DNA from: Acinetobacter guillouiae CIP 63.46
GTDB taxonomy: Bacteria > Pseudomonadota > Gammaproteobacteria > Pseudomonadales > Moraxellaceae
Length of the DNA stretch: 64,000 bases
Direction of reading: 5' to 3'
Assembly (NCBI RefSeq): GCF_000368145.1
Contig: NZ_KB849282.1
Coordinates: 440,129 to 504,128, forward strand
Shown here piece by piece: positions 1 through 64,000 of the stretch. The stretch's first letter is position 1. Each line of letters opens with the position of its first letter. The notes below the pieces were generated by a model. It saw only the letters and a program-made list of their open reading frames with translations, ran no database searches and was not told the DNA's origin. The position numbers and the translations under genes were made by a program.

Positions 1-9
1 GCCTTCGTT

Positions 10-49
10 ATGAAACTCGAAAATAGTCTCGCTATTCTCTTCGTTTCAT
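10..49. repeat. imperfect inverted repeat at window edge
   Basis: ATGAAAC at 10-16 pairs with GTTTCAT at 43-49. An inner AATAG/CTATT pair surrounds a short loop. It lies just beyond the stop of the leftward symporter gene, so it may be that gene's terminator. There is no clear T-run on either strand. Its other context lies outside the window. Confidence 0.35.
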
Positions 50-107
50 GCCTTGCCTGCTCAATTTTAACCTACAACGCAAGCCATTTATGAAATGTCT
101 ACAGACC

Positions 108-1061
108 CTATTGTTTATTTTCAGCCATTTTATCTGCTTTCGCTGCCCAATACGTGGCTAAAACAGGCCCAGAAATATTATGCCATAAACTAAAAATAGC
201 ACTTGGCACTGCGGTTATTGGAGATGCAGCAAAATGTATTGCCGCTAAGGTCACACCTAAACCAGAATTTTGCATCCCCACTTCAATCGCAACAGCTTTA
301 GAATCAGGATAAGATAAGTTGAATAGACGACTTGCCCAATAGCCTAATAAAAAGCCTAAACCATTATGTAAAATCACCACACCCAAAATCAGTAGGCCCG
401 ATTGTAAAATTGAAGCCTTACTGGCTGCAATAATTGCTGCCACGATCACCACAATGGCGACTACAGATATTAGAGGCATCACTTGAATATATTGCTCGGT
501 CTTTTGTTTAAATAGACTTCTTAAAATCACGCCCAAAATAATTGGAAAAATCACCACTTTAAGAATATCGATAAACATTGAACCCGCATCAATCGGAATC
601 CACTGGCTGGCTAACACATAGAATATTGCAGGTGTCAAAATAGGCGCTAAAAACGTTGAAACGGATGTACATGTGACGGATAAAGCAGTATTTCCTTTGG
701 CCATATAGGTGATGACATTGGATGCTGTCCCTCCGGGGCAACAGCCGACAAGGATTACTCCTACCGCAATTTCGGGTGGTAAATTAAAAACTTTACAAAG
801 AAAGAATGCCACACTGGGCATCACCACAAAATGTGCAACGACACCGATCACAACCGCTTTGGGATTTGACAAGACATTCTTAAATTCGTCCACGGTCATG
901 GTCATACCCATTCCCAGCATGATAATCCCTAAAACCCATGGAATATATGCTTTCATCCAGACAAATGCTGCTGGAAAACATAAGGCAATAAAGGCAAACA
1001 CCACAACCCATAGGGCAAAAGTTTTTTGTACAAACTGACTAAAACGTAAAATTGCTGACAT
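108..1061 (-). CDS. bile acid:sodium symporter (BASS) family transporter
   Basis: Polytopic inner-membrane protein of 317 residues with about nine or ten hydrophobic segments. The length and pattern fit the BASS/SBF family, which imports organic anions such as bile acids, pantoate or keto acids with sodium. Family-like stretches include GCCPGGTASNVITYMAKGN near residue 106, within the sodium-site region, and VGMQNSGLGVTLA near residue 261. The ATG start at 1061 gives an immediate hydrophobic N-terminus. The next gene upstream (pncA) is co-oriented but 93 bases away. The substrate cannot be told from sequence, so no symbol is assigned. Confidence 0.85.
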   Translation of the reverse strand: MSAILRFSQFVQKTFALWVVVFAFIALCFPAAFVWMKAYIPWVLGIIMLGMGMTMTVDEFKNVLSNPKAVVIGVVAHFVVMPSVAFFLCKVFNLPPEIAVGVILVGCCPGGTASNVITYMAKGNTALSVTCTSVSTFLAPILTPAIFYVLASQWIPIDAGSMFIDILKVVIFPIILGVILRSLFKQKTEQYIQVMPLISVVAIVVIVAAIIAASKASILQSGLLILGVVILHNGLGFLLGYWASRLFNLSYPDSKAVAIEVGMQNSGLGVTLAAIHFAASPITAVPSAIFSLWHNISGPVLATYWAAKADKMAENKQ

Positions 1062-1154
1062 TGTCCTTACCCAAGCAGATTGAGGATTTCGGCTTATCTT
1101 AAAACAAGATGTTCTAAAGCAGTAATATTTCTCAAATGATGCAAGTCTTGATGC

Positions 1155-1790
1155 TTATGCTGCGTTGAAAATCTCTTTTGAGATCACGCGTTTTACACCG
1201 ACAGCCAGCATTTCCTGCCATGCGTGTTGTAAAGAACCATGTAAATCAATTGCTTTGGTCGCGTCCGAAATAACAAAGGCTTTAAAACCTAACTTAGCGG
1301 CATCCATGGCCGTCCATGCGACGCAGAAGTCTGTTGCAATCCCGACAATATACACCGTATCTATACCACGCTCTTTAAGATAGCCCGCCAAGCCTGTAGT
1401 GGTTTTATGATCAGCTTCCATAAAGGCTGAATAGCTGTCAATTTGAGAACGAAAGCCTTTACGAATAATCAGTTGTGCGGTTGGTATGTTTAGATCAGGA
1501 TGGAATTCAGCATCTTGCGTCCCTTGTACGCAGTGTGATGGCCACAATACTTGCGGGCCGTAATCTAAGCTGATCAGGTCATAAGCTTTACGGTTGGGAT
1601 GATTCTCAACAAATGAAATATGGTTTTCAGGGTGCCAATCTTGAGTCAATACAATATTGTCAAAATGTAGTGCCAATTGATTGATGGTTGGAATAATTTG
1701 CTCAGCATGGGCAACTTCTAAATTTCCCCCCGAAGTGAAACCATTTTGTACATCAACAACGATCAAGGCGCTACGCTCAGATTGCAACAT
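1155..1790 (-). CDS. pncA: nicotinamidase (isochorismatase-like hydrolase)
   Basis: A cytoplasmic hydrolase of 211 residues that converts nicotinamide to nicotinate for NAD salvage. The N-terminal ALIVVDVQNGF carries the catalytic aspartate. TQDWHPENH supplies metal-binding Asp and His residues. GIATDFCVAWTAMDA near residue 150 holds the nucleophilic cysteine. These are the expected PncA motifs in the expected order, and the length is typical. A purine-rich AGGGAA lies immediately before the ATG. It is the first gene of a leftward pair with the symporter, but the 93-base gap leaves co-transcription open. Confidence 0.93.
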   Translation of the reverse strand: MLQSERSALIVVDVQNGFTSGGNLEVAHAEQIIPTINQLALHFDNIVLTQDWHPENHISFVENHPNRKAYDLISLDYGPQVLWPSHCVQGTQDAEFHPDLNIPTAQLIIRKGFRSQIDSYSAFMEADHKTTTGLAGYLKERGIDTVYIVGIATDFCVAWTAMDAAKLGFKAFVISDATKAIDLHGSLQHAWQEMLAVGVKRVISKEIFNAA

Positions 1791-2274
1791 TTCCCTACCC
1801 TTATATTGGCCAAATGACTATTATTTTAATCGTAAAAATTTAAATACTCGATGACTCAACATACAATAAAAAAGCCTACATTTGCGAGCATCTTATCAAA
1901 ATCAATCGTGAAATCATCTAGAACGGTTCGCTAGATTCTAAACAGCGAGACTCAGCCGCCCAATAGAAAATTGTTTTCTAGCGAGGATAGATTTTACCCT
2001 GCATTTGGATTAAAACTGCATGCCGGTCATGTTTGATAAAAAAATGAAAATTAAAAAAATTGCTTGGAAATGTGAGTGATTTGTTGCTTTTGTTAAAGAA
2101 TTTCCAAGCTTTGACTAAAGCATATTGTTCTGACACGCTGAATCAGTCATAATTTGCATAAGCATTAGGCAATCTTTAAGATGATTGTTTCACGCTCAAA
2201 TCAAAATACTGCAACCATCCCAATCCTTGTTTACTCAAACGCATGTGGATGGAAAAATAGGATATTTTTTTAAA
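1791..2274. other. 484-base intergenic region with dyad symmetries
   Basis: No credible gene is seen between the divergent pncA and dapA. TAGAAAA at 1964-1970 and TTTTCTA at 1974-1980 form a perfect 7-bp dyad. It sits inside a wider pair, CGCTAGA near 1929-1935 with TCTAGCG at 1977-1983. Neither is followed by a long T-run. The rest is AT-rich and presumably holds the promoters of both flanking genes. Confidence 0.5.
2125..2153 (+). promoter_or_regulatory. candidate sigma-70 promoter for dapA
   Basis: TTGTTC (2125-2130) is separated by 17 bases from CATAAT (2148-2153). This is a plausible -35/-10 pair about 120 bases upstream of the dapA ATG. It was picked by eye, and other AT-rich hexamers nearby could serve instead. 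Confidence 0.35.
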
Positions 2275-3171
2275 ATGACTCAGCAAGCACAGACCATTCA
2301 AGGCTCAATTGTCGCAATCGTCACCCCTATGTTTGAAGATGGCAGCGTAGATTGGAAGGGTCTCGAGAAGCTCGTTGAGTGGCACATAGAACAAGGCACT
2401 AATAGTATTGTTGCTGTCGGTACAACTGGCGAAGCATCTACTCTTAGCATGGCAGAACACACAGAAGTAATTAAAGAAATTATCCGTGTTGCCAATAAAC
2501 GTATTCCAATTATTGCCGGTACTGGTGCAAACTCGACACACGAAGCGATTGAACTCACCAAAGAAGCCAAACAACTCGGCGCAGATGCCGCACTTTTAGT
2601 TACCCCTTATTATAACAAACCAACGCAAGAAGGTTTATTCCAACACTATAAGGCAGTTGCTGAAGCTGTTGATTTACCTATCATTCTTTACAACGTACCT
2701 GGTCGTACTGGTGTAGATCTGCACAACGACACCGCGATTCGTTTAGCAGATATTCCTCAAATCGTAGGAATTAAAGATGCGACTGGCGATGTTCCTCGTG
2801 GTAAAGAGCTGATTGATGGTTTAAAAGGCAAAAACATGGTGGTGTATTCAGGTGATGATGCGACTGCGAGTGAATTGATTCAGTTAGGCGCCCACGGCAA
2901 TATTTCAGTGACAGCAAATATTGCACCAAAAATCATGAGCGAACTTTGTGCCGCTGCAATTGCAGGTGATGCTGCAACAGCAAAAAGCAAAGATGACCAA
3001 GTTGCAAAATTAAACAATATTCTATTTTGCGAATCGAACCCAATTCCAGTGAAATGGGCACTTCATGAAATGGAATTAATTGGTACTGGTATTCGCTTAC
3101 CATTAACTCCCCTAGCAGAACAATACCGTGCACCACTGCGTGAAGAACTCAAAGCAGTGGGTCTCATTTAA
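2275..3171 (+). CDS. dapA: 4-hydroxy-tetrahydrodipicolinate synthase
   Basis: Condenses pyruvate with aspartate semialdehyde in the first committed step of lysine and diaminopimelate synthesis. The TIM-barrel motifs are clear: GTTGEASTL in the substrate loop, YYNKPTQEG with the active-site tyrosine, and GIKDATGD with the Schiff-base lysine. The open frame can be extended to a TTG at 2185. The ATG at 2275 is preferred because MTQQAQTIQGSIVAIVTPMF matches the usual N-terminus and gives the family length (298 residues). bamC follows after 15 bases and then purC, the conserved gammaproteobacterial order, so co-transcription is likely. Confidence 0.97.
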   Translation: MTQQAQTIQGSIVAIVTPMFEDGSVDWKGLEKLVEWHIEQGTNSIVAVGTTGEASTLSMAEHTEVIKEIIRVANKRIPIIAGTGANSTHEAIELTKEAKQLGADAALLVTPYYNKPTQEGLFQHYKAVAEAVDLPIILYNVPGRTGVDLHNDTAIRLADIPQIVGIKDATGDVPRGKELIDGLKGKNMVVYSGDDATASELIQLGAHGNISVTANIAPKIMSELCAAAIAGDAATAKSKDDQVAKLNNILFCESNPIPVKWALHEMELIGTGIRLPLTPLAEQYRAPLREELKAVGLI

Positions 3172-3186
3172 TAAGAGCTTAGTATT

Positions 3187-3795
3187 ATGCAATTACGTTT
3201 AGGTTTAACTCTTGCCATTTCAGCTTTAAGCTTGGCGGGTTGTAGTTCCCTTGGAATCAGTAATGGTTCTTTAGATTATAAAAACACGACCACTGTAGAG
3301 CCACTTAGCTACCCTGAAGGTTCAACAGTTAGACCTGCAACGCCAATGTATCCAGCTCCTATTGTTGACCCTCTTGCACTTCAGCATGCACCAAAATTTG
3401 AAAATAAACGAGGCAACCGTTACGAGGTTCCTCGTCCAGATGTTGCTCAAATCAGTGCACCTGCTGATGAAGTTTCTGCATCAACTGAAAGTGTTGGTCG
3501 TCCTCAAATTTTAACTGATGGAAATGGCAATCCACTGATCAAAATTGATGGAAATTCTGCTACAATTTGGCAGTACGCACTTGCGACCCTCAGTAGCTTA
3601 AATCATAAGGTTATCGGCCAAAGCAAAAATGCCAATGAGGCAACTGTAAAAATCGATAATTCAACTTATGTATTGAAGCTTAATTCTGTAGGTTCAAGTA
3701 ACACACTTGCTGTGTTTAACGCCGATAATAGCTTTGCAGACAAAGAAAAAGCTGCAGAACTATTAACCCAGATTTACCAAAACTGGCCAGCCTAG
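3187..3795 (+). CDS. bamC: BamC-like outer-membrane lipoprotein (NlpB/DapX)
   Basis: Lipoprotein of 202 residues with a signal peptide ending in the lipobox LAGC (Cys19). It is identified mainly by its place between dapA and purC, where BamC (NlpB) sits in enterobacteria. BamC is an accessory lipoprotein of the outer-membrane barrel-assembly complex. A long, low-complexity linker with many Pro, Thr and Ala follows the lipobox. One compact C-terminal domain (about residues 105-202) then follows. E. coli BamC is about 340 residues with two helix-grip domains, so this protein appears to have only one. Assignment rests on synteny plus general architecture. Confidence 0.75.
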
Positions 3796-3832
3796 TCGTT
3801 CTAGGCAATTTTTTTTTGCAAAAGGTTCCCCC

Positions 3833-4552
3833 ATGTTAAAACAAACCTTGCTCTATACTGGTAAAGCGAAATCTGTTTATGAAACAGATAGCGCGGATCA
3901 TCTAATTCTAGTTTTCCGTGACGATGCTTCTGCATTTAATGGCGAAAAAATAGAGCAACTAGACCGTAAAGGTAAGGTGAACAACCGTTTTAATGCCTTT
4001 ATCATGGAAAAACTGGCTGCAGCTGGTATTGAAACACACTTCGAAAAACTTCTTTCTCCAACTGAAGTTTTAGTGAAAAAATTGCAAATGATCCCTGTTG
4101 AATGTGTAATGCGTAATTATGCTGCAGGTTCATTATGCCGTCGTTTGGGTGTAGAAGAAGGTTTAGAGCTTGTTCCACCAACATTTGAATTGTTCTTCAA
4201 AGATGACGCTTTAGGCGATCCGATGGTGAACGAGTCTCAAGCAATTGCATTGGGTTGGGCAAATGCTGAACAATTGGCGAAAATGAAAGAATTGACTCAA
4301 AAAGTCAATGTTGTGCTTAAAGACTTATTCGCTCAAGGCAACATGCTTCTTGTTGATTTTAAACTTGAATTTGGCGTGTTCCATGACCGTATCGTTTTGG
4401 GTGACGAATTCTCTCCAGACGGTTGCCGTCTATGGGATAAAGACACCAAGAAAAAACTCGACAAAGACCGTTTCCGTCAAGGTTTAGGTGGTGTTGTTGA
4501 GGCTTATGAAGAAGTTGCTACACGCATTGGTGTAGATCTTTCAGATATCTAA
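3833..4552 (+). CDS. purC: phosphoribosylaminoimidazole-succinocarboxamide synthase
   Basis: SAICAR synthetase of 239 residues, a cytoplasmic enzyme that joins CAIR and aspartate using ATP in de novo purine synthesis. N-terminal [14 protein letters not shown] is the nucleotide-binding start of the family. [25 protein letters not shown] and DFKLEFG follow in the expected order. The length equals that of other bacterial PurC proteins. The gene follows bamC by 37 bases and is closed by a strong hairpin at 4574-4597, which would end the dapA-bamC-purC transcript. Confidence 0.97.
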
Positions 4553-4573
4553 TTTTAGATACTGATTCTTCAA

Positions 4574-4600
4574 AAACCGAGCTTTTTAGCTCGGTTTCTT
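4574..4600 (+). terminator. rho-independent terminator after purC
   Basis: AAACCGAGCT (4574-4583) pairs with AGCTCGGTTT (4588-4597) around a TTTT loop and is followed by CTTATTTT. It lies between convergent purC and the DUF4303-like gene and may serve both. Confidence 0.8.
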
Positions 4601-4603
4601 ATT

Positions 4604-5164
4604 TTAAGATGCTGATTTTTCTAATAGGTAATCATATAAATTTTCACCAGCTTTTTTCTGAAAGCGGTTTTCAAATAAAGGCACTAAAAACTCAGGATTA
4701 ATTTGTGGGAAACTGATGTCCTCAAAATCTTCATCGGATGAGTCTGCATATTGAATAATGACAATAATTTCTTCACCCTGTTGGTTTTTTAATTTTCCTT
4801 GTGTTCTTAAATCTTGTAATGCTTGAATAATCGTCTTTTGATAGTGCGCTTGCAATTCGCTATATTGCTCATCTGTATAATCCTCTCCCAAGTCCTGATA
4901 CAAAGCCGTGATTGCATCGTGAACACGATTATTGGCAGTACTTGAACAACTCCATTCTGAAATCCACCATGCTTCATAGACGTCTTCAAAGGTTTTTAAT
5001 TGTTCTAATGTGCATCCTACATAAAAGAAACCACAGAAATCTTCAACCATTCCCAAACCAATAGCACATAAATGCTGATCTTGTGTAAGCTGCTGAATCT
5101 CAGCGAAAGCATCTTGAATGTCTTGGTAAATCACTGAATATAAATGGTCTTTGTTCATCATCAT
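4604..5164 (-). CDS. DUF4303-like protein of unknown function
   Basis: Soluble, acidic protein of 186 residues from the first of three consecutive Met codons (5164, 5161, 5158). A longer frame begins at 5230, but its extra N-terminus looks unlike the family. AFAEIQQLTQ and LCAIGLGMVEDFCGFF followed by an aromatic-rich EAWWISEWSCSS segment suggest DUF4303, a family often found beside SMI1/KNR4-type immunity proteins. I infer this from overall pattern only. There is no signal peptide or membrane segment. No toxin or partner gene is adjacent. The copper-type promoter upstream faces the other way. Confidence 0.6.
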   Translation of the reverse strand: MMMNKDHLYSVIYQDIQDAFAEIQQLTQDQHLCAIGLGMVEDFCGFFYVGCTLEQLKTFEDVYEAWWISEWSCSSTANNRVHDAITALYQDLGEDYTDEQYSELQAHYQKTIIQALQDLRTQGKLKNQQGEEIIVIIQYADSSDEDFEDISFPQINPEFLVPLFENRFQKKAGENLYDYLLEKSAS

Positions 5165-5339
5165 GTTCTTATCATTCACAATTTCAATGCAGAGTTTACT
5201 ATCAAAGCATAAATTCTGTATATAAACCATTCGCCTATGTTGGCATTTAGCATTCGTAAAAAATTCAGCAATCGATGGCTTAAAAATACTGTAAATTATT
5301 TTTGAAAAAGCGTTGCGATGAAACTTTAAACATTAAAAC

Positions 5340-5370
5340 TTGACCTTACAATTATGGTAAGGTTTATCTT
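5340..5370 (+). promoter_or_regulatory. MerR/CueR-type metal-responsive promoter
   Basis: TTGACC (5340-5345) and TATCTT (5365-5370) are separated by 19 bases, the long spacer typical of MerR-family promoters. A perfect dyad, ACCTTAC (5343-5349) and GTAAGGT (5357-5363), sits between them and resembles the CueR box. It lies 32 bases before the metal-binding protein gene. The regulator itself is not in this window. Confidence 0.75.
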
Positions 5371-5401
5371 AAGTTTAAGTCTTCTTAGAGCAGGGTGAGA
5401 T

Positions 5402-5590
5402 ATGGAATTTTATATTGAAAATATGACCTGTGGTGGTTGTGCACGTGGTGTAACCAAAGCAATTCAATCTGTAGATGAAAATGCTAAGGTGATTACCGAT
5501 CCACCAAGTCACAGTGTTAAAGTTGAAACAACAGCAACACAGCAACAAGTGGTTGATGCTTTATCAGAAGCGGGCTTTCCTCCACGCTAA
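5402..5590 (+). CDS. small heavy-metal-associated (HMA) domain protein, CopZ-like
   Basis: A single ferredoxin-like HMA domain of 62 residues with the soft-metal motif MTCGGC (residues 8-13). It probably acts as a cytoplasmic copper chaperone that passes Cu(I) to a P-type ATPase. KAIQSVDENAKVITDPP and VVDALSEAGF fill out the usual secondary structure. The gene is alone: a MerR-type promoter precedes it and a hairpin terminator follows. The operator points to copper-, silver- or gold-induced expression through a CueR homologue located elsewhere. The motif and promoter agree, so the general role is secure. Metal identity is inferred. Confidence 0.88.
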   Translation: MEFYIENMTCGGCARGVTKAIQSVDENAKVITDPPSHSVKVETTATQQQVVDALSEAGFPPR

Positions 5591-5607
5591 GCTGATTGGA
5601 TAAGGTG

Positions 5608-5638
5608 AAAAGGGCTATCAATTTAAGGTAGCCCTTTT
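5608..5638 (+). terminator. hairpin terminator after HMA-protein gene
   Basis: AAAAGGGCTA (5608-5617) pairs with TAGCCCTTTT (5629-5638) around an 11-base loop. The terminal Ts of the right arm form only a short T-run. Confidence 0.65.
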
Positions 5639-6016
5639 GCATTAAAGCAAATATAAACTGATCAAACTGGGCTCTGTCATGGGATTTATTCGTCTGTATA
5701 GCATTGATCAAACCCAGCTTTTGCTGATGTAAATTGTTGATCATCACTATATTTCATCAACTTAATTCAATATCATCGCCTCATCACTGAGCCAATCAAA
5801 ATCATACGCTTTATCAATAATTTCAAAAGATTGTGTATCAAACTTCCCATAAAACATCACATGATAAAATCTAGATTTCTAAACTGAGAACACTTTAAAT
5901 AACCATACACTTTGCAGATTTTATTCTATTTATATTTTTAAAAGTTGTTTTCTAAATAATCTCAAGCTCACTATGATCACAACAAACCGTTACAAAAAGA
6001 GCTACAAAATAGAGTT
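5639..6016. other. intergenic region upstream of the TonB receptor
   Basis: This AT-rich region holds only a short leftward open frame (see 5762-5857). I looked for a Fur box (GATAATNATTATC) and did not see one, although the next gene is a TonB-dependent receptor. Confidence 0.5.
5762..5857 (-). pseudogene. possible C-terminal gene remnant, 31 codons
   Basis: A leftward frame reads MFYGKFDTQSFEIIDKAYDF and then DWLSDEAMILN before a stop at 5762. The composition (aromatic and acidic residues, no runs) looks protein-like rather than random. The frame is closed by a TAG only seven codons before the Met, so it would be a fragment or a very small gene. No ribosome binding site is obvious. Confidence 0.22.
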
Positions 6017-8419
6017 ATGCGTACATTATCAAAACGATATTCATTAAGCCTGACCGCCAGCTTAGTTTTTACATTTCTGTATCCACATGCATACGCTGCG
6101 GAACAGATTCCAGCCACCCAAGAAGTTAAAACACTTGATACCATTGTTGTCACAGGTACACGTTCGCTAAAACGTTCTAAAACAGATTCCTTACAACCGA
6201 TTGATGTGATTAGTGCAGCGGAATTGACAGAACGTACAGGTTCAAGTGAGTTAGGTACGGCGCTGGCTAAAATTATCCCCTCGATTAACTTTCCTCGTCC
6301 AACCGTTGTCGATGGAACAGAACTCGTTCGCCCAGTGCAACTAAAAGGGCTTTCTCCTGATCAAGTTTTGGTTTTAGTGAATGGCAAACGTCGCCATACT
6401 GGGGCATTTATTAACCTTGGGGGTACCATTGGGCGTGGTTCAGCACCGACCGATTTAAATGCCATTCCGATTTCTGCCATCAGCCGTATTGAAGTACTTA
6501 GAGAAGGTGCATCTGCTCGCTATGGTTCAGATGCAATTGCTGGTGTTGTCAACATTATCTTAAAGTCTGATCCTAAAACAGGTGATGCAGGTATTCGCTA
6601 CGGTATTTATGACAAAGGTGATGGTGAACAAAAACAATCCTATGTCTCGGGCGGTACTCAACTGGGCAATTATGGTTATGCCATTTTTTCTGGTGAATGG
6701 CAGGACAATGAAGCAACCAATCGCGCAGGTTTAGACCTTCGTGATCCAAACGCCACTACATACGGACAAAGAACTTTTCGTTTTGGTGATCCAAAATCAG
6801 ATGAGGTAAAAGCTTCTGTTAATGCTGGTTTTGACCTTAGTGATACTGTTGAATTATATGGTTTTTCAACCTATAGCCATCGTAATGCAGAAACTGCTGG
6901 GTTCTATCGTTTGAGTAATGCCTCGAACAATGTATCTGCATTATTTCCAAATGGTTATTTACCGCTGATTCGCGGTCAATTAGATGACTTTAGTGCCGTT
7001 GCAGGCTTACGTGGGGAAGTCGCAGATTGGCGCTATGATGTTTCAGCCAATTATGGCTTAAACCAATATGATGTAAATACAAAAACCATCAATGTCGATC
7101 TATACAAAGATACAGGTTCAACACCAAATTCATTCCATAATGGACAGTTAAAGAATACTCAAGCTGTTTATAATATTGATTTGTCAAAAGAATTTGAGTT
7201 CTCTGCTTTTGCAAGTCCATTAAATGTCGCATTTGGTGCTCAGTATTTAAATCAACAATATCAAATCAAAGCAGGCAATCCTGCCTCTTATTATAAAAGT
7301 GGTTCTTCAGGTTTATCAGGCTTTCGTCAAGCAGATGCCGGGAAATGGACACGTGACAGTTATGCAGGATATCTCGATTTAGAAACAGATATTACTCAAA
7401 AACTTTCAGCATCTACAGCCTATCGTTATGAGAAATATGATGACTTTGGGGACACCAATAATGCATCTCTTTCGTTACGTTATAAGCTTTTACCTCAAGT
7501 TGCGGTACGTGGCTCAGTTTCTACAGGCTTTCGAGCACCGAGTCTGGCACAACAATATTTCACCCAAACTTCTTCGCAATTGGTCAATGGACAGTTTGTT
7601 GAGGCTGGAACATTTCCAAGTTCTTCACAAGTTGCACAATTGCTCGGCGCAGAAGACTTAAAAGCTGAAAAATCAAAGAACTATAGCCTTGGCTTGGTAT
7701 TTACCCCGACTAAAAACCTATATGTGACTTTGGATGCCTACCAAATTGATATTGATGACCGCATTAGCTTATCTTCAAATATCAATGCCAGCAGCCCCGC
7801 TGTTCGCGCTTATTTAGTATCTAAAGGGATTACCGATACCAATTTCAGCACGGTTCGTTTCTTTAATAATGCCAGTAATACCCGCACTCGTGGTGTAGAT
7901 TTAGTTGCCAATTACCAATGGCAAAACCTGCCTTATGGCGAGTTAACCACATCTTTGGCATATAATTTTAATCGCAATAAAGTCACCGATGTCGATAAAA
8001 ACCCTGAGATTTTAAATGCCTTGGGTGTCAACCTCACCCGTTTAGACCGTCGTGAACAATATGGTCTATTGGCAGGAAGCACGCCTGAACATAAGTTCAG
8101 TTTAGCCAATGATTATAAAATTGGAAATTTTGGTATCAATACCAATATCACGCGTTATGGTAGCTTCGAAACTTACAGTAACTCAGGTGCTGCCAGTGAT
8201 CAGAAATTTTCTGCAAAATGGCTATTGGATTTAGCACTGACATACCAATTAAACGATTGGAAATTTACTGTTGGGGGAGACAACATTACCAATGTTTATC
8301 CTGATAAAGATGTTTATGACATCAACAAACCTACTGGCGGAAGTTTACAATACAGCCAGTTCTCACCGTTTGGCTTTAATGGTGCGTTCTATTACGGCAA
8401 AATTAATTATAAGTGGTAG
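6017..8419 (+). CDS. TonB-dependent outer-membrane receptor
   Basis: An outer-membrane receptor of 800 residues that would use TonB-ExbBD energy to import a scarce ligand. The signal peptide ends at about AYA (residues 25-27). A TonB-box-like DTIVVTG follows near residue 41. The plug contains VLVLVNGKRRH and EVLREGASARYGSDAIAGVV (about residues 120-180). The C-terminal 600 residues form the barrel, ending in the aromatic YYGKINYKW. The plug resembles the receptor subgroup linked to carbohydrates and other organic ligands. There is no Fur box upstream and no transporter or siderophore gene adjacent, so an iron ligand is not implied. The ligand is unknown. Confidence 0.9.
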   Translation: MRTLSKRYSLSLTASLVFTFLYPHAYAAEQIPATQEVKTLDTIVVTGTRSLKRSKTDSLQPIDVISAAELTERTGSSELGTALAKIIPSINFPRPTVVDGTELVRPVQLKGLSPDQVLVLVNGKRRHTGAFINLGGTIGRGSAPTDLNAIPISAISRIEVLREGASARYGSDAIAGVVNIILKSDPKTGDAGIRYGIYDKGDGEQKQSYVSGGTQLGNYGYAIFSGEWQDNEATNRAGLDLRDPNATTYGQRTFRFGDPKSDEVKASVNAGFDLSDTVELYGFSTYSHRNAETAGFYRLSNASNNVSALFPNGYLPLIRGQLDDFSAVAGLRGEVADWRYDVSANYGLNQYDVNTKTINVDLYKDTGSTPNSFHNGQLKNTQAVYNIDLSKEFEFSAFASPLNVAFGAQYLNQQYQIKAGNPASYYKSGSSGLSGFRQADAGKWTRDSYAGYLDLETDITQKLSASTAYRYEKYDDFGDTNNASLSLRYKLLPQVAVRGSVSTGFRAPSLAQQYFTQTSSQLVNGQFVEAGTFPSSSQVAQLLGAEDLKAEKSKNYSLGLVFTPTKNLYVTLDAYQIDIDDRISLSSNINASSPAVRAYLVSKGITDTNFSTVRFFNNASNTRTRGVDLVANYQWQNLPYGELTTSLAYNFNRNKVTDVDKNPEILNALGVNLTRLDRREQYGLLAGSTPEHKFSLANDYKIGNFGINTNITRYGSFETYSNSGAASDQKFSAKWLLDLALTYQLNDWKFTVGGDNITNVYPDKDVYDINKPTGGSLQYSQFSPFGFNGAFYYGKINYKW

Positions 8420-8443
8420 GCTTTAAAGTTAACCAAGGGCTTC

Positions 8444-8470
8444 AAACCGAGTTGAATGGCTCGGTTTTTT
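8444..8470 (+). terminator. rho-independent terminator after TonB receptor
   Basis: AAACCGAG (8444-8451) pairs with CTCGGTTT (8460-8467) around an 8-base loop, and further Ts follow. Confidence 0.8.
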
Positions 8471-8498
8471 ATGTGTGTCGTTATTGGGTATATCCCTA

Positions 8499-8710
8499 AC
8501 CTGTTCAGAAACGCATACACTAGAATATAATTTTTCTTCATTCATAATTTTAATTAAATCAATTCTATGGGCAAATAAGTTGTTTAATTTTAAAAACATT
8601 CATTGCACACTTTGCTTTGAAAGTTTAAATCAATTTGCGTAGGCGCTACCTAACTTTTCAGAAATGAACAGAGACGAGTGACAAAATCTCCTGTTGGATC
8701 AGCGAGTATC
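8499..8710 (+). repeat. dispersed structured repeat, copy 1 (truncated)
   Basis: Shares the block AACGCATACAC...AGAATATAAT, then ATTAAATCAATT, TTGCTTTGAAAGTTT, a GTAGGC...CCTAAC hairpin and a CTTTTCAGAAATGAACAG hairpin with copy 3 (54648-54974), in the same order and orientation. The match stops just inside the third hairpin, after GTTGGAT at 8693-8699. The GGCGACAT hairpin and the 3' tail are missing. This copy fills most of the gap between the receptor and the next gene. Confidence 0.8.
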
Positions 8711-8788
8711 GGTAAGCTTGGATTACTGATGAACTTTTTTTAAGAAACTTATATACTCAAAACAAACGATATTCAGATTTAATCGAAC

Positions 8789-9322
8789 ATGATAAAAACA
8801 ATTTATGCTGTCATTTTATTCTTGATCATTTTAAATCCTGCACAGGCGGAAGAGTTAAGCTGTCAGCAAGATTATCCTAAAATTATTGCGTCTGACTTAG
8901 ATCAATTAGGGCAAGATTTAAAGAAAAATGATTATTCATTTATGCAACAAAAAACCCATCCATCTCTGATCAATTATGTTGGTGGTGCAGAAGCTTATCA
9001 GCAGCTGCTTAAATACGCTCAAAATCTGCTTGCCAAATCACAGGTAGAAATTGTCAATGTACAATCAAAGCCACCACTTTATAGCTATATCGTAGATCAT
9101 GAAGAAATTTGCTTTGTACCCAAAACCATCACAATGAAAGTTGCAGGTCAAATTCAAGCAGCATCGCCCTCATTTATGGTCGCCATTCGTTCACTACAAT
9201 CACATCAATGGACCTATCTGGACGGTGCAGGACTAAAAAATAATCCTCAGATGCTGTTTACACTTTTTCCAAATTTCCCCAAAGATGTAAAACTCCCATT
9301 TCAAACAGATGCCATAAAATAA
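8789..9322 (+). CDS. exported protein of unknown function
   Basis: Protein of 177 residues with a clear signal peptide (MIKTIYAVILFLIILNPAQA, likely cut after QAEE or nearby), so probably periplasmic. The mature part is mixed alpha/beta, with Cys24 and Cys111 able to form one disulfide. I do not recognise the family. Its stop lies one base from the stop of the convergent GDPD gene, with no terminator between them. A truncated repeat lies directly upstream, so the promoter may be within or next to that repeat. Confidence 0.75.
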   Translation: MIKTIYAVILFLIILNPAQAEELSCQQDYPKIIASDLDQLGQDLKKNDYSFMQQKTHPSLINYVGGAEAYQQLLKYAQNLLAKSQVEIVNVQSKPPLYSYIVDHEEICFVPKTITMKVAGQIQAASPSFMVAIRSLQSHQWTYLDGAGLKNNPQMLFTLFPNFPKDVKLPFQTDAIK

Positions 9323-9323
9323 G

Positions 9324-11672
9324 CTATTGGATGATAACCTTTATAGGGGCTGAAAAGATTTGATAGAAGTTTTGTGCATCAATCTGATATTTATAACCAG
9401 CCAAAACATATGCAGTGCCCTTTTCAGAGAAACTCAACTGACCATTTTTAATCTCATGTTTTGCAGAACCTGATAAAACGACAAAATTGCTGAGTTGCTG
9501 ATTGAGTTTCGCTCCATCTTGCTGAACCAATTGCGCATTGAGTAATACTGGCTGTCCAGCTTTTACTTTGACATTTTTGGGTGCTTGAATATCAACGATG
9601 TATTTCGCATAAAGTTGCGCAGAATTGGTGGTTATTCCGTAGGTCCCTGCAATATATAATTTTTTAAATGTTTCATCATTCAATGCCCAAGGCCAAAAAC
9701 TGATTCCACGGTGCTTGGTCGTTTCTAAAAGATTGATCAAATCAGCACGATAAGCAGGGTTATACGTTGAATTATATTTCTGAACATCGGCATTGATTTG
9801 TTTGGCGGCAATTAAAGTATTGCGACTATTGGGCATGCTGCCAACCAATAACCCTCGTGGTATCTCAGACAATTGTGACTGTGCACGCGCAACTTGATCT
9901 GCATTAAATGAGGTCGTGACGACTTGATTTTCAACTTGGTACTTTTTAATTTCATCCTGCATTTTTGCAACCAATGCTGGATTGGCACTTTTCATTTCGA
10001 TCATCAGTACAAAGTTTGGATTGTGCTTAAATGTGGTGAAATATTCTGCAAGGGTTGGAATTGAATAAGCTTTGTTTTTAGATTTTAATTGTTGAACCTG
10101 CGCAAGGCTCATTTCTTCAATTTTACCTGTTGAACGTGTAGTGCGATCTACTGTTGCATCATGCATCACCACAAGGTGCTGGTCTTTGGTTAAATAAATA
10201 TCGTTTTCAACAATATCTGCACCCAAAGCAACTGCATGTTTCGCACTTTCTAAAGTATTTTCATCTTCTAAACTGGGTACACCACGATGCCCAATAATAA
10301 AGGGTTTACGCAATAAGGTATTTTTTGGAAACTGCTTTAAAACACTGGCAAATAGTGTACTTTGCGTTGTAATAATCCCATTCACACCTGAAGTCAAAAT
10401 ACTGGCGACATCCTGCGGATCATGTGCTGGTGTATCAACCCACACTGTCATTAAATGACGTTGAATAAAGCTAACACTCGATTTGTTGGCAAGGCTATGC
10501 GGAAGAACCACGATGCGTGCATAGGCCTGATTGCTACGGCGCATAATTTCAGAAAGACCTACATGACTCTCCTTTAAATTTTCGCGACTTAAATCTAATA
10601 CTGTTCGAAGCGTAGGTACAATTTGATGCGCAGACTTGAGTAAATCATCACTTTTGGACAATAAAGTAATATCGCTCATATCGTGAGATTTAGAGAGTAA
10701 TTTTAAGGCTTCAATACTTTTGGGATCTTTGATTTCTAAAACAGCAATGGTATTGCGCTGCGGATTCACCAAATATTGTTGTAATGTTTCAACCACCTGT
10801 CCTGTCTGATCAAGCAAGTTTAAATTGGCATCTAATTGATAATATAACTGATTCGCTGAATTTAATGGACTGCTGGTATTTTTAACTTTTTGAATCAGCG
10901 TCGGTGCCAAAGCGACATTAGTTTGAATTTCTTGCACTTGGGTGACTTTATTGGCTAAGTCTGGCAATGCACTGGTTTGTTCAGAGACTTGAATATTTTT
11001 AACTTTTAAGACTAGGCCTGTTGCTGAAAGCCCGATGCCGCCTTTGGCAGATCCTTGGTCAAGTTCTACATCTTGCATTAACTGGTGGTTTAAATAGTGT
11101 TGTACCCGTTGTCCAGAGACCACAATGCTGGCTTTATACCATTGATTTGCTTTGATGTTCTCCGAAAATGCTTTCGTTTCAGAGACCTCCCACTGCCCGT
11201 TACTTTTATGACGACCAAACTCCGTACCATTTTTTGCAGTGGTATCTGTTCTGAGGGTAAATTGATAATAACTGCTTGGAATCACCCCCTGAGTTTCTGT
11301 AACATCATAAATCACACTGCCCCAACGCGAGTTATTGACAGCTTGGTCTAAAGTAAATTCGAGATCAATGCGATAATTTTGCTGTTTTTCAAGATTTTGC
11401 GGTAATAAAATTGAGGTCGGACTGACTGAATTTGCTCGACCATCAATATGAAGCATCCCATTCTCAACATAGACATTGCCGGCATTGTTGCCAGGAATAC
11501 GCCAGCCTTGAGGAATTGTTTTTTGCTGAACAAAACTTTGTTGATAAAGTGTTTTAAGCGGCTGCGCGGCAAGTTTAGGCTGATTTTGAGTCGAAATTTT
11601 ACTTGCAAGTTCAGCATGGCTCAACATCGGCAAAGAAATTAAAACAGCAAAAGATAAAACGGATAATTTCAT
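9324..11672 (-). CDS. exported multidomain glycerophosphodiester phosphodiesterase
   Basis: Protein of 782 residues with a signal peptide ending near SHA. Residues about 35-235 look like a LamG/DUF1080-type beta sandwich. Residues about 240-455 look like a degenerate phosphodiesterase barrel ending in VNGIITTQSTLFASVLKQF. An intact GDPD domain follows: GHRGVPSLEDENT with the catalytic His-Arg and Glu, GADIVENDIYL with metal ligands, and VMHDATVDRTT with the second His. It closes with YGITTNSAQLY. An Ig-like beta domain of about 85 residues ends the protein. It would hydrolyse glycerophosphodiesters outside the cytoplasm. The typical bacterial enzyme (GlpQ/UgpQ) has about 250-360 residues, so this is a large variant. 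Confidence 0.88.
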   Translation of the reverse strand: MKLSVLSFAVLISLPMLSHAELASKISTQNQPKLAAQPLKTLYQQSFVQQKTIPQGWRIPGNNAGNVYVENGMLHIDGRANSVSPTSILLPQNLEKQQNYRIDLEFTLDQAVNNSRWGSVIYDVTETQGVIPSSYYQFTLRTDTTAKNGTEFGRHKSNGQWEVSETKAFSENIKANQWYKASIVVSGQRVQHYLNHQLMQDVELDQGSAKGGIGLSATGLVLKVKNIQVSEQTSALPDLANKVTQVQEIQTNVALAPTLIQKVKNTSSPLNSANQLYYQLDANLNLLDQTGQVVETLQQYLVNPQRNTIAVLEIKDPKSIEALKLLSKSHDMSDITLLSKSDDLLKSAHQIVPTLRTVLDLSRENLKESHVGLSEIMRRSNQAYARIVVLPHSLANKSSVSFIQRHLMTVWVDTPAHDPQDVASILTSGVNGIITTQSTLFASVLKQFPKNTLLRKPFIIGHRGVPSLEDENTLESAKHAVALGADIVENDIYLTKDQHLVVMHDATVDRTTRSTGKIEEMSLAQVQQLKSKNKAYSIPTLAEYFTTFKHNPNFVLMIEMKSANPALVAKMQDEIKKYQVENQVVTTSFNADQVARAQSQLSEIPRGLLVGSMPNSRNTLIAAKQINADVQKYNSTYNPAYRADLINLLETTKHRGISFWPWALNDETFKKLYIAGTYGITTNSAQLYAKYIVDIQAPKNVKVKAGQPVLLNAQLVQQDGAKLNQQLSNFVVLSGSAKHEIKNGQLSFSEKGTAYVLAGYKYQIDAQNFYQIFSAPIKVIIQ

Positions 11673-11816
11673 AAAATTTCTAAACCATTTAGAAGCACTT
11701 TGCTCAAGCGTATTTCTAAAATGGTGTCAGCCTAATTTAAATTTTGCCTATATTTTAAACCTTTATATAAAATAGAACATCTATTTAAAAGATGCCTAAG
11801 CAAATAAACTTCACAA

Positions 11817-13091
11817 CTATTGTTGCTGCTGTTCTTGTTGCCAACGACGTTGCTGTAAACGCTCACCTTCAACTTCACGCTTATTACGAGCAGACTCATA
11901 TAATTTTGTGCCTTTCAATTCAGGTGGTAAATATTCCTGTAGCACAAAATTTTCAGGGTAGTTATGAGGATAAAGATAATCCACACCATAGCCTTGTTGT
12001 TTCATGAGCTTGGTCGGTGCATTACGTAAATGGAGTGGCACAGGTAGGTTGGACGTTTTTTCTGCAAGTTCTAAGGCTTTATTGATCGCCAAATAAGTGC
12101 TGTTACTCTTTGCACTGGTTGCCAGATAAACTGCGCATTGGCCTAAAATAATTCGACACTCAGGCATGCCTATCGCTTGAACCGAGCGGAAACATTCGCC
12201 CGCTAAAAGCAAGGCATTTGGATTTGAGTTACCAATATCTTCTGAAGCAGCGATCAACATACGACGAGCGATAAAAACCGGATCTTCACCGCCTTTAAGC
12301 ATACGTGCCATCCAATACAACGTTGCATCAGGATCACTACCTCGAATAGATTTAATAAACGCAGACACAAGATCATAATGTTGCTCACCTGATTTGTCAT
12401 AGCGTGCAATATTCTGTTGCGCAACTTTGACCACGATCGCATTGGTCACAATATTTTCAATATCGGACTCAAAGGTACTGGCAATTAAATCGATTAAATT
12501 AAGTGCCTTACGTGCATCACCCGCAGCAAACTGAACCAATGCATCAAATTCTTCAATCTGGATATGGCGGTCTTTTAAAAATTTATCTTGTTGAATCGCG
12601 CGTAAAATGAGTTCTTGAATCGCCTCATTACTTAATCCATTTAAGGTATACACCTGACAACGAGACAGCAAAGCACTGTTGACTTCAAATGAAGGGTTTT
12701 CAGTGGTCGCACCGATCAGGGTAATTTTGCCTTTTTCAACCGCATTCAATAAGGCATCTTGTTGCGACTTATTAAAACGATGAATTTCATCAATAAACAC
12801 CACCGGTGTTAATAAATCACCGCTGTCAGCAATCACCTCACGGAGCTCTTTTACCCCTGTATTTAAGGCAGATAAGCTAATAAATGTACGATCGACTGCT
12901 TGAGCCAATAACAATGCGATGGTGGTTTTTCCAACACCAGGCGGCCCCCAAAAAATAATCGAGGGTAAATGCCCTTGATCAATCATTTGACGGAGTGGTG
13001 CTGCGACACCGAGTAAATGATCTTGCCCAATAATTTCAGACAAATCACGTGGACGTAAACGTTCTGGAAGCGGAATTTGAGTGTCTGACAT
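11817..13091 (-). CDS. rarA: replication-associated recombination protein A (AAA+ ATPase)
   Basis: A RarA/MgsA-family ATPase of 424 residues that acts at stalled replication forks. The N-terminus starts RLRPRDLSEIIGQDHLLG. Walker A is GPPGVGKTT near residue 50. Walker B is VFIDEIHRF near residue 98. Sensor I is ATTENPSFE, and an SRC arginine-finger motif follows. The C-terminal half has the tetramerisation region ending in NAPTKLMKQQGYGVDYLYPHNY. The tail is rich in Gln and Arg (RRWQQEQQQQ). The gene is not next to lolA or serS in this window. The start is the only ATG giving the usual N-terminus. Confidence 0.95.
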   Translation of the reverse strand: MSDTQIPLPERLRPRDLSEIIGQDHLLGVAAPLRQMIDQGHLPSIIFWGPPGVGKTTIALLLAQAVDRTFISLSALNTGVKELREVIADSGDLLTPVVFIDEIHRFNKSQQDALLNAVEKGKITLIGATTENPSFEVNSALLSRCQVYTLNGLSNEAIQELILRAIQQDKFLKDRHIQIEEFDALVQFAAGDARKALNLIDLIASTFESDIENIVTNAIVVKVAQQNIARYDKSGEQHYDLVSAFIKSIRGSDPDATLYWMARMLKGGEDPVFIARRMLIAASEDIGNSNPNALLLAGECFRSVQAIGMPECRIILGQCAVYLATSAKSNSTYLAINKALELAEKTSNLPVPLHLRNAPTKLMKQQGYGVDYLYPHNYPENFVLQEYLPPELKGTKLYESARNKREVEGERLQQRRWQQEQQQQ

Positions 13092-13161
13092 ACTGCTTTT
13101 TTAATTGATGAATGCTGTCCTTAGTCTACTATGGAAAATCATCAATATTGCACTTTCAGCT

Positions 13162-14127
13162 TTAAAATAATCGATTCTGCAAAACATCCATTAACGAGGC
13201 CTGAAATACTTGACCATGACTAAGATGTGGATAAAGCATTAATTTGCCATCTACGCCTTTAGTGGCTAAATCTAAAACCAATTGACGGTTATTTTGAATC
13301 ATATCCCGATCTGCATTTGGGCTGATTGGTCTCGTTGTAGACTGAATGATGTCACCTTCCATCACCCATAATTTTTTATTTTTTAATTGCTCAGGCGGGG
13401 CTTTTTCAACGGCTTTGAGTAATCGAGAATCTGCCCATGTGAGAGATGGACTGGCTGAAAAATAGTGTGAAAACTTATTATCTATGCTTTGACTATTTAA
13501 AAGGGTATCTAAAACAAATAAACCACCATAAGAATGTCCCCACAATGCAGTACGTTGCTTATCCAGTTTTACTTGCGTATTGACCCACGGCATAATTTTT
13601 TCAAACAGCACCTGTCTAAATTGTGCACTTCCGCCTGCCATACGTTCAGGATTGCGTGGGTCAGCCGCCACTTTTCCAGATTCATCAGCAGGTGTGTAGT
13701 CTACAGACCGTGAAGCGGACTCAAACGGTAACTGGGTTTGATAGCCTATAGCCACCAACACTGGGCTGTCTTGTTCGGATAGTTTTTTTAACAGTGACTC
13801 ATCTAAACGCGCCATAGCAGAGTTGCCATCTAACATATAAACAGCAGGTAAGATCTTATTTTTATTGATATGTTTAGGAATTCCGACCCAAACTTTATAA
13901 TGCCGTTGTTGATCTGCGGATTGAAAATTTTTTACTTGAAATTGATAATAACTGGAGCCTTGCTCCGCAATATTTGGCCCTAAAGCTTGCAAATCTGGTT
14001 TTGCATAAACATTGGAGTGAATACCGAAACTCAGGCTGATTGCACATACACAGAATGCACTTTTTTTGAATAACCAAGATAAAGCAAACATTTTAAAACA
14101 CATCAAACTGAAGAGTTTGCCTATCAT
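13162..14127 (-). CDS. exported alpha/beta hydrolase, siderophore-esterase-like
   Basis: Hydrolase of up to 321 residues with an N-terminal signal sequence (hydrophobic stretch ending NVYA). GHSYGGLF near residue 200 is the nucleophile elbow with the catalytic Ser. MLYPHLSHGQVF near the end supplies the His. The fold resembles the IroE/BesA/Fes branch of esterases that cut ferric siderophores in the periplasm. A perfect Fur box lies 9 bases upstream of the first ATG, supporting iron regulation. The start is uncertain: Met codons at 14127, 14103 and 14091 all precede the signal sequence and none has a good ribosome site. Siderophore use is inferred from fold and Fur box. Confidence 0.75.
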   Translation of the reverse strand: MIGKLFSLMCFKMFALSWLFKKSAFCVCAISLSFGIHSNVYAKPDLQALGPNIAEQGSSYYQFQVKNFQSADQQRHYKVWVGIPKHINKNKILPAVYMLDGNSAMARLDESLLKKLSEQDSPVLVAIGYQTQLPFESASRSVDYTPADESGKVAADPRNPERMAGGSAQFRQVLFEKIMPWVNTQVKLDKQRTALWGHSYGGLFVLDTLLNSQSIDNKFSHYFSASPSLTWADSRLLKAVEKAPPEQLKNKKLWVMEGDIIQSTTRPISPNADRDMIQNNRQLVLDLATKGVDGKLMLYPHLSHGQVFQASLMDVLQNRLF

Positions 14128-14135
14128 ATTACTAT

Positions 14136-14152
14136 TTGATAATGATTATCAA
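14136..14152 (-). promoter_or_regulatory. Fur box
   Basis: A perfect 17-base dyad, TTGATAAT-G-ATTATCAA, contains the 6-1-6 Fur core GATAATGATTATC (14138-14150). It sits in the 46-base gap upstream of the esterase gene, where a repressor would block its promoter. It lies just downstream of the UPF0260 gene's stop, so it should not control that gene. Confidence 0.85.
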
Positions 14153-14173
14153 TTCATAATTGATTCAAATGAT

Positions 14174-14626
14174 TTACCGCACCCATCTTACAATGTATTC
14201 ATCGATTTCTTCTTCATTGACTTCTGTTTCGGAGATACAACGCCCAGCAGCAGATTTTCTGGCTTTAATCACATTGCTTCTTGAGCCTGTGATCAGATAG
14301 TGCCATGCCGGTAAATTTTTACCTTCATTCACCCGACGATAAGCACAACTTGAAGGCAACCAATGAATATTGGCTAATTTTTCAGGGCTTAATTGAATAC
14401 AGTCAGGTACATAATCTAAACGATTAGGATAGTCAGAACACTGCGCGGTAGTACAATCGAGGAGTTTACAAGACACTTTGGTATAGGCTATTTCATGTGT
14501 GTCATCATCTTCTAATTTTACCAAACAGCACAGCCCACAACCATCGCACAACGCTTCCCACTCGGTCGGATTTAACTCAGACAGTGTATAATTCTTCCAA
14601 AACTGGGGGCGGATCTCAAAGGTCAT
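14174..14626 (-). CDS. UPF0260 / YcgN-family cysteine-cluster protein
   Basis: Protein of 150 residues with the family signature CDGCGLCCLVKL near residue 28, followed by CKLLDCTTAQCSDYPNR. This is a conserved cysteine set typical of the YkgJ/YcgN zinc- or iron-binding domain. HWLPSSCAYRRVNEG and WHYLITGSR are also YcgN-like. The length matches E. coli YcgN (about 150). The biochemical role of the family is not established. It is co-oriented with the Fur-controlled esterase but separated from it by the Fur box, so they are probably not one operon. Confidence 0.88.
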   Translation of the reverse strand: MTFEIRPQFWKNYTLSELNPTEWEALCDGCGLCCLVKLEDDDTHEIAYTKVSCKLLDCTTAQCSDYPNRLDYVPDCIQLSPEKLANIHWLPSSCAYRRVNEGKNLPAWHYLITGSRSNVIKARKSAAGRCISETEVNEEEIDEYIVRWVR

Positions 14627-14815
14627 GGCATAACATTAAAGTCATTTAAGGCGAAATAATTATATCAGTATATAAGCAGAAATTAGAAAATTTAAAACAG
14701 AACAAACCTTTACATATTGCTTTATTAATCACACTTTTTAAACACAACTTCACAAGTCCCTCAGATTTTTCTGCCTATACTGAAAATACATAACAAAAAT
14801 ATGGAGATGAATCTT

Positions 14816-14974
14816 ATGTTTCGTTGGGCAATTATTTTCGCTGTGATCGCCTTAATCGCAAGTTTATTTGGTTTTGGTGGTGTTGCGGGAATGTCTAAAG
14901 ACTTCGCAGTCATTCTTCTCGTTGTCGCGGTAATCCTCGCGATTGTTGGTTTTATTTCGAGAGGAAAAGTTTAG
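14816..14974 (+). CDS. DUF1328 small membrane protein (YtjA-like)
   Basis: A protein of 52 residues with two hydrophobic helices: [20 protein letters not shown], then a GGVAGMSKD turn, then [16 protein letters not shown]. It ends in a basic tail. Size, two-helix layout and the FGFGGVAG turn are those of DUF1328 (E. coli YtjA, 53 residues). The family is linked to envelope or general stress but has no defined activity. GGAGA at 14803-14807 is a good ribosome site for the ATG, and a strong terminator follows. It is therefore a complete monocistronic unit. Confidence 0.85.
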
Positions 14975-14995
14975 CTTTTCCTGATCAATTTTCAT

Positions 14996-15027
14996 AAAAG
15001 AGAAGAACCTTGGTTCTTCTCTTTTTC
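14996..15027 (+). terminator. strong rho-independent terminator
   Basis: A perfect 14-bp stem, AAAAGAGAAGAACC (14996-15009) with GGTTCTTCTCTTTT (15012-15025), ends in a T-run directly after the DUF1328 gene. Confidence 0.85.
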
Positions 15028-15157
15028 ATTTGAAAACGACCTTTTTCATTCATAAATTTTCACATTTCTATTGTAAATATTCGAAATTTAGTCATTTGAA
15101 TCTTATATATTTATGCTTTAATCAATCTCATTCTCGCCGATACACAAGGATTAACAG

Positions 15158-15895
15158 ATGACTCTTGCAATCAAAACTCGTGAAATTCAATACCAAGCAA
15201 AAGATAGAACAACTTTAATCGGTTATTTTGCTGCGCCTGAATCCGCACAACCAGTTGCAGGTGTGATTGTTGGTCCAGAATGGTGGGGCCGAAATGAGTA
15301 TTCTGAACAACGTGCTCGAGAGTTGGCACAACATGGTTTTGCTGCGCTGGCAATTGATATGTATGGCGATAAAAAAACCACGGCTGTTGCGACTCAAGCC
15401 CATGAGTGGATGATGCAAACCTTCCAACATGAGCAGACCATTGTTGAGCGTTCAGCTGCGGCTTTGGCTGCTTTAGCAGCACAACCAGAAGTCGATGCAA
15501 CGCGTTTGGCTGCGATTGGATTCTGTTATGGTGGTAAAGTGATATTAGATTTGGCACGCTCAGGTGCTGACTTAAAAGCTGCAATTACTTTCCATGCAAA
15601 TTTATCTGCGCAAAAAGCAGCGGAAGCAGAAAAATTTAAAGCGCAAGTGTTAGTGCTACATGGTGAAAAAGACAGCATGGTGTCTTTGGCAGATGTCGAA
15701 TCGTTTAAACAAGAAATGCAGCATGCTCAGGTAAAATCTGAAGTGATCATCCTGAAAGATGCTAAACATGGCTTTAGTAACCCACAAGCAGATGAAAAAG
15801 CAAAAGCCAATGGCGTAGATCTAGGTTATAACGCCGAAGCAGAAAAAGCTGGATTAGCAGCAATGTATGATTTATTAGATCGCACCTTGGCTTAA
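15158..15895 (+). CDS. dienelactone hydrolase family protein
   Basis: Cytoplasmic alpha/beta hydrolase of 245 residues. The Cys-Asp-His triad of dienelactone hydrolases is visible: GFCYGGKV near residue 121 (nucleophilic Cys), VLHGEKDSMV near 168 (Asp) and DAKHGFSNP near 200 (His). EWWGRNEYSEQRARELA is typical of the family. The classical substrate is a dienelactone from chlorocatechol degradation. No aromatic-degradation genes lie nearby, so this is probably a housekeeping hydrolase with an unknown substrate. AAGGA precedes the ATG. The HIT gene follows after 63 bases and may be co-transcribed. Confidence 0.9.
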   Translation: MTLAIKTREIQYQAKDRTTLIGYFAAPESAQPVAGVIVGPEWWGRNEYSEQRARELAQHGFAALAIDMYGDKKTTAVATQAHEWMMQTFQHEQTIVERSAAALAALAAQPEVDATRLAAIGFCYGGKVILDLARSGADLKAAITFHANLSAQKAAEAEKFKAQVLVLHGEKDSMVSLADVESFKQEMQHAQVKSEVIILKDAKHGFSNPQADEKAKANGVDLGYNAEAEKAGLAAMYDLLDRTLA

Positions 15896-15958
15896 CCTAC
15901 TCTAGCTTAATTAAAATACGTTCTACGTCGATTAAGACAACAAAACGAGGGATTAGAA

Positions 15959-16327
15959 ATGACTGAAAAAGTATGTCCTTATTGTGACTTTGAAGAATTT
16001 GATATCATTGATAAAAATGAATTTGGTGCAATTTTGCCTGAACATAACCCTTTGTCTAAAGGTCATTCAGTGATTATTCCTTTGCGCCATATTGCTTCTT
16101 TTTTTGAGGTTTCAGAGAAAGAACGTAAAAGCCTTTCCTCTTTATTGGAACTGGCACGTAACGAGCTTAAGATTCGCCATCAACCTGAAGGATTCCATAT
16201 CGCCTTTAATGATGGTCATGTGTTTGGTGAAGACCAAAGTGAACATTTCCATATTCACATTATCCCACGCTATAAAAACGAACCGCTTAAACTCGATAAG
16301 CGTTGGGGTATCATCAATGAAAACTAA
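15959..16327 (+). CDS. HIT-family nucleotide hydrolase/transferase
   Basis: HIT-domain protein of 122 residues. The histidine triad is HFHIHIIP near residues 98-105. CPYCDFEEF at the N-terminus resembles a zinc-binding pair, and GHSVIIPLRH is the usual substrate-binding strand. HIT proteins cleave nucleoside phosphoramidates or dinucleotides. The exact substrate is unknown. GAGGGA precedes the ATG. A T-rich hairpin terminator begins 24 bases after the stop, closing the possible DLH-HIT unit. Confidence 0.9.
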   Translation: MTEKVCPYCDFEEFDIIDKNEFGAILPEHNPLSKGHSVIIPLRHIASFFEVSEKERKSLSSLLELARNELKIRHQPEGFHIAFNDGHVFGEDQSEHFHIHIIPRYKNEPLKLDKRWGIINEN

Positions 16328-16350
16328 GTTGTGACTATAAATGCTTTTGA

Positions 16351-16374
16351 AAAGACGCTTTGGCGTCTTTTTTT
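16351..16374 (+). terminator. rho-independent terminator after HIT gene
   Basis: AAAGACGC (16351-16358) pairs with GCGTCTTT (16363-16370) around TTTG and continues into a T-run. Confidence 0.85.
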
Positions 16375-16462
16375 ATGCAGATTACTGCTCAAGTTTAAGA
16401 TAATTTTCCGCAATAAATTTATCTTGGTTATACTGAGCATCCAATTTTTACGCTAGATTGTT

Positions 16463-17497
16463 ATGTCGCAATTTTCATTTTCAGATGCGCTATTGACTTG
16501 GTTTGATCAACACGGGCGCCATGATTTACCGTGGCAAGTGGCTGATGATCCATACAAAGTTTGGGTGTCTGAGATTATGTTGCAACAAACACAAGTCAAA
16601 ACTGTACTGCAATATTTTGATAAATTTATCCAACGCTTTCCGACTGTCGATGATTTGGGTAAAGCCTCATGGGATGATGTTGCCCCCTATTGGGCAGGAT
16701 TAGGCTACTACGCCCGTGCACGCAATTTGCATAAAGCAGCAGGCGTGGTCAGCCAGCAAGGGCATTTTCCACAAAGCTTAGAACAATGGGTGGAACTTTC
16801 AGGTATTGGTCGCTCTACTGGTGGCGCACTGATGTCGCTTGGCTTACGCCAATATGGCGTCATTATGGATGGCAATGTAAAACGTGTTTTGGCCCGTTTC
16901 TTTGCCATTGAAGATGACCTGAGTAAACCCATCCATGAACGAGCCATGTGGCAACTGGCGGAAAGCTTATGCCCAACTGAACGCAACCATGACTATACCC
17001 AAGCAATTATGGATTTGGGTGCAACCATTTGTACGCCCAAAAAGCCACTCTGCTTATACTGTCCCATGCAACAACATTGCCAAGCCCATCAACAAGGGCT
17101 AGAAACCGAACTGCCTTACAAGAAAGCTAAAAAGCCTGTTCCTGTTAGAACTGGCACAGTGTTATTAATTGAGTCCGATCAACAATGGTTATGGGAACAG
17201 CGTCCCAACAGTGGTTTATGGGGAGGCTTATGGAGTTTACCGATTTTTGAAAATGAGCTTGCGTTTCAACAGCTTTGTCAAAGTCTAAAACTTATTTCAA
17301 CTGTTGAACCTGTCCAAATCTCGCATAGCTTTACCCATTTCACATGGATTTTAAATGCGCATATTGTTCGAGTTGAATCAGACCAAAAAGAATACCTCCA
17401 GGCTGAACTTGGGGGCGAATGGTTAACACCACAAAAAGCTACACAAATGGGCATCCCTACAGCCATGAAAAAATTGATCTCAGCAGTAAAAATATGA
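16463..17497 (+). CDS. mutY: A/G-specific adenine DNA glycosylase
   Basis: Base-excision repair enzyme of 344 residues that removes adenine mispaired with 8-oxoguanine. Catalytic Glu37 lies in SEIMLQQTQV. The helix-hairpin-helix LSGIGRSTGGAL (112-123) is followed by VIMDGNVKRV with catalytic Asp136. The [4Fe-4S] cluster motif C-X6-C-X2-C-X5-C is complete (Cys190, 197, 200, 206). The C-terminal Nudix-like domain, with GGLWSLPIF, recognises 8-oxoG. All hallmark residues are present. The M23 lipoprotein gene follows after 76 bases. Confidence 0.97.
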   Translation: MSQFSFSDALLTWFDQHGRHDLPWQVADDPYKVWVSEIMLQQTQVKTVLQYFDKFIQRFPTVDDLGKASWDDVAPYWAGLGYYARARNLHKAAGVVSQQGHFPQSLEQWVELSGIGRSTGGALMSLGLRQYGVIMDGNVKRVLARFFAIEDDLSKPIHERAMWQLAESLCPTERNHDYTQAIMDLGATICTPKKPLCLYCPMQQHCQAHQQGLETELPYKKAKKPVPVRTGTVLLIESDQQWLWEQRPNSGLWGGLWSLPIFENELAFQQLCQSLKLISTVEPVQISHSFTHFTWILNAHIVRVESDQKEYLQAELGGEWLTPQKATQMGIPTAMKKLISAVKI

Positions 17498-17573
17498 CAT
17501 AGTCAGACACGGGTATTCGAAGCATATTTCAATTTTAATTTGCCCTTTTGAAACTTGAAAAAAAGGATTTCTC

Positions 17574-18122
17574 GTGTCACGTAGCATCCAATATTGCTTG
17601 ATGGCCTTGCTTGCCATTATTTTAACTGCATGTACCACTGCACCTAAAAAGCCAAGCTCATCTAAGCCACAGCTTCCACAAGCTCAAATTAACCGCCTAA
17701 AAGCAATGTCAATGCCAACCCGATTGGCAATTCCTGTAGATGGAGTAAAACCACAAAACCTCACAGATACTTGGGGTGCATCTCGCAGTGCTGGGCGAGC
17801 ACATGAAGGAATTGACATCATGGCTTCACGTGGAACCAAAGTTTATAGTAGTACTGAAGGTGTAATTGCCAGCTTAAAGAGCAATAATCTGGGGGGTAAA
17901 GTGATTTGGCTCATCGGACCAGGTGGTGTTTATCACTATTATGCTCATCTAAACGATCACAAACGTGGTCTACAAGAAGGCGATTACGTTAAAAAAGGTC
18001 AGTTAATCGGCTATGTCGGCAATACTGGAAATGCACGACATACTGCACCGCATTTGCACTATGGACTATACTTAAGAGGTAAAGGCCAAGGTGCAGTCAA
18101 CCCCTACCCTTATTTACGTTAA
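17574..18122 (+). CDS. M23-family metallopeptidase lipoprotein
   Basis: Lipoprotein of 182 residues starting at a GTG with AAAGGA just upstream. The signal peptide ends in LTAC (lipid-anchored Cys). The LytM/M23 domain covers about residues 70-182, with HEGIDIMASRG supplying His and Asp zinc ligands and APHLHYGLYL supplying the HxH. YAHLNDHKRGLQEGDYV is also typical. All zinc ligands are present, so it is likely an active peptidoglycan endopeptidase, unlike degenerate EnvC/NlpD-type activators. There is no LysM domain. It lies between mutY and a small unknown gene and may head a short operon with that gene and tag. Confidence 0.9.
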   Translation: MSRSIQYCLMALLAIILTACTTAPKKPSSSKPQLPQAQINRLKAMSMPTRLAIPVDGVKPQNLTDTWGASRSAGRAHEGIDIMASRGTKVYSSTEGVIASLKSNNLGGKVIWLIGPGGVYHYYAHLNDHKRGLQEGDYVKKGQLIGYVGNTGNARHTAPHLHYGLYLRGKGQGAVNPYPYLR

Positions 18123-18152
18123 TTTTAGATTGAATCAATTTAGGAATATTCC

Positions 18153-18398
18153 ATGTCAGAAGCATTGCTTGAGCGTTTAGTTGAATTTGCAGAATCAGGC
18201 AATCAACAAAAAATTGCCCTCAATGGACAAAATCATCAAGGCTGGATTATGGAAATCACCGATGAAGCATTAATGATCAGTACTGGCTTTACAGACAAAG
18301 CGGGTAAAGATATTTGGGTAAATTTTAAAGATTTACAACATGCGCAACTTTCCTATTGGGACAACAAACAAGATCAATGGGTCGAATTTAAACTTTAG
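18153..18398 (+). CDS. small conserved-looking protein of unknown function
   Basis: Acidic soluble protein of 81 residues with no signal peptide, membrane segment or cysteine. Its pattern (ALNGQNHQGWIMEITDEALM, then an IWVNFKDLQHAQLSYW strand) suggests a small beta-barrel or SH3-like fold, but I do not recognise a named family. AGGAA precedes the ATG. Spacing to the lipoprotein upstream (30 bases) and tag downstream (42 bases) makes it the middle gene of a probable three-gene unit. Confidence 0.7.
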   Translation: MSEALLERLVEFAESGNQQKIALNGQNHQGWIMEITDEALMISTGFTDKAGKDIWVNFKDLQHAQLSYWDNKQDQWVEFKL

Positions 18399-18440
18399 AG
18401 AATTAAAACTTAAATCAATCAGAACAATGGTAGATCTTTT

Positions 18441-18995
18441 ATGGCAAATAAACGCTGTGGTTGGTGTTCAGATGATCCTATTTATATTGAATATCATGAT
18501 CAAGAGTGGGGTAAATCCAATCGAGATGAACAGCATTTATTTGAAATGCTTTGCCTAGAGGGGCAACAAGCAGGTTTATCTTGGATTACTGTTTTAAAAA
18601 AGCGTGAAAGCTACCGCGCCCAATTTTTTAACCACCCGATTCAAACCATCGCCAATTTTACTGAACAAGAGCTTGCACTAAAATGTCAGGATGCTGGGCT
18701 GATTCGCCATATCGGGAAATTAACGGCAATTCGTGACAATGCCATTGCATGGCAAAACATGAAAGCTCAAGACATCGATATGGTGAACTGGTTATGGGAT
18801 TTCGTCGACCAGCAAGTACAACTCAATGATGTCCCTGATTATAAATTAGCACCGGCACAAACCGAAACCAGTCAAAAGCTTTCCAAAGCGTTAAAAAAGA
18901 ATGGTTTTAAATTTGTTGGTCCAACCACTTGCTATGCCTTTATGCAAGCAGTGGGTATGGTCAATGACCATGAAAATGATTGTATATCCCGCTAA
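18441..18995 (+). CDS. tag: 3-methyladenine DNA glycosylase I
   Basis: DNA-repair glycosylase of 184 residues that removes 3-methyladenine. The zinc-snap ligands are present at both ends: Cys in RCGWC and His in YHDQEWG at the N-terminus, and HENDC near the C-terminus. [17 protein letters not shown] and [22 protein letters not shown] are near-invariant Tag motifs. The length is typical. The downstream alcohol dehydrogenase starts 31 bases later with its own good ribosome site. Confidence 0.96.
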
Positions 18996-19026
18996 AAGTT
19001 TAACTGAGCAAACAGGAAGGATTCAC

Positions 19027-20049
19027 ATGTCAAATAATACGTTTCATGCTTATGCTGCCTTAGAGGCAGGTGCAGCACTTGTGCCCTATCAATTTGATGC
19101 AGGTGAATTACAGCCTCATCAGGTCGAAGTCAAAGTTGAATATTGCGGTTTATGCCATTCCGATGTTTCAGTGATTAACAATGAATGGGGAAATTCAGTT
19201 TTCCCAGTGGTTGGCGGTCATGAAATTATCGGTACCATCACTCAGCTGGGTTCAGAAGCGAAAGGATTAAAAGTCGGTCAACGTGTCGGTATCGGTTGGA
19301 CTGCGGAAAGTTGTCAGCACTGTGATCCATGTGTTAGTGGTCAACAAGTGCTTTGCACAGGGGGTTCAGTTGCAACTATCGTTGGTCATGCAGGCGGGTT
19401 TGCAGATAAGGTCCGTGCAGGTTGGCAGTGGATTATTCCTTTTCCTGAAGATTTAAACCCTGAAAGTGCTGGCCCTTTATTGTGTGGTGGTATCACTGTT
19501 TTTGACCCAATCTTAAAACATCAAATTCAAGCAGTTCACCATGTTGGTGTCATTGGGATTGGTGGCTTAGGTCATATGGCCATTAAAATACTCAAAGCGT
19601 GGGGTTGTGAGATCACTGCCTTTACATCGAGTTTGGATAAAACAGATGAACTTAAAGCGATGGGTGCAGACCATGTGGTCAATAGTCGCGATGCCAATGC
19701 TTTAAAAGCACAACGTGGCAAATTTGATTTATTGCTCTGTACGGTAAATGTGAGTTTGGACTGGAAAGCATATCTCAATACACTGGCGCCAAATGGCACA
19801 ATTCATATGCTAGGTTTAGTCCTCGAACCGATGCCGATTCCAGCGGGTGCACTGATTGGCGGTGCAAAATCAGTGACTGGTTCACCAACAGGCTCCCCTT
19901 TTGCATTGCGTCAATTATTACAATTTGCCGCACGCAAAAACATTGCACCACAAATTGAAGTTTATCCAATGTCAAAAATTAATAAGGCTTTGGAGCGACT
20001 TCACTCTGGAAAAGCCCGTTATCGTATCGTATTAAAAGCGGATTTCTAA
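19027..20049 (+). CDS. zinc-dependent alcohol dehydrogenase (YahK/CAD-like)
   Basis: Medium-chain dehydrogenase of 340 residues. The catalytic zinc site is CGLCHSD plus GGHE near the N-terminus. The structural zinc site is [17 protein letters not shown]. The Rossmann motif [11 protein letters not shown] near residue 178 binds NAD(P). The overall form fits the cinnamyl-alcohol/YahK branch, which reduces aldehydes with NADPH. The open frame extends to 18901, inside tag. The ATG at 19027 is chosen because AGGAAGG lies just before it and because [15 protein letters not shown] matches family N-termini. Confidence 0.92.
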
Positions 20050-20206
20050 TTTCAGCAAGATGCCCCATTTACACCGACATCAGTCATCGTCAATGGGGCA
20101 ATGTGTAATGCCGTTTGTAAACTATAATCAAATCGCCTGATTATTCAGACAAGTGATTTTATTTCAATAACCCATATTTAATTAATTTTATGTTTTTTAT
20201 ACAATT

Positions 20207-20515
20207 TGTTAGAAGCTTTTGGTGATTAATTTATTTTGTACTTTTGAATCATAGGTGGTCTTTCTATCGTGAGGCGACATGGATGTCGCCATGTTGAGCG
20301 GGGGTATAGGATGTACCCCTCGCTCAACGAAAGATTTTTGTCATCTTTTCATCTCTGAAAAGTGAGGCATCACCTACGCAAATCTATTTAGACTTTAGAG
20401 GTAAAGCGTGGTAATGAAAGCTTTATATTATTAAGCAATATATTCATCGCATTGATTTTATTGATCAAGAAAAATTATATTTTACTGTATGTGTTTTTAA
20501 CAGATTGACTATTAG
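20207..20515 (-). repeat. dispersed structured repeat, copy 2 (inverted)
   Basis: Reverse-complement counterpart of the repeat at 54648-54974, near full length. It includes GTACTTTTGAATCATAG (20238-20254), the GGCGACAT/ATGTCGCC hairpin (20273-20290), a 36-base hairpin (20293-20328), CTTTTCATCTCTGAAAAG (20345-20362) and the AAAATTATATT...ACT end. Read in the frame that is open in copy 3, this copy contains several stops, so it is not coding. It fills most of the 519-base gap between the dehydrogenase and the MocR gene. Nothing else is seen there beyond a weak GCCCCATT/AATGGGGC pair at 20062-20099. Confidence 0.88.
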
Positions 20516-20568
20516 TCATTGATTCCTAGATAGAAATATTCAAGAGTTCAAATTACCCATTTAGAAGT

Positions 20569-22005
20569 TTAAGCCACACTCTTGGCTGACAATTCCCCCC
20601 TTACCCAATCTGCCAATAACATAATTGCATCCTGAATTTCCTGAGACAATTCATGGCCTGCATTTAAGCGAATACAATTGTTATAACGGTGATCCTCACC
20701 AAAAATAATCCCTGGCACAATATTGATACTGTATTGCTGTGCATAATAATACAACGCCAAGCTATCAATCTGTTCTGGGAACTGTAACCACAAGGCATAA
20801 CTTCCCTGCGGTTGATTTAAACGGATCTCAACCCCATAAAAAGCATGTTGAATAAACTGTAAATATTGCGCAACTTGAGCCATCAACTTAGGGCGTAACT
20901 CACTCAAATGCTGACGATAGGCTCGGCTATAAATCAAATCAGCAAGACCCAATTGCAATGGTGTATTGACCGAAACATTTTGTAAAATCAACTTGGCATG
21001 TAAGTGCTGTAAACGTTGTGGCAAACAGAACCAACCGACTCGATAAGAGGTCGACAACGACTTGGAAACCGATCCGCAATAAACTACATAGCCCTGTTGA
21101 TCCCAATATTTAATCGGTAAAGGGCGTTTGGCATTAAAGCTACATTCAGCATAAATATCATCTTCAATCACGTAACACTGATACTTCGCTGCCAGCTGTG
21201 CGATTTTTTCTTTCTCAGCATTAGTCAAACAGAAGCCTAAAGGGTTTTGAAAATTGGCGGTTAATAAACAGACTTTTGCGCCTGAGTTTTGCATCTCTTG
21301 TTCTAAACGCTCCAGATCAAAACCTTCGGTATTGGCAGGGATTTCAATAATTTTTCGTTTGAGCAACGCCAATAATTGCAACTGACCATTATAGTTTGGC
21401 GTGGGTACAATCACACTGTCACCGATTTGGCTAAGGCTTTGAATCATCACAGACAATGCCGGCATACAACCATTGCTGATATAAATATCTTCTTTGGCAA
21501 TATAAAAACCATCTTCAGCCCAATGTGCTGACAATGCCTCTCTTAACTGAAGGTGCCCTTGGCGGTCATTATATAAAAAGTCTTCTGGCTTACTGTGCTT
21601 TAAAGCACGTTGTATTGAACGGCGTAAGGCCTCTACAGGAACTAAATTAGGCGATAACTGAATCGAACCTAAATGGATCAGTTTATTATTGATTGCTGCT
21701 TCATGAATTTGAATTTGTAAGTCTAGATTTGAAACCTCACGCGCTCTCGACTTAAAATCAGGATGGTCAGGTACAGCAATCTGTGGGGCTTTTTGCTGCG
21801 ATTGAACAAAATAGCCAGACTTTTCTTTGACGTAAATCAAGCCTTGCGCTTCAAGCAATTCATAACAACTCTTTGCTGTATTCAGACTAATATTTTGCAA
21901 TGCTGCAAATTTTCGCAAAGAGCTCAGACGTTGCCCAACGGCCAACTCTCCACAATAAATTTTCTGTGCAATTTGTTGTGCTAATGTTTGATATTGAAAA
22001 GCCAT
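20569..22005 (-). CDS. MocR/PdxR-type GntR regulator with aminotransferase domain
   Basis: Protein of 478 residues from the ATG at 22005. A TTG four codons earlier is also possible. An N-terminal GntR winged helix (about residues 1-70) contains LSSLRKFAALQNISLNTAKSCY. The rest is a type-I PLP aminotransferase-like domain with SNGCMPALSVMIQSL, NFQNPLGF and SVSKSLSTSYRVGW, whose Lys would bind PLP. MocR proteins sense PLP or an amine and regulate vitamin B6, GABA or taurine genes. The target is not evident. Downstream there is only a repeat, and upstream is a divergent small lipoprotein gene. Confidence 0.9.
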   Translation of the reverse strand: MAFQYQTLAQQIAQKIYCGELAVGQRLSSLRKFAALQNISLNTAKSCYELLEAQGLIYVKEKSGYFVQSQQKAPQIAVPDHPDFKSRAREVSNLDLQIQIHEAAINNKLIHLGSIQLSPNLVPVEALRRSIQRALKHSKPEDFLYNDRQGHLQLREALSAHWAEDGFYIAKEDIYISNGCMPALSVMIQSLSQIGDSVIVPTPNYNGQLQLLALLKRKIIEIPANTEGFDLERLEQEMQNSGAKVCLLTANFQNPLGFCLTNAEKEKIAQLAAKYQCYVIEDDIYAECSFNAKRPLPIKYWDQQGYVVYCGSVSKSLSTSYRVGWFCLPQRLQHLHAKLILQNVSVNTPLQLGLADLIYSRAYRQHLSELRPKLMAQVAQYLQFIQHAFYGVEIRLNQPQGSYALWLQFPEQIDSLALYYYAQQYSINIVPGIIFGEDHRYNNCIRLNAGHELSQEIQDAIMLLADWVRGELSAKSVA

Positions 22006-22115
22006 ATCTGTACTCAAATTTTAATATTTGTTGTATCTGTATCTGTAAAGTTAACAGATTTATGCTTCATTCACAGCCAATTTTTACAAACAAATTGATT
22101 TGAAAGGAGAAAAAA

Positions 22116-22523
22116 ATGAGAACGATCGCTTTAATCAGTATTGTCTTTGGATTAACTGCTTGCCAGCCTCAGCAGGTCAATCAAGCTGCTCAGAAACAAC
22201 ATTTTGTATGTAAATCTTTGATTGAAGGCTTTTTAAAAACACAAAATTTAGCTGAGTATCAGCTTGATCATCTAGAACCCACCTTACACCAGACTGCAGC
22301 TGTGCGAAACTACCGCTACCATGCCAGTAGTGATCAACGGATGAAGATTAATATCCCGGTGCAAAAAGACTTGACGTTTAAATGTCTTCAGACAGCAACT
22401 GATCATTTTGAAATCCAATTGGTCAATCCACAAAAACCCAGTAGCCAAACTTTACTGAGTCTGGATTTACCACCACAAAAGACTATCGAAACTTTGACAG
22501 CTTTTGCGTTAAAAACTCAATAA
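22116..22523 (+). CDS. small lipoprotein of unknown function
   Basis: Protein of 135 residues with a short signal peptide ending in the lipobox LTAC (Cys16), so likely anchored to the outer membrane. The mature part is basic and hydrophilic with no recognised domain. A strong AAAGGAG site stands before the ATG. The gene diverges from the MocR regulator and may share its promoter region. Its last 41 bases overlap the convergent LysR gene, which is uncommon but both frames look real. Confidence 0.72.
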   Translation: MRTIALISIVFGLTACQPQQVNQAAQKQHFVCKSLIEGFLKTQNLAEYQLDHLEPTLHQTAAVRNYRYHASSDQRMKINIPVQKDLTFKCLQTATDHFEIQLVNPQKPSSQTLLSLDLPPQKTIETLTAFALKTQ

Positions 22524-23373
22524 ATAAACGGACACGCTTTGGTAAATGTTCTTGTTGATAATACACTGCATGGATGTGTTGCTCATAAAGCTCTATTTGA
22601 TCTTCAAATAGAGCAATCAAGCGTCCTTGCTTTATATCTTTTAAAATCTCAAACTCAGACAATCTCGCAATTCCATGCCCGCGTAAACACAGTTGACGGA
22701 CAGTTTCACCACTGGATGCTTTGATTTTTGGTTTGACAGTAAGCCTTTCTCCATTGACTCGAATCGGCCAAGTATTTAAACGGCTGACTTTGCTAAAGCC
22801 AATTTGGGTATGATTTAAAATATCTTGCGGTGTTGCTGGATAACCATGTGTAGCTAAATACTCAGGACTGGCAACGATATATAATCGGCTTTTACACAAC
22901 AAACGCGCATGTAAGCTCGAATCATTAAGATCACCAAAACGTATTGCAACATCTGTCTTATGTTCTAATAAATCGATGATCTGATCGTTACTGTTTAACT
23001 CTATTTCTATTTCAGGATACAACTGAGAAAACTCTTGCATCAACGGTGCAATCACATGTAATACAAAAGGTGTCGCGGAATCCACGCGAATCAGCCCAGA
23101 TGTATCACTGTCAGATTTTAATAAAGCATCTTCTGCTTCATTGAGGTCATGCACAATTTTTCGGGCTTTTGCTAAAAATAATTGCCCCTCTTGGGTCAAC
23201 TTAAGTTTACGTGTTGTTCGCTCTAATAAGGTGACATTCAGTTTAGATTCAAGTCGTTGCAAGGCTCGACTTACACCTGAAGTGGTTTGTTCAAGATGCG
23301 TTGCTGCTGCAACAATCGAACCACTATCAACAATATTAATAAAAGCCTGTAATTCTTCGAGTGTAGATTTCAT
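22483..23373 (-). CDS. LysR-family transcriptional regulator
   Basis: Regulator of 296 residues. The N-terminal helix-turn-helix is at about residues 3-62 (LQAFINIVDSGSIVAAATHL, then VSRALQRLESKLNVTLLERT). A periplasmic-binding-like effector domain follows (about 90-290). The sequence resembles the single-target, aldo/keto-reductase or quinone-reductase-linked LysR group. It is divergent from the aldo/keto reductase gene with 96 bases between them, which is the classical arrangement for a LysR regulator and its target. A T-N11-A dyad lies in that gap. Confidence 0.92.
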   Translation of the reverse strand: MKSTLEELQAFINIVDSGSIVAAATHLEQTTSGVSRALQRLESKLNVTLLERTTRKLKLTQEGQLFLAKARKIVHDLNEAEDALLKSDSDTSGLIRVDSATPFVLHVIAPLMQEFSQLYPEIEIELNSNDQIIDLLEHKTDVAIRFGDLNDSSLHARLLCKSRLYIVASPEYLATHGYPATPQDILNHTQIGFSKVSRLNTWPIRVNGERLTVKPKIKASSGETVRQLCLRGHGIARLSEFEILKDIKQGRLIALFEDQIELYEQHIHAVYYQQEHLPKRVRLFIEFLTQKLSKFR

Positions 23374-23396
23374 TGCTGTCAGCGCTCTGCTTATTG

Positions 23397-23411
23397 TTGA
23401 TTTCTAGTCAA
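23397..23411. promoter_or_regulatory. candidate LysR operator (T-N11-A dyad)
   Basis: TTGA-N7-TCAA forms a 15-base dyad containing TGA-N7-TCA. It is centred in the 96-base gap between the divergent LysR and aldo/keto reductase genes. The position fits autoregulation plus activation of the reductase. Confidence 0.5.
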
Positions 23412-23469
23412 TAATATTTTGCATATTCCTGTATTTTTCCGCAACAATTAAAGTAGCAAAATACACCCA

Positions 23470-24309
23470 ATGTCAGAAAATAAAGTGAAATCCAGCATGA
23501 CAAACATCGTTCCTCAATTTGGTGTCGGTACTTTCCGTTTAACAGGACAAACTGTGATTGACTCGGTCAAAACAGCCTTAGACGTTGGTTATCGTGCTGT
23601 AGACACTGCTCAAATCTATGGCAATGAAGCAGAAGTCGGTCAGGCCATTGCAGAAAGCCATATCCATCGTGATGATTTGTTTATCACAACAAAGATATGG
23701 ACAGATCATTATCAAGCCGACAAACTTATTCCAAGTCTTAAAGACAGCTTACAGAAACTAGGTACTGATGCAGTCAACTTAACCTTGATTCACTGGCCAG
23801 CACCAAGTCTAGGAATTTCTGTTGCAGAAATGATGCTGAACCTGTTAGAAGCAAAAAAGCTGGGCTTAACTGAACATATTGGAATTTCAAACTTCAATAT
23901 CGACTTATCGCAACAAGCCATTGCTGCTGTAGGACTTGAAAATATTGCCACCAACCAAATTGAACTTAGCCCTTATTTGCAAAATGATAAGTTGGTGAAT
24001 TTTTTACAGTCACAAAATATTGATGTGACCTCTTATATGACTTTGGCGTATGGTAAAGTTTTAAATGACCCAACATTAACTGAAATTGCCAAACAGCATC
24101 AGGCTTCTAGCGCTCAAATTGCATTGGCATGGGCATTGCAGAAAGGCTTTGCTGTCATTCCGTCATCGACTAAACGTGAAAACTTAATTGCCAACTTAAA
24201 AGCACAAGAGATTCAGTTATCTGCTGAAGAAATGCAATTAATCGCGCAATTGGAACGTAATGGTCGTGAGGTTGATCCTGAAAACTTAGCACCTCAGTGG
24301 GATGTTTAA
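23470..24309 (+). CDS. dkgB: aldo/keto reductase (DkgB-like)
   Basis: NADPH-dependent TIM-barrel reductase of 279 residues. The active-site tetrad is readable: Asp and Tyr in [16 protein letters not shown], Lys in FITTKIW, and His in LTLIHWPAP. The cofactor end has [14 protein letters not shown]. The form fits 2,5-diketo-D-gluconate/methylglyoxal reductases (DkgB). No gluconate genes are nearby, so the physiological substrate is unknown and the symbol is by similarity. The divergent LysR gene probably regulates it. Confidence 0.88.
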
Positions 24310-24444
24310 TTCACTGCTGGAGTAAAAGTGATTTAAAGCAGCGCAAATCTTGGCTCAGGCTTTGATTAGCAAAGTTTGGTTGCTAGGTTTTTGCTTACTA
24401 GGCTTCGAAACAGGCTTTACCGCCTTTTGATCATGACTTAGATT

Positions 24445-24480
24445 GCTTCGCAAGATTATTTTCTTGCGAAGCTTTATTTT
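24445..24480 (+). terminator. rho-independent terminator
   Basis: An 11-bp perfect stem, GCTTCGCAAGA (24445-24455) with TCTTGCGAAGC (24462-24472), is followed by TTTATTTT. It is 135 bases past the reductase stop. It is the only clear terminator before the MFS gene. Confidence 0.75.
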
Positions 24481-24586
24481 GTCACTTCATCAACATAGCG
24501 GCTGAAAAGTAAATGACCATCCCAGTGATTGACCAAACGCTGTTACACCCCATCATTTTCAATATGCTGTATATTTGAGATTCCTC

Positions 24587-25762
24587 ATGAAATTAAATTT
24601 TCCCTTGCTCGCATTGGCCATTGGTGCTTTTGCAATAGGAACAACAGAATTTTCTCCTATGGGCTTTCTTCCCCAAATTGCAGAAAATTTGAATATTTCA
24701 ATCCCAACCGCAGGTATGCTGATCACCGCTTATGCACTCGGAGTTATGATTGGCGCACCGTTTATGACCTTATGGTTTGGACGGTTCCCACGACGTAAAG
24801 CGCTTATTCTAGCCATGATTATTTTTACCATTGGCAATATTCTCGCTGCAATTGCCCCCAATTATTGGGGCTTAATGGCCGCTCGAATCCTGACCAGTCT
24901 CAATCACGGGGTATTTTTCGGGATTGGTTCCATTGTTGCAACAAGCGTCGTACCTAAAGACAAACAAGCCAGTGCAGTTGCCACCATGTTTATGGGCCTC
25001 ACCATTGCCAACATCGGTGGTGTGCCTTTAGCCACATGGGTTGGGCAGAATATTGGCTGGCGTATGTCATTTGCAGCAATCGCCTTACTCGGCGTGATTA
25101 CTATGCTGTCACTATGGAAAGCCTTGCCTGAAGATAAAGCAAGTCAACGTCCTGATGTCAAAGCAGAATTAAAAGTGCTGACTCGGTTGCCTGTAGTTCT
25201 TGCATTGCTCACCACGGTGATGAGTGCAGGTGCAATGTTTACCCTCTATACCTATATTGCGCCTAGCCTACAAAACATCACCCATGCAAGCCCGATGTTT
25301 ATTACCTTGATGCTGGTACTGATTGGGATTGGTTTTTCAATTGGTAATCACTTAGGTGGGAAATTTGCAGACTTGTCACTGACCAAAACATTGACCAGTT
25401 TCTTGCTGTTACTGATGGTGAGCATGTTGCTGTTCCCTATACTGGCTCAAACTCAAATTGGTGCAGCATTGGCACTGATTGTCTGGGGAGCAGCGGCCTT
25501 TGCCGTGGTCCCACCTTTACAAATGCGTGTCATGTCTGTTGCTCATGAAGCACCTGGATTGGCATCTTCGGTAAATATCGGGGCATTTAATTTAGGCAAT
25601 GCTTTAGGTGCAACAGCTGGTGGAGCAGTATTGAGTATGGGCATGAGTTATGCTGCGGTGTCTATTGCAGGTGCGGTACTCACAGCTTTAGGGTTAGTGC
25701 TGGTTTTTATTCAGATGAAAATGAATAAAGCACCTGCACAACAATATAGCCATTCAGCGTAG
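24587..25762 (+). CDS. MFS drug/sugar efflux transporter (AraJ/NepI-like)
   Basis: Major-facilitator permease of 391 residues with twelve predicted transmembrane helices. The N-terminus LALAIGAFAIGTTEFSPMGF is the hallmark of the DHA1 subfamily that includes AraJ, NepI and sugar efflux proteins. The motif-A loop is LWFGRFPRRKAL. The upstream TTG at 24575 is open, but the ATG at 24587 places the first helix as usual. Export of arabinose-like sugars, nucleosides or drugs is possible, and sequence alone does not decide. No regulator is adjacent except the LysR gene one gene away. Confidence 0.88.
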   Translation: MKLNFPLLALAIGAFAIGTTEFSPMGFLPQIAENLNISIPTAGMLITAYALGVMIGAPFMTLWFGRFPRRKALILAMIIFTIGNILAAIAPNYWGLMAARILTSLNHGVFFGIGSIVATSVVPKDKQASAVATMFMGLTIANIGGVPLATWVGQNIGWRMSFAAIALLGVITMLSLWKALPEDKASQRPDVKAELKVLTRLPVVLALLTTVMSAGAMFTLYTYIAPSLQNITHASPMFITLMLVLIGIGFSIGNHLGGKFADLSLTKTLTSFLLLLMVSMLLFPILAQTQIGAALALIVWGAAAFAVVPPLQMRVMSVAHEAPGLASSVNIGAFNLGNALGATAGGAVLSMGMSYAAVSIAGAVLTALGLVLVFIQMKMNKAPAQQYSHSA

Positions 25763-25936
25763 CGCTTAACAATCGTCACAAAGACTACAAGTAACCTTTC
25801 TTTCTACATCAATACCTTGAGAAAGGTTACTTTCAATAGTTAAATGAACGGAAAGATCTGCCAAGCATTATTTTTTCGAATATAGCGTTGTTTCGTCAAT
25901 AAGTGATCTGCTTCAGGATTATTGATCAAACAATGC

Positions 25937-26587
25937 CTATTTTAAAATATCAGGCAAAGCTGTAAAGGGTTTATTCTTTGCCAATTCTGTTTTCATTTTC
26001 TGCAACATCTGATAAGGCTGCTGTTCGACCAAAATATTGGTTAAGCTGGCAGGAATGGAACCTTCTGGATTGGCATGTCCAGAGGTAATGACTTTGACTT
26101 TATTGGCACCGAGTTTTTGAAAGGTCCAATCACCTGAATAATCTTTTAAACGCACATAGTCAGGATTTAATGCTTTACCTTGCTGAATCGCAGAATTCTT
26201 AATAAAAATGCTGCCATTTGCATCTTTAGACATGGTTCCTTTAACCACCATGTCGCGATCTTTTAACGGAAAGGGAAAATCTAAAACCATATAAATGCTG
26301 AATTCACCTTTTTTATCATCGCGAGATAAAACTTCAGCTTTGGCAACATTGGGGACCCATTTCGGTGAGTTTTTGACGTCCAATACCAAAGCGACAGCAC
26401 GATCAATCGGCACGTCTAATGTTGTTTCAGCTTTATAAGACAACACAGAATTACTGGCATCCTTGTATGTCCATACCTGAATGTTATTTTTATTCAAACT
26501 CAATTTGGCATTGCTTGGTAAAGCAGCTTGTGTAGTCAGGCCAAAAGCACTGATTACACAAGCAAATAACATCACTGTTTTTTTCAT
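25937..26587 (-). CDS. exported START-domain protein
   Basis: Protein of 216 residues with a signal peptide ending TQA. The mature part matches the START/polyketide-cyclase-like lipid-binding fold: IDRAVALVLDVKNSPKWVPN near residue 60, FPFPLKDRDMVVKGTM near 105, and LVEQQPYQMLQKMKTEL near the end. Such bacterial proteins probably bind lipids or hydrophobic molecules in the periplasm, but the ligand is unknown. The gene lies 57 bases downstream of dapB on the same strand and may be read through from it, since no terminator lies between them. Confidence 0.82.
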   Translation of the reverse strand: MKKTVMLFACVISAFGLTTQAALPSNAKLSLNKNNIQVWTYKDASNSVLSYKAETTLDVPIDRAVALVLDVKNSPKWVPNVAKAEVLSRDDKKGEFSIYMVLDFPFPLKDRDMVVKGTMSKDANGSIFIKNSAIQQGKALNPDYVRLKDYSGDWTFQKLGANKVKVITSGHANPEGSIPASLTNILVEQQPYQMLQKMKTELAKNKPFTALPDILK

Positions 26588-26644
26588 TTTTGAATGTTCA
26601 AAATTTGACTAATTGTTTTAATTCTATCGCATCAGATTTTAAGC

Positions 26645-27469
<825 letters not shown>

Positions 27470-27749
27470 CTAAATCTGAATTTGAAAATTTGGCTCTACT
27501 ATAACAAAACTCGGTTCTAAGACGACGTTTCAATATAAAAAAATACTGTGATCTTTTTGCTTGCTTTGGGATCTGATGCGCTCATTGGTCCAAAATAGCC
27601 TGAACGAATAAATAGATTAATTTTATAAAATATATCGGTAAAACTTTGAAAAATTTACAACTTTTCAAATTTATTTCATCAAAATGCAAGAATCCCACAG
27701 CAGACTACATGCCACGAATGAAAATAATATGGCTTATAAGGAGATCAAT

Positions 27750-27941
27750 ATGCATTCGAATAAAGTGGCTTTCGCTCTGGTACTCGGCATGATGATGACA
27801 AATGTTTGGGCTGAATCAGCGCCTGCAACAACATCAGCAACAACTGAAGAAAAAACGCTTGCTCAACCCAATAGCAACACAGCATCTGAACCTCAAACAG
27901 AAGTTCGTGTTGAAGATATTGATGCACCAATCATCGAATAA
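27750..27941 (+). CDS. small exported acidic protein A
   Basis: A 63-residue protein. The start at 27750 is fixed by TAAGGAG (27737-27743). An upstream in-frame Met at 27729 lacks a good site. The signal peptide ends TNVWA and leaves about 43 residues rich in Thr, Ala, Glu and Pro with no cysteine. A second small gene 411 bases downstream encodes a similar design (VWAE signal end, disordered acidic tail), so the two look like distant paralogues. Function is unknown. They may be periplasmic or secreted disordered peptides. Confidence 0.65.
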   Translation: MHSNKVAFALVLGMMMTNVWAESAPATTSATTEEKTLAQPNSNTASEPQTEVRVEDIDAPIIE

Positions 27942-28352
27942 TAAGTACCTATTTTTCAGCGGTTGAGGGTATCTCCAATACCTTCAACCTCTCATTTTAA
28001 AAATAACTCAATTCAATTGTAATTATCATCATAAAAATTAGGCACTACAACCAAACATCAACACTTATATTATTTTTAAATTATCTAAAAACTGCTTGAA
28101 ATGTGTATTAAATTACAGCTAAAAATAACTAAAAAACAAAATTTAAATTTTTCAGATCTGTAAGGTCTGTTAATAATTCGTCTATGTTTGCGATTTTGCG
28201 TTTTTTTAACTGATACTAGGCACAAAATACCAAATCTAGTCTTTCTAAATAATGACAAACATCGTTTTGCAAAATAACGATGTAGTAGCAAAATACGCTA
28301 CACTAAAAGCGCTTGGACGCAATCATAAAAAGCATATATCAAAGGAAATACC
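27942..28352. other. AT-rich gap between the two small exported-protein genes
   Basis: A hairpin GGTTGAGGGTAT/ATACCTTCAACC (27961-27983, one wobble pair) follows protein A and may be its terminator, although the T-run is poor. The remainder is AT-rich with no convincing gene on either strand. A short leftward frame at 28085-28291 lacks protein-like composition. Confidence 0.5.
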
Positions 28353-28568
28353 ATGCAACTCAAAAAAATCATTTTAGGATTGATGATGACAACAACTGTT
28401 TCACTAGTTTGGGCCGAAGACACCACACCGCCTACCGCTCCATCATCAGAATCATCGACACCAGCAACACATCCCGCGGTGATACTCCCCCAAGATGATA
28501 ATTCAATAGATGCTGCCCCGGATGACAACGAATTTGATTTATCACCATCGAATCTAGCATCAAAATAA
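28353..28568 (+). CDS. small exported acidic protein B
   Basis: A 71-residue protein preceded by AAAGGA. The signal peptide MQLKKIILGLMMTTTVSLVWA is followed by about 50 residues rich in Pro, Ser, Thr and Asp, probably disordered. It shares the VWAE signal-cleavage region and the acidic tail with protein A at 27750-27941. A strong terminator starts two bases after its stop, so it is a complete short transcription unit. No family recognised. Confidence 0.65.
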   Translation: MQLKKIILGLMMTTTVSLVWAEDTTPPTAPSSESSTPATHPAVILPQDDNSIDAAPDDNEFDLSPSNLASK

Positions 28569-28570
28569 AA

Positions 28571-28604
28571 AAAACGGAGCAACAAGATCTGTTGCTCCGT
28601 TTTT
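28571..28604. terminator. bidirectional rho-independent terminator
   Basis: AAAACGGAGCAAC (28571-28583) pairs with GTTGCTCCGTTTT (28591-28603). A-runs and T-runs flank both sides. It lies between small protein B and the convergent dnaJ and can serve both. Confidence 0.85.
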
Positions 28605-28649
28605 ACATATTCAATGTTTAGCTTGCTAAATGAAAAGATCTAAACTCAA

Positions 28650-29762
28650 TTAGTCAAATAAACGATCGAAGAAAGATTTTTTCTTCGGTGACGATTTATT
28701 GTCATCACTTTCCATCGTGGCTTGAAGTTCTTTCAATAGCTCACGTTGACGGCTGGTCAAATGTACAGGTGTTTCCACCACAATACGGCAAAGTAAGTCA
28801 CCTTGCATACTGCTACGTACAGGTTTTACCCCTTTACCACGTAGTCGGAACATTTTACCGGTTTGTGTACCTTCAGGCACTTTCAAACTGACTCGGCCAT
28901 CCAATGTTGGAATTTCAAGTTCTTTACCTAAAGCAGCATCTGCGATACTAACAGGTACATCCATATATAAGTCTGCACCATCACGTTGGAAGATATCGTG
29001 CTCACGTACTACGACTTCAACGTATAAATCACCAGATTGACCATCACGAATCGCTTCACCTTTACCCGTTAAGCGAACGCGATCACCATTATCAACACCT
29101 GCAGGAATAGTAACTTCAAGAGTTTGCTGACGATCTGATACACCTGAACCATGACATTTGCTGCATGGATTTTTAATAATTTTACCTTGTCCACGACAGG
29201 TACTACATGTCTGCTGAACAGAGAAGAAGCCCTGTTGCATACGCACTTGACCTGCACCATGGCAAGTCTTACAGGTTTCTACATCATTTGGATTTTTTGA
29301 ACCTTTACCATCACACACATCACAAGGTGCTGGTGCAGTAAAGGTAATGGTTTTCTTAACGCCTCTCACCGCTTCTTCGAGTGTTAATTCCATGACATAA
29401 CGCAGGTCGGAACCACGACGCGCACGTTGCTGACCACGGCCACCTCCGCCAAAAGCGCCACCAAAGATGTCACCAAACTGACTGAAAATGTCTTCGGCGC
29501 TGAAACCACCACCAAAGCCACCGCCGCCCATACCACCTTCAAAGGCGTTATGACCCATACGGTCGTACATGCTACGTTTTTCACCGTCAGAAAGAATTTC
29601 ATATGCTTCCGCACATTCTTTAAACTTTTCTTCAGCTTCTGAGTTGTCAGGATTACGATCTGGATGATACTTCATCGCCAACTTACGGTAGGCTTTTTTA
29701 ATTTCATCATCACTAGCGGTTTTAGCAACACCTAAAACCTCATAATAATCACGTTTAGCCAT
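28650..29762 (-). CDS. dnaJ: chaperone DnaJ (Hsp40)
   Basis: Co-chaperone of DnaK, 370 residues. The J domain has the HPD motif in [10 protein letters not shown] (near residue 33). A Gly/Phe region with GGGGFGGGF repeats follows. The four zinc-finger repeats are complete: [24 protein letters not shown] and CSKCHGSG. The C-terminal substrate-binding domains are present. The gene is not next to dnaK here. A sigma-32-like promoter lies about 45-75 bases upstream. Confidence 0.97.
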
Positions 29763-29807
29763 GATTGGCGATGCTCCACAAAATTTGATAATACTTCTAT
29801 GCAGAGT

Positions 29808-29836
29808 AAATTGGGGGCGATGTTATTTTTTACAAG
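29808..29836 (-). promoter_or_regulatory. candidate sigma-32 heat-shock promoter of dnaJ
   Basis: Read leftward, CTTGTAA (29836-29830) is followed after 12 bases by CCCCCAATTT (29817-29808). The sigma-32 consensus is CTTGAAA, 11-16 bases, CCCCATNT. The element would start transcription about 40 bases before the dnaJ ATG. Confidence 0.6.
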
Positions 29837-29854
29837 CGTGAAATGTGGTTTTTT

Positions 29855-30232
29855 TTAAAAAACAGCTTTTTTCTGTAAATATTTAGTAAAACCTTTGAGC
29901 CATGTATTGAGTAAATATAACCACGCAATGGCACTAAATACCACACCAGCCACAGTGCACGCTTTTACCCAAATGAAACTGTCCCAATAGAAAAAGATTA
30001 ACGGAATAAACCATAGCGCAGCAAAGGCTGCCAAAATCAAAAAAATGAGAGCATTGCGCATAATCCACAACGCTTGCGCATGTATCCATACCTCTGCATT
30101 ATCTGCCACTGCTACTTTACGTGCTAACCAATACGCCAACACGGCTGTAATCACCGTAAACAATGCAAGAAACATAAACAAATAAGAGCTCGTAATAAAT
30201 TTACGATGCTGTTCTGGATTTGTTTGCCCCAT
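29855..30232 (-). CDS. small integral membrane protein of unknown function
   Basis: Protein of 125 residues with three or four hydrophobic helices (about residues 15-35, 50-75, 80-100, with FIWVKACTVAGVVFSAIAWL near the C-terminal end). The frame opens at a TTG six codons earlier. The ATG at 30232 is preferred because GAGG lies about ten bases before it. No family is recognised. It lies 92 bases upstream of dnaJ on the same strand, but the heat-shock promoter between them suggests separate control. Confidence 0.7.
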   Translation of the reverse strand: MGQTNPEQHRKFITSSYLFMFLALFTVITAVLAYWLARKVAVADNAEVWIHAQALWIMRNALIFLILAAFAALWFIPLIFFYWDSFIWVKACTVAGVVFSAIAWLYLLNTWLKGFTKYLQKKAVF

Positions 30233-30368
30233 GGGTGTTTTTGACCTCAAATTTATTGCATACCGATTTACTTATTATGCAATAAAATTTCCTATGTTAT
30301 TTTCTGTTAAAGATTAAGTGCTACTATATTGAAGTTTTCAATTTTTCGCACCTAATATTCTCAACAAT

Positions 30369-33300
30369 TTATGTATTTTCTGTAGTTTTTTTAATCTTAA
30401 ACCAAGTCGCATACAGCGCTGGTAAGAAAAATAACGTTAAAAGTGTCGCAATAATTAAGCCACCCATAATGGCCACTGCCATTGGTCCAAAGAAAATACT
30501 CCGAGAAAGCGGAATCATGGCCAATACTGCTGCCAAGGCGGTGAGAATAATTGGACGGAATCGACGAACTGTAGCATCCAAAATCGCATCCCATTGATTC
30601 TGCCCTGATCGAATATCTTGTTCGATCTGATCAATCAGAATCAGTGAGTTACGCATAATCATTCCAGATAATGCAATGGTACCCAGCATCGCCACAAAAC
30701 CAAAAGGCTTATTGAATAAGAGCAGGAATAAGACCACCCCAATTAAACCTAACGGCGCTGTCAAAAATACAATGAATGAGCGAGAAATACTCTTTAACTG
30801 CAGCATCAGCAAAGTAAATACCACCGCAAGGAATAATGGCATCCCTGCATTCACAGAGGTTTGCCCTTTTGCCGACTCCTCTACCGCGCCACCAACTTCT
30901 AACAAATAACCACTTGGTAAGGTTGTACGGAGCTGATCCATTTTTTCAGCCAGCTCATTGACCACCGTTGCAGGCTGTAACTTGGTCCGAATATCTGCAC
31001 GTACAGTAATGGTCGGTAATCGATTGCGGTGCCAAATTAAACCATCTTCAAATTTATATTGAAGCGTAGCGATCTGCGCCAAAGGTACGGTGGTACCTTT
31101 ACTTGTTGGAACAGCAAGACTGGATAATGCTTCAACATTGACACGCTCAGCCTGATCACCGCGGATACGAACATCAATCAGCTCACGTTTTTCACGATAT
31201 TGATTGATAATTGCACCCGATATCGAACTGTTTAAAAAATTCGCCAAATCTTCTGAGGTTACACCCATTTGACGGGCACGATCTTGATCAATCACCAACG
31301 AAATGATTTTACTTTGCTCACCCCAGTCCAAATGAACATTTGCGGTATTTGGATTTTCACCCACCAGTTGAGCAACTTTTTGCGCTTCCTGACGAACAAT
31401 TGCAATGTCTTCACCCGATACACGAAATTGCAATGGATAGCCAACAGGAGGACCATTTTCTAATAAAGAGACACGAATACGCACCTGTGGCAATAATTGG
31501 CGAATTTGCGTATCTAAGGATTTACGAATTTCATCACGATCATCCAGTGACGATGCTAAAACCACAAATTGTGCAAAACTGGCTTGTGGCATCTGTTGAT
31601 CTAAAGGCAGATAGAAACGTGGTGTACCTGTCCCGACATAAGCAACATAATTATCAATACCCTTTTGCTTGGATAAAAATGCCTCGACTTTCTTCACAGC
31701 ATCTTCAGTTGCAGTCAGTGATGCGCCTTCTTCCAGTTTTAAATCAACCAAAATTTCGGCACGGTTTGAAGACGGGAAAAATTGTTGGGGTACAAACTTA
31801 AACATCACCACAGACAGGACAAAAACCCCAACCGTAATTGAAATGACGGTTTTTCTATAGGTCACGCACCAATTCACCAACTTTCTAAAGCTTTGATAAA
31901 ATTTAGATTGATATGGATCAAAATGCTCACCAGTATGATGAATCACGGGCTGAGGTTCTGGTTGCTTACGTAATCTTGCAAGAAGACGCTGATACCACGG
32001 TGCTTTTTGTGGCACTTTGTTAAAATCTGGAAGTAACTTATCCCCTAGATAAGGAACAAAAACCACAGCAGCAATCCATGAGACAATTAAGGCAATGGTC
32101 ACCACTTGGAAAATTGAACGGGTATATTCCCCTGTGCTTGATGCGGCTGTAGCAATAGGTAAAAAACCTGCTGCGGTAATTAATGTTCCGGTCAGCATCG
32201 GAAATGCGGTACTGGTCCATGCAAAACCAGCTGCCTTCATCCGGCTATAGCCCTGTTCCATTTTGATGGTCATCATTTCGACGGCAATGATGGCATCATC
32301 AACCAATAACCCTAAGGCCAGAATCAAGGCTCCTAGAGAAATCTTATGTAAGCCAACATCAAATAAATTCATGCCTGCAAAAGTCATCGCAAGCACCAGT
32401 GGAATCGAAAATGCCACCACCAAGCCTGTACGAAAACCAAGCGAAAAAAAGCTCACCAATAAAACAATAATGACCGCTTCTGCAAGAACTTTGACAAATT
32501 CATGAATACTGCGTTGAACAGCCACTGGTTGATCTGAAACTTTTTTCAGTTCCATACCTAAAGGCAGTGATTTTTGTAAGGTCTTAAATTCCGTTTCTAG
32601 GTTTTTACCCAGTGCGATGATGTCACCACCTTTACGCATAGAAACCGCTAAACCAATTCCATTTTCGCCCATAAAACGCATGCGAGGTTGTGCAGGCTCA
32701 CTAAATCCACGATAAACGTCAGCAACATCGCCCAGTTGAATGGTTCTATTTCCCACCAACAAGGGCATTTTTTTCAAATCATCGACACTTTTTAAAGCAC
32801 CACTGACTCGTACTTGAATACGGTCAGTGCCTGTTTCAAAAAAGCCAGCACTGGTCACACTGTTTTGCTTTGCCAAAGCCTCTTGGATTGCAGTAACTGG
32901 TACGCCCATTTGTACGGCTTTAGTGTTGGAAAGCTCAATCCAGATTTTTTGATCTTGTAAGCCCACCAGATTGACTTTACTGACATCTTTTACCCGTTGT
33001 AAGCGAAGCTGTAAACGGTCTGCATATTCTTTTAACGTTGCATAATCAAAATCTTTGCCTGTTAAGACATAGATATTCCCAAAGGTATCCCCAAACTCAT
33101 CATTAAAGAACGGCCCCTGAACACCAGAAGGTAATTGTGTTTTGATATCGCCTACTTTTTTACGCACTTGATACCAAACATCTGGAATTTGGTTAGATTT
33201 TAATGAGTCTTTTGCCATAAACATGACCATAGACTCACCTGGACGCGAGTAAGCCATAATCTTGTCATAGAGCCCTGTGCTCATCAGTTCTTTTTCAATT

Positions 33301-33521
33301 TTATCGGTAACTTGTAAAGAAACCTCTTGAGCTGTTGCACCAGGCCAATAGGTTTGTACCACCATGACTTTAAAAGTAAAGGGTGGATCTTCACTCTGAG
33401 AGAGTTTTGAATAGGAAAATAGCCCAACAATACCCAATAGAATCATAAAATAAAGTACTAATCCTTTATTTTTGAGTGCCCATTCTGACAAGTTAAAGGA
33501 ATTAAATGGACTCATGATCAT
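30369..33521 (-). CDS. RND efflux transporter permease (TriC-like)
   Basis: Inner-membrane proton-driven pump of 1050 residues with the AcrB-family layout: twelve helices and two large periplasmic loops. ALGLLVDDAIIAVEMM near residue 405 contains the paired Asp of the proton relay, and the second half repeats the fold (GTIALSGMIMRNSLILID). The early sequence SQSEDPPFTFKVMVV is typical of the branch that includes Pseudomonas TriC, rather than AdeB or AdeJ. It overlaps the adaptor gene by ATGA, so the two are translationally coupled. No outer-membrane channel gene is present, so it would borrow one. Substrates unknown. Confidence 0.93.
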   Translation of the reverse strand: MIMSPFNSFNLSEWALKNKGLVLYFMILLGIVGLFSYSKLSQSEDPPFTFKVMVVQTYWPGATAQEVSLQVTDKIEKELMSTGLYDKIMAYSRPGESMVMFMAKDSLKSNQIPDVWYQVRKKVGDIKTQLPSGVQGPFFNDEFGDTFGNIYVLTGKDFDYATLKEYADRLQLRLQRVKDVSKVNLVGLQDQKIWIELSNTKAVQMGVPVTAIQEALAKQNSVTSAGFFETGTDRIQVRVSGALKSVDDLKKMPLLVGNRTIQLGDVADVYRGFSEPAQPRMRFMGENGIGLAVSMRKGGDIIALGKNLETEFKTLQKSLPLGMELKKVSDQPVAVQRSIHEFVKVLAEAVIIVLLVSFFSLGFRTGLVVAFSIPLVLAMTFAGMNLFDVGLHKISLGALILALGLLVDDAIIAVEMMTIKMEQGYSRMKAAGFAWTSTAFPMLTGTLITAAGFLPIATAASSTGEYTRSIFQVVTIALIVSWIAAVVFVPYLGDKLLPDFNKVPQKAPWYQRLLARLRKQPEPQPVIHHTGEHFDPYQSKFYQSFRKLVNWCVTYRKTVISITVGVFVLSVVMFKFVPQQFFPSSNRAEILVDLKLEEGASLTATEDAVKKVEAFLSKQKGIDNYVAYVGTGTPRFYLPLDQQMPQASFAQFVVLASSLDDRDEIRKSLDTQIRQLLPQVRIRVSLLENGPPVGYPLQFRVSGEDIAIVRQEAQKVAQLVGENPNTANVHLDWGEQSKIISLVIDQDRARQMGVTSEDLANFLNSSISGAIINQYREKRELIDVRIRGDQAERVNVEALSSLAVPTSKGTTVPLAQIATLQYKFEDGLIWHRNRLPTITVRADIRTKLQPATVVNELAEKMDQLRTTLPSGYLLEVGGAVEESAKGQTSVNAGMPLFLAVVFTLLMLQLKSISRSFIVFLTAPLGLIGVVLFLLLFNKPFGFVAMLGTIALSGMIMRNSLILIDQIEQDIRSGQNQWDAILDATVRRFRPIILTALAAVLAMIPLSRSIFFGPMAVAIMGGLIIATLLTLFFLPALYATWFKIKKTTENT

Positions 33522-34618
33522 GCTCCTTTTTGAACAGTTACAGCACGATTTTCACGGTCTACCGGTTTTATTTTTTGCTTTTCACGAAGTAAATGTACCC
33601 CTCCTACAACCACCCATTGTCCAGGATTTAAGCCTTTCACGACAGTAACGCTGTCACGACCATAGCTGCCCAAAGTCACTGAAACTTTACGAATCGTTTG
33701 GTCTGGATTCACCACCCAGATATAGGCTTGATTGTTATTTGCTGAGACGCTAGATAAAGGCACACTCAATACATTTTGAATATTTTGATTAAAGAATACC
33801 CGCGCACTTTGCCCAAGTTGAATTGCAGACTGCCCTTCTTTTAAAGCCACTTTAACCATAAATGTACGTGATTGATCGGCTGCTGGAGAAATTTCTCGAA
33901 CATAGGCAGCAAATCGATCTTGAGGTTTAGACCATAAAGTCACCCATGCATTTTGACCGACTTTAATCTCTGCAATGGCTTGTTCAGGTACACCTATCAC
34001 CACTTCACGATCACCATCAATCGCCAGTTGGTACGCCGCCTGCCCTGCTGAAATCACTTGCCCAGTTTCAATATTACGTTGGGTAATCACCCCATTTTTA
34101 TTGGCAATCAATTGGTTATAACCGGTTTGATTGGCGCTCACATCATAATTAGATTGGGCTTGTTTTAAACTTGCCTGAGCAGCATCATATTGATTTTTGA
34201 CTGAATCATATTGTGAGCGACTCACAGCATTGATCGGTAAGAGCTGCTGAAAGCGTTTAAATTCATCTGCTGCAGCCTTGGCCGCAGATTGGGCACTTTC
34301 AAGTTGTGCTTTGGCTGAGTTCAATTGTAATTGGGCATCTTTCACATCAAGTTTTGCTAAGACTTGCCCAACTTTGACACGAGCCCCAACATCGACATAG
34401 CGTTCTGTAATTTGTCCCCCGACACGGAATGCCAATGCTGTTTGCTGTCGAGCTTGAACATCCCCTGCATAACTTTTTTGGTCTTCATGTGATGTTGTAG
34501 GTTGGGTCACCATCACCAAGGGAATTTGTTCCGCTTCAGGTGCTGGTTTGCTACACCCCACTATTGTTACACTACACAATACCAATAGGCTCGTGATCAT
34601 TAAATTTAAACTACGCAT
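33518..34618 (-). CDS. RND periplasmic adaptor lipoprotein
   Basis: Membrane-fusion protein of 366 residues. The signal peptide ends in the lipobox IVGC, so it is lipid-anchored. The barrel-sandwich/lipoyl halves flank an alpha-hairpin (KAQLESAQSAAKAAADEFKR, about residues 100-160), followed by beta-barrel and membrane-proximal domains. The frame begins at a TTG (34624), but the ATG at 34618 gives a normal signal peptide. It is the first gene of a two-gene operon with the pump. The divergent TetR gene probably represses it. Confidence 0.93.
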   Translation of the reverse strand: MRSLNLMITSLLVLCSVTIVGCSKPAPEAEQIPLVMVTQPTTSHEDQKSYAGDVQARQQTALAFRVGGQITERYVDVGARVKVGQVLAKLDVKDAQLQLNSAKAQLESAQSAAKAAADEFKRFQQLLPINAVSRSQYDSVKNQYDAAQASLKQAQSNYDVSANQTGYNQLIANKNGVITQRNIETGQVISAGQAAYQLAIDGDREVVIGVPEQAIAEIKVGQNAWVTLWSKPQDRFAAYVREISPAADQSRTFMVKVALKEGQSAIQLGQSARVFFNQNIQNVLSVPLSSVSANNNQAYIWVVNPDQTIRKVSVTLGSYGRDSVTVVKGLNPGQWVVVGGVHLLREKQKIKPVDRENRAVTVQKGA

Positions 34619-34696
34619 AGGCAAGGCTCTTAATCAAATGCATTTTTTCGGGCAAAATAGAATGAGTATATTTATTTGCTCATTTTTTAATTAATA

Positions 34697-34713
34697 TACT
34701 GCATGGTACAGTA
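34697..34713. promoter_or_regulatory. candidate TetR operator between pump operon and regulator
   Basis: TACTG (34697-34701) and CAGTA (34709-34713) form an inverted repeat with a 7-base centre in the 149-base divergent gap. It overlaps AT-rich promoter-like sequence, as expected for a local repressor site. Confidence 0.5.
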
Positions 34714-34767
34714 ATTGTGAATCATGTATAGAGTAATTGACCTATTTTTCTTTTTTTGGAACTTATT

Positions 34768-35388
34768 GTGCAAATAACAGCTGGACGTCCAAAGGACTTA
34801 GAAAAACGGAAACACATTTTGGAAGCCGCCAAAAAGCTATTTCTAAAATTGGGTTATCACGGTTCAAGCATGAATCAAATCGCCAAAGAAGCAGGCGTCA
34901 CAAAGCTGACGGTATATAACCATTTTCAAGATAAAGAAACTTTATTTAGTTGTGCCATTGAAGCAACCTGTGAAGCGTCTATCGATGCTCGACCATTACG
35001 ACTCAATCTTCAAAGTGATTTTTATGCACATTTTTTTCAGGCGTGTGAGTTGGCACTCACTGTCATTAGCTTACCTGAAGCCATTAAACTTGAGCATCTA
35101 TTGTTAGAACTTGCCGCAGAAAAAAATCCTTTGGCTTTACAGTTTTATAATTCTTCCCATCAAAGAATGTGTGCAGTTTGGCAAGATTTTTTCCAACAAG
35201 CGGTCACACTTAAATTTATTCAAACGGATGATATTGAAAAACAAATTAATTTAATTTTGTCATTATTATTGGGTGTTCGACACCACGAGGTCTTATTGGG
35301 GATTCGCCCGATTCCTACGGAAGATGAAAAACAGCAAATCATCACCGAAAGTATTGATTTATTTATGATGAAATATAAAGCCAACTGA
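34768..35388 (+). CDS. TetR/AcrR-family regulator
   Basis: Repressor of 206 residues. The helix-turn-helix is at about residues 10-57: RKHILEAAKKLFLKLGYHGS, then MNQIAKEAGVTKLTVYNHF, then KETLF. The C-terminal ligand domain (residues 80-200) resembles the AefR/TetR_C group. The frame opens at a TTG (34756), but the GTG at 34768 has a GGAA site seven bases before it and gives the common short arm (VQITAGRPKDLEKR). It is divergent from the RND operon, so it is most likely its local regulator. Confidence 0.9.
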   Translation: MQITAGRPKDLEKRKHILEAAKKLFLKLGYHGSSMNQIAKEAGVTKLTVYNHFQDKETLFSCAIEATCEASIDARPLRLNLQSDFYAHFFQACELALTVISLPEAIKLEHLLLELAAEKNPLALQFYNSSHQRMCAVWQDFFQQAVTLKFIQTDDIEKQINLILSLLLGVRHHEVLLGIRPIPTEDEKQQIITESIDLFMMKYKAN

Positions 35389-35614
35389 AATTATTTAAAA
35401 ACAAAATAATGTCCAATTGTTGTTTAAGGCATACTCAATGCATATCGCATAGGCTTGTTGATATCAAAAGGGCAAAAACTAAAGCTAAATATCCAAATTA
35501 AAATTAAGCCAAAGTCGACTTCTTGCACAGTCATTTACATACTTTTGTAGGGAGTCTCTTGGATTGTGGTGGAATCACGTTATATTCGAGATAACAAGAA
35601 CTGGAGAGTAACAA

Positions 35615-38305
35615 ATGGTTCAACAAATTGATGCTCCGCTGCGTGAAGATGTACGCTTACTCGGAAACCTTTTAGGCGAAACGCTAAAGGAACATGCAGG
35701 ACAAGATTTGTTTAATCAAATTGAACAAATTCGGGCTTTAGGTAAAGGCGCTCGAGATGGTCAAATTGAAGCAGAAAAACAACTTGAACAATTATTTTTA
35801 AATTTAAAAGATGATGAAATTCTGCCACTCACCCGCGCCTTTTCACACTTTCTAAATTTTGCCAATATTGCTGAACAATATCACGTTGTGCGTAGTCGTC
35901 GACAAAGTGAGTGCGATGAAAACTCACCATCACCCAATGTGCTGGATCATTTATTTAGCAAATTCAAAGATCAGCAAATTTCAGCAGAAACGCTCTATAA
36001 ACAAATTTGTGAATTAAAAATTGAATTGGTTCTCACAGCGCATCCAACCGAAGTCAGTCGTCGTACTTTAATCCAAAAATATGATGGCATTAATCATTGC
36101 CTGTCTACTTTTGATCAGCAAAAACTGACACCTAAGCAACGTGCAGATGTGTTAACCGATTTAAAACAACTGATCTGTTCTGCATGGCAAACTGACGAAA
36201 TCCGTCAGCATCGCCCAACCCCGATAGATGAAGCAAAATGGGGCTTTACCACGATTGAACAGACTTTGTGGAATGCGGTTCCAAAATTCATCCGTGAATT
36301 GGATGACCTCGTTCAGGACAATTGTGCAAAAGCTTTGCCTTTGGATATTTCTCCAATTCGTTTTGCATCTTGGATGGGGGGTGACCGTGATGGTAATCCG
36401 AACGTCACCCATAACATTACTCAAGAAGTTTTGTGGTTGTCACGCTGGAAAGCGGCTGACCTTTATGTGCGTGATATTGAAGATCTTCGTTGGGAACTCT
36501 CGATTGAAGCCTATTCCAATGAGCTACTTCAAGCTTTGGGTTATAGCCATCCTGAACCTTACCGCGAATATTTGCGTGCGACCCGTGAACGCCTCAAAGC
36601 AACCCGTCAATGGTTGGCAGATAAATTACGTGGTCAGCATTCAGATGTCGATCGCAGTTTAATCATTCGCCATAAAGATGAATTATTACAACCGTTATTA
36701 CTTTGCTATCGTTCACTAATGGCATGTAATTTACCTGAGATTGCCAATGGTAAATTGCTCGACTTTATCTATCGAGTAAATTGTTTTGGTATTGAGTTGC
36801 TTAAACTGGATATTCGCCAAGAGTCAGGCCGTCATCGTCAAGCCATCTCAGCAATTACCGAATATCTCGGTTTGGGTAATTTTGAGACATGGACAGAACA
36901 AGCGCGTCAGAACTTCTTATTGCAAGAATTACAAAGCAAACGCCCATTATTGCCTAAACATTTAAATGAGCCTTCAGGTAGTCTGATTGAAAACCCTGAT
37001 GTTCAAGAAGTCTTTGCAACCATGCGTACTTTGGCTGAACAACCCAAAGAAAGCTTAGGTGCTTATATCATTTCAATGGCGGAATATCCAAGTGATGTTT
37101 TGGCGGTATTGTTACTGCAAAAAGAAGCGGGAATTGAACATCCATTACGCGTTGTTCCTTTATTTGAAACCTTGAAAGACTTGGATGGTGCTGCAAGTAC
37201 CATGAGTACCCTGTTCAATATGCACTGGTATAAACAGCATATCCAAGCTAAGCACGAAGTCATGATTGGCTATTCGGATTCTGCCAAAGATGCTGGCTTT
37301 ATGTCCGCAAACTGGGCCCAGTATCGTGCGCAAGAAGAACTGACTGCAATTGCCAAACAACATGGTGTTCAACTGACCTTGTTTCATGGTCGTGGTGGTT
37401 CAATCAGTCGTGGTGGTGCACCAACCCAACAAGCATTATTTTCTCAACCACCTGGCTCAATTTCAGGCGCAATCCGTGTAACTGAACAAGGTGAAATGAT
37501 TCGCTTTAAATTTGGTCTAGAAGAAATTGCCTTACAAAATTTGGAAATTTATGCTGCTGCAACCTTAGAAGCGACATTATTACCACCACCTGTGCCAAAA
37601 CAAGCATGGCGAGATTTGATGCACAGCATGACGGATTTATCTGTTCAGGTATATCGTCAGACTGTGCGTGAAAATCCTCATTTTGTTAAATATTTACGCA
37701 CCGTCACCCCTGAGCTTGAGTTACAAATGTTGCCGCTTGGTTCACGCCCTGCGAAGCGTAAAGTCAGTGGTGGAATCGAATCTTTACGAGCCATTCCTTG
37801 GGTTTTTGCCTGGACCCAAATTCGTTTAATGCTGCCTGCTTGGCTGGGTACTGGCGCAGCGATCAACCAAGTGATTGATCAAGGTCAAAAAGCGGTATTG
37901 GATGAAATGTTAAAGGAATGGCCTTATTTCCAAACCTTAATTGATATGTTGGAAATGGTCCTCTCTAAAGCCGACTCAAATATTGCACTGTATTATGAAT
38001 CTCATCTTACCGATGATGAAGACTTAAAAGTACTTGGTGCTGAATTACGTCAACGCTTGCATGATGCAGTACAAACCCTGTTGGCGATGAAAGGTGAATC
38101 GCAGCTGTTAAGTTCCAATGATGTGCTTGATCAAGCCATGAAAGTACGTAAGCCGTATTTATTACCCTTGCATTTATTACAAGCCGAATTGATGAAACGT
38201 CGTCGTGCATACTTGGCTGAATGTCAGGCAGAACATACCCCTGTAGATCATGCACTGATGGTCAGTATTGCTGGTATTGCGGCAGGTTTACGTAATACGG
38301 GTTAA
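35615..38305 (+). CDS. ppc: phosphoenolpyruvate carboxylase
   Basis: Anaplerotic enzyme of 896 residues that carboxylates PEP to oxaloacetate. The active-site motifs are intact: LTAHPTEVSRRT with the catalytic His, WMGGDRDGNPNVT, GYSDSAKDAGFMSANW, and FHGRGGSISRGGAP. The C-terminus ends in IAAGLRNTG, the near-invariant NTG terminus. GGAGAG precedes the ATG. The gene stands alone between the TetR gene and the accessory island. A hairpin follows its stop. Confidence 0.97.
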   Translation: MVQQIDAPLREDVRLLGNLLGETLKEHAGQDLFNQIEQIRALGKGARDGQIEAEKQLEQLFLNLKDDEILPLTRAFSHFLNFANIAEQYHVVRSRRQSECDENSPSPNVLDHLFSKFKDQQISAETLYKQICELKIELVLTAHPTEVSRRTLIQKYDGINHCLSTFDQQKLTPKQRADVLTDLKQLICSAWQTDEIRQHRPTPIDEAKWGFTTIEQTLWNAVPKFIRELDDLVQDNCAKALPLDISPIRFASWMGGDRDGNPNVTHNITQEVLWLSRWKAADLYVRDIEDLRWELSIEAYSNELLQALGYSHPEPYREYLRATRERLKATRQWLADKLRGQHSDVDRSLIIRHKDELLQPLLLCYRSLMACNLPEIANGKLLDFIYRVNCFGIELLKLDIRQESGRHRQAISAITEYLGLGNFETWTEQARQNFLLQELQSKRPLLPKHLNEPSGSLIENPDVQEVFATMRTLAEQPKESLGAYIISMAEYPSDVLAVLLLQKEAGIEHPLRVVPLFETLKDLDGAASTMSTLFNMHWYKQHIQAKHEVMIGYSDSAKDAGFMSANWAQYRAQEELTAIAKQHGVQLTLFHGRGGSISRGGAPTQQALFSQPPGSISGAIRVTEQGEMIRFKFGLEEIALQNLEIYAAATLEATLLPPPVPKQAWRDLMHSMTDLSVQVYRQTVRENPHFVKYLRTVTPELELQMLPLGSRPAKRKVSGGIESLRAIPWVFAWTQIRLMLPAWLGTGAAINQVIDQGQKAVLDEMLKEWPYFQTLIDMLEMVLSKADSNIALYYESHLTDDEDLKVLGAELRQRLHDAVQTLLAMKGESQLLSSNDVLDQAMKVRKPYLLPLHLLQAELMKRRRAYLAECQAEHTPVDHALMVSIAGIAAGLRNTG

Positions 38306-38319
38306 GTTCAAGTTTCTTT

Positions 38320-38343
38320 GAAGGGGTACATAGGTACCCCTTC
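38320..38343. terminator. shared hairpin between ppc and the Ntn-hydrolase gene
   Basis: A perfect 10-bp stem, GAAGGGGTAC (38320-38329) with GTACCCCTTC (38334-38343), lies between two convergent genes. Neither side has a long T-run, so termination strength is uncertain. Confidence 0.55.
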
Positions 38344-38346
38344 AAC

Positions 38347-39021
38347 TTAGTGACCCTCGATAAAGTCATTTCTTTGATTATGGATATAGGCAGAAAAGCA
38401 TTGGTTTCTTGTTTGGAAGCAAATATTAAAACTGCTACTCATCCAAGTATCGACTTGACTTTGTTTATAGAAAATTTCTGCAATAGGATGAAGATAATAA
38501 TTAAACCCATCTGCTTGTTGCTCAAAAGAACTATAACTTCGTGCTTTGCTATACAAGTTGTTTAAATCTTGCGTTATTTCCTGAATATTTTGGTTAAAAA
38601 ACCAAACGATTACATCGTTATTTTGAAATTCACGAGTTCGATAAACGCCTGTTTCATCACATTCAACAGCAAAAATTTTTGCACCTGAATCACTAAAGCT
38701 TGAATAGAGCAATTTGGATGATTGGATTTGCTCATGCTGACCAACCTCCATTTCACGAATTTGTCTGGATATATTTAAACATTCTGGTAATTTTTTAAGA
38801 TCAGAATCAGCATTATTAATAAAAAGTCTTATTGCTTTATCAATGACATACATTTCACCTGTTCCCGTGATAACACCACCATCCCACCCATACAACTTTA
38901 CATCGTCATATTCCTCAAAATCATTGATATTTTTATCTTTTAATTGAATGTTTTTGTTATCTACAGCAACCACTACACCATCCTCAAGTTGTATAGCAAT
39001 GATAAAAGTCATATTGTTCAT
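38347..39021 (-). CDS. proteasome-like Ntn-hydrolase family protein
   Basis: Protein of 224 residues (221 from the second Met at 39012). Counting the Thr after that second Met as position 1, TFIIAIQLEDGVVVAVDNK aligns with the HslV/proteasome-beta start: Thr1, and Asp17 at the exact spacing. A Lys in DVKLYGWDGG fits Lys33 after a short insertion, and GGVITGTGEMYVIDKAIRLF fits the following helix. Removal of the initiator Met would expose the Thr nucleophile. A hydrolase role is inferred, and the substrate is unknown. It is divergent, with a 54-base gap, from the effector-like cassette. No signal peptide and no HslU- or Mpa-like ATPase is present. Confidence 0.6.
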   Translation of the reverse strand: MNNMTFIIAIQLEDGVVVAVDNKNIQLKDKNINDFEEYDDVKLYGWDGGVITGTGEMYVIDKAIRLFINNADSDLKKLPECLNISRQIREMEVGQHEQIQSSKLLYSSFSDSGAKIFAVECDETGVYRTREFQNNDVIVWFFNQNIQEITQDLNNLYSKARSYSSFEQQADGFNYYLHPIAEIFYKQSQVDTWMSSSFNICFQTRNQCFSAYIHNQRNDFIEGH

Positions 39022-39075
39022 TTTTGTAAGATATGCTAAACATATAATATCAACAAACTAATAAATGGTATAGTC

Positions 39076-39507
39076 ATGGCTGGTGGTTCACAAATCATCA
39101 TTTCAAAAAATGGCATAACAATTAAAACACCAAATGATTTTAAAGTTTTTGCCGGGCAACATCAGTTTAAAACGGGAAGTCGTGTTAAAGCTGAAATTCC
39201 AACACTTCCTATCTTAAAAGAAGAGACTCTATTTAGTAATAAATGGGATTTTTATGATCTTTTTTACCAGACTGATTTTTCTAATGTGAAATATAAACTC
39301 ATCAATAATAAAAATAACACCTATGTTTCAGGGACACTGGATCAGCATGGACGAACTCAAAGACTAAGCTCGGACCATAATGATGACTACGATATTCTCA
39401 TTGGTACAGAAGAAGATTGGACCGTGTCTGTAGATGATGGTCTTGACGATGAGGACGCGTTTGAATACCTATGCCGTTCACATGACCAGCATGATCAAGA
39501 GGTTTAA
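39076..39507 (+). CDS. free-standing VgrG C-terminus-like (DUF2345-like) protein
   Basis: Protein of 143 residues. The first 40 residues, AGGSQIIISKNGITIKTPND then FKVFAGQHQF, match the end of the beta-prism DUF2345 region of VgrG type VI spike proteins. Residues about 50-120 look like a small beta domain (YQTDFSNVKYKLINNKNNTY, HGRTQRL) of the kind appended to VgrG tails. There is no VgrG base upstream: an in-frame stop lies 13 codons before the ATG. It may be an adaptor that docks the next gene's product on a spike, or a surviving VgrG tail. Two bases separate it from the next gene, implying coupled translation. Confidence 0.65.
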   Translation: MAGGSQIIISKNGITIKTPNDFKVFAGQHQFKTGSRVKAEIPTLPILKEETLFSNKWDFYDLFYQTDFSNVKYKLINNKNNTYVSGTLDQHGRTQRLSSDHNDDYDILIGTEEDWTVSVDDGLDDEDAFEYLCRSHDQHDQEV

Positions 39508-39509
39508 TA

Positions 39510-40814
39510 ATGGATTACTTAGCAAATATTAAATTTCTTGATGCATTAGAACAACCTATTCAAGGATTAGTCCATCAACTTTGGGTGGGGTCTTCTCTTA
39601 TATCTGATCATGTTACTCCTGCCAGTGGTGAATCTGTTTGGTTTAAGCGACCTATAGGCACGATGATTGATGTGAGGATCAGGAGTAGTACATCTGGGGA
39701 ATATCAATCTAAAGTCAAAATACAGCTGGTTGGAGAAAAAACAATTTTTATTGTTCGTAGCCCAAAAGTTTTACTGAAAGGCGTGAATCTTTCTACAAAG
39801 GATGTGGCAACTGGTACTTATCTAAGATCAACCTATATTGTGGCTGAAGGTGATTATTTATCTCGAATAGCGAATGATAATCAAACAACGACATCAGAAT
39901 TGATCAAAATAAATAATTTAAAAAGTGATACAGATATTCATCCTGGGCAAGTGCTAAAAATCCCTGTCAAAAAAACAGCAACTCCTGAAAATAAAACTAA
40001 GCCAGTAGAAACAAAGCCTCGTCAGCAAGAAAAAACCACGATCATTGTAGTTCAGTATAAAGATACATTAACTTTAATTGCAAAGCTTACAGCTAATACG
40101 GTCGATGAAATTAAAAAGCTTAATGGGCTAAGCGATAATCATCTCCGTGAGAACCAAAAGTTAAAAGTTTATGAGCGTAAAGTAGGACTCACTCAAGCAA
40201 AAGCTAAAATTGAGAGCAAGAAAGATAAGAAGTCCACGCCACCAAAAGTAAAACAGAATGCTTCTCAAAACAAAGAAGAATCTCCTGTGGCTGAAGTGGA
40301 AGCATCTGATCCTGTCAATACTAGTGGCTTATTACCAGAGGCATGTGGAGGAGAAAAGCATTATAAAAGGACTTTAGCGCGAATTGCTGAGTTACATGCT
40401 ACCTACCAACCCTATGTTATTGAATTGATAAATACAGCATATGAACAGCTTGGCATCACTTGGGTTATTACAGATGGATACAGAAGCCCTGCTGCTCAAG
40501 GTTCTTTGTCTGGAGGTGTAACAAATGCAGGGCCATTACAAAGCTATCATCAATATGGTTTAGCTATAGATATTGTATCCGTGAGAGATAGTAAAATCAC
40601 TTATCTTTCAGACGGCAAACAGTCTATAGCTGATAGTAAGGCATTAGGTTTAATTGGGGAGCAATTAGGCTTAGTATGGGGAGGTCGATTTAAAACAAAA
40701 AACGGGCCAGATTACCCACATTTTGAATTACATCCCAATGGAAAAACATGGCGTAACTTGAAACCACAGCTGTTAAAACTGGGTGTGAGTAATTATAAGA
40801 ATTTAATTTTTTAA
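39510..40814 (+). CDS. LysM plus M15-family peptidoglycan peptidase, putative T6SS effector
   Basis: Protein of 434 residues with no signal peptide. Residues 1-100 form a transthyretin-like beta domain. LysM repeats lie at about 108-152 and 177-221. A Lys-rich linker follows (225-270). An M15 (VanY/L-Ala-D-Glu endopeptidase) domain covers 280-434, with Arg325 in DGYRSP, zinc ligands in SYHQYGLAID (His347, Asp354), WGGRF, and His404 in DYPHFEL. All catalytic residues are present. Lack of a signal peptide, the VgrG-like protein upstream and an exported small protein downstream suggest a type VI effector that cuts target-cell peptidoglycan. AGAGG precedes the ATG. The effector role is inference. 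Confidence 0.72.
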   Translation: MDYLANIKFLDALEQPIQGLVHQLWVGSSLISDHVTPASGESVWFKRPIGTMIDVRIRSSTSGEYQSKVKIQLVGEKTIFIVRSPKVLLKGVNLSTKDVATGTYLRSTYIVAEGDYLSRIANDNQTTTSELIKINNLKSDTDIHPGQVLKIPVKKTATPENKTKPVETKPRQQEKTTIIVVQYKDTLTLIAKLTANTVDEIKKLNGLSDNHLRENQKLKVYERKVGLTQAKAKIESKKDKKSTPPKVKQNASQNKEESPVAEVEASDPVNTSGLLPEACGGEKHYKRTLARIAELHATYQPYVIELINTAYEQLGITWVITDGYRSPAAQGSLSGGVTNAGPLQSYHQYGLAIDIVSVRDSKITYLSDGKQSIADSKALGLIGEQLGLVWGGRFKTKNGPDYPHFELHPNGKTWRNLKPQLLKLGVSNYKNLIF

Positions 40815-40826
40815 AAGGAGACACTC

Positions 40827-41282
40827 TTGCATATATTTTTTAGACTTTTAACTATAGTTTTCTTTCTTATAAGCACAAATGTTGAGGCAAAACAAAAACT
40901 CTATACTGGTGAAGAAATAGCAAAAACTTATAAATTATTACAGTCAATCACAATACCCGCTATATATGAAAATGGAGTGGTACTTACTAAATATGCTAAT
41001 TTTTATAAAGCAGATGGTGGAGAATGTATTATTGTTTCTAGATTAGATAATGAATCTAACTTTGGTGGGTACGAGGATGTAATATATTTTAAAAAAAGAA
41101 TAATGTTGCGTAGTTCAAAACAAAGTTTTTTTTCCATTTTTTTAGATGATGATGCAAAGATAAAATCTAAAAAAATCAAATATAGCGATTATTTAAATGG
41201 TAAAGAGGTACAACAAGGCCTAAAAGAAGATTTCATTTTATATCGGAAAAAAATGAATAAAAACACATTAAATCAATGTTAA
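40827..41282 (+). CDS. small exported protein, candidate immunity protein
   Basis: Protein of 151 residues from a TTG start with an excellent AAAGGAG six bases before it. The signal peptide MHIFFRLLTIVFFLISTNVEA directs the product to the periplasm. The mature part is Lys-rich, with Cys residues in GGECIIV and at the C-terminus. No family is recognised. The coding sequence is strikingly AT-rich with A- and T-runs, unlike housekeeping neighbours, which suggests acquisition. Its position 12 bases after a peptidoglycan peptidase that lacks a signal peptide is what a periplasmic immunity protein would show. Confidence 0.62.
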   Translation: MHIFFRLLTIVFFLISTNVEAKQKLYTGEEIAKTYKLLQSITIPAIYENGVVLTKYANFYKADGGECIIVSRLDNESNFGGYEDVIYFKKRIMLRSSKQSFFSIFLDDDAKIKSKKIKYSDYLNGKEVQQGLKEDFILYRKKMNKNTLNQC

Positions 41283-41638
41283 GGATGATTAAGATCAAAC
41301 TATTAATAATATTACTTAATTATGCTGACACTGACTAATGTTAATTTAGAAGCAACTTCACACAAATAAAATGCCTAATTCATCAACAATTGCAAAAAAA
41401 TCTCAATTTGAATGGAAAAAATTTAAGCAGTTACAAAATCCTGAATTATTCTTCTTTTTTATATCTATTTTTTTTAATACTTTGATTTTACGCACTAACA
41501 TTATTTAATTATTTGACCAAATGGTACAAAACATCAATTTTCCCTAATAAATGCAAGTGCTTAGTTTGACTAAAATGATTAAAACTCTCGAAAAGAAAGC
41601 GTATGATGTGTCCAATTTGTTTTTTGAGTGCTCAATTT
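41283..41638. other. AT-rich gap between island and permease
   Basis: Very AT-rich. Contains one small rightward frame (see 41371-41508). No hairpin terminator for the cassette is obvious. The promoter of the permease presumably lies in the last 100 bases. Confidence 0.5.
41371..41508 (+). CDS. possible 45-residue single-helix membrane peptide
   Basis: An ATG frame of 45 codons gives a charged N-terminus (MPNSSTIAKKSQFEWKKF) followed by a hydrophobic segment (FFFFISIFFNTLIL). There is no good ribosome site. It could be a degraded remnant of a larger membrane-protein gene or a chance AT-rich frame. Confidence 0.2.
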   Translation: MPNSSTIAKKSQFEWKKFKQLQNPELFFFFISIFFNTLILRTNII

Positions 41639-42940
41639 ATGTCCAACTGGTTTCCCAAATGGCGTCCTTATTCTGGCAGCATTGATGCAAGACCTGTCGG
41701 TACCAATGAGTATTTACCTCCTGCGCAAAGTGTCGTTTTAGGGATTCAACACGCATTTGCCATGTTTGGTGCAACTGTACTCGCACCCTTTTTAATGGGC
41801 TTTGACCCAAACCTTGCCATTTTAATGTCAGGGATTTGTACCATCTTATTCTTTATTGTTACGGGTGGTCGTGTTCCAAGTTACCTAGGTTCAAGCTTTG
41901 CCTTTATTGGGGTGGTGATTGCTGCAACTGGCTATGCTGCATCAGGTACAGGTACGCCAAATGCAAATTTAGCTGTTGCAGCTGGCGGGATCATGGCATG
42001 TGGTGTGTTGTATGCAATGTTCGGCTTGCTCGTCATGGCAACGGGGACCAAATGGATTGAAAAACTCATGCCACCAGTGGTGACTGGTGCAGTGGTCATG
42101 ATTATTGGTTTAAACCTTGCGCCTGTTACGGTGAAAGGTGTCGCTGGCAATGACTTTAATATGTGGATGGCCTTGGTCACTGTACTTTGTATGGGTTCAA
42201 TTGCTGTATTCACGAAAGGGCTATTACAACGCTTATTGCTCTTGGTTGGGTTGTTATTGGCTTATTTGATCTATTTCATTGTTGCAAATGTAATGGGAAA
42301 TGGAACACCGATTAATTTCACACCTATTCAACAAGCCGCATGGTTTGGTACACCTACTTTCCATTCACCTGTTTTTGATCTCAATGCAATGTTAATTATT
42401 GCGCCGATTGCTTTAATTCTGGTGGCAGAAAACTTGGGTCATATCAAAGCAGTCAGTGCCATGACTGGCGAAAACCTAGATCCACAAATTGGTAAAGCTT
42501 TTGTTGCAGATGGTATTGCAACCACGCTTTCTGGTGGTGTCGGTGCACCGGGTATGACCACCTATGGTGAGAATATTGGTGTAATGGCCGTTACCCGTGT
42601 TTATTCTACGATTGTTTTTGTTATTGCGGGTATTTTTGCAATTTTCTTAGGGTTTTCACCTAAATTTGGCGCAGTTATTCATACCATTCCAACGGCGATT
42701 TTAACAGGTGCTTCAATCGTGGTCTTTGGTTTAATTACCATTGCAGGTGCGAAGATTTGGATTGAAAATAAAGTCGATTTTTCTCAAAATAAAAACTTGA
42801 TGGTTGCCGCAGTAACAATCATTTTAGGAACAGGTGACTTTGCCCTTCAATTTGGTGATTTCAACTTGGGTGGTATTGGTACTGCAACGTTTGCAGCATT
42901 GATTCTGAACTGGTTCTTTAGCTTAAAAGATAAATCATAA
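41639..42940 (+). CDS. NCS2 nucleobase permease (RutG/UraA-like)
   Basis: Inner-membrane permease of 433 residues, a proton symporter for uracil or related bases. VLGIQHAFAMFGATVLAPFL and TGGRVPSYLGSSFAFIG near the N-terminus, AENLGHIKAV with the substrate-binding Glu, and GAPGMTTYGENIGVMAVTRV are those of the RutG/UraA branch. The match to RutG runs the whole length. The frame opens at 41603, but the ATG at 41639 (MSNWFPKWRP) aligns with RutG. No rut or pyr genes are adjacent, so I give no symbol. A strong terminator follows. Confidence 0.93.
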   Translation: MSNWFPKWRPYSGSIDARPVGTNEYLPPAQSVVLGIQHAFAMFGATVLAPFLMGFDPNLAILMSGICTILFFIVTGGRVPSYLGSSFAFIGVVIAATGYAASGTGTPNANLAVAAGGIMACGVLYAMFGLLVMATGTKWIEKLMPPVVTGAVVMIIGLNLAPVTVKGVAGNDFNMWMALVTVLCMGSIAVFTKGLLQRLLLLVGLLLAYLIYFIVANVMGNGTPINFTPIQQAAWFGTPTFHSPVFDLNAMLIIAPIALILVAENLGHIKAVSAMTGENLDPQIGKAFVADGIATTLSGGVGAPGMTTYGENIGVMAVTRVYSTIVFVIAGIFAIFLGFSPKFGAVIHTIPTAILTGASIVVFGLITIAGAKIWIENKVDFSQNKNLMVAAVTIILGTGDFALQFGDFNLGGIGTATFAALILNWFFSLKDKS

Positions 42941-42960
42941 TTATAAATTGAACCTATTTT

Positions 42961-42986
42961 AAGCAGCCAAAAGGCTGCTTTTTTTT
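42961..42986. terminator. rho-independent terminator after permease
   Basis: AAGCAGCC (42961-42968) pairs with GGCTGCTT (42973-42980) around AAAA and is followed by T6. It lies between convergent genes. Confidence 0.85.
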
Positions 42987-42989
42987 ATT

Positions 42990-43718
42990 TTATATAATGT
43001 GAGCATCTACCCACAAATAAACGTTTTTTATTTCTTGGAGCGAGGTCTTACTCGCTACATTTGGATGATCAAGTTCTTTTAACAAGTATTGAAACGCTGC
43101 TTTTTGTTCAGGATATACATCTATCGCTTGTGCCACAGTATCGTTTAAATTGCCTGGCCATCCTTCTATATTGTTCAATGTCAAAGGGAGCAGTCGTATT
43201 ATCCGTTTAATTAAAGATTTTTTAAGGTTGATTAATTCTTTTGCTGTTTGATCAGATGCCTCTAATATGCGTAAATACCCTTGTATATCTGCATCATAAC
43301 CACTATTTATCGCCTTAATTACATCTCGATCAATCTGAACATCGTTAAAGAGCGCAGATAAATCTTCTCCATAAATATGCTGACAAAAGAATTTGATCCA
43401 TGCTCCCCAACTTTGTAGGGAATGCTTATTTAAAACCTCGTCTAGAAAACCAATATCGACATCAACTTTAGGTAGAAATGGGTGTAAAACCTTAAGATTT
43501 GTGCTTATTTCAGCAATCTTTTCATTTAAATTTTTAGGTTTATTTTTAAAAATAACACAAAGGTCTAAATCTGACTGACCGATAATTGCAATGCCTTGAG
43601 CGACACTGCCATAAACATAGATACTATGTAAATCTTCGGCAAAGCTGCGACTAAAAGCGTTAATCACCTCTTCTAGCACGGGCTGAAATGCTTTTTGAAT
43701 CCTCATTGATTGCAACAT
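42990..43718 (-). CDS. nucleotidyltransferase-domain protein
   Basis: Protein of 242 residues. An N-terminal MNT/Pol-beta-type domain has YVYGSVAQG followed by SDLDL, the metal-binding pair, near residues 34-52, and a third acidic residue in VDVDIGF. The helical C-terminal half resembles that of aminoglycoside-type adenylyltransferases and MNT-like proteins, with no clear resistance signature. It could modify a small molecule or a protein. No HEPN partner is adjacent, so a toxin-antitoxin role is not supported. It is monocistronic, with a terminator on each side. Confidence 0.75.
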   Translation of the reverse strand: MLQSMRIQKAFQPVLEEVINAFSRSFAEDLHSIYVYGSVAQGIAIIGQSDLDLCVIFKNKPKNLNEKIAEISTNLKVLHPFLPKVDVDIGFLDEVLNKHSLQSWGAWIKFFCQHIYGEDLSALFNDVQIDRDVIKAINSGYDADIQGYLRILEASDQTAKELINLKKSLIKRIIRLLPLTLNNIEGWPGNLNDTVAQAIDVYPEQKAAFQYLLKELDHPNVASKTSLQEIKNVYLWVDAHII

Positions 43719-43787
43719 TCATCCATTTTTAAATTTTCTCAAACCAACATCATACTGCTTATATGATATTTATTTTGTATTTCAATA

Positions 43788-43826
43788 TTAAAAAAGCCCA
43801 ACTGTAATCAATAGACAATTGGGCTT
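43788..43826 (-). terminator. rho-independent terminator of the TDT transporter gene
   Basis: Read leftward, AAGCCCAATTGT (43826-43815) pairs with ACAGTTGGGCTT (43805-43794) with one mismatch and runs into T6. Confidence 0.8.
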
Positions 43827-43887
43827 GGCCGATTTTATCATTGGTTCTTAATAATTATTTTATAGACTGACCAACAAGGTTTTCTGT

Positions 43888-45018
43888 TTATTCACGTTCT
43901 AAAAAAGTTTTTAAACAAGGAGAAAAAAACAAATTCCCTTGATACATTCCCCGCAAAGTTTTGCTCATCACCATCACCCACAACATCATCAAAATTGCAG
44001 CAAATGCTAAGCCTGTATCTACAATAAAACTGAGATGTAATTGGTGACCTAAACTCAATATTGCCAAGGTAAATACACCCAGTGGGAAAGTTAGCCCCCA
44101 CCAACCGAGATTAAATGGTAGCTCGGTTGCCGCATGTTTGAGTGTGGTTAGAACTGCGATTGCAACCCACCACACACCAAAGCCAAGCAAAATAAAACTT
44201 GCCACAATCCCCGCATTTTGAAAGAACACACCCAAATTTTCTAACTGAATCAATGCCAAAACTTGAGGAGCCTGAGCACCTAGAACCAAGAGTGCCAATG
44301 CACCTGTACCAATTGGCCCTAAAGCTAACCAACTCGTAATTGCCAACTCTTTGCTCGGCAATTGATGTACAGCCAAACGTAACATCAGAATGGTGAGAAT
44401 CCCAAAAGCAGGCAATACAGACATCCCCCACAGCATATAACTGGCGAATAAAATAGCCACTGCCTGTTGACTAGCATGCATATGCGCTAAAAGTAAGCCG
44501 CCTGATGTTGCTGCAACTTCACAGGCCACAATTGGCAATAACCACATTGCAGTCATTGTATGCAATTGATGATCTTGTTTATGGAACATACAAAACGGTA
44601 CTAGCACCCCGATACCCACTGCTAAAACCACATCGACATACCACAACAACTGCGCAATTTGGAACGCAACATCACCATAAATGGCTATGCCATATTTTAA
44701 AAAGCCATTTAATACCGTTGCCAACCCCATTGGAATTGCACCTAAAAAGAGTGCCATTGCTGGATGGGAAAAAATCTGCTTCGCTTCTTGAGGATAGATG
44801 AGCCAGCGTAGAACATACAGTATGATAAATACAGTAAACAGTAGTGTGTTGAACTGCCATAAAATAGTTGCCAGCTGCCATAAAAAATCAGATGCAAACG
44901 GAAACTCAGGCAAGATCAGTGCAACAACCCCTGTTCCCATGGTCATGGTGAACCAGTTTGGCGTAAACTGTCGAATCACATCACCTGTTTGTTCAAGTTG
45001 GTAAAATGGCTTTTTCAT
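43888..45018 (-). CDS. TDT-family transporter (TehA/SLAC1-like)
   Basis: Integral membrane protein of 376 residues with ten predicted helices. FTPNWFTMTMGTGVVALIL near the N-terminus is the TDT signature, and GPIGTGALALL near residue 235 is a second. The family carries C4-dicarboxylates or sulfite, or forms anion channels (TehA, SLAC1, Ssu1). The substrate is not evident. GAGGA precedes the ATG. No tehB methyltransferase gene is adjacent. A terminator follows. Confidence 0.9.
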   Translation of the reverse strand: MKKPFYQLEQTGDVIRQFTPNWFTMTMGTGVVALILPEFPFASDFLWQLATILWQFNTLLFTVFIILYVLRWLIYPQEAKQIFSHPAMALFLGAIPMGLATVLNGFLKYGIAIYGDVAFQIAQLLWYVDVVLAVGIGVLVPFCMFHKQDHQLHTMTAMWLLPIVACEVAATSGGLLLAHMHASQQAVAILFASYMLWGMSVLPAFGILTILMLRLAVHQLPSKELAITSWLALGPIGTGALALLVLGAQAPQVLALIQLENLGVFFQNAGIVASFILLGFGVWWVAIAVLTTLKHAATELPFNLGWWGLTFPLGVFTLAILSLGHQLHLSFIVDTGLAFAAILMMLWVMVMSKTLRGMYQGNLFFSPCLKTFLERE

Positions 45019-45225
45019 CGCTTCATCCTCATTTCAGCAGATAAATTGATTATAAAAGCATCTTTTAATAAATAAAATTGATTTAATTTCATAAAATGAA
45101 TCAATTTTACTGATATAAAAGTATTCTCAGTCATTTTTTTCTGGATAAAAACACAACAACAAAGACGAAACTGTGAGATTATGGCAATATATAGTCCTTT
45201 CAAATTTTAAGCTTATTTTGAAACC

Positions 45226-46227
45226 ATGCAGCTGTTACGTCTAAATGCCTTAGCACCAAATTTTCAATTGCCCCAAACCGCTGTGACGATTGGCAATTTT
45301 GATGGTGTCCATTTGGGACATCAGGCGATGGTTTCTCAACTCAAAGAAGTGGCTAAAGCCCAAAATTTAAAAACCTTGGTGATGATTTTTGAGCCGCAAC
45401 CTTTAGAGTTTTTCAAAGGTTATGAAGCACCACCACGGATTTCATCACTCAGAGAAAAAGTAGAATATTTATCTGAATTGGGTGTCGATTATATTGCTAT
45501 CGCTAAATTTGATAATCAATTCCGTAGCTTAAGTGCAGAAAACTTTGCAAGCCTGTTAAAAAACAAACTCAATGCGCAAAGTTTGATCTTAGGTGATGAT
45601 TTTCACTTCGGTAAAGACCGTCAAGGCAATAGTGAATTTTTAAAACAATATGGTTTTGATGTCACCAATCTCAATACCATTGAATTTAATGGTGAACGTG
45701 TCAGTTCAACCCGTATTCGCCAAGTTCTCCAAGCGGGTGACTTATCACTTGCAGCAAAATTATTGGGTCGTCCATACAGCATGATTGGTCGTGTGCAATA
45801 TGGTGATCAAATTGGTCGTACTTTGAATTTTCCAACCATCAATGTTCGACTTGGCCGTCATAAACCCTGTTTAAGTGGTATTTATGCCGTCGATGTTATT
45901 TGCGAAAGCACCTCATTGACACAGAAAGTCAAAGCTGAGAACCCCGATAAAATCGGTGTTGCTGGTTATCAAACAGATGCGTTATTTGGTGCGGGCCATG
46001 TGGGAACACGCCCTGCAATCAAACAAGAACATCCAGAATGGCGATTAGAAGTACATTTTCCAAATGTTTCTGCTAATCTGTATGGTCTGTTAATGCGGGT
46101 CACTTTCCTCGACTATTTACATGGTGAATTAAATTACCCATCACTTGAAGCGCTTCAGGCGGGAATTGATGATGATGTCGAGCGTTTGCTTGAGTTTCGC
46201 AAAAACACCCCCAAATTTCCTTTTTAA
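45226..46227 (+). CDS. ribF: bifunctional riboflavin kinase/FAD synthetase
   Basis: Converts riboflavin to FMN and FAD, 333 residues. The N-terminal adenylyltransferase has TIGNFDGVHLGHQAMV and SSTRIRQVLQAGD. The C-terminal kinase has GRPYSMIGRVQYGDQIGRTL followed by NFPTINV. The order ribF-ileS-lspA-fkpB is conserved in gammaproteobacteria. The gap to ileS is 61 bases with no terminator, so the four are probably an operon. Confidence 0.97.
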   Translation: MQLLRLNALAPNFQLPQTAVTIGNFDGVHLGHQAMVSQLKEVAKAQNLKTLVMIFEPQPLEFFKGYEAPPRISSLREKVEYLSELGVDYIAIAKFDNQFRSLSAENFASLLKNKLNAQSLILGDDFHFGKDRQGNSEFLKQYGFDVTNLNTIEFNGERVSSTRIRQVLQAGDLSLAAKLLGRPYSMIGRVQYGDQIGRTLNFPTINVRLGRHKPCLSGIYAVDVICESTSLTQKVKAENPDKIGVAGYQTDALFGAGHVGTRPAIKQEHPEWRLEVHFPNVSANLYGLLMRVTFLDYLHGELNYPSLEALQAGIDDDVERLLEFRKNTPKFPF

Positions 46228-46288
46228 CTTAAACTTTTATTGTAAAACGCGTCAGCAATGGTGCTGATAATATTGGATGACAACTTGC

Positions 46289-49129
46289 ATGAGCGATAAG
46301 CAAACTTCTGAAAATGCAGTGGATTATAAAGCCACGCTAAACCTACCAGGTACTGAATTTGCAATGAAAGCAAATCTCGCAGTACGTGAAGCAAAATGGT
46401 TAGAAGAGTGGTATGCCGACAACATTTATCAGCAGATTCGTGCTTCGCGTATTGGCAAGAAAAAATATATTCTGCATGACGGTCCTCCATATGCAAATGG
46501 TTCATTGCATTTAGGTCATGTCGTCAATAAAGTTTTAAAAGACATTATTGTTAAAAGTCGCACTTTAGATGATTTTGACGCACCTTATGTTCCAGGTTGG
46601 GACTGTCATGGTCTACCAATCGAACTCAAAGTCGAAGAAAAAATCGGTAAAGTTGGCGTAAAAGTTGACGCATCGACTTTCCGTAAAGCCTGCCGTGAAT
46701 ATGCATATACTCAAGTCGAATTACAGAAAAAAGACTTTGTTCGTATGGGCGTGTTTGGAGATTGGGATAATCCATATCTCACCATGAACTTCAAACAAGA
46801 AGCAGATATTGTTCGCGCGCTCGGTGAAATTGCCAAAGCAGGCCATATCGAACCTGGTCTAAAACCAGTGAACTGGTGTATGGATTGTGGATCATCACTT
46901 GCTGAAGCAGAAGTGGAATATGAAGATAAAAAATCTGATGCAATTGATGTGGGTTTCGGTGTTGTAGATCTTGCTGATTTGTCTGCAAAAGTTGGTGTCA
47001 GCGTTAGTAATCCAACAGATATCGTGATTTGGACAACGACACCGTGGACATTACCCGCGAACCAAGCAGTTGCCTTACATGCAGATATTGCCTATCAATT
47101 GGTGGAAGTTCAGTCTGAGCGTGGTACACAAAACTTAATCTTAGCCAAAGATTTAGTTGAATCTGCATGTGAACGTTACAAACTTGAACAACCAAAAGTA
47201 TTGGCTGACTTTGTTGGTGCGACGCTCGAAAACTTACAATTACAACATCCATTGATTGTAGATCGTCAAGTACCTGTAATTTTAGGTGAACATGTCATCG
47301 CAACCAGTGGTACAGGTGCTGTGCATACTGCACCTGGACATGGTGTGGACGATTATAAAGTTGGCTTAATCTATAACTTAAAAGTAGAAAACCCTGTAAG
47401 TGGTAATGGTGTATATTTACCGACTGCGCCTCTTTTTGCAGGCGAGCACATTTATAAAGCCAATCCAAAAATTATTGAAGCATTAACAGATGCTGGCAAA
47501 CTCTGGGCGCATCTGCCAATTAAGCACAGTTACCCGCATTGCTGGCGTCATAAAACACCAATCATCTTCCGTGCAACCCCACAGTGGTTTATCAGCATGG
47601 ATGCGAATGGGTTACGCCAAGATGCTTTAAATGCAATTGAAAATGACATCGACTTTGTCCCTGATTGGGGTAAAAACCGTATCAAATCAATGATTGAAGG
47701 TCGCCCAGACTGGTGTATCTCTCGTCAACGGACTTGGGGTGTGCCGATTCCATTCTTTGTACATAAAGATACCAATGAATTGCACCCTCGTACCGCAGAG
47801 CTCATTGAAGATGTGGCGAAGCTCATCGAAAAAGAAGGCATTGATGGTTGGTATAATCGTGAAGCCAAAGCGTTTATCGGTGATGATGCTGAACAGTACA
47901 ATGCTGTTCGTGACACGCTCGATGTATGGTTTGACTCAGGTACAACGCACTATGCAGTATTGCGTGAACGTGCAGAACTGCAAGATCCAGCTGATTTATA
48001 TCTTGAAGGTTCTGACCAACATCGTGGCTGGTTCCAGTCTTCATTGCTCACGTCGATTGCGATCCATAAACGCGCACCTTATAAAGCCCTGCTTACGCAT
48101 GGTTTTACCGTGGATGAAAAAGGTCGTAAATTATCAAAATCATTGGGTAACTTTATCCCACTTGAAGACATCATCAAGCAGTTAGGTGCTGATGGTTTAC
48201 GTTTATATGTTGCATCAAGCGATTATCGTTATGAAATTGCCGCAAGTAACGAAATCTTTAGCCGTGTAAGTGACAGCTATCGTCGTATTCGTAATACTTT
48301 ACGTTTCTTATTGGCAAACTTGAACGGCTTTAAACCATCAACAGATGCGTTACCTGTAGACCAATTGATTGCATTGGATCAATACATCTTACAACGTGCA
48401 GCAGATGTACAGAAAACCATTCAACAAGCTTATGAAGATATGAACTTCCATGTCGTCACCAATGCTTTGACCAGTTTCTGTATCAATGATTTGGGTGGTT
48501 TCTATTTAGACATCATCAAAGACCGCCAATACACCACTAAAGCTGATTCAACAGCACGTCATTCTGCTCAAACCGCGTTGTATCATTTGGTTCAAGCCTT
48601 TGTTCGTTGGATGAGCCCTATCTTGAGCTTTACAGCACAAGAAGCGTGGCCATTGATTCCAGAGCAAACTGAAAAATATGTATTTACAGCGCATTGGTAT
48701 GATATTCCAGTGGCATCAAGCACCAACTTGATCTCTGAAGCAGATTGGCAAACCTTAATTGAAGTCAAATCTGCGGTTAATAAACAGATTGAGACAGCGC
48801 GTAATGCGAAATTAGTCGGTAGTAACCTGTCTGCTAAAGTTGAACTTTGGGCAAATACAGACCTACAAAACGTCTTGAAGCAATTGGGCGATGAGCTTCG
48901 TTTTGTCTTGATCACCTCTCAAGCAATTGTTTATGACTACGCTGAGCAAGGTGAAGCAACAGAGCTTGAAGGCCTACGTGTTAAAGTTTCTGCTGCTGAA
49001 GGCGAAAAATGTGCACGTTGCTGGCATGTCCTTCCAGATGTGAATACACATCATGCACATCCAGGGCTTTGTTCTCGTTGTATTATTAACCTTCCTACAG
49101 GTCAAGGTGAAGAGAGAAAATATGCCTAA
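46289..49129 (+). CDS. ileS: isoleucine-tRNA ligase
   Basis: Class I aminoacyl-tRNA synthetase of 946 residues. The HIGH-type motif is in GPPYANGSLHLGHVVNK (near residue 60), the KMSKS-type motif in KGRKLSKSLGN (near 610). The CP1 editing domain lies between them (GTGAVHTAPGHGVDDY). The C-terminal zinc site is CARCWHV...CSRC. The frame also starts at an ATG at 46277. The ATG at 46289 is preferred because MSDKQTSENAVDYKATLNLP matches usual N-termini. Its end overlaps the lspA start by eight bases. Confidence 0.97.
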   Translation: MSDKQTSENAVDYKATLNLPGTEFAMKANLAVREAKWLEEWYADNIYQQIRASRIGKKKYILHDGPPYANGSLHLGHVVNKVLKDIIVKSRTLDDFDAPYVPGWDCHGLPIELKVEEKIGKVGVKVDASTFRKACREYAYTQVELQKKDFVRMGVFGDWDNPYLTMNFKQEADIVRALGEIAKAGHIEPGLKPVNWCMDCGSSLAEAEVEYEDKKSDAIDVGFGVVDLADLSAKVGVSVSNPTDIVIWTTTPWTLPANQAVALHADIAYQLVEVQSERGTQNLILAKDLVESACERYKLEQPKVLADFVGATLENLQLQHPLIVDRQVPVILGEHVIATSGTGAVHTAPGHGVDDYKVGLIYNLKVENPVSGNGVYLPTAPLFAGEHIYKANPKIIEALTDAGKLWAHLPIKHSYPHCWRHKTPIIFRATPQWFISMDANGLRQDALNAIENDIDFVPDWGKNRIKSMIEGRPDWCISRQRTWGVPIPFFVHKDTNELHPRTAELIEDVAKLIEKEGIDGWYNREAKAFIGDDAEQYNAVRDTLDVWFDSGTTHYAVLRERAELQDPADLYLEGSDQHRGWFQSSLLTSIAIHKRAPYKALLTHGFTVDEKGRKLSKSLGNFIPLEDIIKQLGADGLRLYVASSDYRYEIAASNEIFSRVSDSYRRIRNTLRFLLANLNGFKPSTDALPVDQLIALDQYILQRAADVQKTIQQAYEDMNFHVVTNALTSFCINDLGGFYLDIIKDRQYTTKADSTARHSAQTALYHLVQAFVRWMSPILSFTAQEAWPLIPEQTEKYVFTAHWYDIPVASSTNLISEADWQTLIEVKSAVNKQIETARNAKLVGSNLSAKVELWANTDLQNVLKQLGDELRFVLITSQAIVYDYAEQGEATELEGLRVKVSAAEGEKCARCWHVLPDVNTHHAHPGLCSRCIINLPTGQGEERKYA

Positions 49130-49661
49130 TCCGCAAAATAAAAAGGGCTTATTACAGTTTTATCCGCATAATTTGATGTGGCTTGGACTTTCTGTCCTTG
49201 CCATTATCATTGACCAATGGACAAAAAATATTGCAAGTGCAGAGCTGACTTATGCTCAACCTGTACCTGTACTGCCCTTCTTAAATTGGACATTACTGCA
49301 TAATTACGGCGCAGCATTTAGCTTCTTGTCTGATGCGGGTGGTTGGCAGCATTATTTATTCACAGGCCTTGCAGGCGTTGTATCGATCATCTTTATTTTT
49401 TGGCTTATGCGTATGCCAAAAACCACGCTGATCTTACCTGCTGCAATCGCATTGATTCTTGGCGGCGCATTGGGGAATTTAATTGATCGTGTGACATTAG
49501 GTTATGTGGTCGATTTTATTCATTTGCATTACCAAGGCAGTAGTTTCCCTGCATTCAACATTGCCGATAGTGCGATCACTCTCGGTACGATTTTATTGTT
49601 AATTGATACCTTCTTTTTAGAAAAGCATCGTATTCAACGTGCGGAAGCGCAAAATGACTGA
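49122..49661 (+). CDS. lspA: lipoprotein signal peptidase (signal peptidase II)
   Basis: Inner-membrane aspartyl protease of 179 residues that cleaves lipoprotein signal peptides at the lipobox. Four helices are visible. Catalytic aspartates are in GNLIDRVTLGYVVDF and FNIADSAITLG. NYGAAFSFL is another conserved motif. The ATG at 49122 overlaps the end of ileS by eight bases. AAGAGAG upstream, inside ileS, is the ribosome site. The window contains several lipoproteins (BamC, RND adaptor, M23, 22116) that it would process. Confidence 0.97.
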   Translation: MPNPQNKKGLLQFYPHNLMWLGLSVLAIIIDQWTKNIASAELTYAQPVPVLPFLNWTLLHNYGAAFSFLSDAGGWQHYLFTGLAGVVSIIFIFWLMRMPKTTLILPAAIALILGGALGNLIDRVTLGYVVDFIHLHYQGSSFPAFNIADSAITLGTILLLIDTFFLEKHRIQRAEAQND

Positions 49662-50139
49662 ACAAATGATTAACCCCAATGACGAAACGCGTGTTGCGGA
49701 TGGCTCAAAAGTAGAACTGCATTTTTCTGTTGCTATCGAAAGTGGTGTTGAAATTGATAACACACGTAGCCGTGAAGAGCCTGTAAGCTTAGTGATCGGG
49801 GATGGCAGTTTATTGCCAGGTTTTGAAAAAGCCTTATTTGGTCTTCGTGCAGGTGACCGTCGTACTGTTAGCCTTCCACCAGAAGATGCTTTCGGTCCGT
49901 GGAATTCTGAAAATGTGCAAAAATTCGATACAGTAAAATTCGAACAACGTCCTGTTGAAGGCCACATGATTGAGTTTGAAGACAAAGCCAAACAAAGTCT
50001 ATTTGGCGTGGTTAAAACTGTCGGTGAAGATATCACTGAAGTGGATTTCAACCATCCACTCGCAGGTAAAAATATCACTTTTGAAGTAGAAATCTTCAAA
50101 GTTACTCCTGTGGGTCAACAAGGTGTGAAAATTATGTAA
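49654..50139 (+). CDS. fkpB: FKBP-type peptidyl-prolyl isomerase
   Basis: SlyD/FkpB-like isomerase of 161 residues. VELHFSVAIESGVEIDNTRS, DGSLLPGFEKALFGLRAGD and NHPLAGKNITFEVEI are typical of the family, with an inserted flap of about 50 residues between. Unlike SlyD it has no His/Cys-rich tail. It overlaps the end of lspA by eight bases, ending the ribF-ileS-lspA-fkpB run. A UUCG-loop terminator follows. Confidence 0.94.
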   Translation: MTEQMINPNDETRVADGSKVELHFSVAIESGVEIDNTRSREEPVSLVIGDGSLLPGFEKALFGLRAGDRRTVSLPPEDAFGPWNSENVQKFDTVKFEQRPVEGHMIEFEDKAKQSLFGVVKTVGEDITEVDFNHPLAGKNITFEVEIFKVTPVGQQGVKIM

Positions 50140-50160
50140 GCCTTTGCTTATATAATATTT

Positions 50161-50184
50161 AAAGCTCCTTCGGGAGCTTTTTTA
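50161..50184. terminator. UUCG-loop terminator after fkpB
   Basis: AAAGCTCC (50161-50168) pairs with GGAGCTTT (50173-50180) around the stable TTCG tetraloop, followed by further Ts. It lies between convergent genes. Confidence 0.9.
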
Positions 50185-50211
50185 TTGATACAAATACCCA
50201 CTTCAAAAAGG

Positions 50212-50901
50212 TCAAGACAAAGCAAAATCCACAGCAGCTTGCACATGGATCGACGTTGTATCAAACAGCGGAACAGAAAACTGAGTGTCTCCAATGAGCA
50301 TACAAATTTCTGTACATCCCAAAATAATGCCTTCAGCACCCTCTAATATTAGCTGCTCAACAATATGGATGTATTTCTGACGAGATTCTTCCTTGATCAC
50401 ACCTAAACACAATTCATCATAAATAATATTGTGAACCATCTGTCGATGCGCTTGGTTAGGCACCAGTACATTGATGCCTTGTTCTTCTAACCGATGCTTA
50501 TAGAAGTCTTGTTCCATGGTAAATTGAGTACCTAACAAACCGACTTTGCCAATGTTCTGATTTAAAACTTCTTTTGCTGTTGCATCAGCGATATGAATAA
50601 ATGGAACTGAGACCGAGCTTTCAATAGCAGAAGCAACTTTATGCATGGTATTGGTACACAGTAAAATCCCTTCTGCCCCTGCTTTCTCCAACTGAATTGC
50701 CTTCTCTGTTAAATACAGTGCTGCATCGTCCCATAAACCTTGACGCTGTAATATTTCTATCTCAGCGAAATCAACACTGATTAAAACAATTTTTGCAGAG
50801 TGTAATTTTCCTAATTTTTGTTGAACGCTTTTATTCAGTTGTTGATAGTACAAGTCTGTAGATTCCCAACTCATTCCACCTAATAAACCAATCGTTTTCA
50901 C
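50212..50901 (-). CDS. aspartate/glutamate racemase family protein
   Basis: PLP-independent racemase of 229 residues. The two catalytic cysteines sit in LLCTNTMHKVA (near residue 80) and LGCTEICMLIG (near 193). LLGGMSWESTDLYYQQLN is the classical start of the YgeA/aspartate-racemase branch. The start codon is GTG. It diverges from a LysR regulator, which is the likely controller. It would interconvert L- and D-amino acids. The preferred substrate is unknown. Confidence 0.9.
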   Translation of the reverse strand: MKTIGLLGGMSWESTDLYYQQLNKSVQQKLGKLHSAKIVLISVDFAEIEILQRQGLWDDAALYLTEKAIQLEKAGAEGILLCTNTMHKVASAIESSVSVPFIHIADATAKEVLNQNIGKVGLLGTQFTMEQDFYKHRLEEQGINVLVPNQAHRQMVHNIIYDELCLGVIKEESRQKYIHIVEQLILEGAEGIILGCTEICMLIGDTQFSVPLFDTTSIHVQAAVDFALS

Positions 50902-51210
50902 TTTTTTTGCTCGCTTAGAATTCTCATCTTTTCTAGGGTGTTTTGATATTTCATAAATGGTTTGCGTTGTAAACTCAAATTGGGCAAGTCAGGCATATGA
51001 TCAATATCAATCAAGTTACTTTTGTTTCAAACTCTATATATTTTCCAATACAAGCACTTTAAATACCCAGTGACTATCGTACGATATCGTCGTGATCAAG
51101 CCTTCATTGTTTCAATTTAAATCTCGTCTTCCTCATCGCTGAAACAATCTACACGATATCGCATATTTGTATGATTATTCAGCTATACTTTGATCTCATT
51201 TCAGCTCTTT
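50902..51210. promoter_or_regulatory. divergent promoter region with two ACGATATCG sites
   Basis: The 309-base gap between the racemase and LysR genes has no coding potential. A palindrome ACGATATCGT (51081-51090) and a second ACGATATCG (51153-51161) are the only obvious repeated motifs. They are candidate binding sites for the LysR protein. Confidence 0.45.
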
Positions 51211-52125
51211 ATGATTCGTATGCGCCTAGACTTCTTCGATTTGCAACTGTTTATCAATATCGTGGACACAGGAAGCCTCACCAAAGGCGCAGAACGCTCG
51301 TCGATTTCACTACAGGCAGCCAGTGAACGTATTAAAAAACTCGAACAACAATATGCCACAAGCCTTTTTACCCGGCATGCCTCTGGGGTCAAACTCACAA
51401 TTGCAGGTCAAACTTTTGCAGAACAGGCTTTACGTCTAATACAACAAAGTAAACAGCTTGAACAAGCGATGTCACCCTTCGCAAAAGGTCTAAGCACACA
51501 GATGACTTTGTGGTGTAATTCATCTGCACAAAGTGAATATCTGCCCTTATTACTTCCTCAGTATTTAGTTGAAAACCCCCATATTCAGATTGATCTACAG
51601 GAAGCTGAAAGTAATGAAATTATTCAGACCCTTGAAAAAGGCAATGCAAAAATCGGCTTAATTTCGAGCTTTTTTAATGCACATCAATTACAAACTTTAG
51701 CCTTTTCAGATGATCCGTTAGTGCTGATTTGTCCATCAAATCATGAATTAAGCGAGCGAACAGAGCTCAGACTGGTCGATACTCTGAACTATGCCTTTGT
51801 GGGTTTAATGCAATATCACTCTCTACAGCAGTCGATTGAAAACCAAGCCAAATTGCTCAATTGTGCAATTCAGTATCGTTTAAGATTGCCAAATTTTGCT
51901 GCGATCGCTCAAGTGGTTGCAAGTGGTGTCGGCATTGCCATTATGCCCAAACGGGCAGCAATGCGACTCAATCAACTCTATGCATTTGATCAGATTGAGC
52001 TGGTTGGAGAATGGGCAAAACGCCAACTACAATTGGCTGCTCAAAATTTTGATGAACTTCCAACAGCGTATCAACACTTTGCCCAATTCTTAATTTCACA
52101 AAAATCGAAACTGATTTTAGCTTAA
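51211..52125 (+). CDS. LysR-family transcriptional regulator
   Basis: Regulator of about 304 residues. The helix-turn-helix is near the N-terminus (LQLFINIVDTGSLTKGAERS, then LQAASERIKKLEQQYATSLF), followed by a LysR substrate domain. Start codons at 51190 (TTG), 51211 and 51220 are all possible. 51211 is used because 51190 adds an atypical tail. It is divergent from the Asp/Glu racemase. LysR genes of this type often control neighbouring amino-acid or TauE/SafE genes, and both are adjacent here. Confidence 0.9.
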   Translation: MIRMRLDFFDLQLFINIVDTGSLTKGAERSSISLQAASERIKKLEQQYATSLFTRHASGVKLTIAGQTFAEQALRLIQQSKQLEQAMSPFAKGLSTQMTLWCNSSAQSEYLPLLLPQYLVENPHIQIDLQEAESNEIIQTLEKGNAKIGLISSFFNAHQLQTLAFSDDPLVLICPSNHELSERTELRLVDTLNYAFVGLMQYHSLQQSIENQAKLLNCAIQYRLRLPNFAAIAQVVASGVGIAIMPKRAAMRLNQLYAFDQIELVGEWAKRQLQLAAQNFDELPTAYQHFAQFLISQKSKLILA

Positions 52126-52265
52126 AGACTTAAGCACCACGCTGATATTGATTTTTAAAACTAACTAAATCGCTATCATCTGCTTTGATTTTTTCAGTTT
52201 ACCCAATATGGTCATAGCTTCACATTTGCGGAAAGCGTGATTAAACGACCATTTAAGTCCACGAA

Positions 52266-53009
52266 TTAGATCACACCAAATTGATGCAATACCGAATATA
52301 AGCCAAAAATCACCAAGCCACAGAAGAAAACTTTACGAAATTTTTGCTCTGGAATACGATAACGAATTTTTGTTCCCACCCACATTCCTATTAATGCAGG
52401 CACCAAAGCAATAAGAGATAACTGATAATCAATTGGCGTATCTTCAACAGGATTTTGATGTAAGAAAACAGCAAGGCACAGTGTTGAAACGGTAAATGCT
52501 AAACCTAAAGATTGAACCAAATCATCACGCTTTAACTGCAAAGATTGTAAATAAGGGACCACAGGAATCACCACCACTCCCGTGGCAACAGTTAAAGCAC
52601 CGCCTAAATATCCAATGATTGGCGAAAGCCATTTTTCATGCGGTGCAAGATTTGGCATACGTTTGGAAAACAAACCATAGAGTCCATACAATGCCAGCAT
52701 TCCCCCCAGTAATGCTTCACTATGAAAACCACCACTAGAGTGCCCTAAAGTTGGGAAAACACTCCAAATTGAACCGATCATAATCCCCAATAATAAGGGA
52801 TAAAAACGGCGAACCAACCGCCATACATGACCTTCAGCAAACAATTGCCAAAAGTTGGTCACCATAGATGGAATGATCAATAAAGTTGCGGCTTGGAATG
52901 GGCTAATCACAAGGCTTAAAAGTCCCATTGAAACGGCAGGCAAGCCGAGACCAATTGTGCCTTTAATCATGCCTGCAATTGCAAATACACCAATTACAAA
53001 TCCCATCAT
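52266..53009 (-). CDS. TauE/SafE-family permease
   Basis: Membrane protein of 247 residues with about eight hydrophobic helices. GMIKGTIGLGLPAVSMGLLS near residue 13 and GGALTVATGVVVIPVVPYLQ near 135 are the paired inverted-repeat signatures of the family. These carriers export sulfite, sulfoacetate or other organic anions. The stop faces the LysR gene. No sulfonate-metabolism gene is adjacent, so the substrate is unknown. Confidence 0.88.
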   Translation of the reverse strand: MMGFVIGVFAIAGMIKGTIGLGLPAVSMGLLSLVISPFQAATLLIIPSMVTNFWQLFAEGHVWRLVRRFYPLLLGIMIGSIWSVFPTLGHSSGGFHSEALLGGMLALYGLYGLFSKRMPNLAPHEKWLSPIIGYLGGALTVATGVVVIPVVPYLQSLQLKRDDLVQSLGLAFTVSTLCLAVFLHQNPVEDTPIDYQLSLIALVPALIGMWVGTKIRYRIPEQKFRKVFFCGLVIFGLYSVLHQFGVI

Positions 53010-53218
53010 GTCCGTTTTACCTCAATATTCTGAGGCAATCCTACGCCAAAGCTTTGCTTTGAAATATCACTGTTTTTAGGATAGAGCCTCAAGCAATAAT
53101 TGAGGCTTGATGTTGAGTGTTTTGGTTAAGCGTCTAAGAAAAGAATTTACGATCATTTTACGTTACTCAAGTAAGCAAGCTTTCTATAATTTTTTTACCT
53201 CATTTGGATCTATTCACA

Positions 53219-54616
53219 ATGAATATGTCGCTTGCCAGTTCTACAAAAATATTCCCCACAGCACTGATCTTAGAAAATCAGGGCATGCATGATTTCAACA
53301 AAGAAATTCAACAATATTTAGAAGATTATCCAGAGACCCAGTTTATTGATATCTGCTTACATGATCTCAATGGTCATCTTCGTGGTAAGCGTATTGAAGT
53401 AAATGCCCTCCACCAATTGCAGAAAGGCTGTTACTTTCCGTTGTCTATTTATGCGATGAGCTTGGATGGTCAAGTGGTTGAAGAAAGTGGGCTGGGGAAA
53501 TATATTGGTGAACCCGATCGCTTATGTATGCCCGTCTTGGGCAGTCTAAAGCCTTGTGCAGATCAACCCAATCAGCATGCCCAACTGCTATTAACCATGA
53601 AATCCGATGATGGTTCAGATTGTGTGATTGAGCCTCGCAATATATTAAAAAGAATTTTATTGACACTGCATCAGATGCACTATTTTCCAATGATGGCCGG
53701 TGAAATCGAATTTTATTTGTCTAAAAATATCCAAGATGCCCCGTTTTCTCCCCAATCTGATCCGCTTTCAACCCAATGTTTCGATGTCGATACTCCGCAT
53801 AATTTTCAAACTGTCATTCAACAAATTGAATTAGAAGCAAAACGACAAAATATTGATTTAACAGGTGTTGTAGCTGAAAGTGCTTCTGGACAATTTGAAT
53901 TGAATATTCAGCACAGTGACAACATTTTAAAACTGTGTGATGACATCATGAGTATTAAACGAATGATTCGTCAAATTGCGATGCAACATGGTTTAAAAGC
54001 CAGTTTTATGGCGAAACCAAATATGGCTAAAGCAGGCAGTGGCATGCACTTTCATATGAGCATACGCAACCAATGGCAAGACAATCTTTTTAAAATAGAT
54101 CAGTTAAAAAATCCAAACCCCATCATGCACAAAGTGATTGCAGGTTTACTTGACTTAATGCCCGCATCCATGGCTATTTTAGCACCCAATATTAACGCAT
54201 TTCGCAGATTCCAACTTGGCAATCATGTTCCACTAGAAGCCAATTGGGGCTTCAATAATCGTAATGTTGCGATTCGCATCCCTTGTTCAGATCAGGACAA
54301 TCAACGCTTGGAATATCGTGTTGCGGGTGCAGACGTCAACCCTTATTTGTGTGTTGCAACCATTCTGACAGGTGTACTGCATGGCTTACATGCATCACTG
54401 GATTTACCTCAATCAATCCAACAAGTAAAAGTGATCAACTCACAGCATTTCTTACCCTCTCATCAGCTTGAAGCACTGCAATTATTTGAAAAACATACAG
54501 TCTTTAAACAATATTTTGGTTCAGATTTTATCCAATTATGGTGTGCATGTAAAAAATTTGAATATCAATCTGTCATCAATAAAATCACAAATGCAGAATT
54601 GGAATGGGGCATATAA
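53219..54616 (+). CDS. puuA: glutamine-synthetase-family ligase, PuuA-like
   Basis: Ligase of 465 residues resembling gamma-glutamylputrescine synthetase (PuuA) from end to end: YLEDYPETQFIDICLHDLNG, RGKRIEV, GEPDRLCMPVLGSLKP, AESASGQFELNIQHSDN, MAKPNMAKAGSGMHFHMS, and EYRVAGADVNPYLCVA. The metal- and ATP-binding Glu, His and Arg residues of glutamine synthetase are present. The start is uncertain among ATGs at 53219, 53225 and 53285. The first gives a length close to PuuA (472). Other puu genes are absent here, so the acceptor amine could differ and the symbol is provisional. Confidence 0.85.
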   Translation: MNMSLASSTKIFPTALILENQGMHDFNKEIQQYLEDYPETQFIDICLHDLNGHLRGKRIEVNALHQLQKGCYFPLSIYAMSLDGQVVEESGLGKYIGEPDRLCMPVLGSLKPCADQPNQHAQLLLTMKSDDGSDCVIEPRNILKRILLTLHQMHYFPMMAGEIEFYLSKNIQDAPFSPQSDPLSTQCFDVDTPHNFQTVIQQIELEAKRQNIDLTGVVAESASGQFELNIQHSDNILKLCDDIMSIKRMIRQIAMQHGLKASFMAKPNMAKAGSGMHFHMSIRNQWQDNLFKIDQLKNPNPIMHKVIAGLLDLMPASMAILAPNINAFRRFQLGNHVPLEANWGFNNRNVAIRIPCSDQDNQRLEYRVAGADVNPYLCVATILTGVLHGLHASLDLPQSIQQVKVINSQHFLPSHQLEALQLFEKHTVFKQYFGSDFIQLWCACKKFEYQSVINKITNAELEWGI

Positions 54617-54647
54617 AGGGCTAATTCAAGAATGAAAATGCCTAAAT

Positions 54648-54974
54648 CAAAATATAGTCAACTTGTCAAAAACGCATACACAAGAATATAATTTCTCTTA
54701 ATTGATATCTTTAATTAAATCAATTATATGGGAAAATAAATTGTTTGATTATAAAAAACGTTCATTGCCACATTTTGCTTTGAAAGTTTGAATAAGTTTG
54801 TGTAGGCGATGCCTAACTTTTCAGAGATGAAAAGTAACAAAAATCTTCTGTTGGATGAGAGGTACGTCCTGTACCTCCATCCAACGGCGACATCCATGTC
54901 GCCCCACGATAGGATAACCATCTATGATTCAAAAGTACAAAAAACGAATTGATAACCAATAGTTTCTAAGAGTT
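54648..54974 (+). repeat. dispersed structured repeat, copy 3 (full length)
   Basis: Reference copy of about 327 bases. Order: AACGCATACACAAGAATATAAT block, AT-rich middle, TAGGC-GAT-GCCTA hairpin (54803-54815), CTTTTCA-GAGA-TGAAAAG hairpin (54817-54834), a long hairpin at 54850-54885 with GTTGGATG/CATCCAAC outer and GAGGTAC/GTACCTC inner stems around a bulged A, GGCGACATCCATGTCGCC hairpin (54886-54903), then CTATGATTCAAAAGTAC. It lies in the 569-base gap after the PuuA-like gene. A leftward frame (54724-54921) crosses it but is broken in copy 2. No target-site duplication was recognised. Confidence 0.9.
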
Positions 54975-55081
54975 GATACAAGAACATAAGTTCATTTATG
55001 ATCAATGACTTGATGCAAATCATTTATATGAATAATTAGGTGGTTTGGCTATAGTATGATGATCATAAATTAACAATGATC

Positions 55082-55115
55082 AATAAAAAAATCCCTTTTA
55101 TATAAAAGGGATTTT
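55082..55115 (-). terminator. rho-independent terminator of the 55186-55563 gene
   Basis: A 13-bp stem, AAAATCCCTTTTA (55088-55100) with TAAAAGGGATTTT (55103-55115), runs leftward into a T-run. It is about 70 bases past the stop of the leftward exported-protein gene. Confidence 0.8.
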
Positions 55116-55185
55116 AAGCAGCTTAGACTGAATTGCGTTAAAGCTGATTATGCTTTAAGTATTGAAATAAATAACAGTTTAGAAA

Positions 55186-55563
55186 CTATTTACACACGAC
55201 TTTAAAAAATGCCAGATTAATTTCATCATCATCAATATCACTTGGATCTGAATCTTGCGGATCGCTATTGATCAATTGACCATTTTTTTTATAATCTTCA
55301 ACCAAAGTGATATTTGTCGTACGATCAGCACATTGGTCTAAATTATGAGAAAGTGTATAGTCACCTTTTTTCATATCCAGTTCTTCACTGTCTGCATCAG
55401 CAACAAACTTAGCCCAATAATTTACCGTTTTGTCTTTTTTCACAATACGATCGGTGTCTAGATAAAAACTACCATCCTCATCTTTGACAATAAATTTCCA
55501 ATTTTCTGCAAGTGCATACTGACTCAACATTGTTGTAATGCAGATTAAAATAATTTTTTTCAT
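55186..55563 (-). CDS. exported small protein (surface-adhesin-E-like) of unknown function
   Basis: Protein of 125 residues with a signal peptide ending YALA. The mature domain has alternating strands (WKFIVKDEDGSFYLDTDRIV, VNYWAKFVAD) and a Cys pair (CADRTTNITL and the C-terminal VVCK). It resembles the small beta domain annotated as surface-adhesin protein E-like in Acinetobacter and Haemophilus. That is by pattern only. It is periplasmic or outer-membrane associated and monocistronic with its own terminator. Confidence 0.68.
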   Translation of the reverse strand: MKKIILICITTMLSQYALAENWKFIVKDEDGSFYLDTDRIVKKDKTVNYWAKFVADADSEELDMKKGDYTLSHNLDQCADRTTNITLVEDYKKNGQLINSDPQDSDPSDIDDDEINLAFFKVVCK

Positions 55564-55614
55564 ACCGTTCTCTAAAATAAATATTTTTATGGTGAAATTG
55601 AAATCACATCACCA

Positions 55615-55920
55615 TTATGGACGGATTTCTTTTAATTCTCTTTGGATAAAGTGCTGAATCATTTCCCGATAAAGCATTTCCACCAAATCAGGGTTGGTAC
55701 CAACATCTATGGCTTTCTGACGTACTTTATTAATTACTTGTTGTACACGCTCTGGAGACTGTACGTCGTCTACATTACGTTTAAATCGGACAGCTTGATC
55801 AACATAAAATTGGCGGGTTGCAATCAGCTCAATCAGTTCCTGATCCAACTGATCGATTCGATCACGTACTTGTTCTAATGATTCACATTTCTCTTTTTTA
55901 ATCATCTGTTTTTTCTGCAT
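55615..55920 (-). CDS. AroQ-type chorismate mutase
   Basis: All-helical protein of 101 residues. SLEQVRDRIDQLDQELIELI followed by ATRQFYVDQAVRFKRN gives the conserved Arg and Lys residues of AroQ/PchB enzymes, and EMLYREMIQHFIQRE completes the third helix. It would convert chorismate to prephenate, or act as an isochorismate-pyruvate lyase-like protein. It is a stand-alone domain, not fused to PheA or TyrA. Its first 23 bases overlap the end of the upstream DsbA-like gene, so the two are probably translated together. Confidence 0.88.
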   Translation of the reverse strand: MQKKQMIKKEKCESLEQVRDRIDQLDQELIELIATRQFYVDQAVRFKRNVDDVQSPERVQQVINKVRQKAIDVGTNPDLVEMLYREMIQHFIQRELKEIRP

Positions 55921-57238
55921 CCTGTGCTTCTATATGATGTTGAGCGCGTTCCAACTCATTCTCGGCTTTATACTTCTGTTCTAACACATTACTAAAAATA
56001 CTTTCAATCATCCAAACCCGATATAGGCTATTAAAAACGTAACGCTTTCCTTCAATGCGCAATTCTAAAACAGGAAAATCAGGTTGATGCTTCTCTGCAC
56101 ATTGCTGATCATTGGCTGTTAATAAAGCTTCAACATCTGTATCTGTTAGATTTTCAATCCCTAAATCATGTTGCATTTGCTGTAAATGCGGCTTGAATGA
56201 TAAATCACGCCCCTTGGTCCAAACCGCTTGTAAAATGTCATACATCACATCTACACGTTGCTCTTCTGGTACGCTGTAATAAAGCTTTGCCATATTTAAG
56301 GTGCTTTCAGCAGTCGGACGACAGAACGGGGTAAATTTCACTTCTGAGCGCTTGGAAAGACGGGTTGCCAAACTCCAATCAAAAAAGTCCCGACCGTGAT
56401 AACTCAGCGGAAATAAGTTCAACTGAATATTATAATAATTTGCGAGTTCTTCTTTGATATATGCCAATAATAACCAACTGATTGGGTCTTCTAAGGCAAT
56501 ATATAAATCAAGTTCAGGATGCATGGCCTGAATTTCAGCAAGCTCTTCCGCATCACTCATCAAATGCTCACGCCATTCAATGTGATTGATCAGAAAAATA
56601 GGGTTATCAATCAATAATTTTTGTTGTTTTAAGCGACGAGTCAGCCGTAATAAATCATCCACTGCATGATATTTACGTCCACCAAATTCAAAATAGCTTT
56701 CTAAAATTGGGCTTTGACCAAAAATACGTTCTGGAAAATTCTGTGGTTTTTGATGCTGACTAGCCATCACGAATAAAGTGCGCAATTTGCCATACTGCTG
56801 TTGCCACAGCATATGGAATACATCTTCAAGTAAATAAAGAAAATTTTGACCGGTCAGCGGTGTATTTCTAAGGATTGTTTCCGCTTGTTGTAATGCTTCT
56901 TGAGTTGGTTGTTCTGGTTTTTCATCATCATAACTAAAGCGATGTTGATTGGCTAAGATTTTGGCGTCTTCTAAACTATAATTGCGCCATTCCTCTATAG
57001 TCATGCCATTGGGGGGTTCTGCTGCGGTATTGGAAATAATCACCTTAAGTGGCTTTAAATCATCACTTAAAAGATCTTCCAATTGGGTCAGTTGCTGTAC
57101 AGCAAGATAACTATAAACATCATCTAAACGCAGATAAATACTCAGTCCCTGTTCCGTAGATAACACCTCTTGACGAATCGGCTTTTGGTAAAACCAACTC
57201 GATCGGATTGGATCAAACCAACGGCGTAACAGTGACAT
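55898..57238 (-). CDS. DsbA/HCCA-isomerase-like thioredoxin-fold protein
   Basis: Protein of 446 residues from the ATG at 57238, with CGAGG about ten bases before it. The frame also opens at 57307. Two stretches look like kappa-GST/DsbA-type thioredoxin folds: IYLRLDDVYSYLAVQQLTQL near residue 30, and DLYIALEDPISWLLLAYIKE near 250. Each begins with a beta strand and an S-Y/W-L segment like 2-hydroxychromene-2-carboxylate isomerase. No CxxC redox motif is seen, so oxidoreductase activity is unlikely. The function is unknown. It overlaps chorismate mutase by 23 bases. Confidence 0.65.
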   Translation of the reverse strand: MSLLRRWFDPIRSSWFYQKPIRQEVLSTEQGLSIYLRLDDVYSYLAVQQLTQLEDLLSDDLKPLKVIISNTAAEPPNGMTIEEWRNYSLEDAKILANQHRFSYDDEKPEQPTQEALQQAETILRNTPLTGQNFLYLLEDVFHMLWQQQYGKLRTLFVMASQHQKPQNFPERIFGQSPILESYFEFGGRKYHAVDDLLRLTRRLKQQKLLIDNPIFLINHIEWREHLMSDAEELAEIQAMHPELDLYIALEDPISWLLLAYIKEELANYYNIQLNLFPLSYHGRDFFDWSLATRLSKRSEVKFTPFCRPTAESTLNMAKLYYSVPEEQRVDVMYDILQAVWTKGRDLSFKPHLQQMQHDLGIENLTDTDVEALLTANDQQCAEKHQPDFPVLELRIEGKRYVFNSLYRVWMIESIFSNVLEQKYKAENELERAQHHIEAQDAEKTDD

Positions 57239-57431
57239 GCGTAGAGCCTCGAAATAAGCACTGAAAAATAAAAGAAAATCTGATTGAAACTCGCTCAAGC
57301 ATACCATTCATTCACGGGTGATGCTGAGAAAATTAATTCTAACCAGTCATAACAAAACTTATAACAATTTGAATCTGAATGATCAATATCCCAAAACTCG
57401 ATAAAATTTAAATCGTTAGGTCAATGCAATA

Positions 57432-57458
57432 AAAAGCACCCAATTCATGAGTGCTTTT
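57432..57458 (-). terminator. rho-independent terminator of ilvD
   Basis: Read leftward, AAAAGCAC (57458-57451) pairs with GTGCTTTT (57439-57432) around an AT-rich loop and ends in Ts, about 30 bases past the ilvD stop. Confidence 0.75.
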
Positions 57459-57486
57459 GTTTTGTTTGGGAATCTTATTTTAACGC

Positions 57487-59316
57487 TTAGATTTCACGCA
57501 CCGCACCTTTCGACGCACTGGTGGTATGCATAGCATAAGCTTTTAATGCTTTTGAAACCTTACGTGGACGTTCTTCAGCTGGCTGCCAACCTTTTTCGTC
57601 TTGAACTTTACGGCGTGCAGCTAAGGTTGCATCATCAACAGCGAGATGAATTGTACGATTTGGAATATCGATTTCAATCAAATCACCATCTTCAACCAAT
57701 CCAATAACACCGCCCTCAGCAGCTTCTGGCGATACGTGACCAATGGAAAGACCTGAAGAACCACCAGAGAAACGACCATCTGTAAGTAAAGCACATTCTT
57801 TACCTAAACCTTTCGATTTTAGATAGCTGGTTGGGTAAAGCATTTCTTGCATACCCGGACCACCACGTGGACCTTCATAACGGATGACAACCACATCACC
57901 AGCTTTGATTTCATGACCAAGAATTGAATCTACAGCAGCGTCTTGGCTTTCAAAGACACGAGCCGTACCATTAAATTTCAGGATTGAATCATCTACACCC
58001 GCAGTTTTTACAATACAACCGTCTACAGCGATGTTTCCGTACAGTACAGCCAAGCCACCGTCTTTAGAGAATGCATGTTCAGCATTACGGATCACACCTT
58101 TTTCACGGTTACCATCTAAAGTTTGATAATAACGGTTTTGTGAAAATGCTGTTTGAGTCGGAACACCACCTGGTGCTGAACGGAAGAACTCGTAAACCTC
58201 TGGATCTTCGGTACGAATAATATCCCATTTATCTAAGGCATCTTTCAACGTATTTTCGTGTACGGTATAGACTGATGTATCCAATAGGCCTGCACGATCC
58301 AATTCACCTAGAATTGACATGATACCACCTGCACGATGGACATCTTCCATATGGACATCTTGTTTTGCAGGCGCAACTTTACACAACACAGGCACTTTAC
58401 GCGATAAACGATCAATATCGTCCATGGTAAAATCAACACCTGCTTCATGTGCCGCAGCCAATAAATGCAATACGGTATTGGTTGAACCACCCATTGCAAT
58501 ATCTAGCGTCATCGCATTTTCATAAGATGCTTTGGTCGCAATTGAACGCGGTAATATGGTGTAGTCATCTTGTTCATAATGGCGCTTTGCCAACTTAACA
58601 ATCAATTGACCGGCTTTTTCAAATAATTTTTGACGATTTGCATGGGTTGCTAAAGTTGAACCATTACCCGGTAAAGATAAACCAAGGGCTTCTGTCAAAC
58701 AGTTCATTGAGTTGGCTGTAAACATACCTGAACATGAACCACAAGTTGGGCAAGCTGAACGCTCGTATTGTTTTACTTCTTCATCGGTAAAACTATCATC
58801 AGCAGCAACCACCATTGCATCAACGAGATCAATCGCATGTTCTGTACCACGGATTTTAACTTTACCCGCTTCCATTGGGCCGCCAGACACAAATACCACA
58901 GGAATGTTCAGACGCATTGCCGCCATTAACATTCCTGGTGTGATTTTGTCACAGTTAGAAATACACACCATGGCATCTGCACAATGCGCATTGACCATGT
59001 ATTCAACAGAATCTGCAATCAAATCACGCGAAGGCAATGAATACAGCATGCCATCATGCCCCATTGCAATACCATCATCGACCGCAATCGTATTGAATTC
59101 TTTTGCCACGCCACCCGCTGCTTGAATTTGTTCAGCAACCAGCTGACCTAAGTCTTTCAGATGTACATGACCAGGTACAAATTGAGTAAATGAGTTGACT
59201 ACCGCAATAATCGGTTTACCAAAATCTTCATCTTTCATTCCTGTTGCACGCCATAAGCCACGTGCGCCAGCCATATTTCTTCCATGTGTCGATGTTTTTG
59301 AACGATAGTCAGGCAT
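57487..59316 (-). CDS. ilvD: dihydroxy-acid dehydratase
   Basis: Fe-S enzyme of 609 residues in valine, isoleucine and pantothenate synthesis. Cluster cysteines lie in [12 protein letters not shown] (near residue 122) and [20 protein letters not shown] (near 195). [19 protein letters not shown] near 515 is the other signature. The frame opens five codons earlier at an ATG (59331). The start at 59316 ([20 protein letters not shown]) matches E. coli IlvD exactly in position. It stands alone, with no other ilv gene in the window. Confidence 0.97.
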
Positions 59317-59902
59317 TTGTATTTCCAACATTGTTTGAGCTTGAAATGAATATCAATTCACTCTGGCTAAATAAAACTGATGATATAGCAATAAATCAGT
59401 CGAAATATGAACACATCATACTATAACTTAGCATATAACCAATGATCTTGAGCATGATCTTTTTTTAAACAAGACGTGTCTATTGATATTCCAACAAGCT
59501 TTGTAGATAAATAAAACATTAGAATTTAATATAACGCTATCGTGTTGGATAAGACACAAAACTTCTATGAATAATTTTTTATTTTTTAATAAAAAATATT
59601 TATCATTTAACAAAATTCACTAAATTTTATTTTATAAAAGCTCTCTAAACGAACCTCGTTTATTCACTTTCAAACAGATTATTTCTGTTTAATCAAAATG
59701 TTTTTTTGCTGATGCTTCTGCTCGGTTAACTTGGCAATCGATATCATTTGGTGATGTATGATTTATTCAAAATAAACCAGAATAGTAAATAATTTAAAAC
59801 GCCCGATGAATTTCATCGGGCGTTTGCATGCAATAAGGTTCAACCGATTTGAAGAATAAACACCTTCTTTTAAACTGAATTTATTTGATTATGCATTCAG
59901 TT
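59317..59902. other. 586-base AT-rich intergenic region
   Basis: Between ilvD and tpgA, both leftward. It holds the tpgA terminator (59797-59825) and presumably the ilvD promoter near 59340-59420. A 61-codon leftward frame at 59428-59613 is Lys/Phe-rich with no ribosome site and looks spurious. Nothing else was seen. Confidence 0.5.
59797..59825 (-). terminator. rho-independent terminator of tpgA
   Basis: A 14-bp stem, AAACGCCCGATGAA (59797-59810) with TTCATCGGGCGTTT (59812-59825), lies about 80 bases past the tpgA stop and is followed leftward by TTTTAAATTATT. Confidence 0.8.
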
Positions 59903-60760
<858 letters not shown>

Positions 60761-63700
60761 TTAGTCAATTACACCACTGATACCAATACGAACACTTGGG
60801 TCGCCTTGAGATGCTGCCGCAACACCACCTGTAATCGACCAACGTCCATTGTCTGCAGTTTTACGTAAGGTCACACCTACCGCATTCTCACCACCATGGT
60901 ATGCCGCACCTGCAGCATAGGTATATTTACCTGGAATATATGGTGCTGATTCAAGTGCCATTGCTGCTGCAATACCCGCATTGGCTTTTTTCTCAACATC
61001 ATCAATCCGGTTATTGGTAATACGGAAAGCGTTGTCTAACTTGTTGCTGACATTGTCAATTTTGCTATTCAATGTTTGATCCGCTTGGTTCAATGCATCG
61101 ATTGCACCACCGACATTGTTATACTTAGAGTCACCTACATTGTAAGTTGGGGCAGTGAAGCTACCCGTAATATTGTCATAGCCAGCACCGCCACCTAAGA
61201 ATTCAACAACTTTTTGACCTGTTGTTGCAACTTTTTGGTTCGTTGCATTCAACTGAGAACCATTAACGGCATCTGTAGATGTCGCATTCACTGCCCCATC
61301 TTTAACACCTGTCACAACACGGTTACCATCTTTACCCGCCACACTCACACTGGTACCACCAGTATCTTTCGCAACTGTAACTGTTGCATCCTTACCTGCT
61401 TGTTGAACTAAGCCGACACTACCATTGTTAATATCATTTTTGATATTGCTGATATCCGTTGAGTTTTGATCAACTTGTTGCTGAACATTCCATAATTGAC
61501 CACCATTTACAGCATCTTTAGAACCTTGGCTAACTGCACCATCTTTTACATTGCTAATGGTTGTGCCATTTGCACCACCACCAAGTGTAATCTTATCTTT
61601 TGATGCATCGTCATATTTAACGGCATTATTAGCAAGCTCATTGACATTGTTATTCACAGTGCCAATTGCGCTATCTAACTGCCCTTTATTAACTGCATCT
61701 GTAGCATTTACAGCATTTGCCACGTTGGTAATTGTTTTATTACCCGCGTTAATACCTGCCACCGTTACACTTGGTCCACCGGCAATGGTTAATCCTGTGT
61801 TGTTTATCACAACCGCATTATTACCAATTGAGAATCCAGTATTATTGAGAACCGTATCACCTGCTTTCACAGAATCAACTGTTAAATCTTTTGCTGTTGA
61901 TACTTCATAGTTGTCTGAACCATCAGCATTTTTGCTCTTATTCACAACAATATTCTGACCATTAGAAACAGTCGTTTTAGATGTTGTTGCTGCAGAACCA
62001 ATGGCTTTATCCAATGCTGTTAATGCATCACCGACATTCGACTGATTACCTTGTGCAACATTATAAGTTGGTCCAGTAATGGTGCCGTCAGCATTGACCT
62101 TCGCATTACCGCCCAAACCATTTACAAGTGCGTTTTGAGTGGTAACAACTTGGTTACCAACAGCTTTTAACTGCGCTACGTTTACAGCATCAGCATCTGC
62201 GCTACCCGCTGCAACACCAGTAATTTGACGATAAATACCGCTTGCCGCATCACCAACTGCTACTGCACCAGTTGTTGATGTTGTATTGCTAATTGCTGTT
62301 TTGTCTGCACTTGTTACAGCTGACAACGCATAACCCGCAACACCTGCACCAGTCGTCGCCGCTGAGCCATTGCCTAACACAACTGAACCAGCAACTGTTT
62401 TGGTTACATTGTTTCCAAGTACAAACGTATCATCTGTAAGCACTTGGTTATTATTACCCACAGAATAACTGTTTGCACCATCAACAATGGTCGGGTCACC
62501 AATCGCACCAGAATGGTTGCCTTTCACTTTATTGCCCGTACCAATACTGATTGATTGTGTACCTAATGCCTCAGCACCCTGACCAATTGCAATGGATTGT
62601 TTGCCCTCAGCTTTTGTATTGTGACCTAATGCAACAGCACTATCTGCACCCGTTGCCACAATTGCATTTACACCAATCGCTGTAGAGTTTAAACCACCTG
62701 CACTTGAGTCATTGGTTGTACCTAAATCACCTTTCGACATATCTGCATTGGTATGGAAGAACTTAATACCATCGGTATTCATCTTCTGTACTGTTTGGCC
62801 AATCGTCAGACGATCTGTGGTTTCTTGACCTTGCTTATCGTAGGTTAAGAACAATGAATCTTGGTTTTTATTGTCAGGTTTCGTATTTACAACTTGATCA
62901 ATAATATTCACTTTGTTGCCATTACCATCTACAACTTCAGTGATGTTTTTCGTGACAGCTTGCTTCAATTGCTCTTCAGTCGCGGCTCTACCTTTAGTCG
63001 CAAAATCACTTGCTCTTAAGTCAGTATTACTTAAGCCTTCGATTGTATTGCTGGCTTTATTTACAACAACATTACCTACTGTCACTTTGTCGAAGTTTAC
63101 GTCTTTCGCTGTCGCAACTTGATAATTACTTGAACCATCTGCATTGGTACCAGCAGTCACAACAACGTTGTCTCCTGCCGTAACTGTGGTCTTCGCTTTG
63201 GTTGCTGAATCTTTAATGCTGTTGATTGCACCATCAATTGTGTTTGAACCCGTGCCACCAATGTTGCTTGTCGTAATGATGCCAGTCGTTGCATCTCTCG
63301 TGGTCAAACCGCCAATTGCATTTTTCAGACTATTACCAACATCATACAATTGACTACCGTTGATCGCATCAGTTGATGTTGCGTTAATAGCGCCTGCTTT
63401 AACATTGGTGATTGTTGTTCCACCTGTACCTGCAAGGGTTACGCTATCGTAGTTTGCACTACCATCAGCATTCTTGTCGTACTTCACTGCAAACTTATCA
63501 GTTTCACCTTGCGATGCATTCAGGGTATTGATCGCTTTGTTAATGCTGGTTTCTGTGTTGCCACTACCGTCTTTCACTGTCAACGCTGTGTTATCTACAC
63601 CTGCAATGGTATTGCCTGAGCCATCTTTAACCGAGATACCATCTTTACCGATCACTGTAGAACCATTTGTACCATTGGTGCCATCGTTCACTGTAATGCC

Positions 63701-64000
63701 AGTTAAGTTATTGAGGTTTTTATTTAACTCAATCGCAACTTGACCATTTGCAACCTTCGTAGTGATGTTGCTATCTGCACCAACAACTTCAACCGCTTCG
63801 CCTAACTTCTTGTTAACTGTATTGCCGTCTGCTGCTTTTAAGCCAAAGCCAGTATTAGTAAGACCTGTACTTAAGCTATCCAACTGACCTTTATTCACCG
63901 CATCGCTTGCTGCTGTCGCATCTGCTACATTTTCAACTTTGTTGCCATTTGCATCTAAACCATTTGCTTTCACTTTGCCTGCAAATACTGGTGCGTCTGC
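60761..64000 (-). CDS. ataA: trimeric autotransporter adhesin, 3' part (AtaA-like)
   Basis: Partial: the frame is open to the window edge, so the N-terminus is missing and at least 1079 C-terminal residues are present. The sequence is stalk and connector repeats (VNATSTDAVNGSQL, NATDAVNKGQLDS, FGG-type FLGGGAGYDN and GLGGNAKVN with APTYNV or GPTYNV). A YadA-like head is embedded near 62350-62720 (ALGHNTKAEGKQSIAIGQGA and similar). The last 90 residues are coiled coil plus a four-strand YadA anchor ending RIGISGVID. It would form a surface fibre for attachment and aggregation. The tpgA partner follows. Rightward open frames over this gene are shadows. Confidence 0.93.
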   Translation of the reverse strand, partial: ADAPVFAGKVKANGLDANGNKVENVADATAASDAVNKGQLDSLSTGLTNTGFGLKAADGNTVNKKLGEAVEVVGADSNITTKVANGQVAIELNKNLNNLTGITVNDGTNGTNGSTVIGKDGISVKDGSGNTIAGVDNTALTVKDGSGNTETSINKAINTLNASQGETDKFAVKYDKNADGSANYDSVTLAGTGGTTITNVKAGAINATSTDAINGSQLYDVGNSLKNAIGGLTTRDATTGIITTSNIGGTGSNTIDGAINSIKDSATKAKTTVTAGDNVVVTAGTNADGSSNYQVATAKDVNFDKVTVGNVVVNKASNTIEGLSNTDLRASDFATKGRAATEEQLKQAVTKNITEVVDGNGNKVNIIDQVVNTKPDNKNQDSLFLTYDKQGQETTDRLTIGQTVQKMNTDGIKFFHTNADMSKGDLGTTNDSSAGGLNSTAIGVNAIVATGADSAVALGHNTKAEGKQSIAIGQGAEALGTQSISIGTGNKVKGNHSGAIGDPTIVDGANSYSVGNNNQVLTDDTFVLGNNVTKTVAGSVVLGNGSAATTGAGVAGYALSAVTSADKTAISNTTSTTGAVAVGDAASGIYRQITGVAAGSADADAVNVAQLKAVGNQVVTTQNALVNGLGGNAKVNADGTITGPTYNVAQGNQSNVGDALTALDKAIGSAATTSKTTVSNGQNIVVNKSKNADGSDNYEVSTAKDLTVDSVKAGDTVLNNTGFSIGNNAVVINNTGLTIAGGPSVTVAGINAGNKTITNVANAVNATDAVNKGQLDSAIGTVNNNVNELANNAVKYDDASKDKITLGGGANGTTISNVKDGAVSQGSKDAVNGGQLWNVQQQVDQNSTDISNIKNDINNGSVGLVQQAGKDATVTVAKDTGGTSVSVAGKDGNRVVTGVKDGAVNATSTDAVNGSQLNATNQKVATTGQKVVEFLGGGAGYDNITGSFTAPTYNVGDSKYNNVGGAIDALNQADQTLNSKIDNVSNKLDNAFRITNNRIDDVEKKANAGIAAAMALESAPYIPGKYTYAAGAAYHGGENAVGVTLRKTADNGRWSITGGVAAASQGDPSVRIGISGVID

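Follow-up and report, generated by a model that had tools for sequence, protein, structure and literature searches.

A dispersed hairpin element of Acinetobacter, of the TwoAYGGAY kind, carried in a MITE-like frame in Acinetobacter guillouiae

This study focused on a dispersed intergenic repeat in a 64,000-nucleotide stretch of the genome of Acinetobacter guillouiae CIP 63.46 (the window; contig NZ_KB849282.1). Three copies lie there, among neighbours that include a glutamine-synthetase-like gene, a gene with an Adhesin_E domain, an alcohol-dehydrogenase-like gene and a GntR/aminotransferase regulator. Copies 1 and 2 are flanked by convergent open frames, and copy 3 by tandem frames. The copies and their parts are as follows.

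54653..55053, plus strand: copy 1, full MITE-like element with imperfect inverted ends TATAGTC.../...GGCTATA
54663..54692, plus strand: promoter-like TTGTCA-18-TATAAT (11/12) at the left end of copy 1, directed into the element
54814..54837, plus strand: hairpin 1 of copy 1, with core stem CTTTTC-AGAGAT-GAAAAG at 54817-54834
54823..54828, plus strand: loop of hairpin 1 of copy 1, the 5' side of a proposed loop-linker (pseudoknot) helix
54843..54848, plus strand: linker ATCTTC of copy 1, the 3' side of the proposed loop-linker helix
54850..54885, plus strand: hairpin 2 of copy 1, the 36-base hairpin of the initial annotation, with a bulged A; the minus-strand loop holds AGGAC
54886..54903, plus strand: hairpin 3 of copy 1, GGCGACATCCATGTCGCC; minus-strand loop ATGGAT
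20123..20513, minus strand: copy 2, full element, inverted
20293..20328, minus strand: hairpin 2 of copy 2, GTTGAGCG.../...CGCTCAAC
20273..20290, minus strand: hairpin 3 of copy 2
8489..8710, plus strand: copy 3, truncated inside hairpin 2

The initial annotation had described a three-copy repeat with covarying hairpins. All three copies are present and can be aligned along their whole length, but the repeat is longer than was described, has inverted ends, and is one of at least 29 matches at E ≤ 0.001 found in the same genome when 40 of 57 candidates were scored; twelve of these matches span almost the whole element. The details of its hairpins held up: in the 36-base hairpin GTTGGATG/CATCCAAC stands against GTTGAGCG/CGCTCAAC, so that three successive pairs are changed on both sides, the inner stem is GAGG/CCTC in one copy and GGGG/CCCC in another, the bulged A is kept, and the hairpins CTTTTC-AGAGAT-GAAAAG and GGCGACAT-CC-ATGTCGCC do not differ between copies 1 and 2. 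Promoter-like sites of the TTGTCA-18-TATAAT type numbered two in the region of copy 1, compared with 3.7 expected by chance, and all those in copy 1 run along the plus strand. A terminator scan found no T-tailed terminator within copy 1, its sole match (55088-55115) lying outside.

The full element is about 400 bp long. Its imperfect inverted ends (TATAGTCAA...) flank a 120-nt core made up of three hairpins and the loop-linker helix. Turned to one strand, the copies extend from TATAGTCAAC..TGTCAAAAAACTCA to ..AATAATTAGGTGGTTTGACTATA; several are longer, with an alternative module (CAAACCTTGCGCTGCAAACAAAGCAGTGCTTTGTTTTTGCTCATG) in place of the linker and the central part of hairpin 1. Terminal inverted repeats, many copies and the lack of an open reading frame of 100 aa or more in copy 1 are features of a MITE, and the flanks are compatible with a TA target, but the ends themselves read TATA. 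Correia-like bacterial MITEs have TATAG... ends and TA target sites. The element shares with them its TATAGTC inverted ends and the absence of a gene of 100 aa in copy 1, and differs in that no transposase partner was found and a target duplication is only putative.

The initial annotation had suggested a non-autonomous mobile element, and this fits the window copies, given their inverted ends and the state of one further site. The same genome carries a copy (L011) downstream of aceF, and at that position the core was absent from all 80 orthologous loci compared (best 80 of 156, with 1.5 kb fetched on each side). This may represent an empty site of the kind that had been proposed as a check: in the closest sequence a short spacer occupies the position, with flanks too diverged for a base-exact junction. 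A contig scan that used the glutamine-synthetase-like neighbour found nothing. The other proposed check, for a transposase with matching ends, failed, as a search for insertion sequences with the same ends produced none that could be tied to TATAGTC. Matches to the Y1/RAYT transposase (PF01797) numbered zero in this genome, for which an association with RAYT was rejected, and were present in 9 of 60 Acinetobacter genomes. In plasmid and phage collections the repeat matched 4 and 6 records, respectively, all named Acinetobacter and at least some of them chromosome-sized. Not covered by that suggestion is the conserved unit, which is the core, found across the genus without the MITE ends.

Two variants of the frame were seen in the same genome. 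L150 (G000:C2, 1972-2017) is a 46-bp derivative that retains only the two TATAGTC ends and has no core. At L149, positions 331-1949 (G000:C4:405900-408200), the middle of the frame is replaced by a DDE_Tnp_1 transposase gene, which has inverted ends of its own, unlike those of the frame.

With the whole element as query, matches were found in 27 of 58 genomes (own included), all of them Acinetobacter, and in relatives only the middle of the element matched, in most cases about 54797-54912. A covariance model (R1) was built from 34 core sequences and run on Acinetobacter genomes, as the initial annotation had recommended; the core was found in 104 of 119, including A. guillouiae CIP 63.46 itself. 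Matches ranged from 1 to 30 per genome, and were at least 20 in the source genome, numbers that are lower bounds since no more than 30 candidates were scored for each genome. The left arm of the frame (54660-54765) was detected in 3 of the 119 genomes, in one at half length only. The frame is therefore local and the core nearly genus-wide. In one A. baumannii record an unannotated copy lies between rdgB and a convergent permease gene. No description of this Acinetobacter element was found in the literature, as judged from titles and abstract openings.

Some loci hold more than one core. In L052 two adjoining cores (1502-1620 and 1631-1750) lie in opposite orientation, resembling a BIME pair, and L055 and L087 likewise have two cores each in opposite orientation.

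Covariation was assessed on an alignment (A4) of 65 model matches, 62 of them distinct, from 61 loci across the genus. These loci were taken from 90 with repeat or core matches (L001-L029 and L034-L094, some representing the same place twice), omitting near-duplicates, fragments and copies that carry the alternative module; because they were chosen from the best-scoring matches, the covariation and site counts lean to well-kept copies. A4 was fitted to R1 and leans towards its structure. For alignments A2 and A3, four of 38 sequences (L006, L043, L048 and L059) were dropped as near-duplicates or degenerate, and A3, a MAFFT alignment of the resulting 34, gave the same covariation picture as A4; RNAalifold predicted the three hairpins from it. 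In A4, 95.7% of cells in the three hairpins and the loop-linker helix were paired, compared with 82.9% in shuffles and 33-46% when the 3' partner was slid. Cells changed on both sides numbered 299, against 76 in shuffles, so that the absence of significant covariation over many copies, one way in which the original proposal could have failed, was not observed. Two-sided changes affected 27 of the 38 pairs. The three hairpins are thus shown to be kept by compensating changes, which are real and massive, and the stems are therefore maintained as folded structures.

Support for the loop-linker helix is weaker yet significant, and this is the least secure part of the structure. Taken alone, it was paired in 93.4% of cells and had 22 two-sided cells against 6.7 in shuffles, with variants such as AAAGAT/ATCTTT, AAGGAT/ATCCTT and AAAGGG/CCCTTT. 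Its count of pairs with two-sided changes was equalled in 100 of 500 shuffles, and a slide of +1 still gave 0.214 compared with 0.243 unslid. As a pseudoknot it could form only if hairpin 1 opened some of its end pairs, and it could instead be an alternative pairing.

The manner in which the stems change was distinctive. Among variable hairpin-stem pairs there were 7 one-sided and 257 two-sided cells, compared with 92 and 105 in C4 RNA. The core counts exclude the loop-linker helix as well as two ambiguous column pairs, and the cells are related rather than independent. For the C4 control 28 of 33 loci were aligned, of which 23 were from Acinetobacter, and a consensus structure was predicted; G-U occurred in 138 of its 728 cells and A-C in only 4 (hand tally). 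The core stems had 8 G-T and 20 A-C cells among about 1950 (65 matches, two ambiguous column pairs left out), and in A3, with no column omitted, 8 G-T compared with 41 A-C. The loop-linker helix differed from the stems: in A4 its one-sided cells numbered 25 and its two-sided cells 22, with G-U in 25 cells, and A3 gave 19 G-T against 10 A-C. A count of wobbles thus singled out neither strand as the RNA strand, stems and loop-linker helix pointing opposite ways.

Copies were also compared within orthologous sites. L039 and L044 occupy the same site and, hairpin 2 aside, are 99% identical in the core; in the stem of that hairpin 4 of the 13 counted pairs differ, each of them on both sides. All within-site comparisons together gave 218 two-sided and 68 one-sided differences, and those with at least 85% identity in the rest of the core gave 103 and 15, respectively; the one-sided differences mean that stepwise change occurs too. 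A new observation is that the hairpin stems change almost solely by double Watson-Crick changes, sometimes in whole blocks. For an RNA kept by selection, wobble intermediates are expected. Since stem wobble is rare, and some hairpins change as whole blocks, an outcome also expected from template switching in DNA or from exchange between copies, the compensating changes are no proof of selection on RNA. The original claim, that they indicate selection on a folded RNA or DNA structure, stands as far as the folded stems are concerned, but its extension to RNA is unproven.

The 61 copies were assigned by flank similarity to 34 sites, with gene calls that were simple open-frame picks and with the four second cores (in L052, L055, L072 and L087) excluded. 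Both neighbouring genes were on the plus (TCC-loop) strand at 17 sites and on the minus (GGA) strand at 8; the genes were convergent at 9 and divergent at none, the lack of divergent sites being likewise a new finding. The chance of this result is 0.0005 given a background of 20% divergent pairs (about 10 of 50, a hand count of window open frames). All 34 sites lie downstream of at least one gene.

One site, the ruvA-ruvB spacer, was compared between species. Among the best 30 of 59 matching loci, sorted by eye, 14 had a core, with quite different hairpins; 7 had a spacer of 2-45 nt (the source genome included), 8 a different insert, and one a shorter spacer, of 147 nt. The GGA strand is the mRNA strand there, and most cores keep their GGA loops and differ in their stems (again by eye), with GGA lost from one or both loops in L163, L174 and L181. 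A second repeat family (GATACGCG..GTCATTCGCAACTG..., with hairpin TTACTTTTGCC...CAAAAGTAAGGCG) fills this spacer in species without the core there (L154, L155, L157, L162, L165, L166, L168 and L170); its A/T hairpin resembles that of the core, and some of its copies have a TTTGAGRC end in common with the core.

On the minus strand, GGA was present in the loop of hairpin 2 in 62 of 65 matches and in that of hairpin 3 in 64 of 65, the former as A-N-GGA in 43 of 65. The two hairpin loops are thus shown to hold GGA while the stems vary. These loops recall the TwoAYGGAY motif (RF01731), which is typed as Cis-reg in Rfam. Beyond Acinetobacter, R1 gave weak matches in 12 of 193 further genomes of the order. 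From these other genera 11 loci were fetched and 8 scanned; RF01731 exceeded its cut-off in 6, and in 5 of the 8 it lay on the opposite strand over the place matched by R1 (elsewhere in the locus in L095). The two models therefore meet at shared places, the same element being picked up in both groups by one model, with R1 weak outside Acinetobacter.

Within the genus the RF01731 signal is faint. No match in the window reached the gathering cut-off of 43 bits, nor did any in 25 Acinetobacter genomes, where the best score was 32.4 bits overall and 20.5 in the source genome. Of 30 weak matches in these genomes, sorted by eye, 16 overlap a core on the opposite strand, 2 lie next to one and 12 correspond to no listed place. 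Chance matches occur at that threshold: two of these 12 are in genomes without an R1 match, and a control genome gave one as well. In a different genus of the order, which looks like Pseudomonas, RF01731 behaves as a repeat, with as many as 60 matches in a genome; it was found at E ≤ 0.001 in 20 of 25 genomes and over the cut-off in 16, and an A/T-rich hairpin accompanies it on the same side as in Acinetobacter. In copies of that repeat (L183-L212) the linker after the A/T hairpin covaries with the hairpin's own strand (CAAAGG, CAAGAAGG, CAAAAAG), as if able to replace it in pairing.

The Acinetobacter core and TwoAYGGAY thus have in common two adjacent hairpins with GGA loops (the loop of hairpin 3, ATGGAT on the minus strand, is exactly AYGGAY), multiple copies per genome, in another genus for TwoAYGGAY, and the A/T-rich hairpin on the same side. 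They differ in that the Acinetobacter copies tested score below the family cut-off, that the loop of hairpin 2 is mostly AGGAC, AGGAT or AGGGAT rather than AYGGAY, and that the core has a single bulged A and the extra loop-linker helix. The element is clearly a dispersed hairpin element, a divergent Acinetobacter branch of the TwoAYGGAY kind, found here in a MITE-like frame.

Other identities were considered and rejected. Integron attC sites have RYYYAAC...GTTRRRY ends, and in hairpin 2 of copy 1 these motifs stand the other way round (GTTRRRY...RYYYAAC). Weak Rfam matches on the window (FourU, snR63 and others) were judged to be chance, none reaching a gathering cut-off there. C4 antisense RNA (RF01695) was also rejected, its family model matching only elsewhere; some Acinetobacter genomes (G004, G007 and G008) carry at least 20 copies of such RNAs, and the source genome only 4.

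The GGA loops and free stems, compared with the CsrA consensus, point to a candidate partner of the CsrA type. The core would have in common with CsrA-sequestering RNAs of the CsrB/RsmZ type its paired GGA-loop stem-loops of free stem sequence; it differs in consisting of scattered two-hairpin modules, predicted from sequence, whereas CsrB and RsmZ are single genes with many hairpins. TwoAYGGAY itself was predicted to be a CsrA-binding RNA (PMC4333381), and the list in the paper that introduced it has 'y' under likely RNA and 'n' in the next two columns (PMC2864571). In A. baylyi, a CsrB-like RNA binding CsrA is drawn in an inferred network (PMC12442408).

Our preferred reading, held tentatively, is that this dispersed hairpin element is the Acinetobacter branch of a family that includes TwoAYGGAY and is a candidate paired GGA-loop docking module for a protein of the CsrA/RsmA type, with stems renewed as blocks of DNA. 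The minus-strand hairpins would be made by read-through from neighbouring genes or from a weak promoter, and would present paired GGA loops as docking sites for such a protein. Many scattered copies may then bind or titrate the regulator and mark the transcripts that carry them. Near-exclusive Watson-Crick pairing in the stems would reflect block-wise renewal of the DNA palindromes, through template switching or exchange between copies, with stepwise wobble changes playing the lesser part. Against docking, genes do not preferentially run along the GGA strand (8 sites compared with 17 among the 34), the promoter-like sites of copy 1 point the other way, along the plus strand, the Acinetobacter copies score below the RF01731 cut-off, and stem wobble pairs, which a function in single-stranded RNA could tolerate, are rare on either strand. 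Upkeep at the level of DNA is suggested by the near-strict Watson-Crick pairing of the stems, by the block changes and by the absence of a strand preference, and it can be compatible with a CsrA-type partner.

Nearly as likely is a DNA element of the REP/BIME kind without host function, the hairpins of which serve its spreading as single-stranded DNA or cruciforms, or stay perfect by template switching, and for which a location at gene 3' ends is simply the least harmful insertion. Such an element would account for the excess of double changes over that in C4 RNA, for the exchange of hairpin 2 at the L039/L044 site and for the adjoining inverted copies of L052, and multibase compensatory changes are known from template switching (PMC8794818). 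The absence of divergent sites, with no clear strand preference, also suits it, a tail-repeat-tail bias being known for Pseudomonas repeats (PMC2718517). Like REP/BIME sequences associated with RAYT, the cores are short palindromes in many copies at gene 3' ends, some with inverted neighbours, but the source genome has no Y1/RAYT match and few Acinetobacter genomes have one, the copies number about 1-30 per genome (a lower bound), and it is the loops rather than the stems that are conserved. A perfect palindrome would need no GGA/TCC loops, yet these are kept. The presence of the core in 14 of the 30 ruvA-ruvB loci (best 30 of 59), the one-sided changes seen within sites (68 against 218, or 15 against 103 at the higher identity) and the balance of one- and two-sided cells in the loop-linker helix also argue against a selfish element.

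Quite unlikely, by comparison, is a two-way RNA element acting at 3' ends, a terminator or exonuclease block that folds in transcripts of either strand. With a gene upstream at every site and 9 convergent sites, such an element would be well placed, and wobble would be forbidden in it, because a G-U pair in one transcript corresponds to A-C in its complement; both are indeed rare in the stems. However, copy 1 lacks a T-tailed terminator, and stable hairpins alone require no conserved loops. Very improbable is an ordinary MITE of which the copies diverged at random after one burst: it would be consistent with the inverted ends, the restriction of the left arm to 3 of 119 genomes, the short coreless derivative and the frame with a nested transposase gene, but as a full explanation it is contradicted by a core that covaries strongly and occurs across the genus outside the frame, so that descent from one recent event with random divergence, which the initial annotation had named as a way for its proposal to fail, does not describe the data. 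A relationship to the Group 1 (C4-like) small RNAs, the largest multicopy group reported in A. baumannii AB5075 (PMC5320573), is scarcely credible, as RF01695 matches four other places in the source genome and none at the repeats.

Returning to the docking module, a bolder version, which we regard as doubtful, is that TwoAYGGAY-like repeats may be mobile, strand-symmetric regulatory modules: spreading palindromes with block renewal of stems that would sow putative CsrA-type docking hairpins into many transcripts, forming a distributed sponge that replaces, or acts beside, a single CsrB-like RNA.

The observation that led to this work was right but too small, as the window copies belong to a hairpin-forming DNA family present in most of the Acinetobacter tested. 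That family is a remote and unannotated branch of an RNA motif already known, with loops that resemble the docking sites of a global regulator. An element of most sampled Acinetobacter genomes is thereby set beside an Rfam family of unproven function, offering a direct test of the role of that family. It also illustrates that strong covariation alone does not prove a functional RNA, nearly all of the stem changes being Watson-Crick doubles and some of them whole-hairpin swaps, and the core stems are a good natural system in which to measure the renewal of palindromes. If CsrA does bind, a global regulator would be rewired one copy at a time as these repeats spread.
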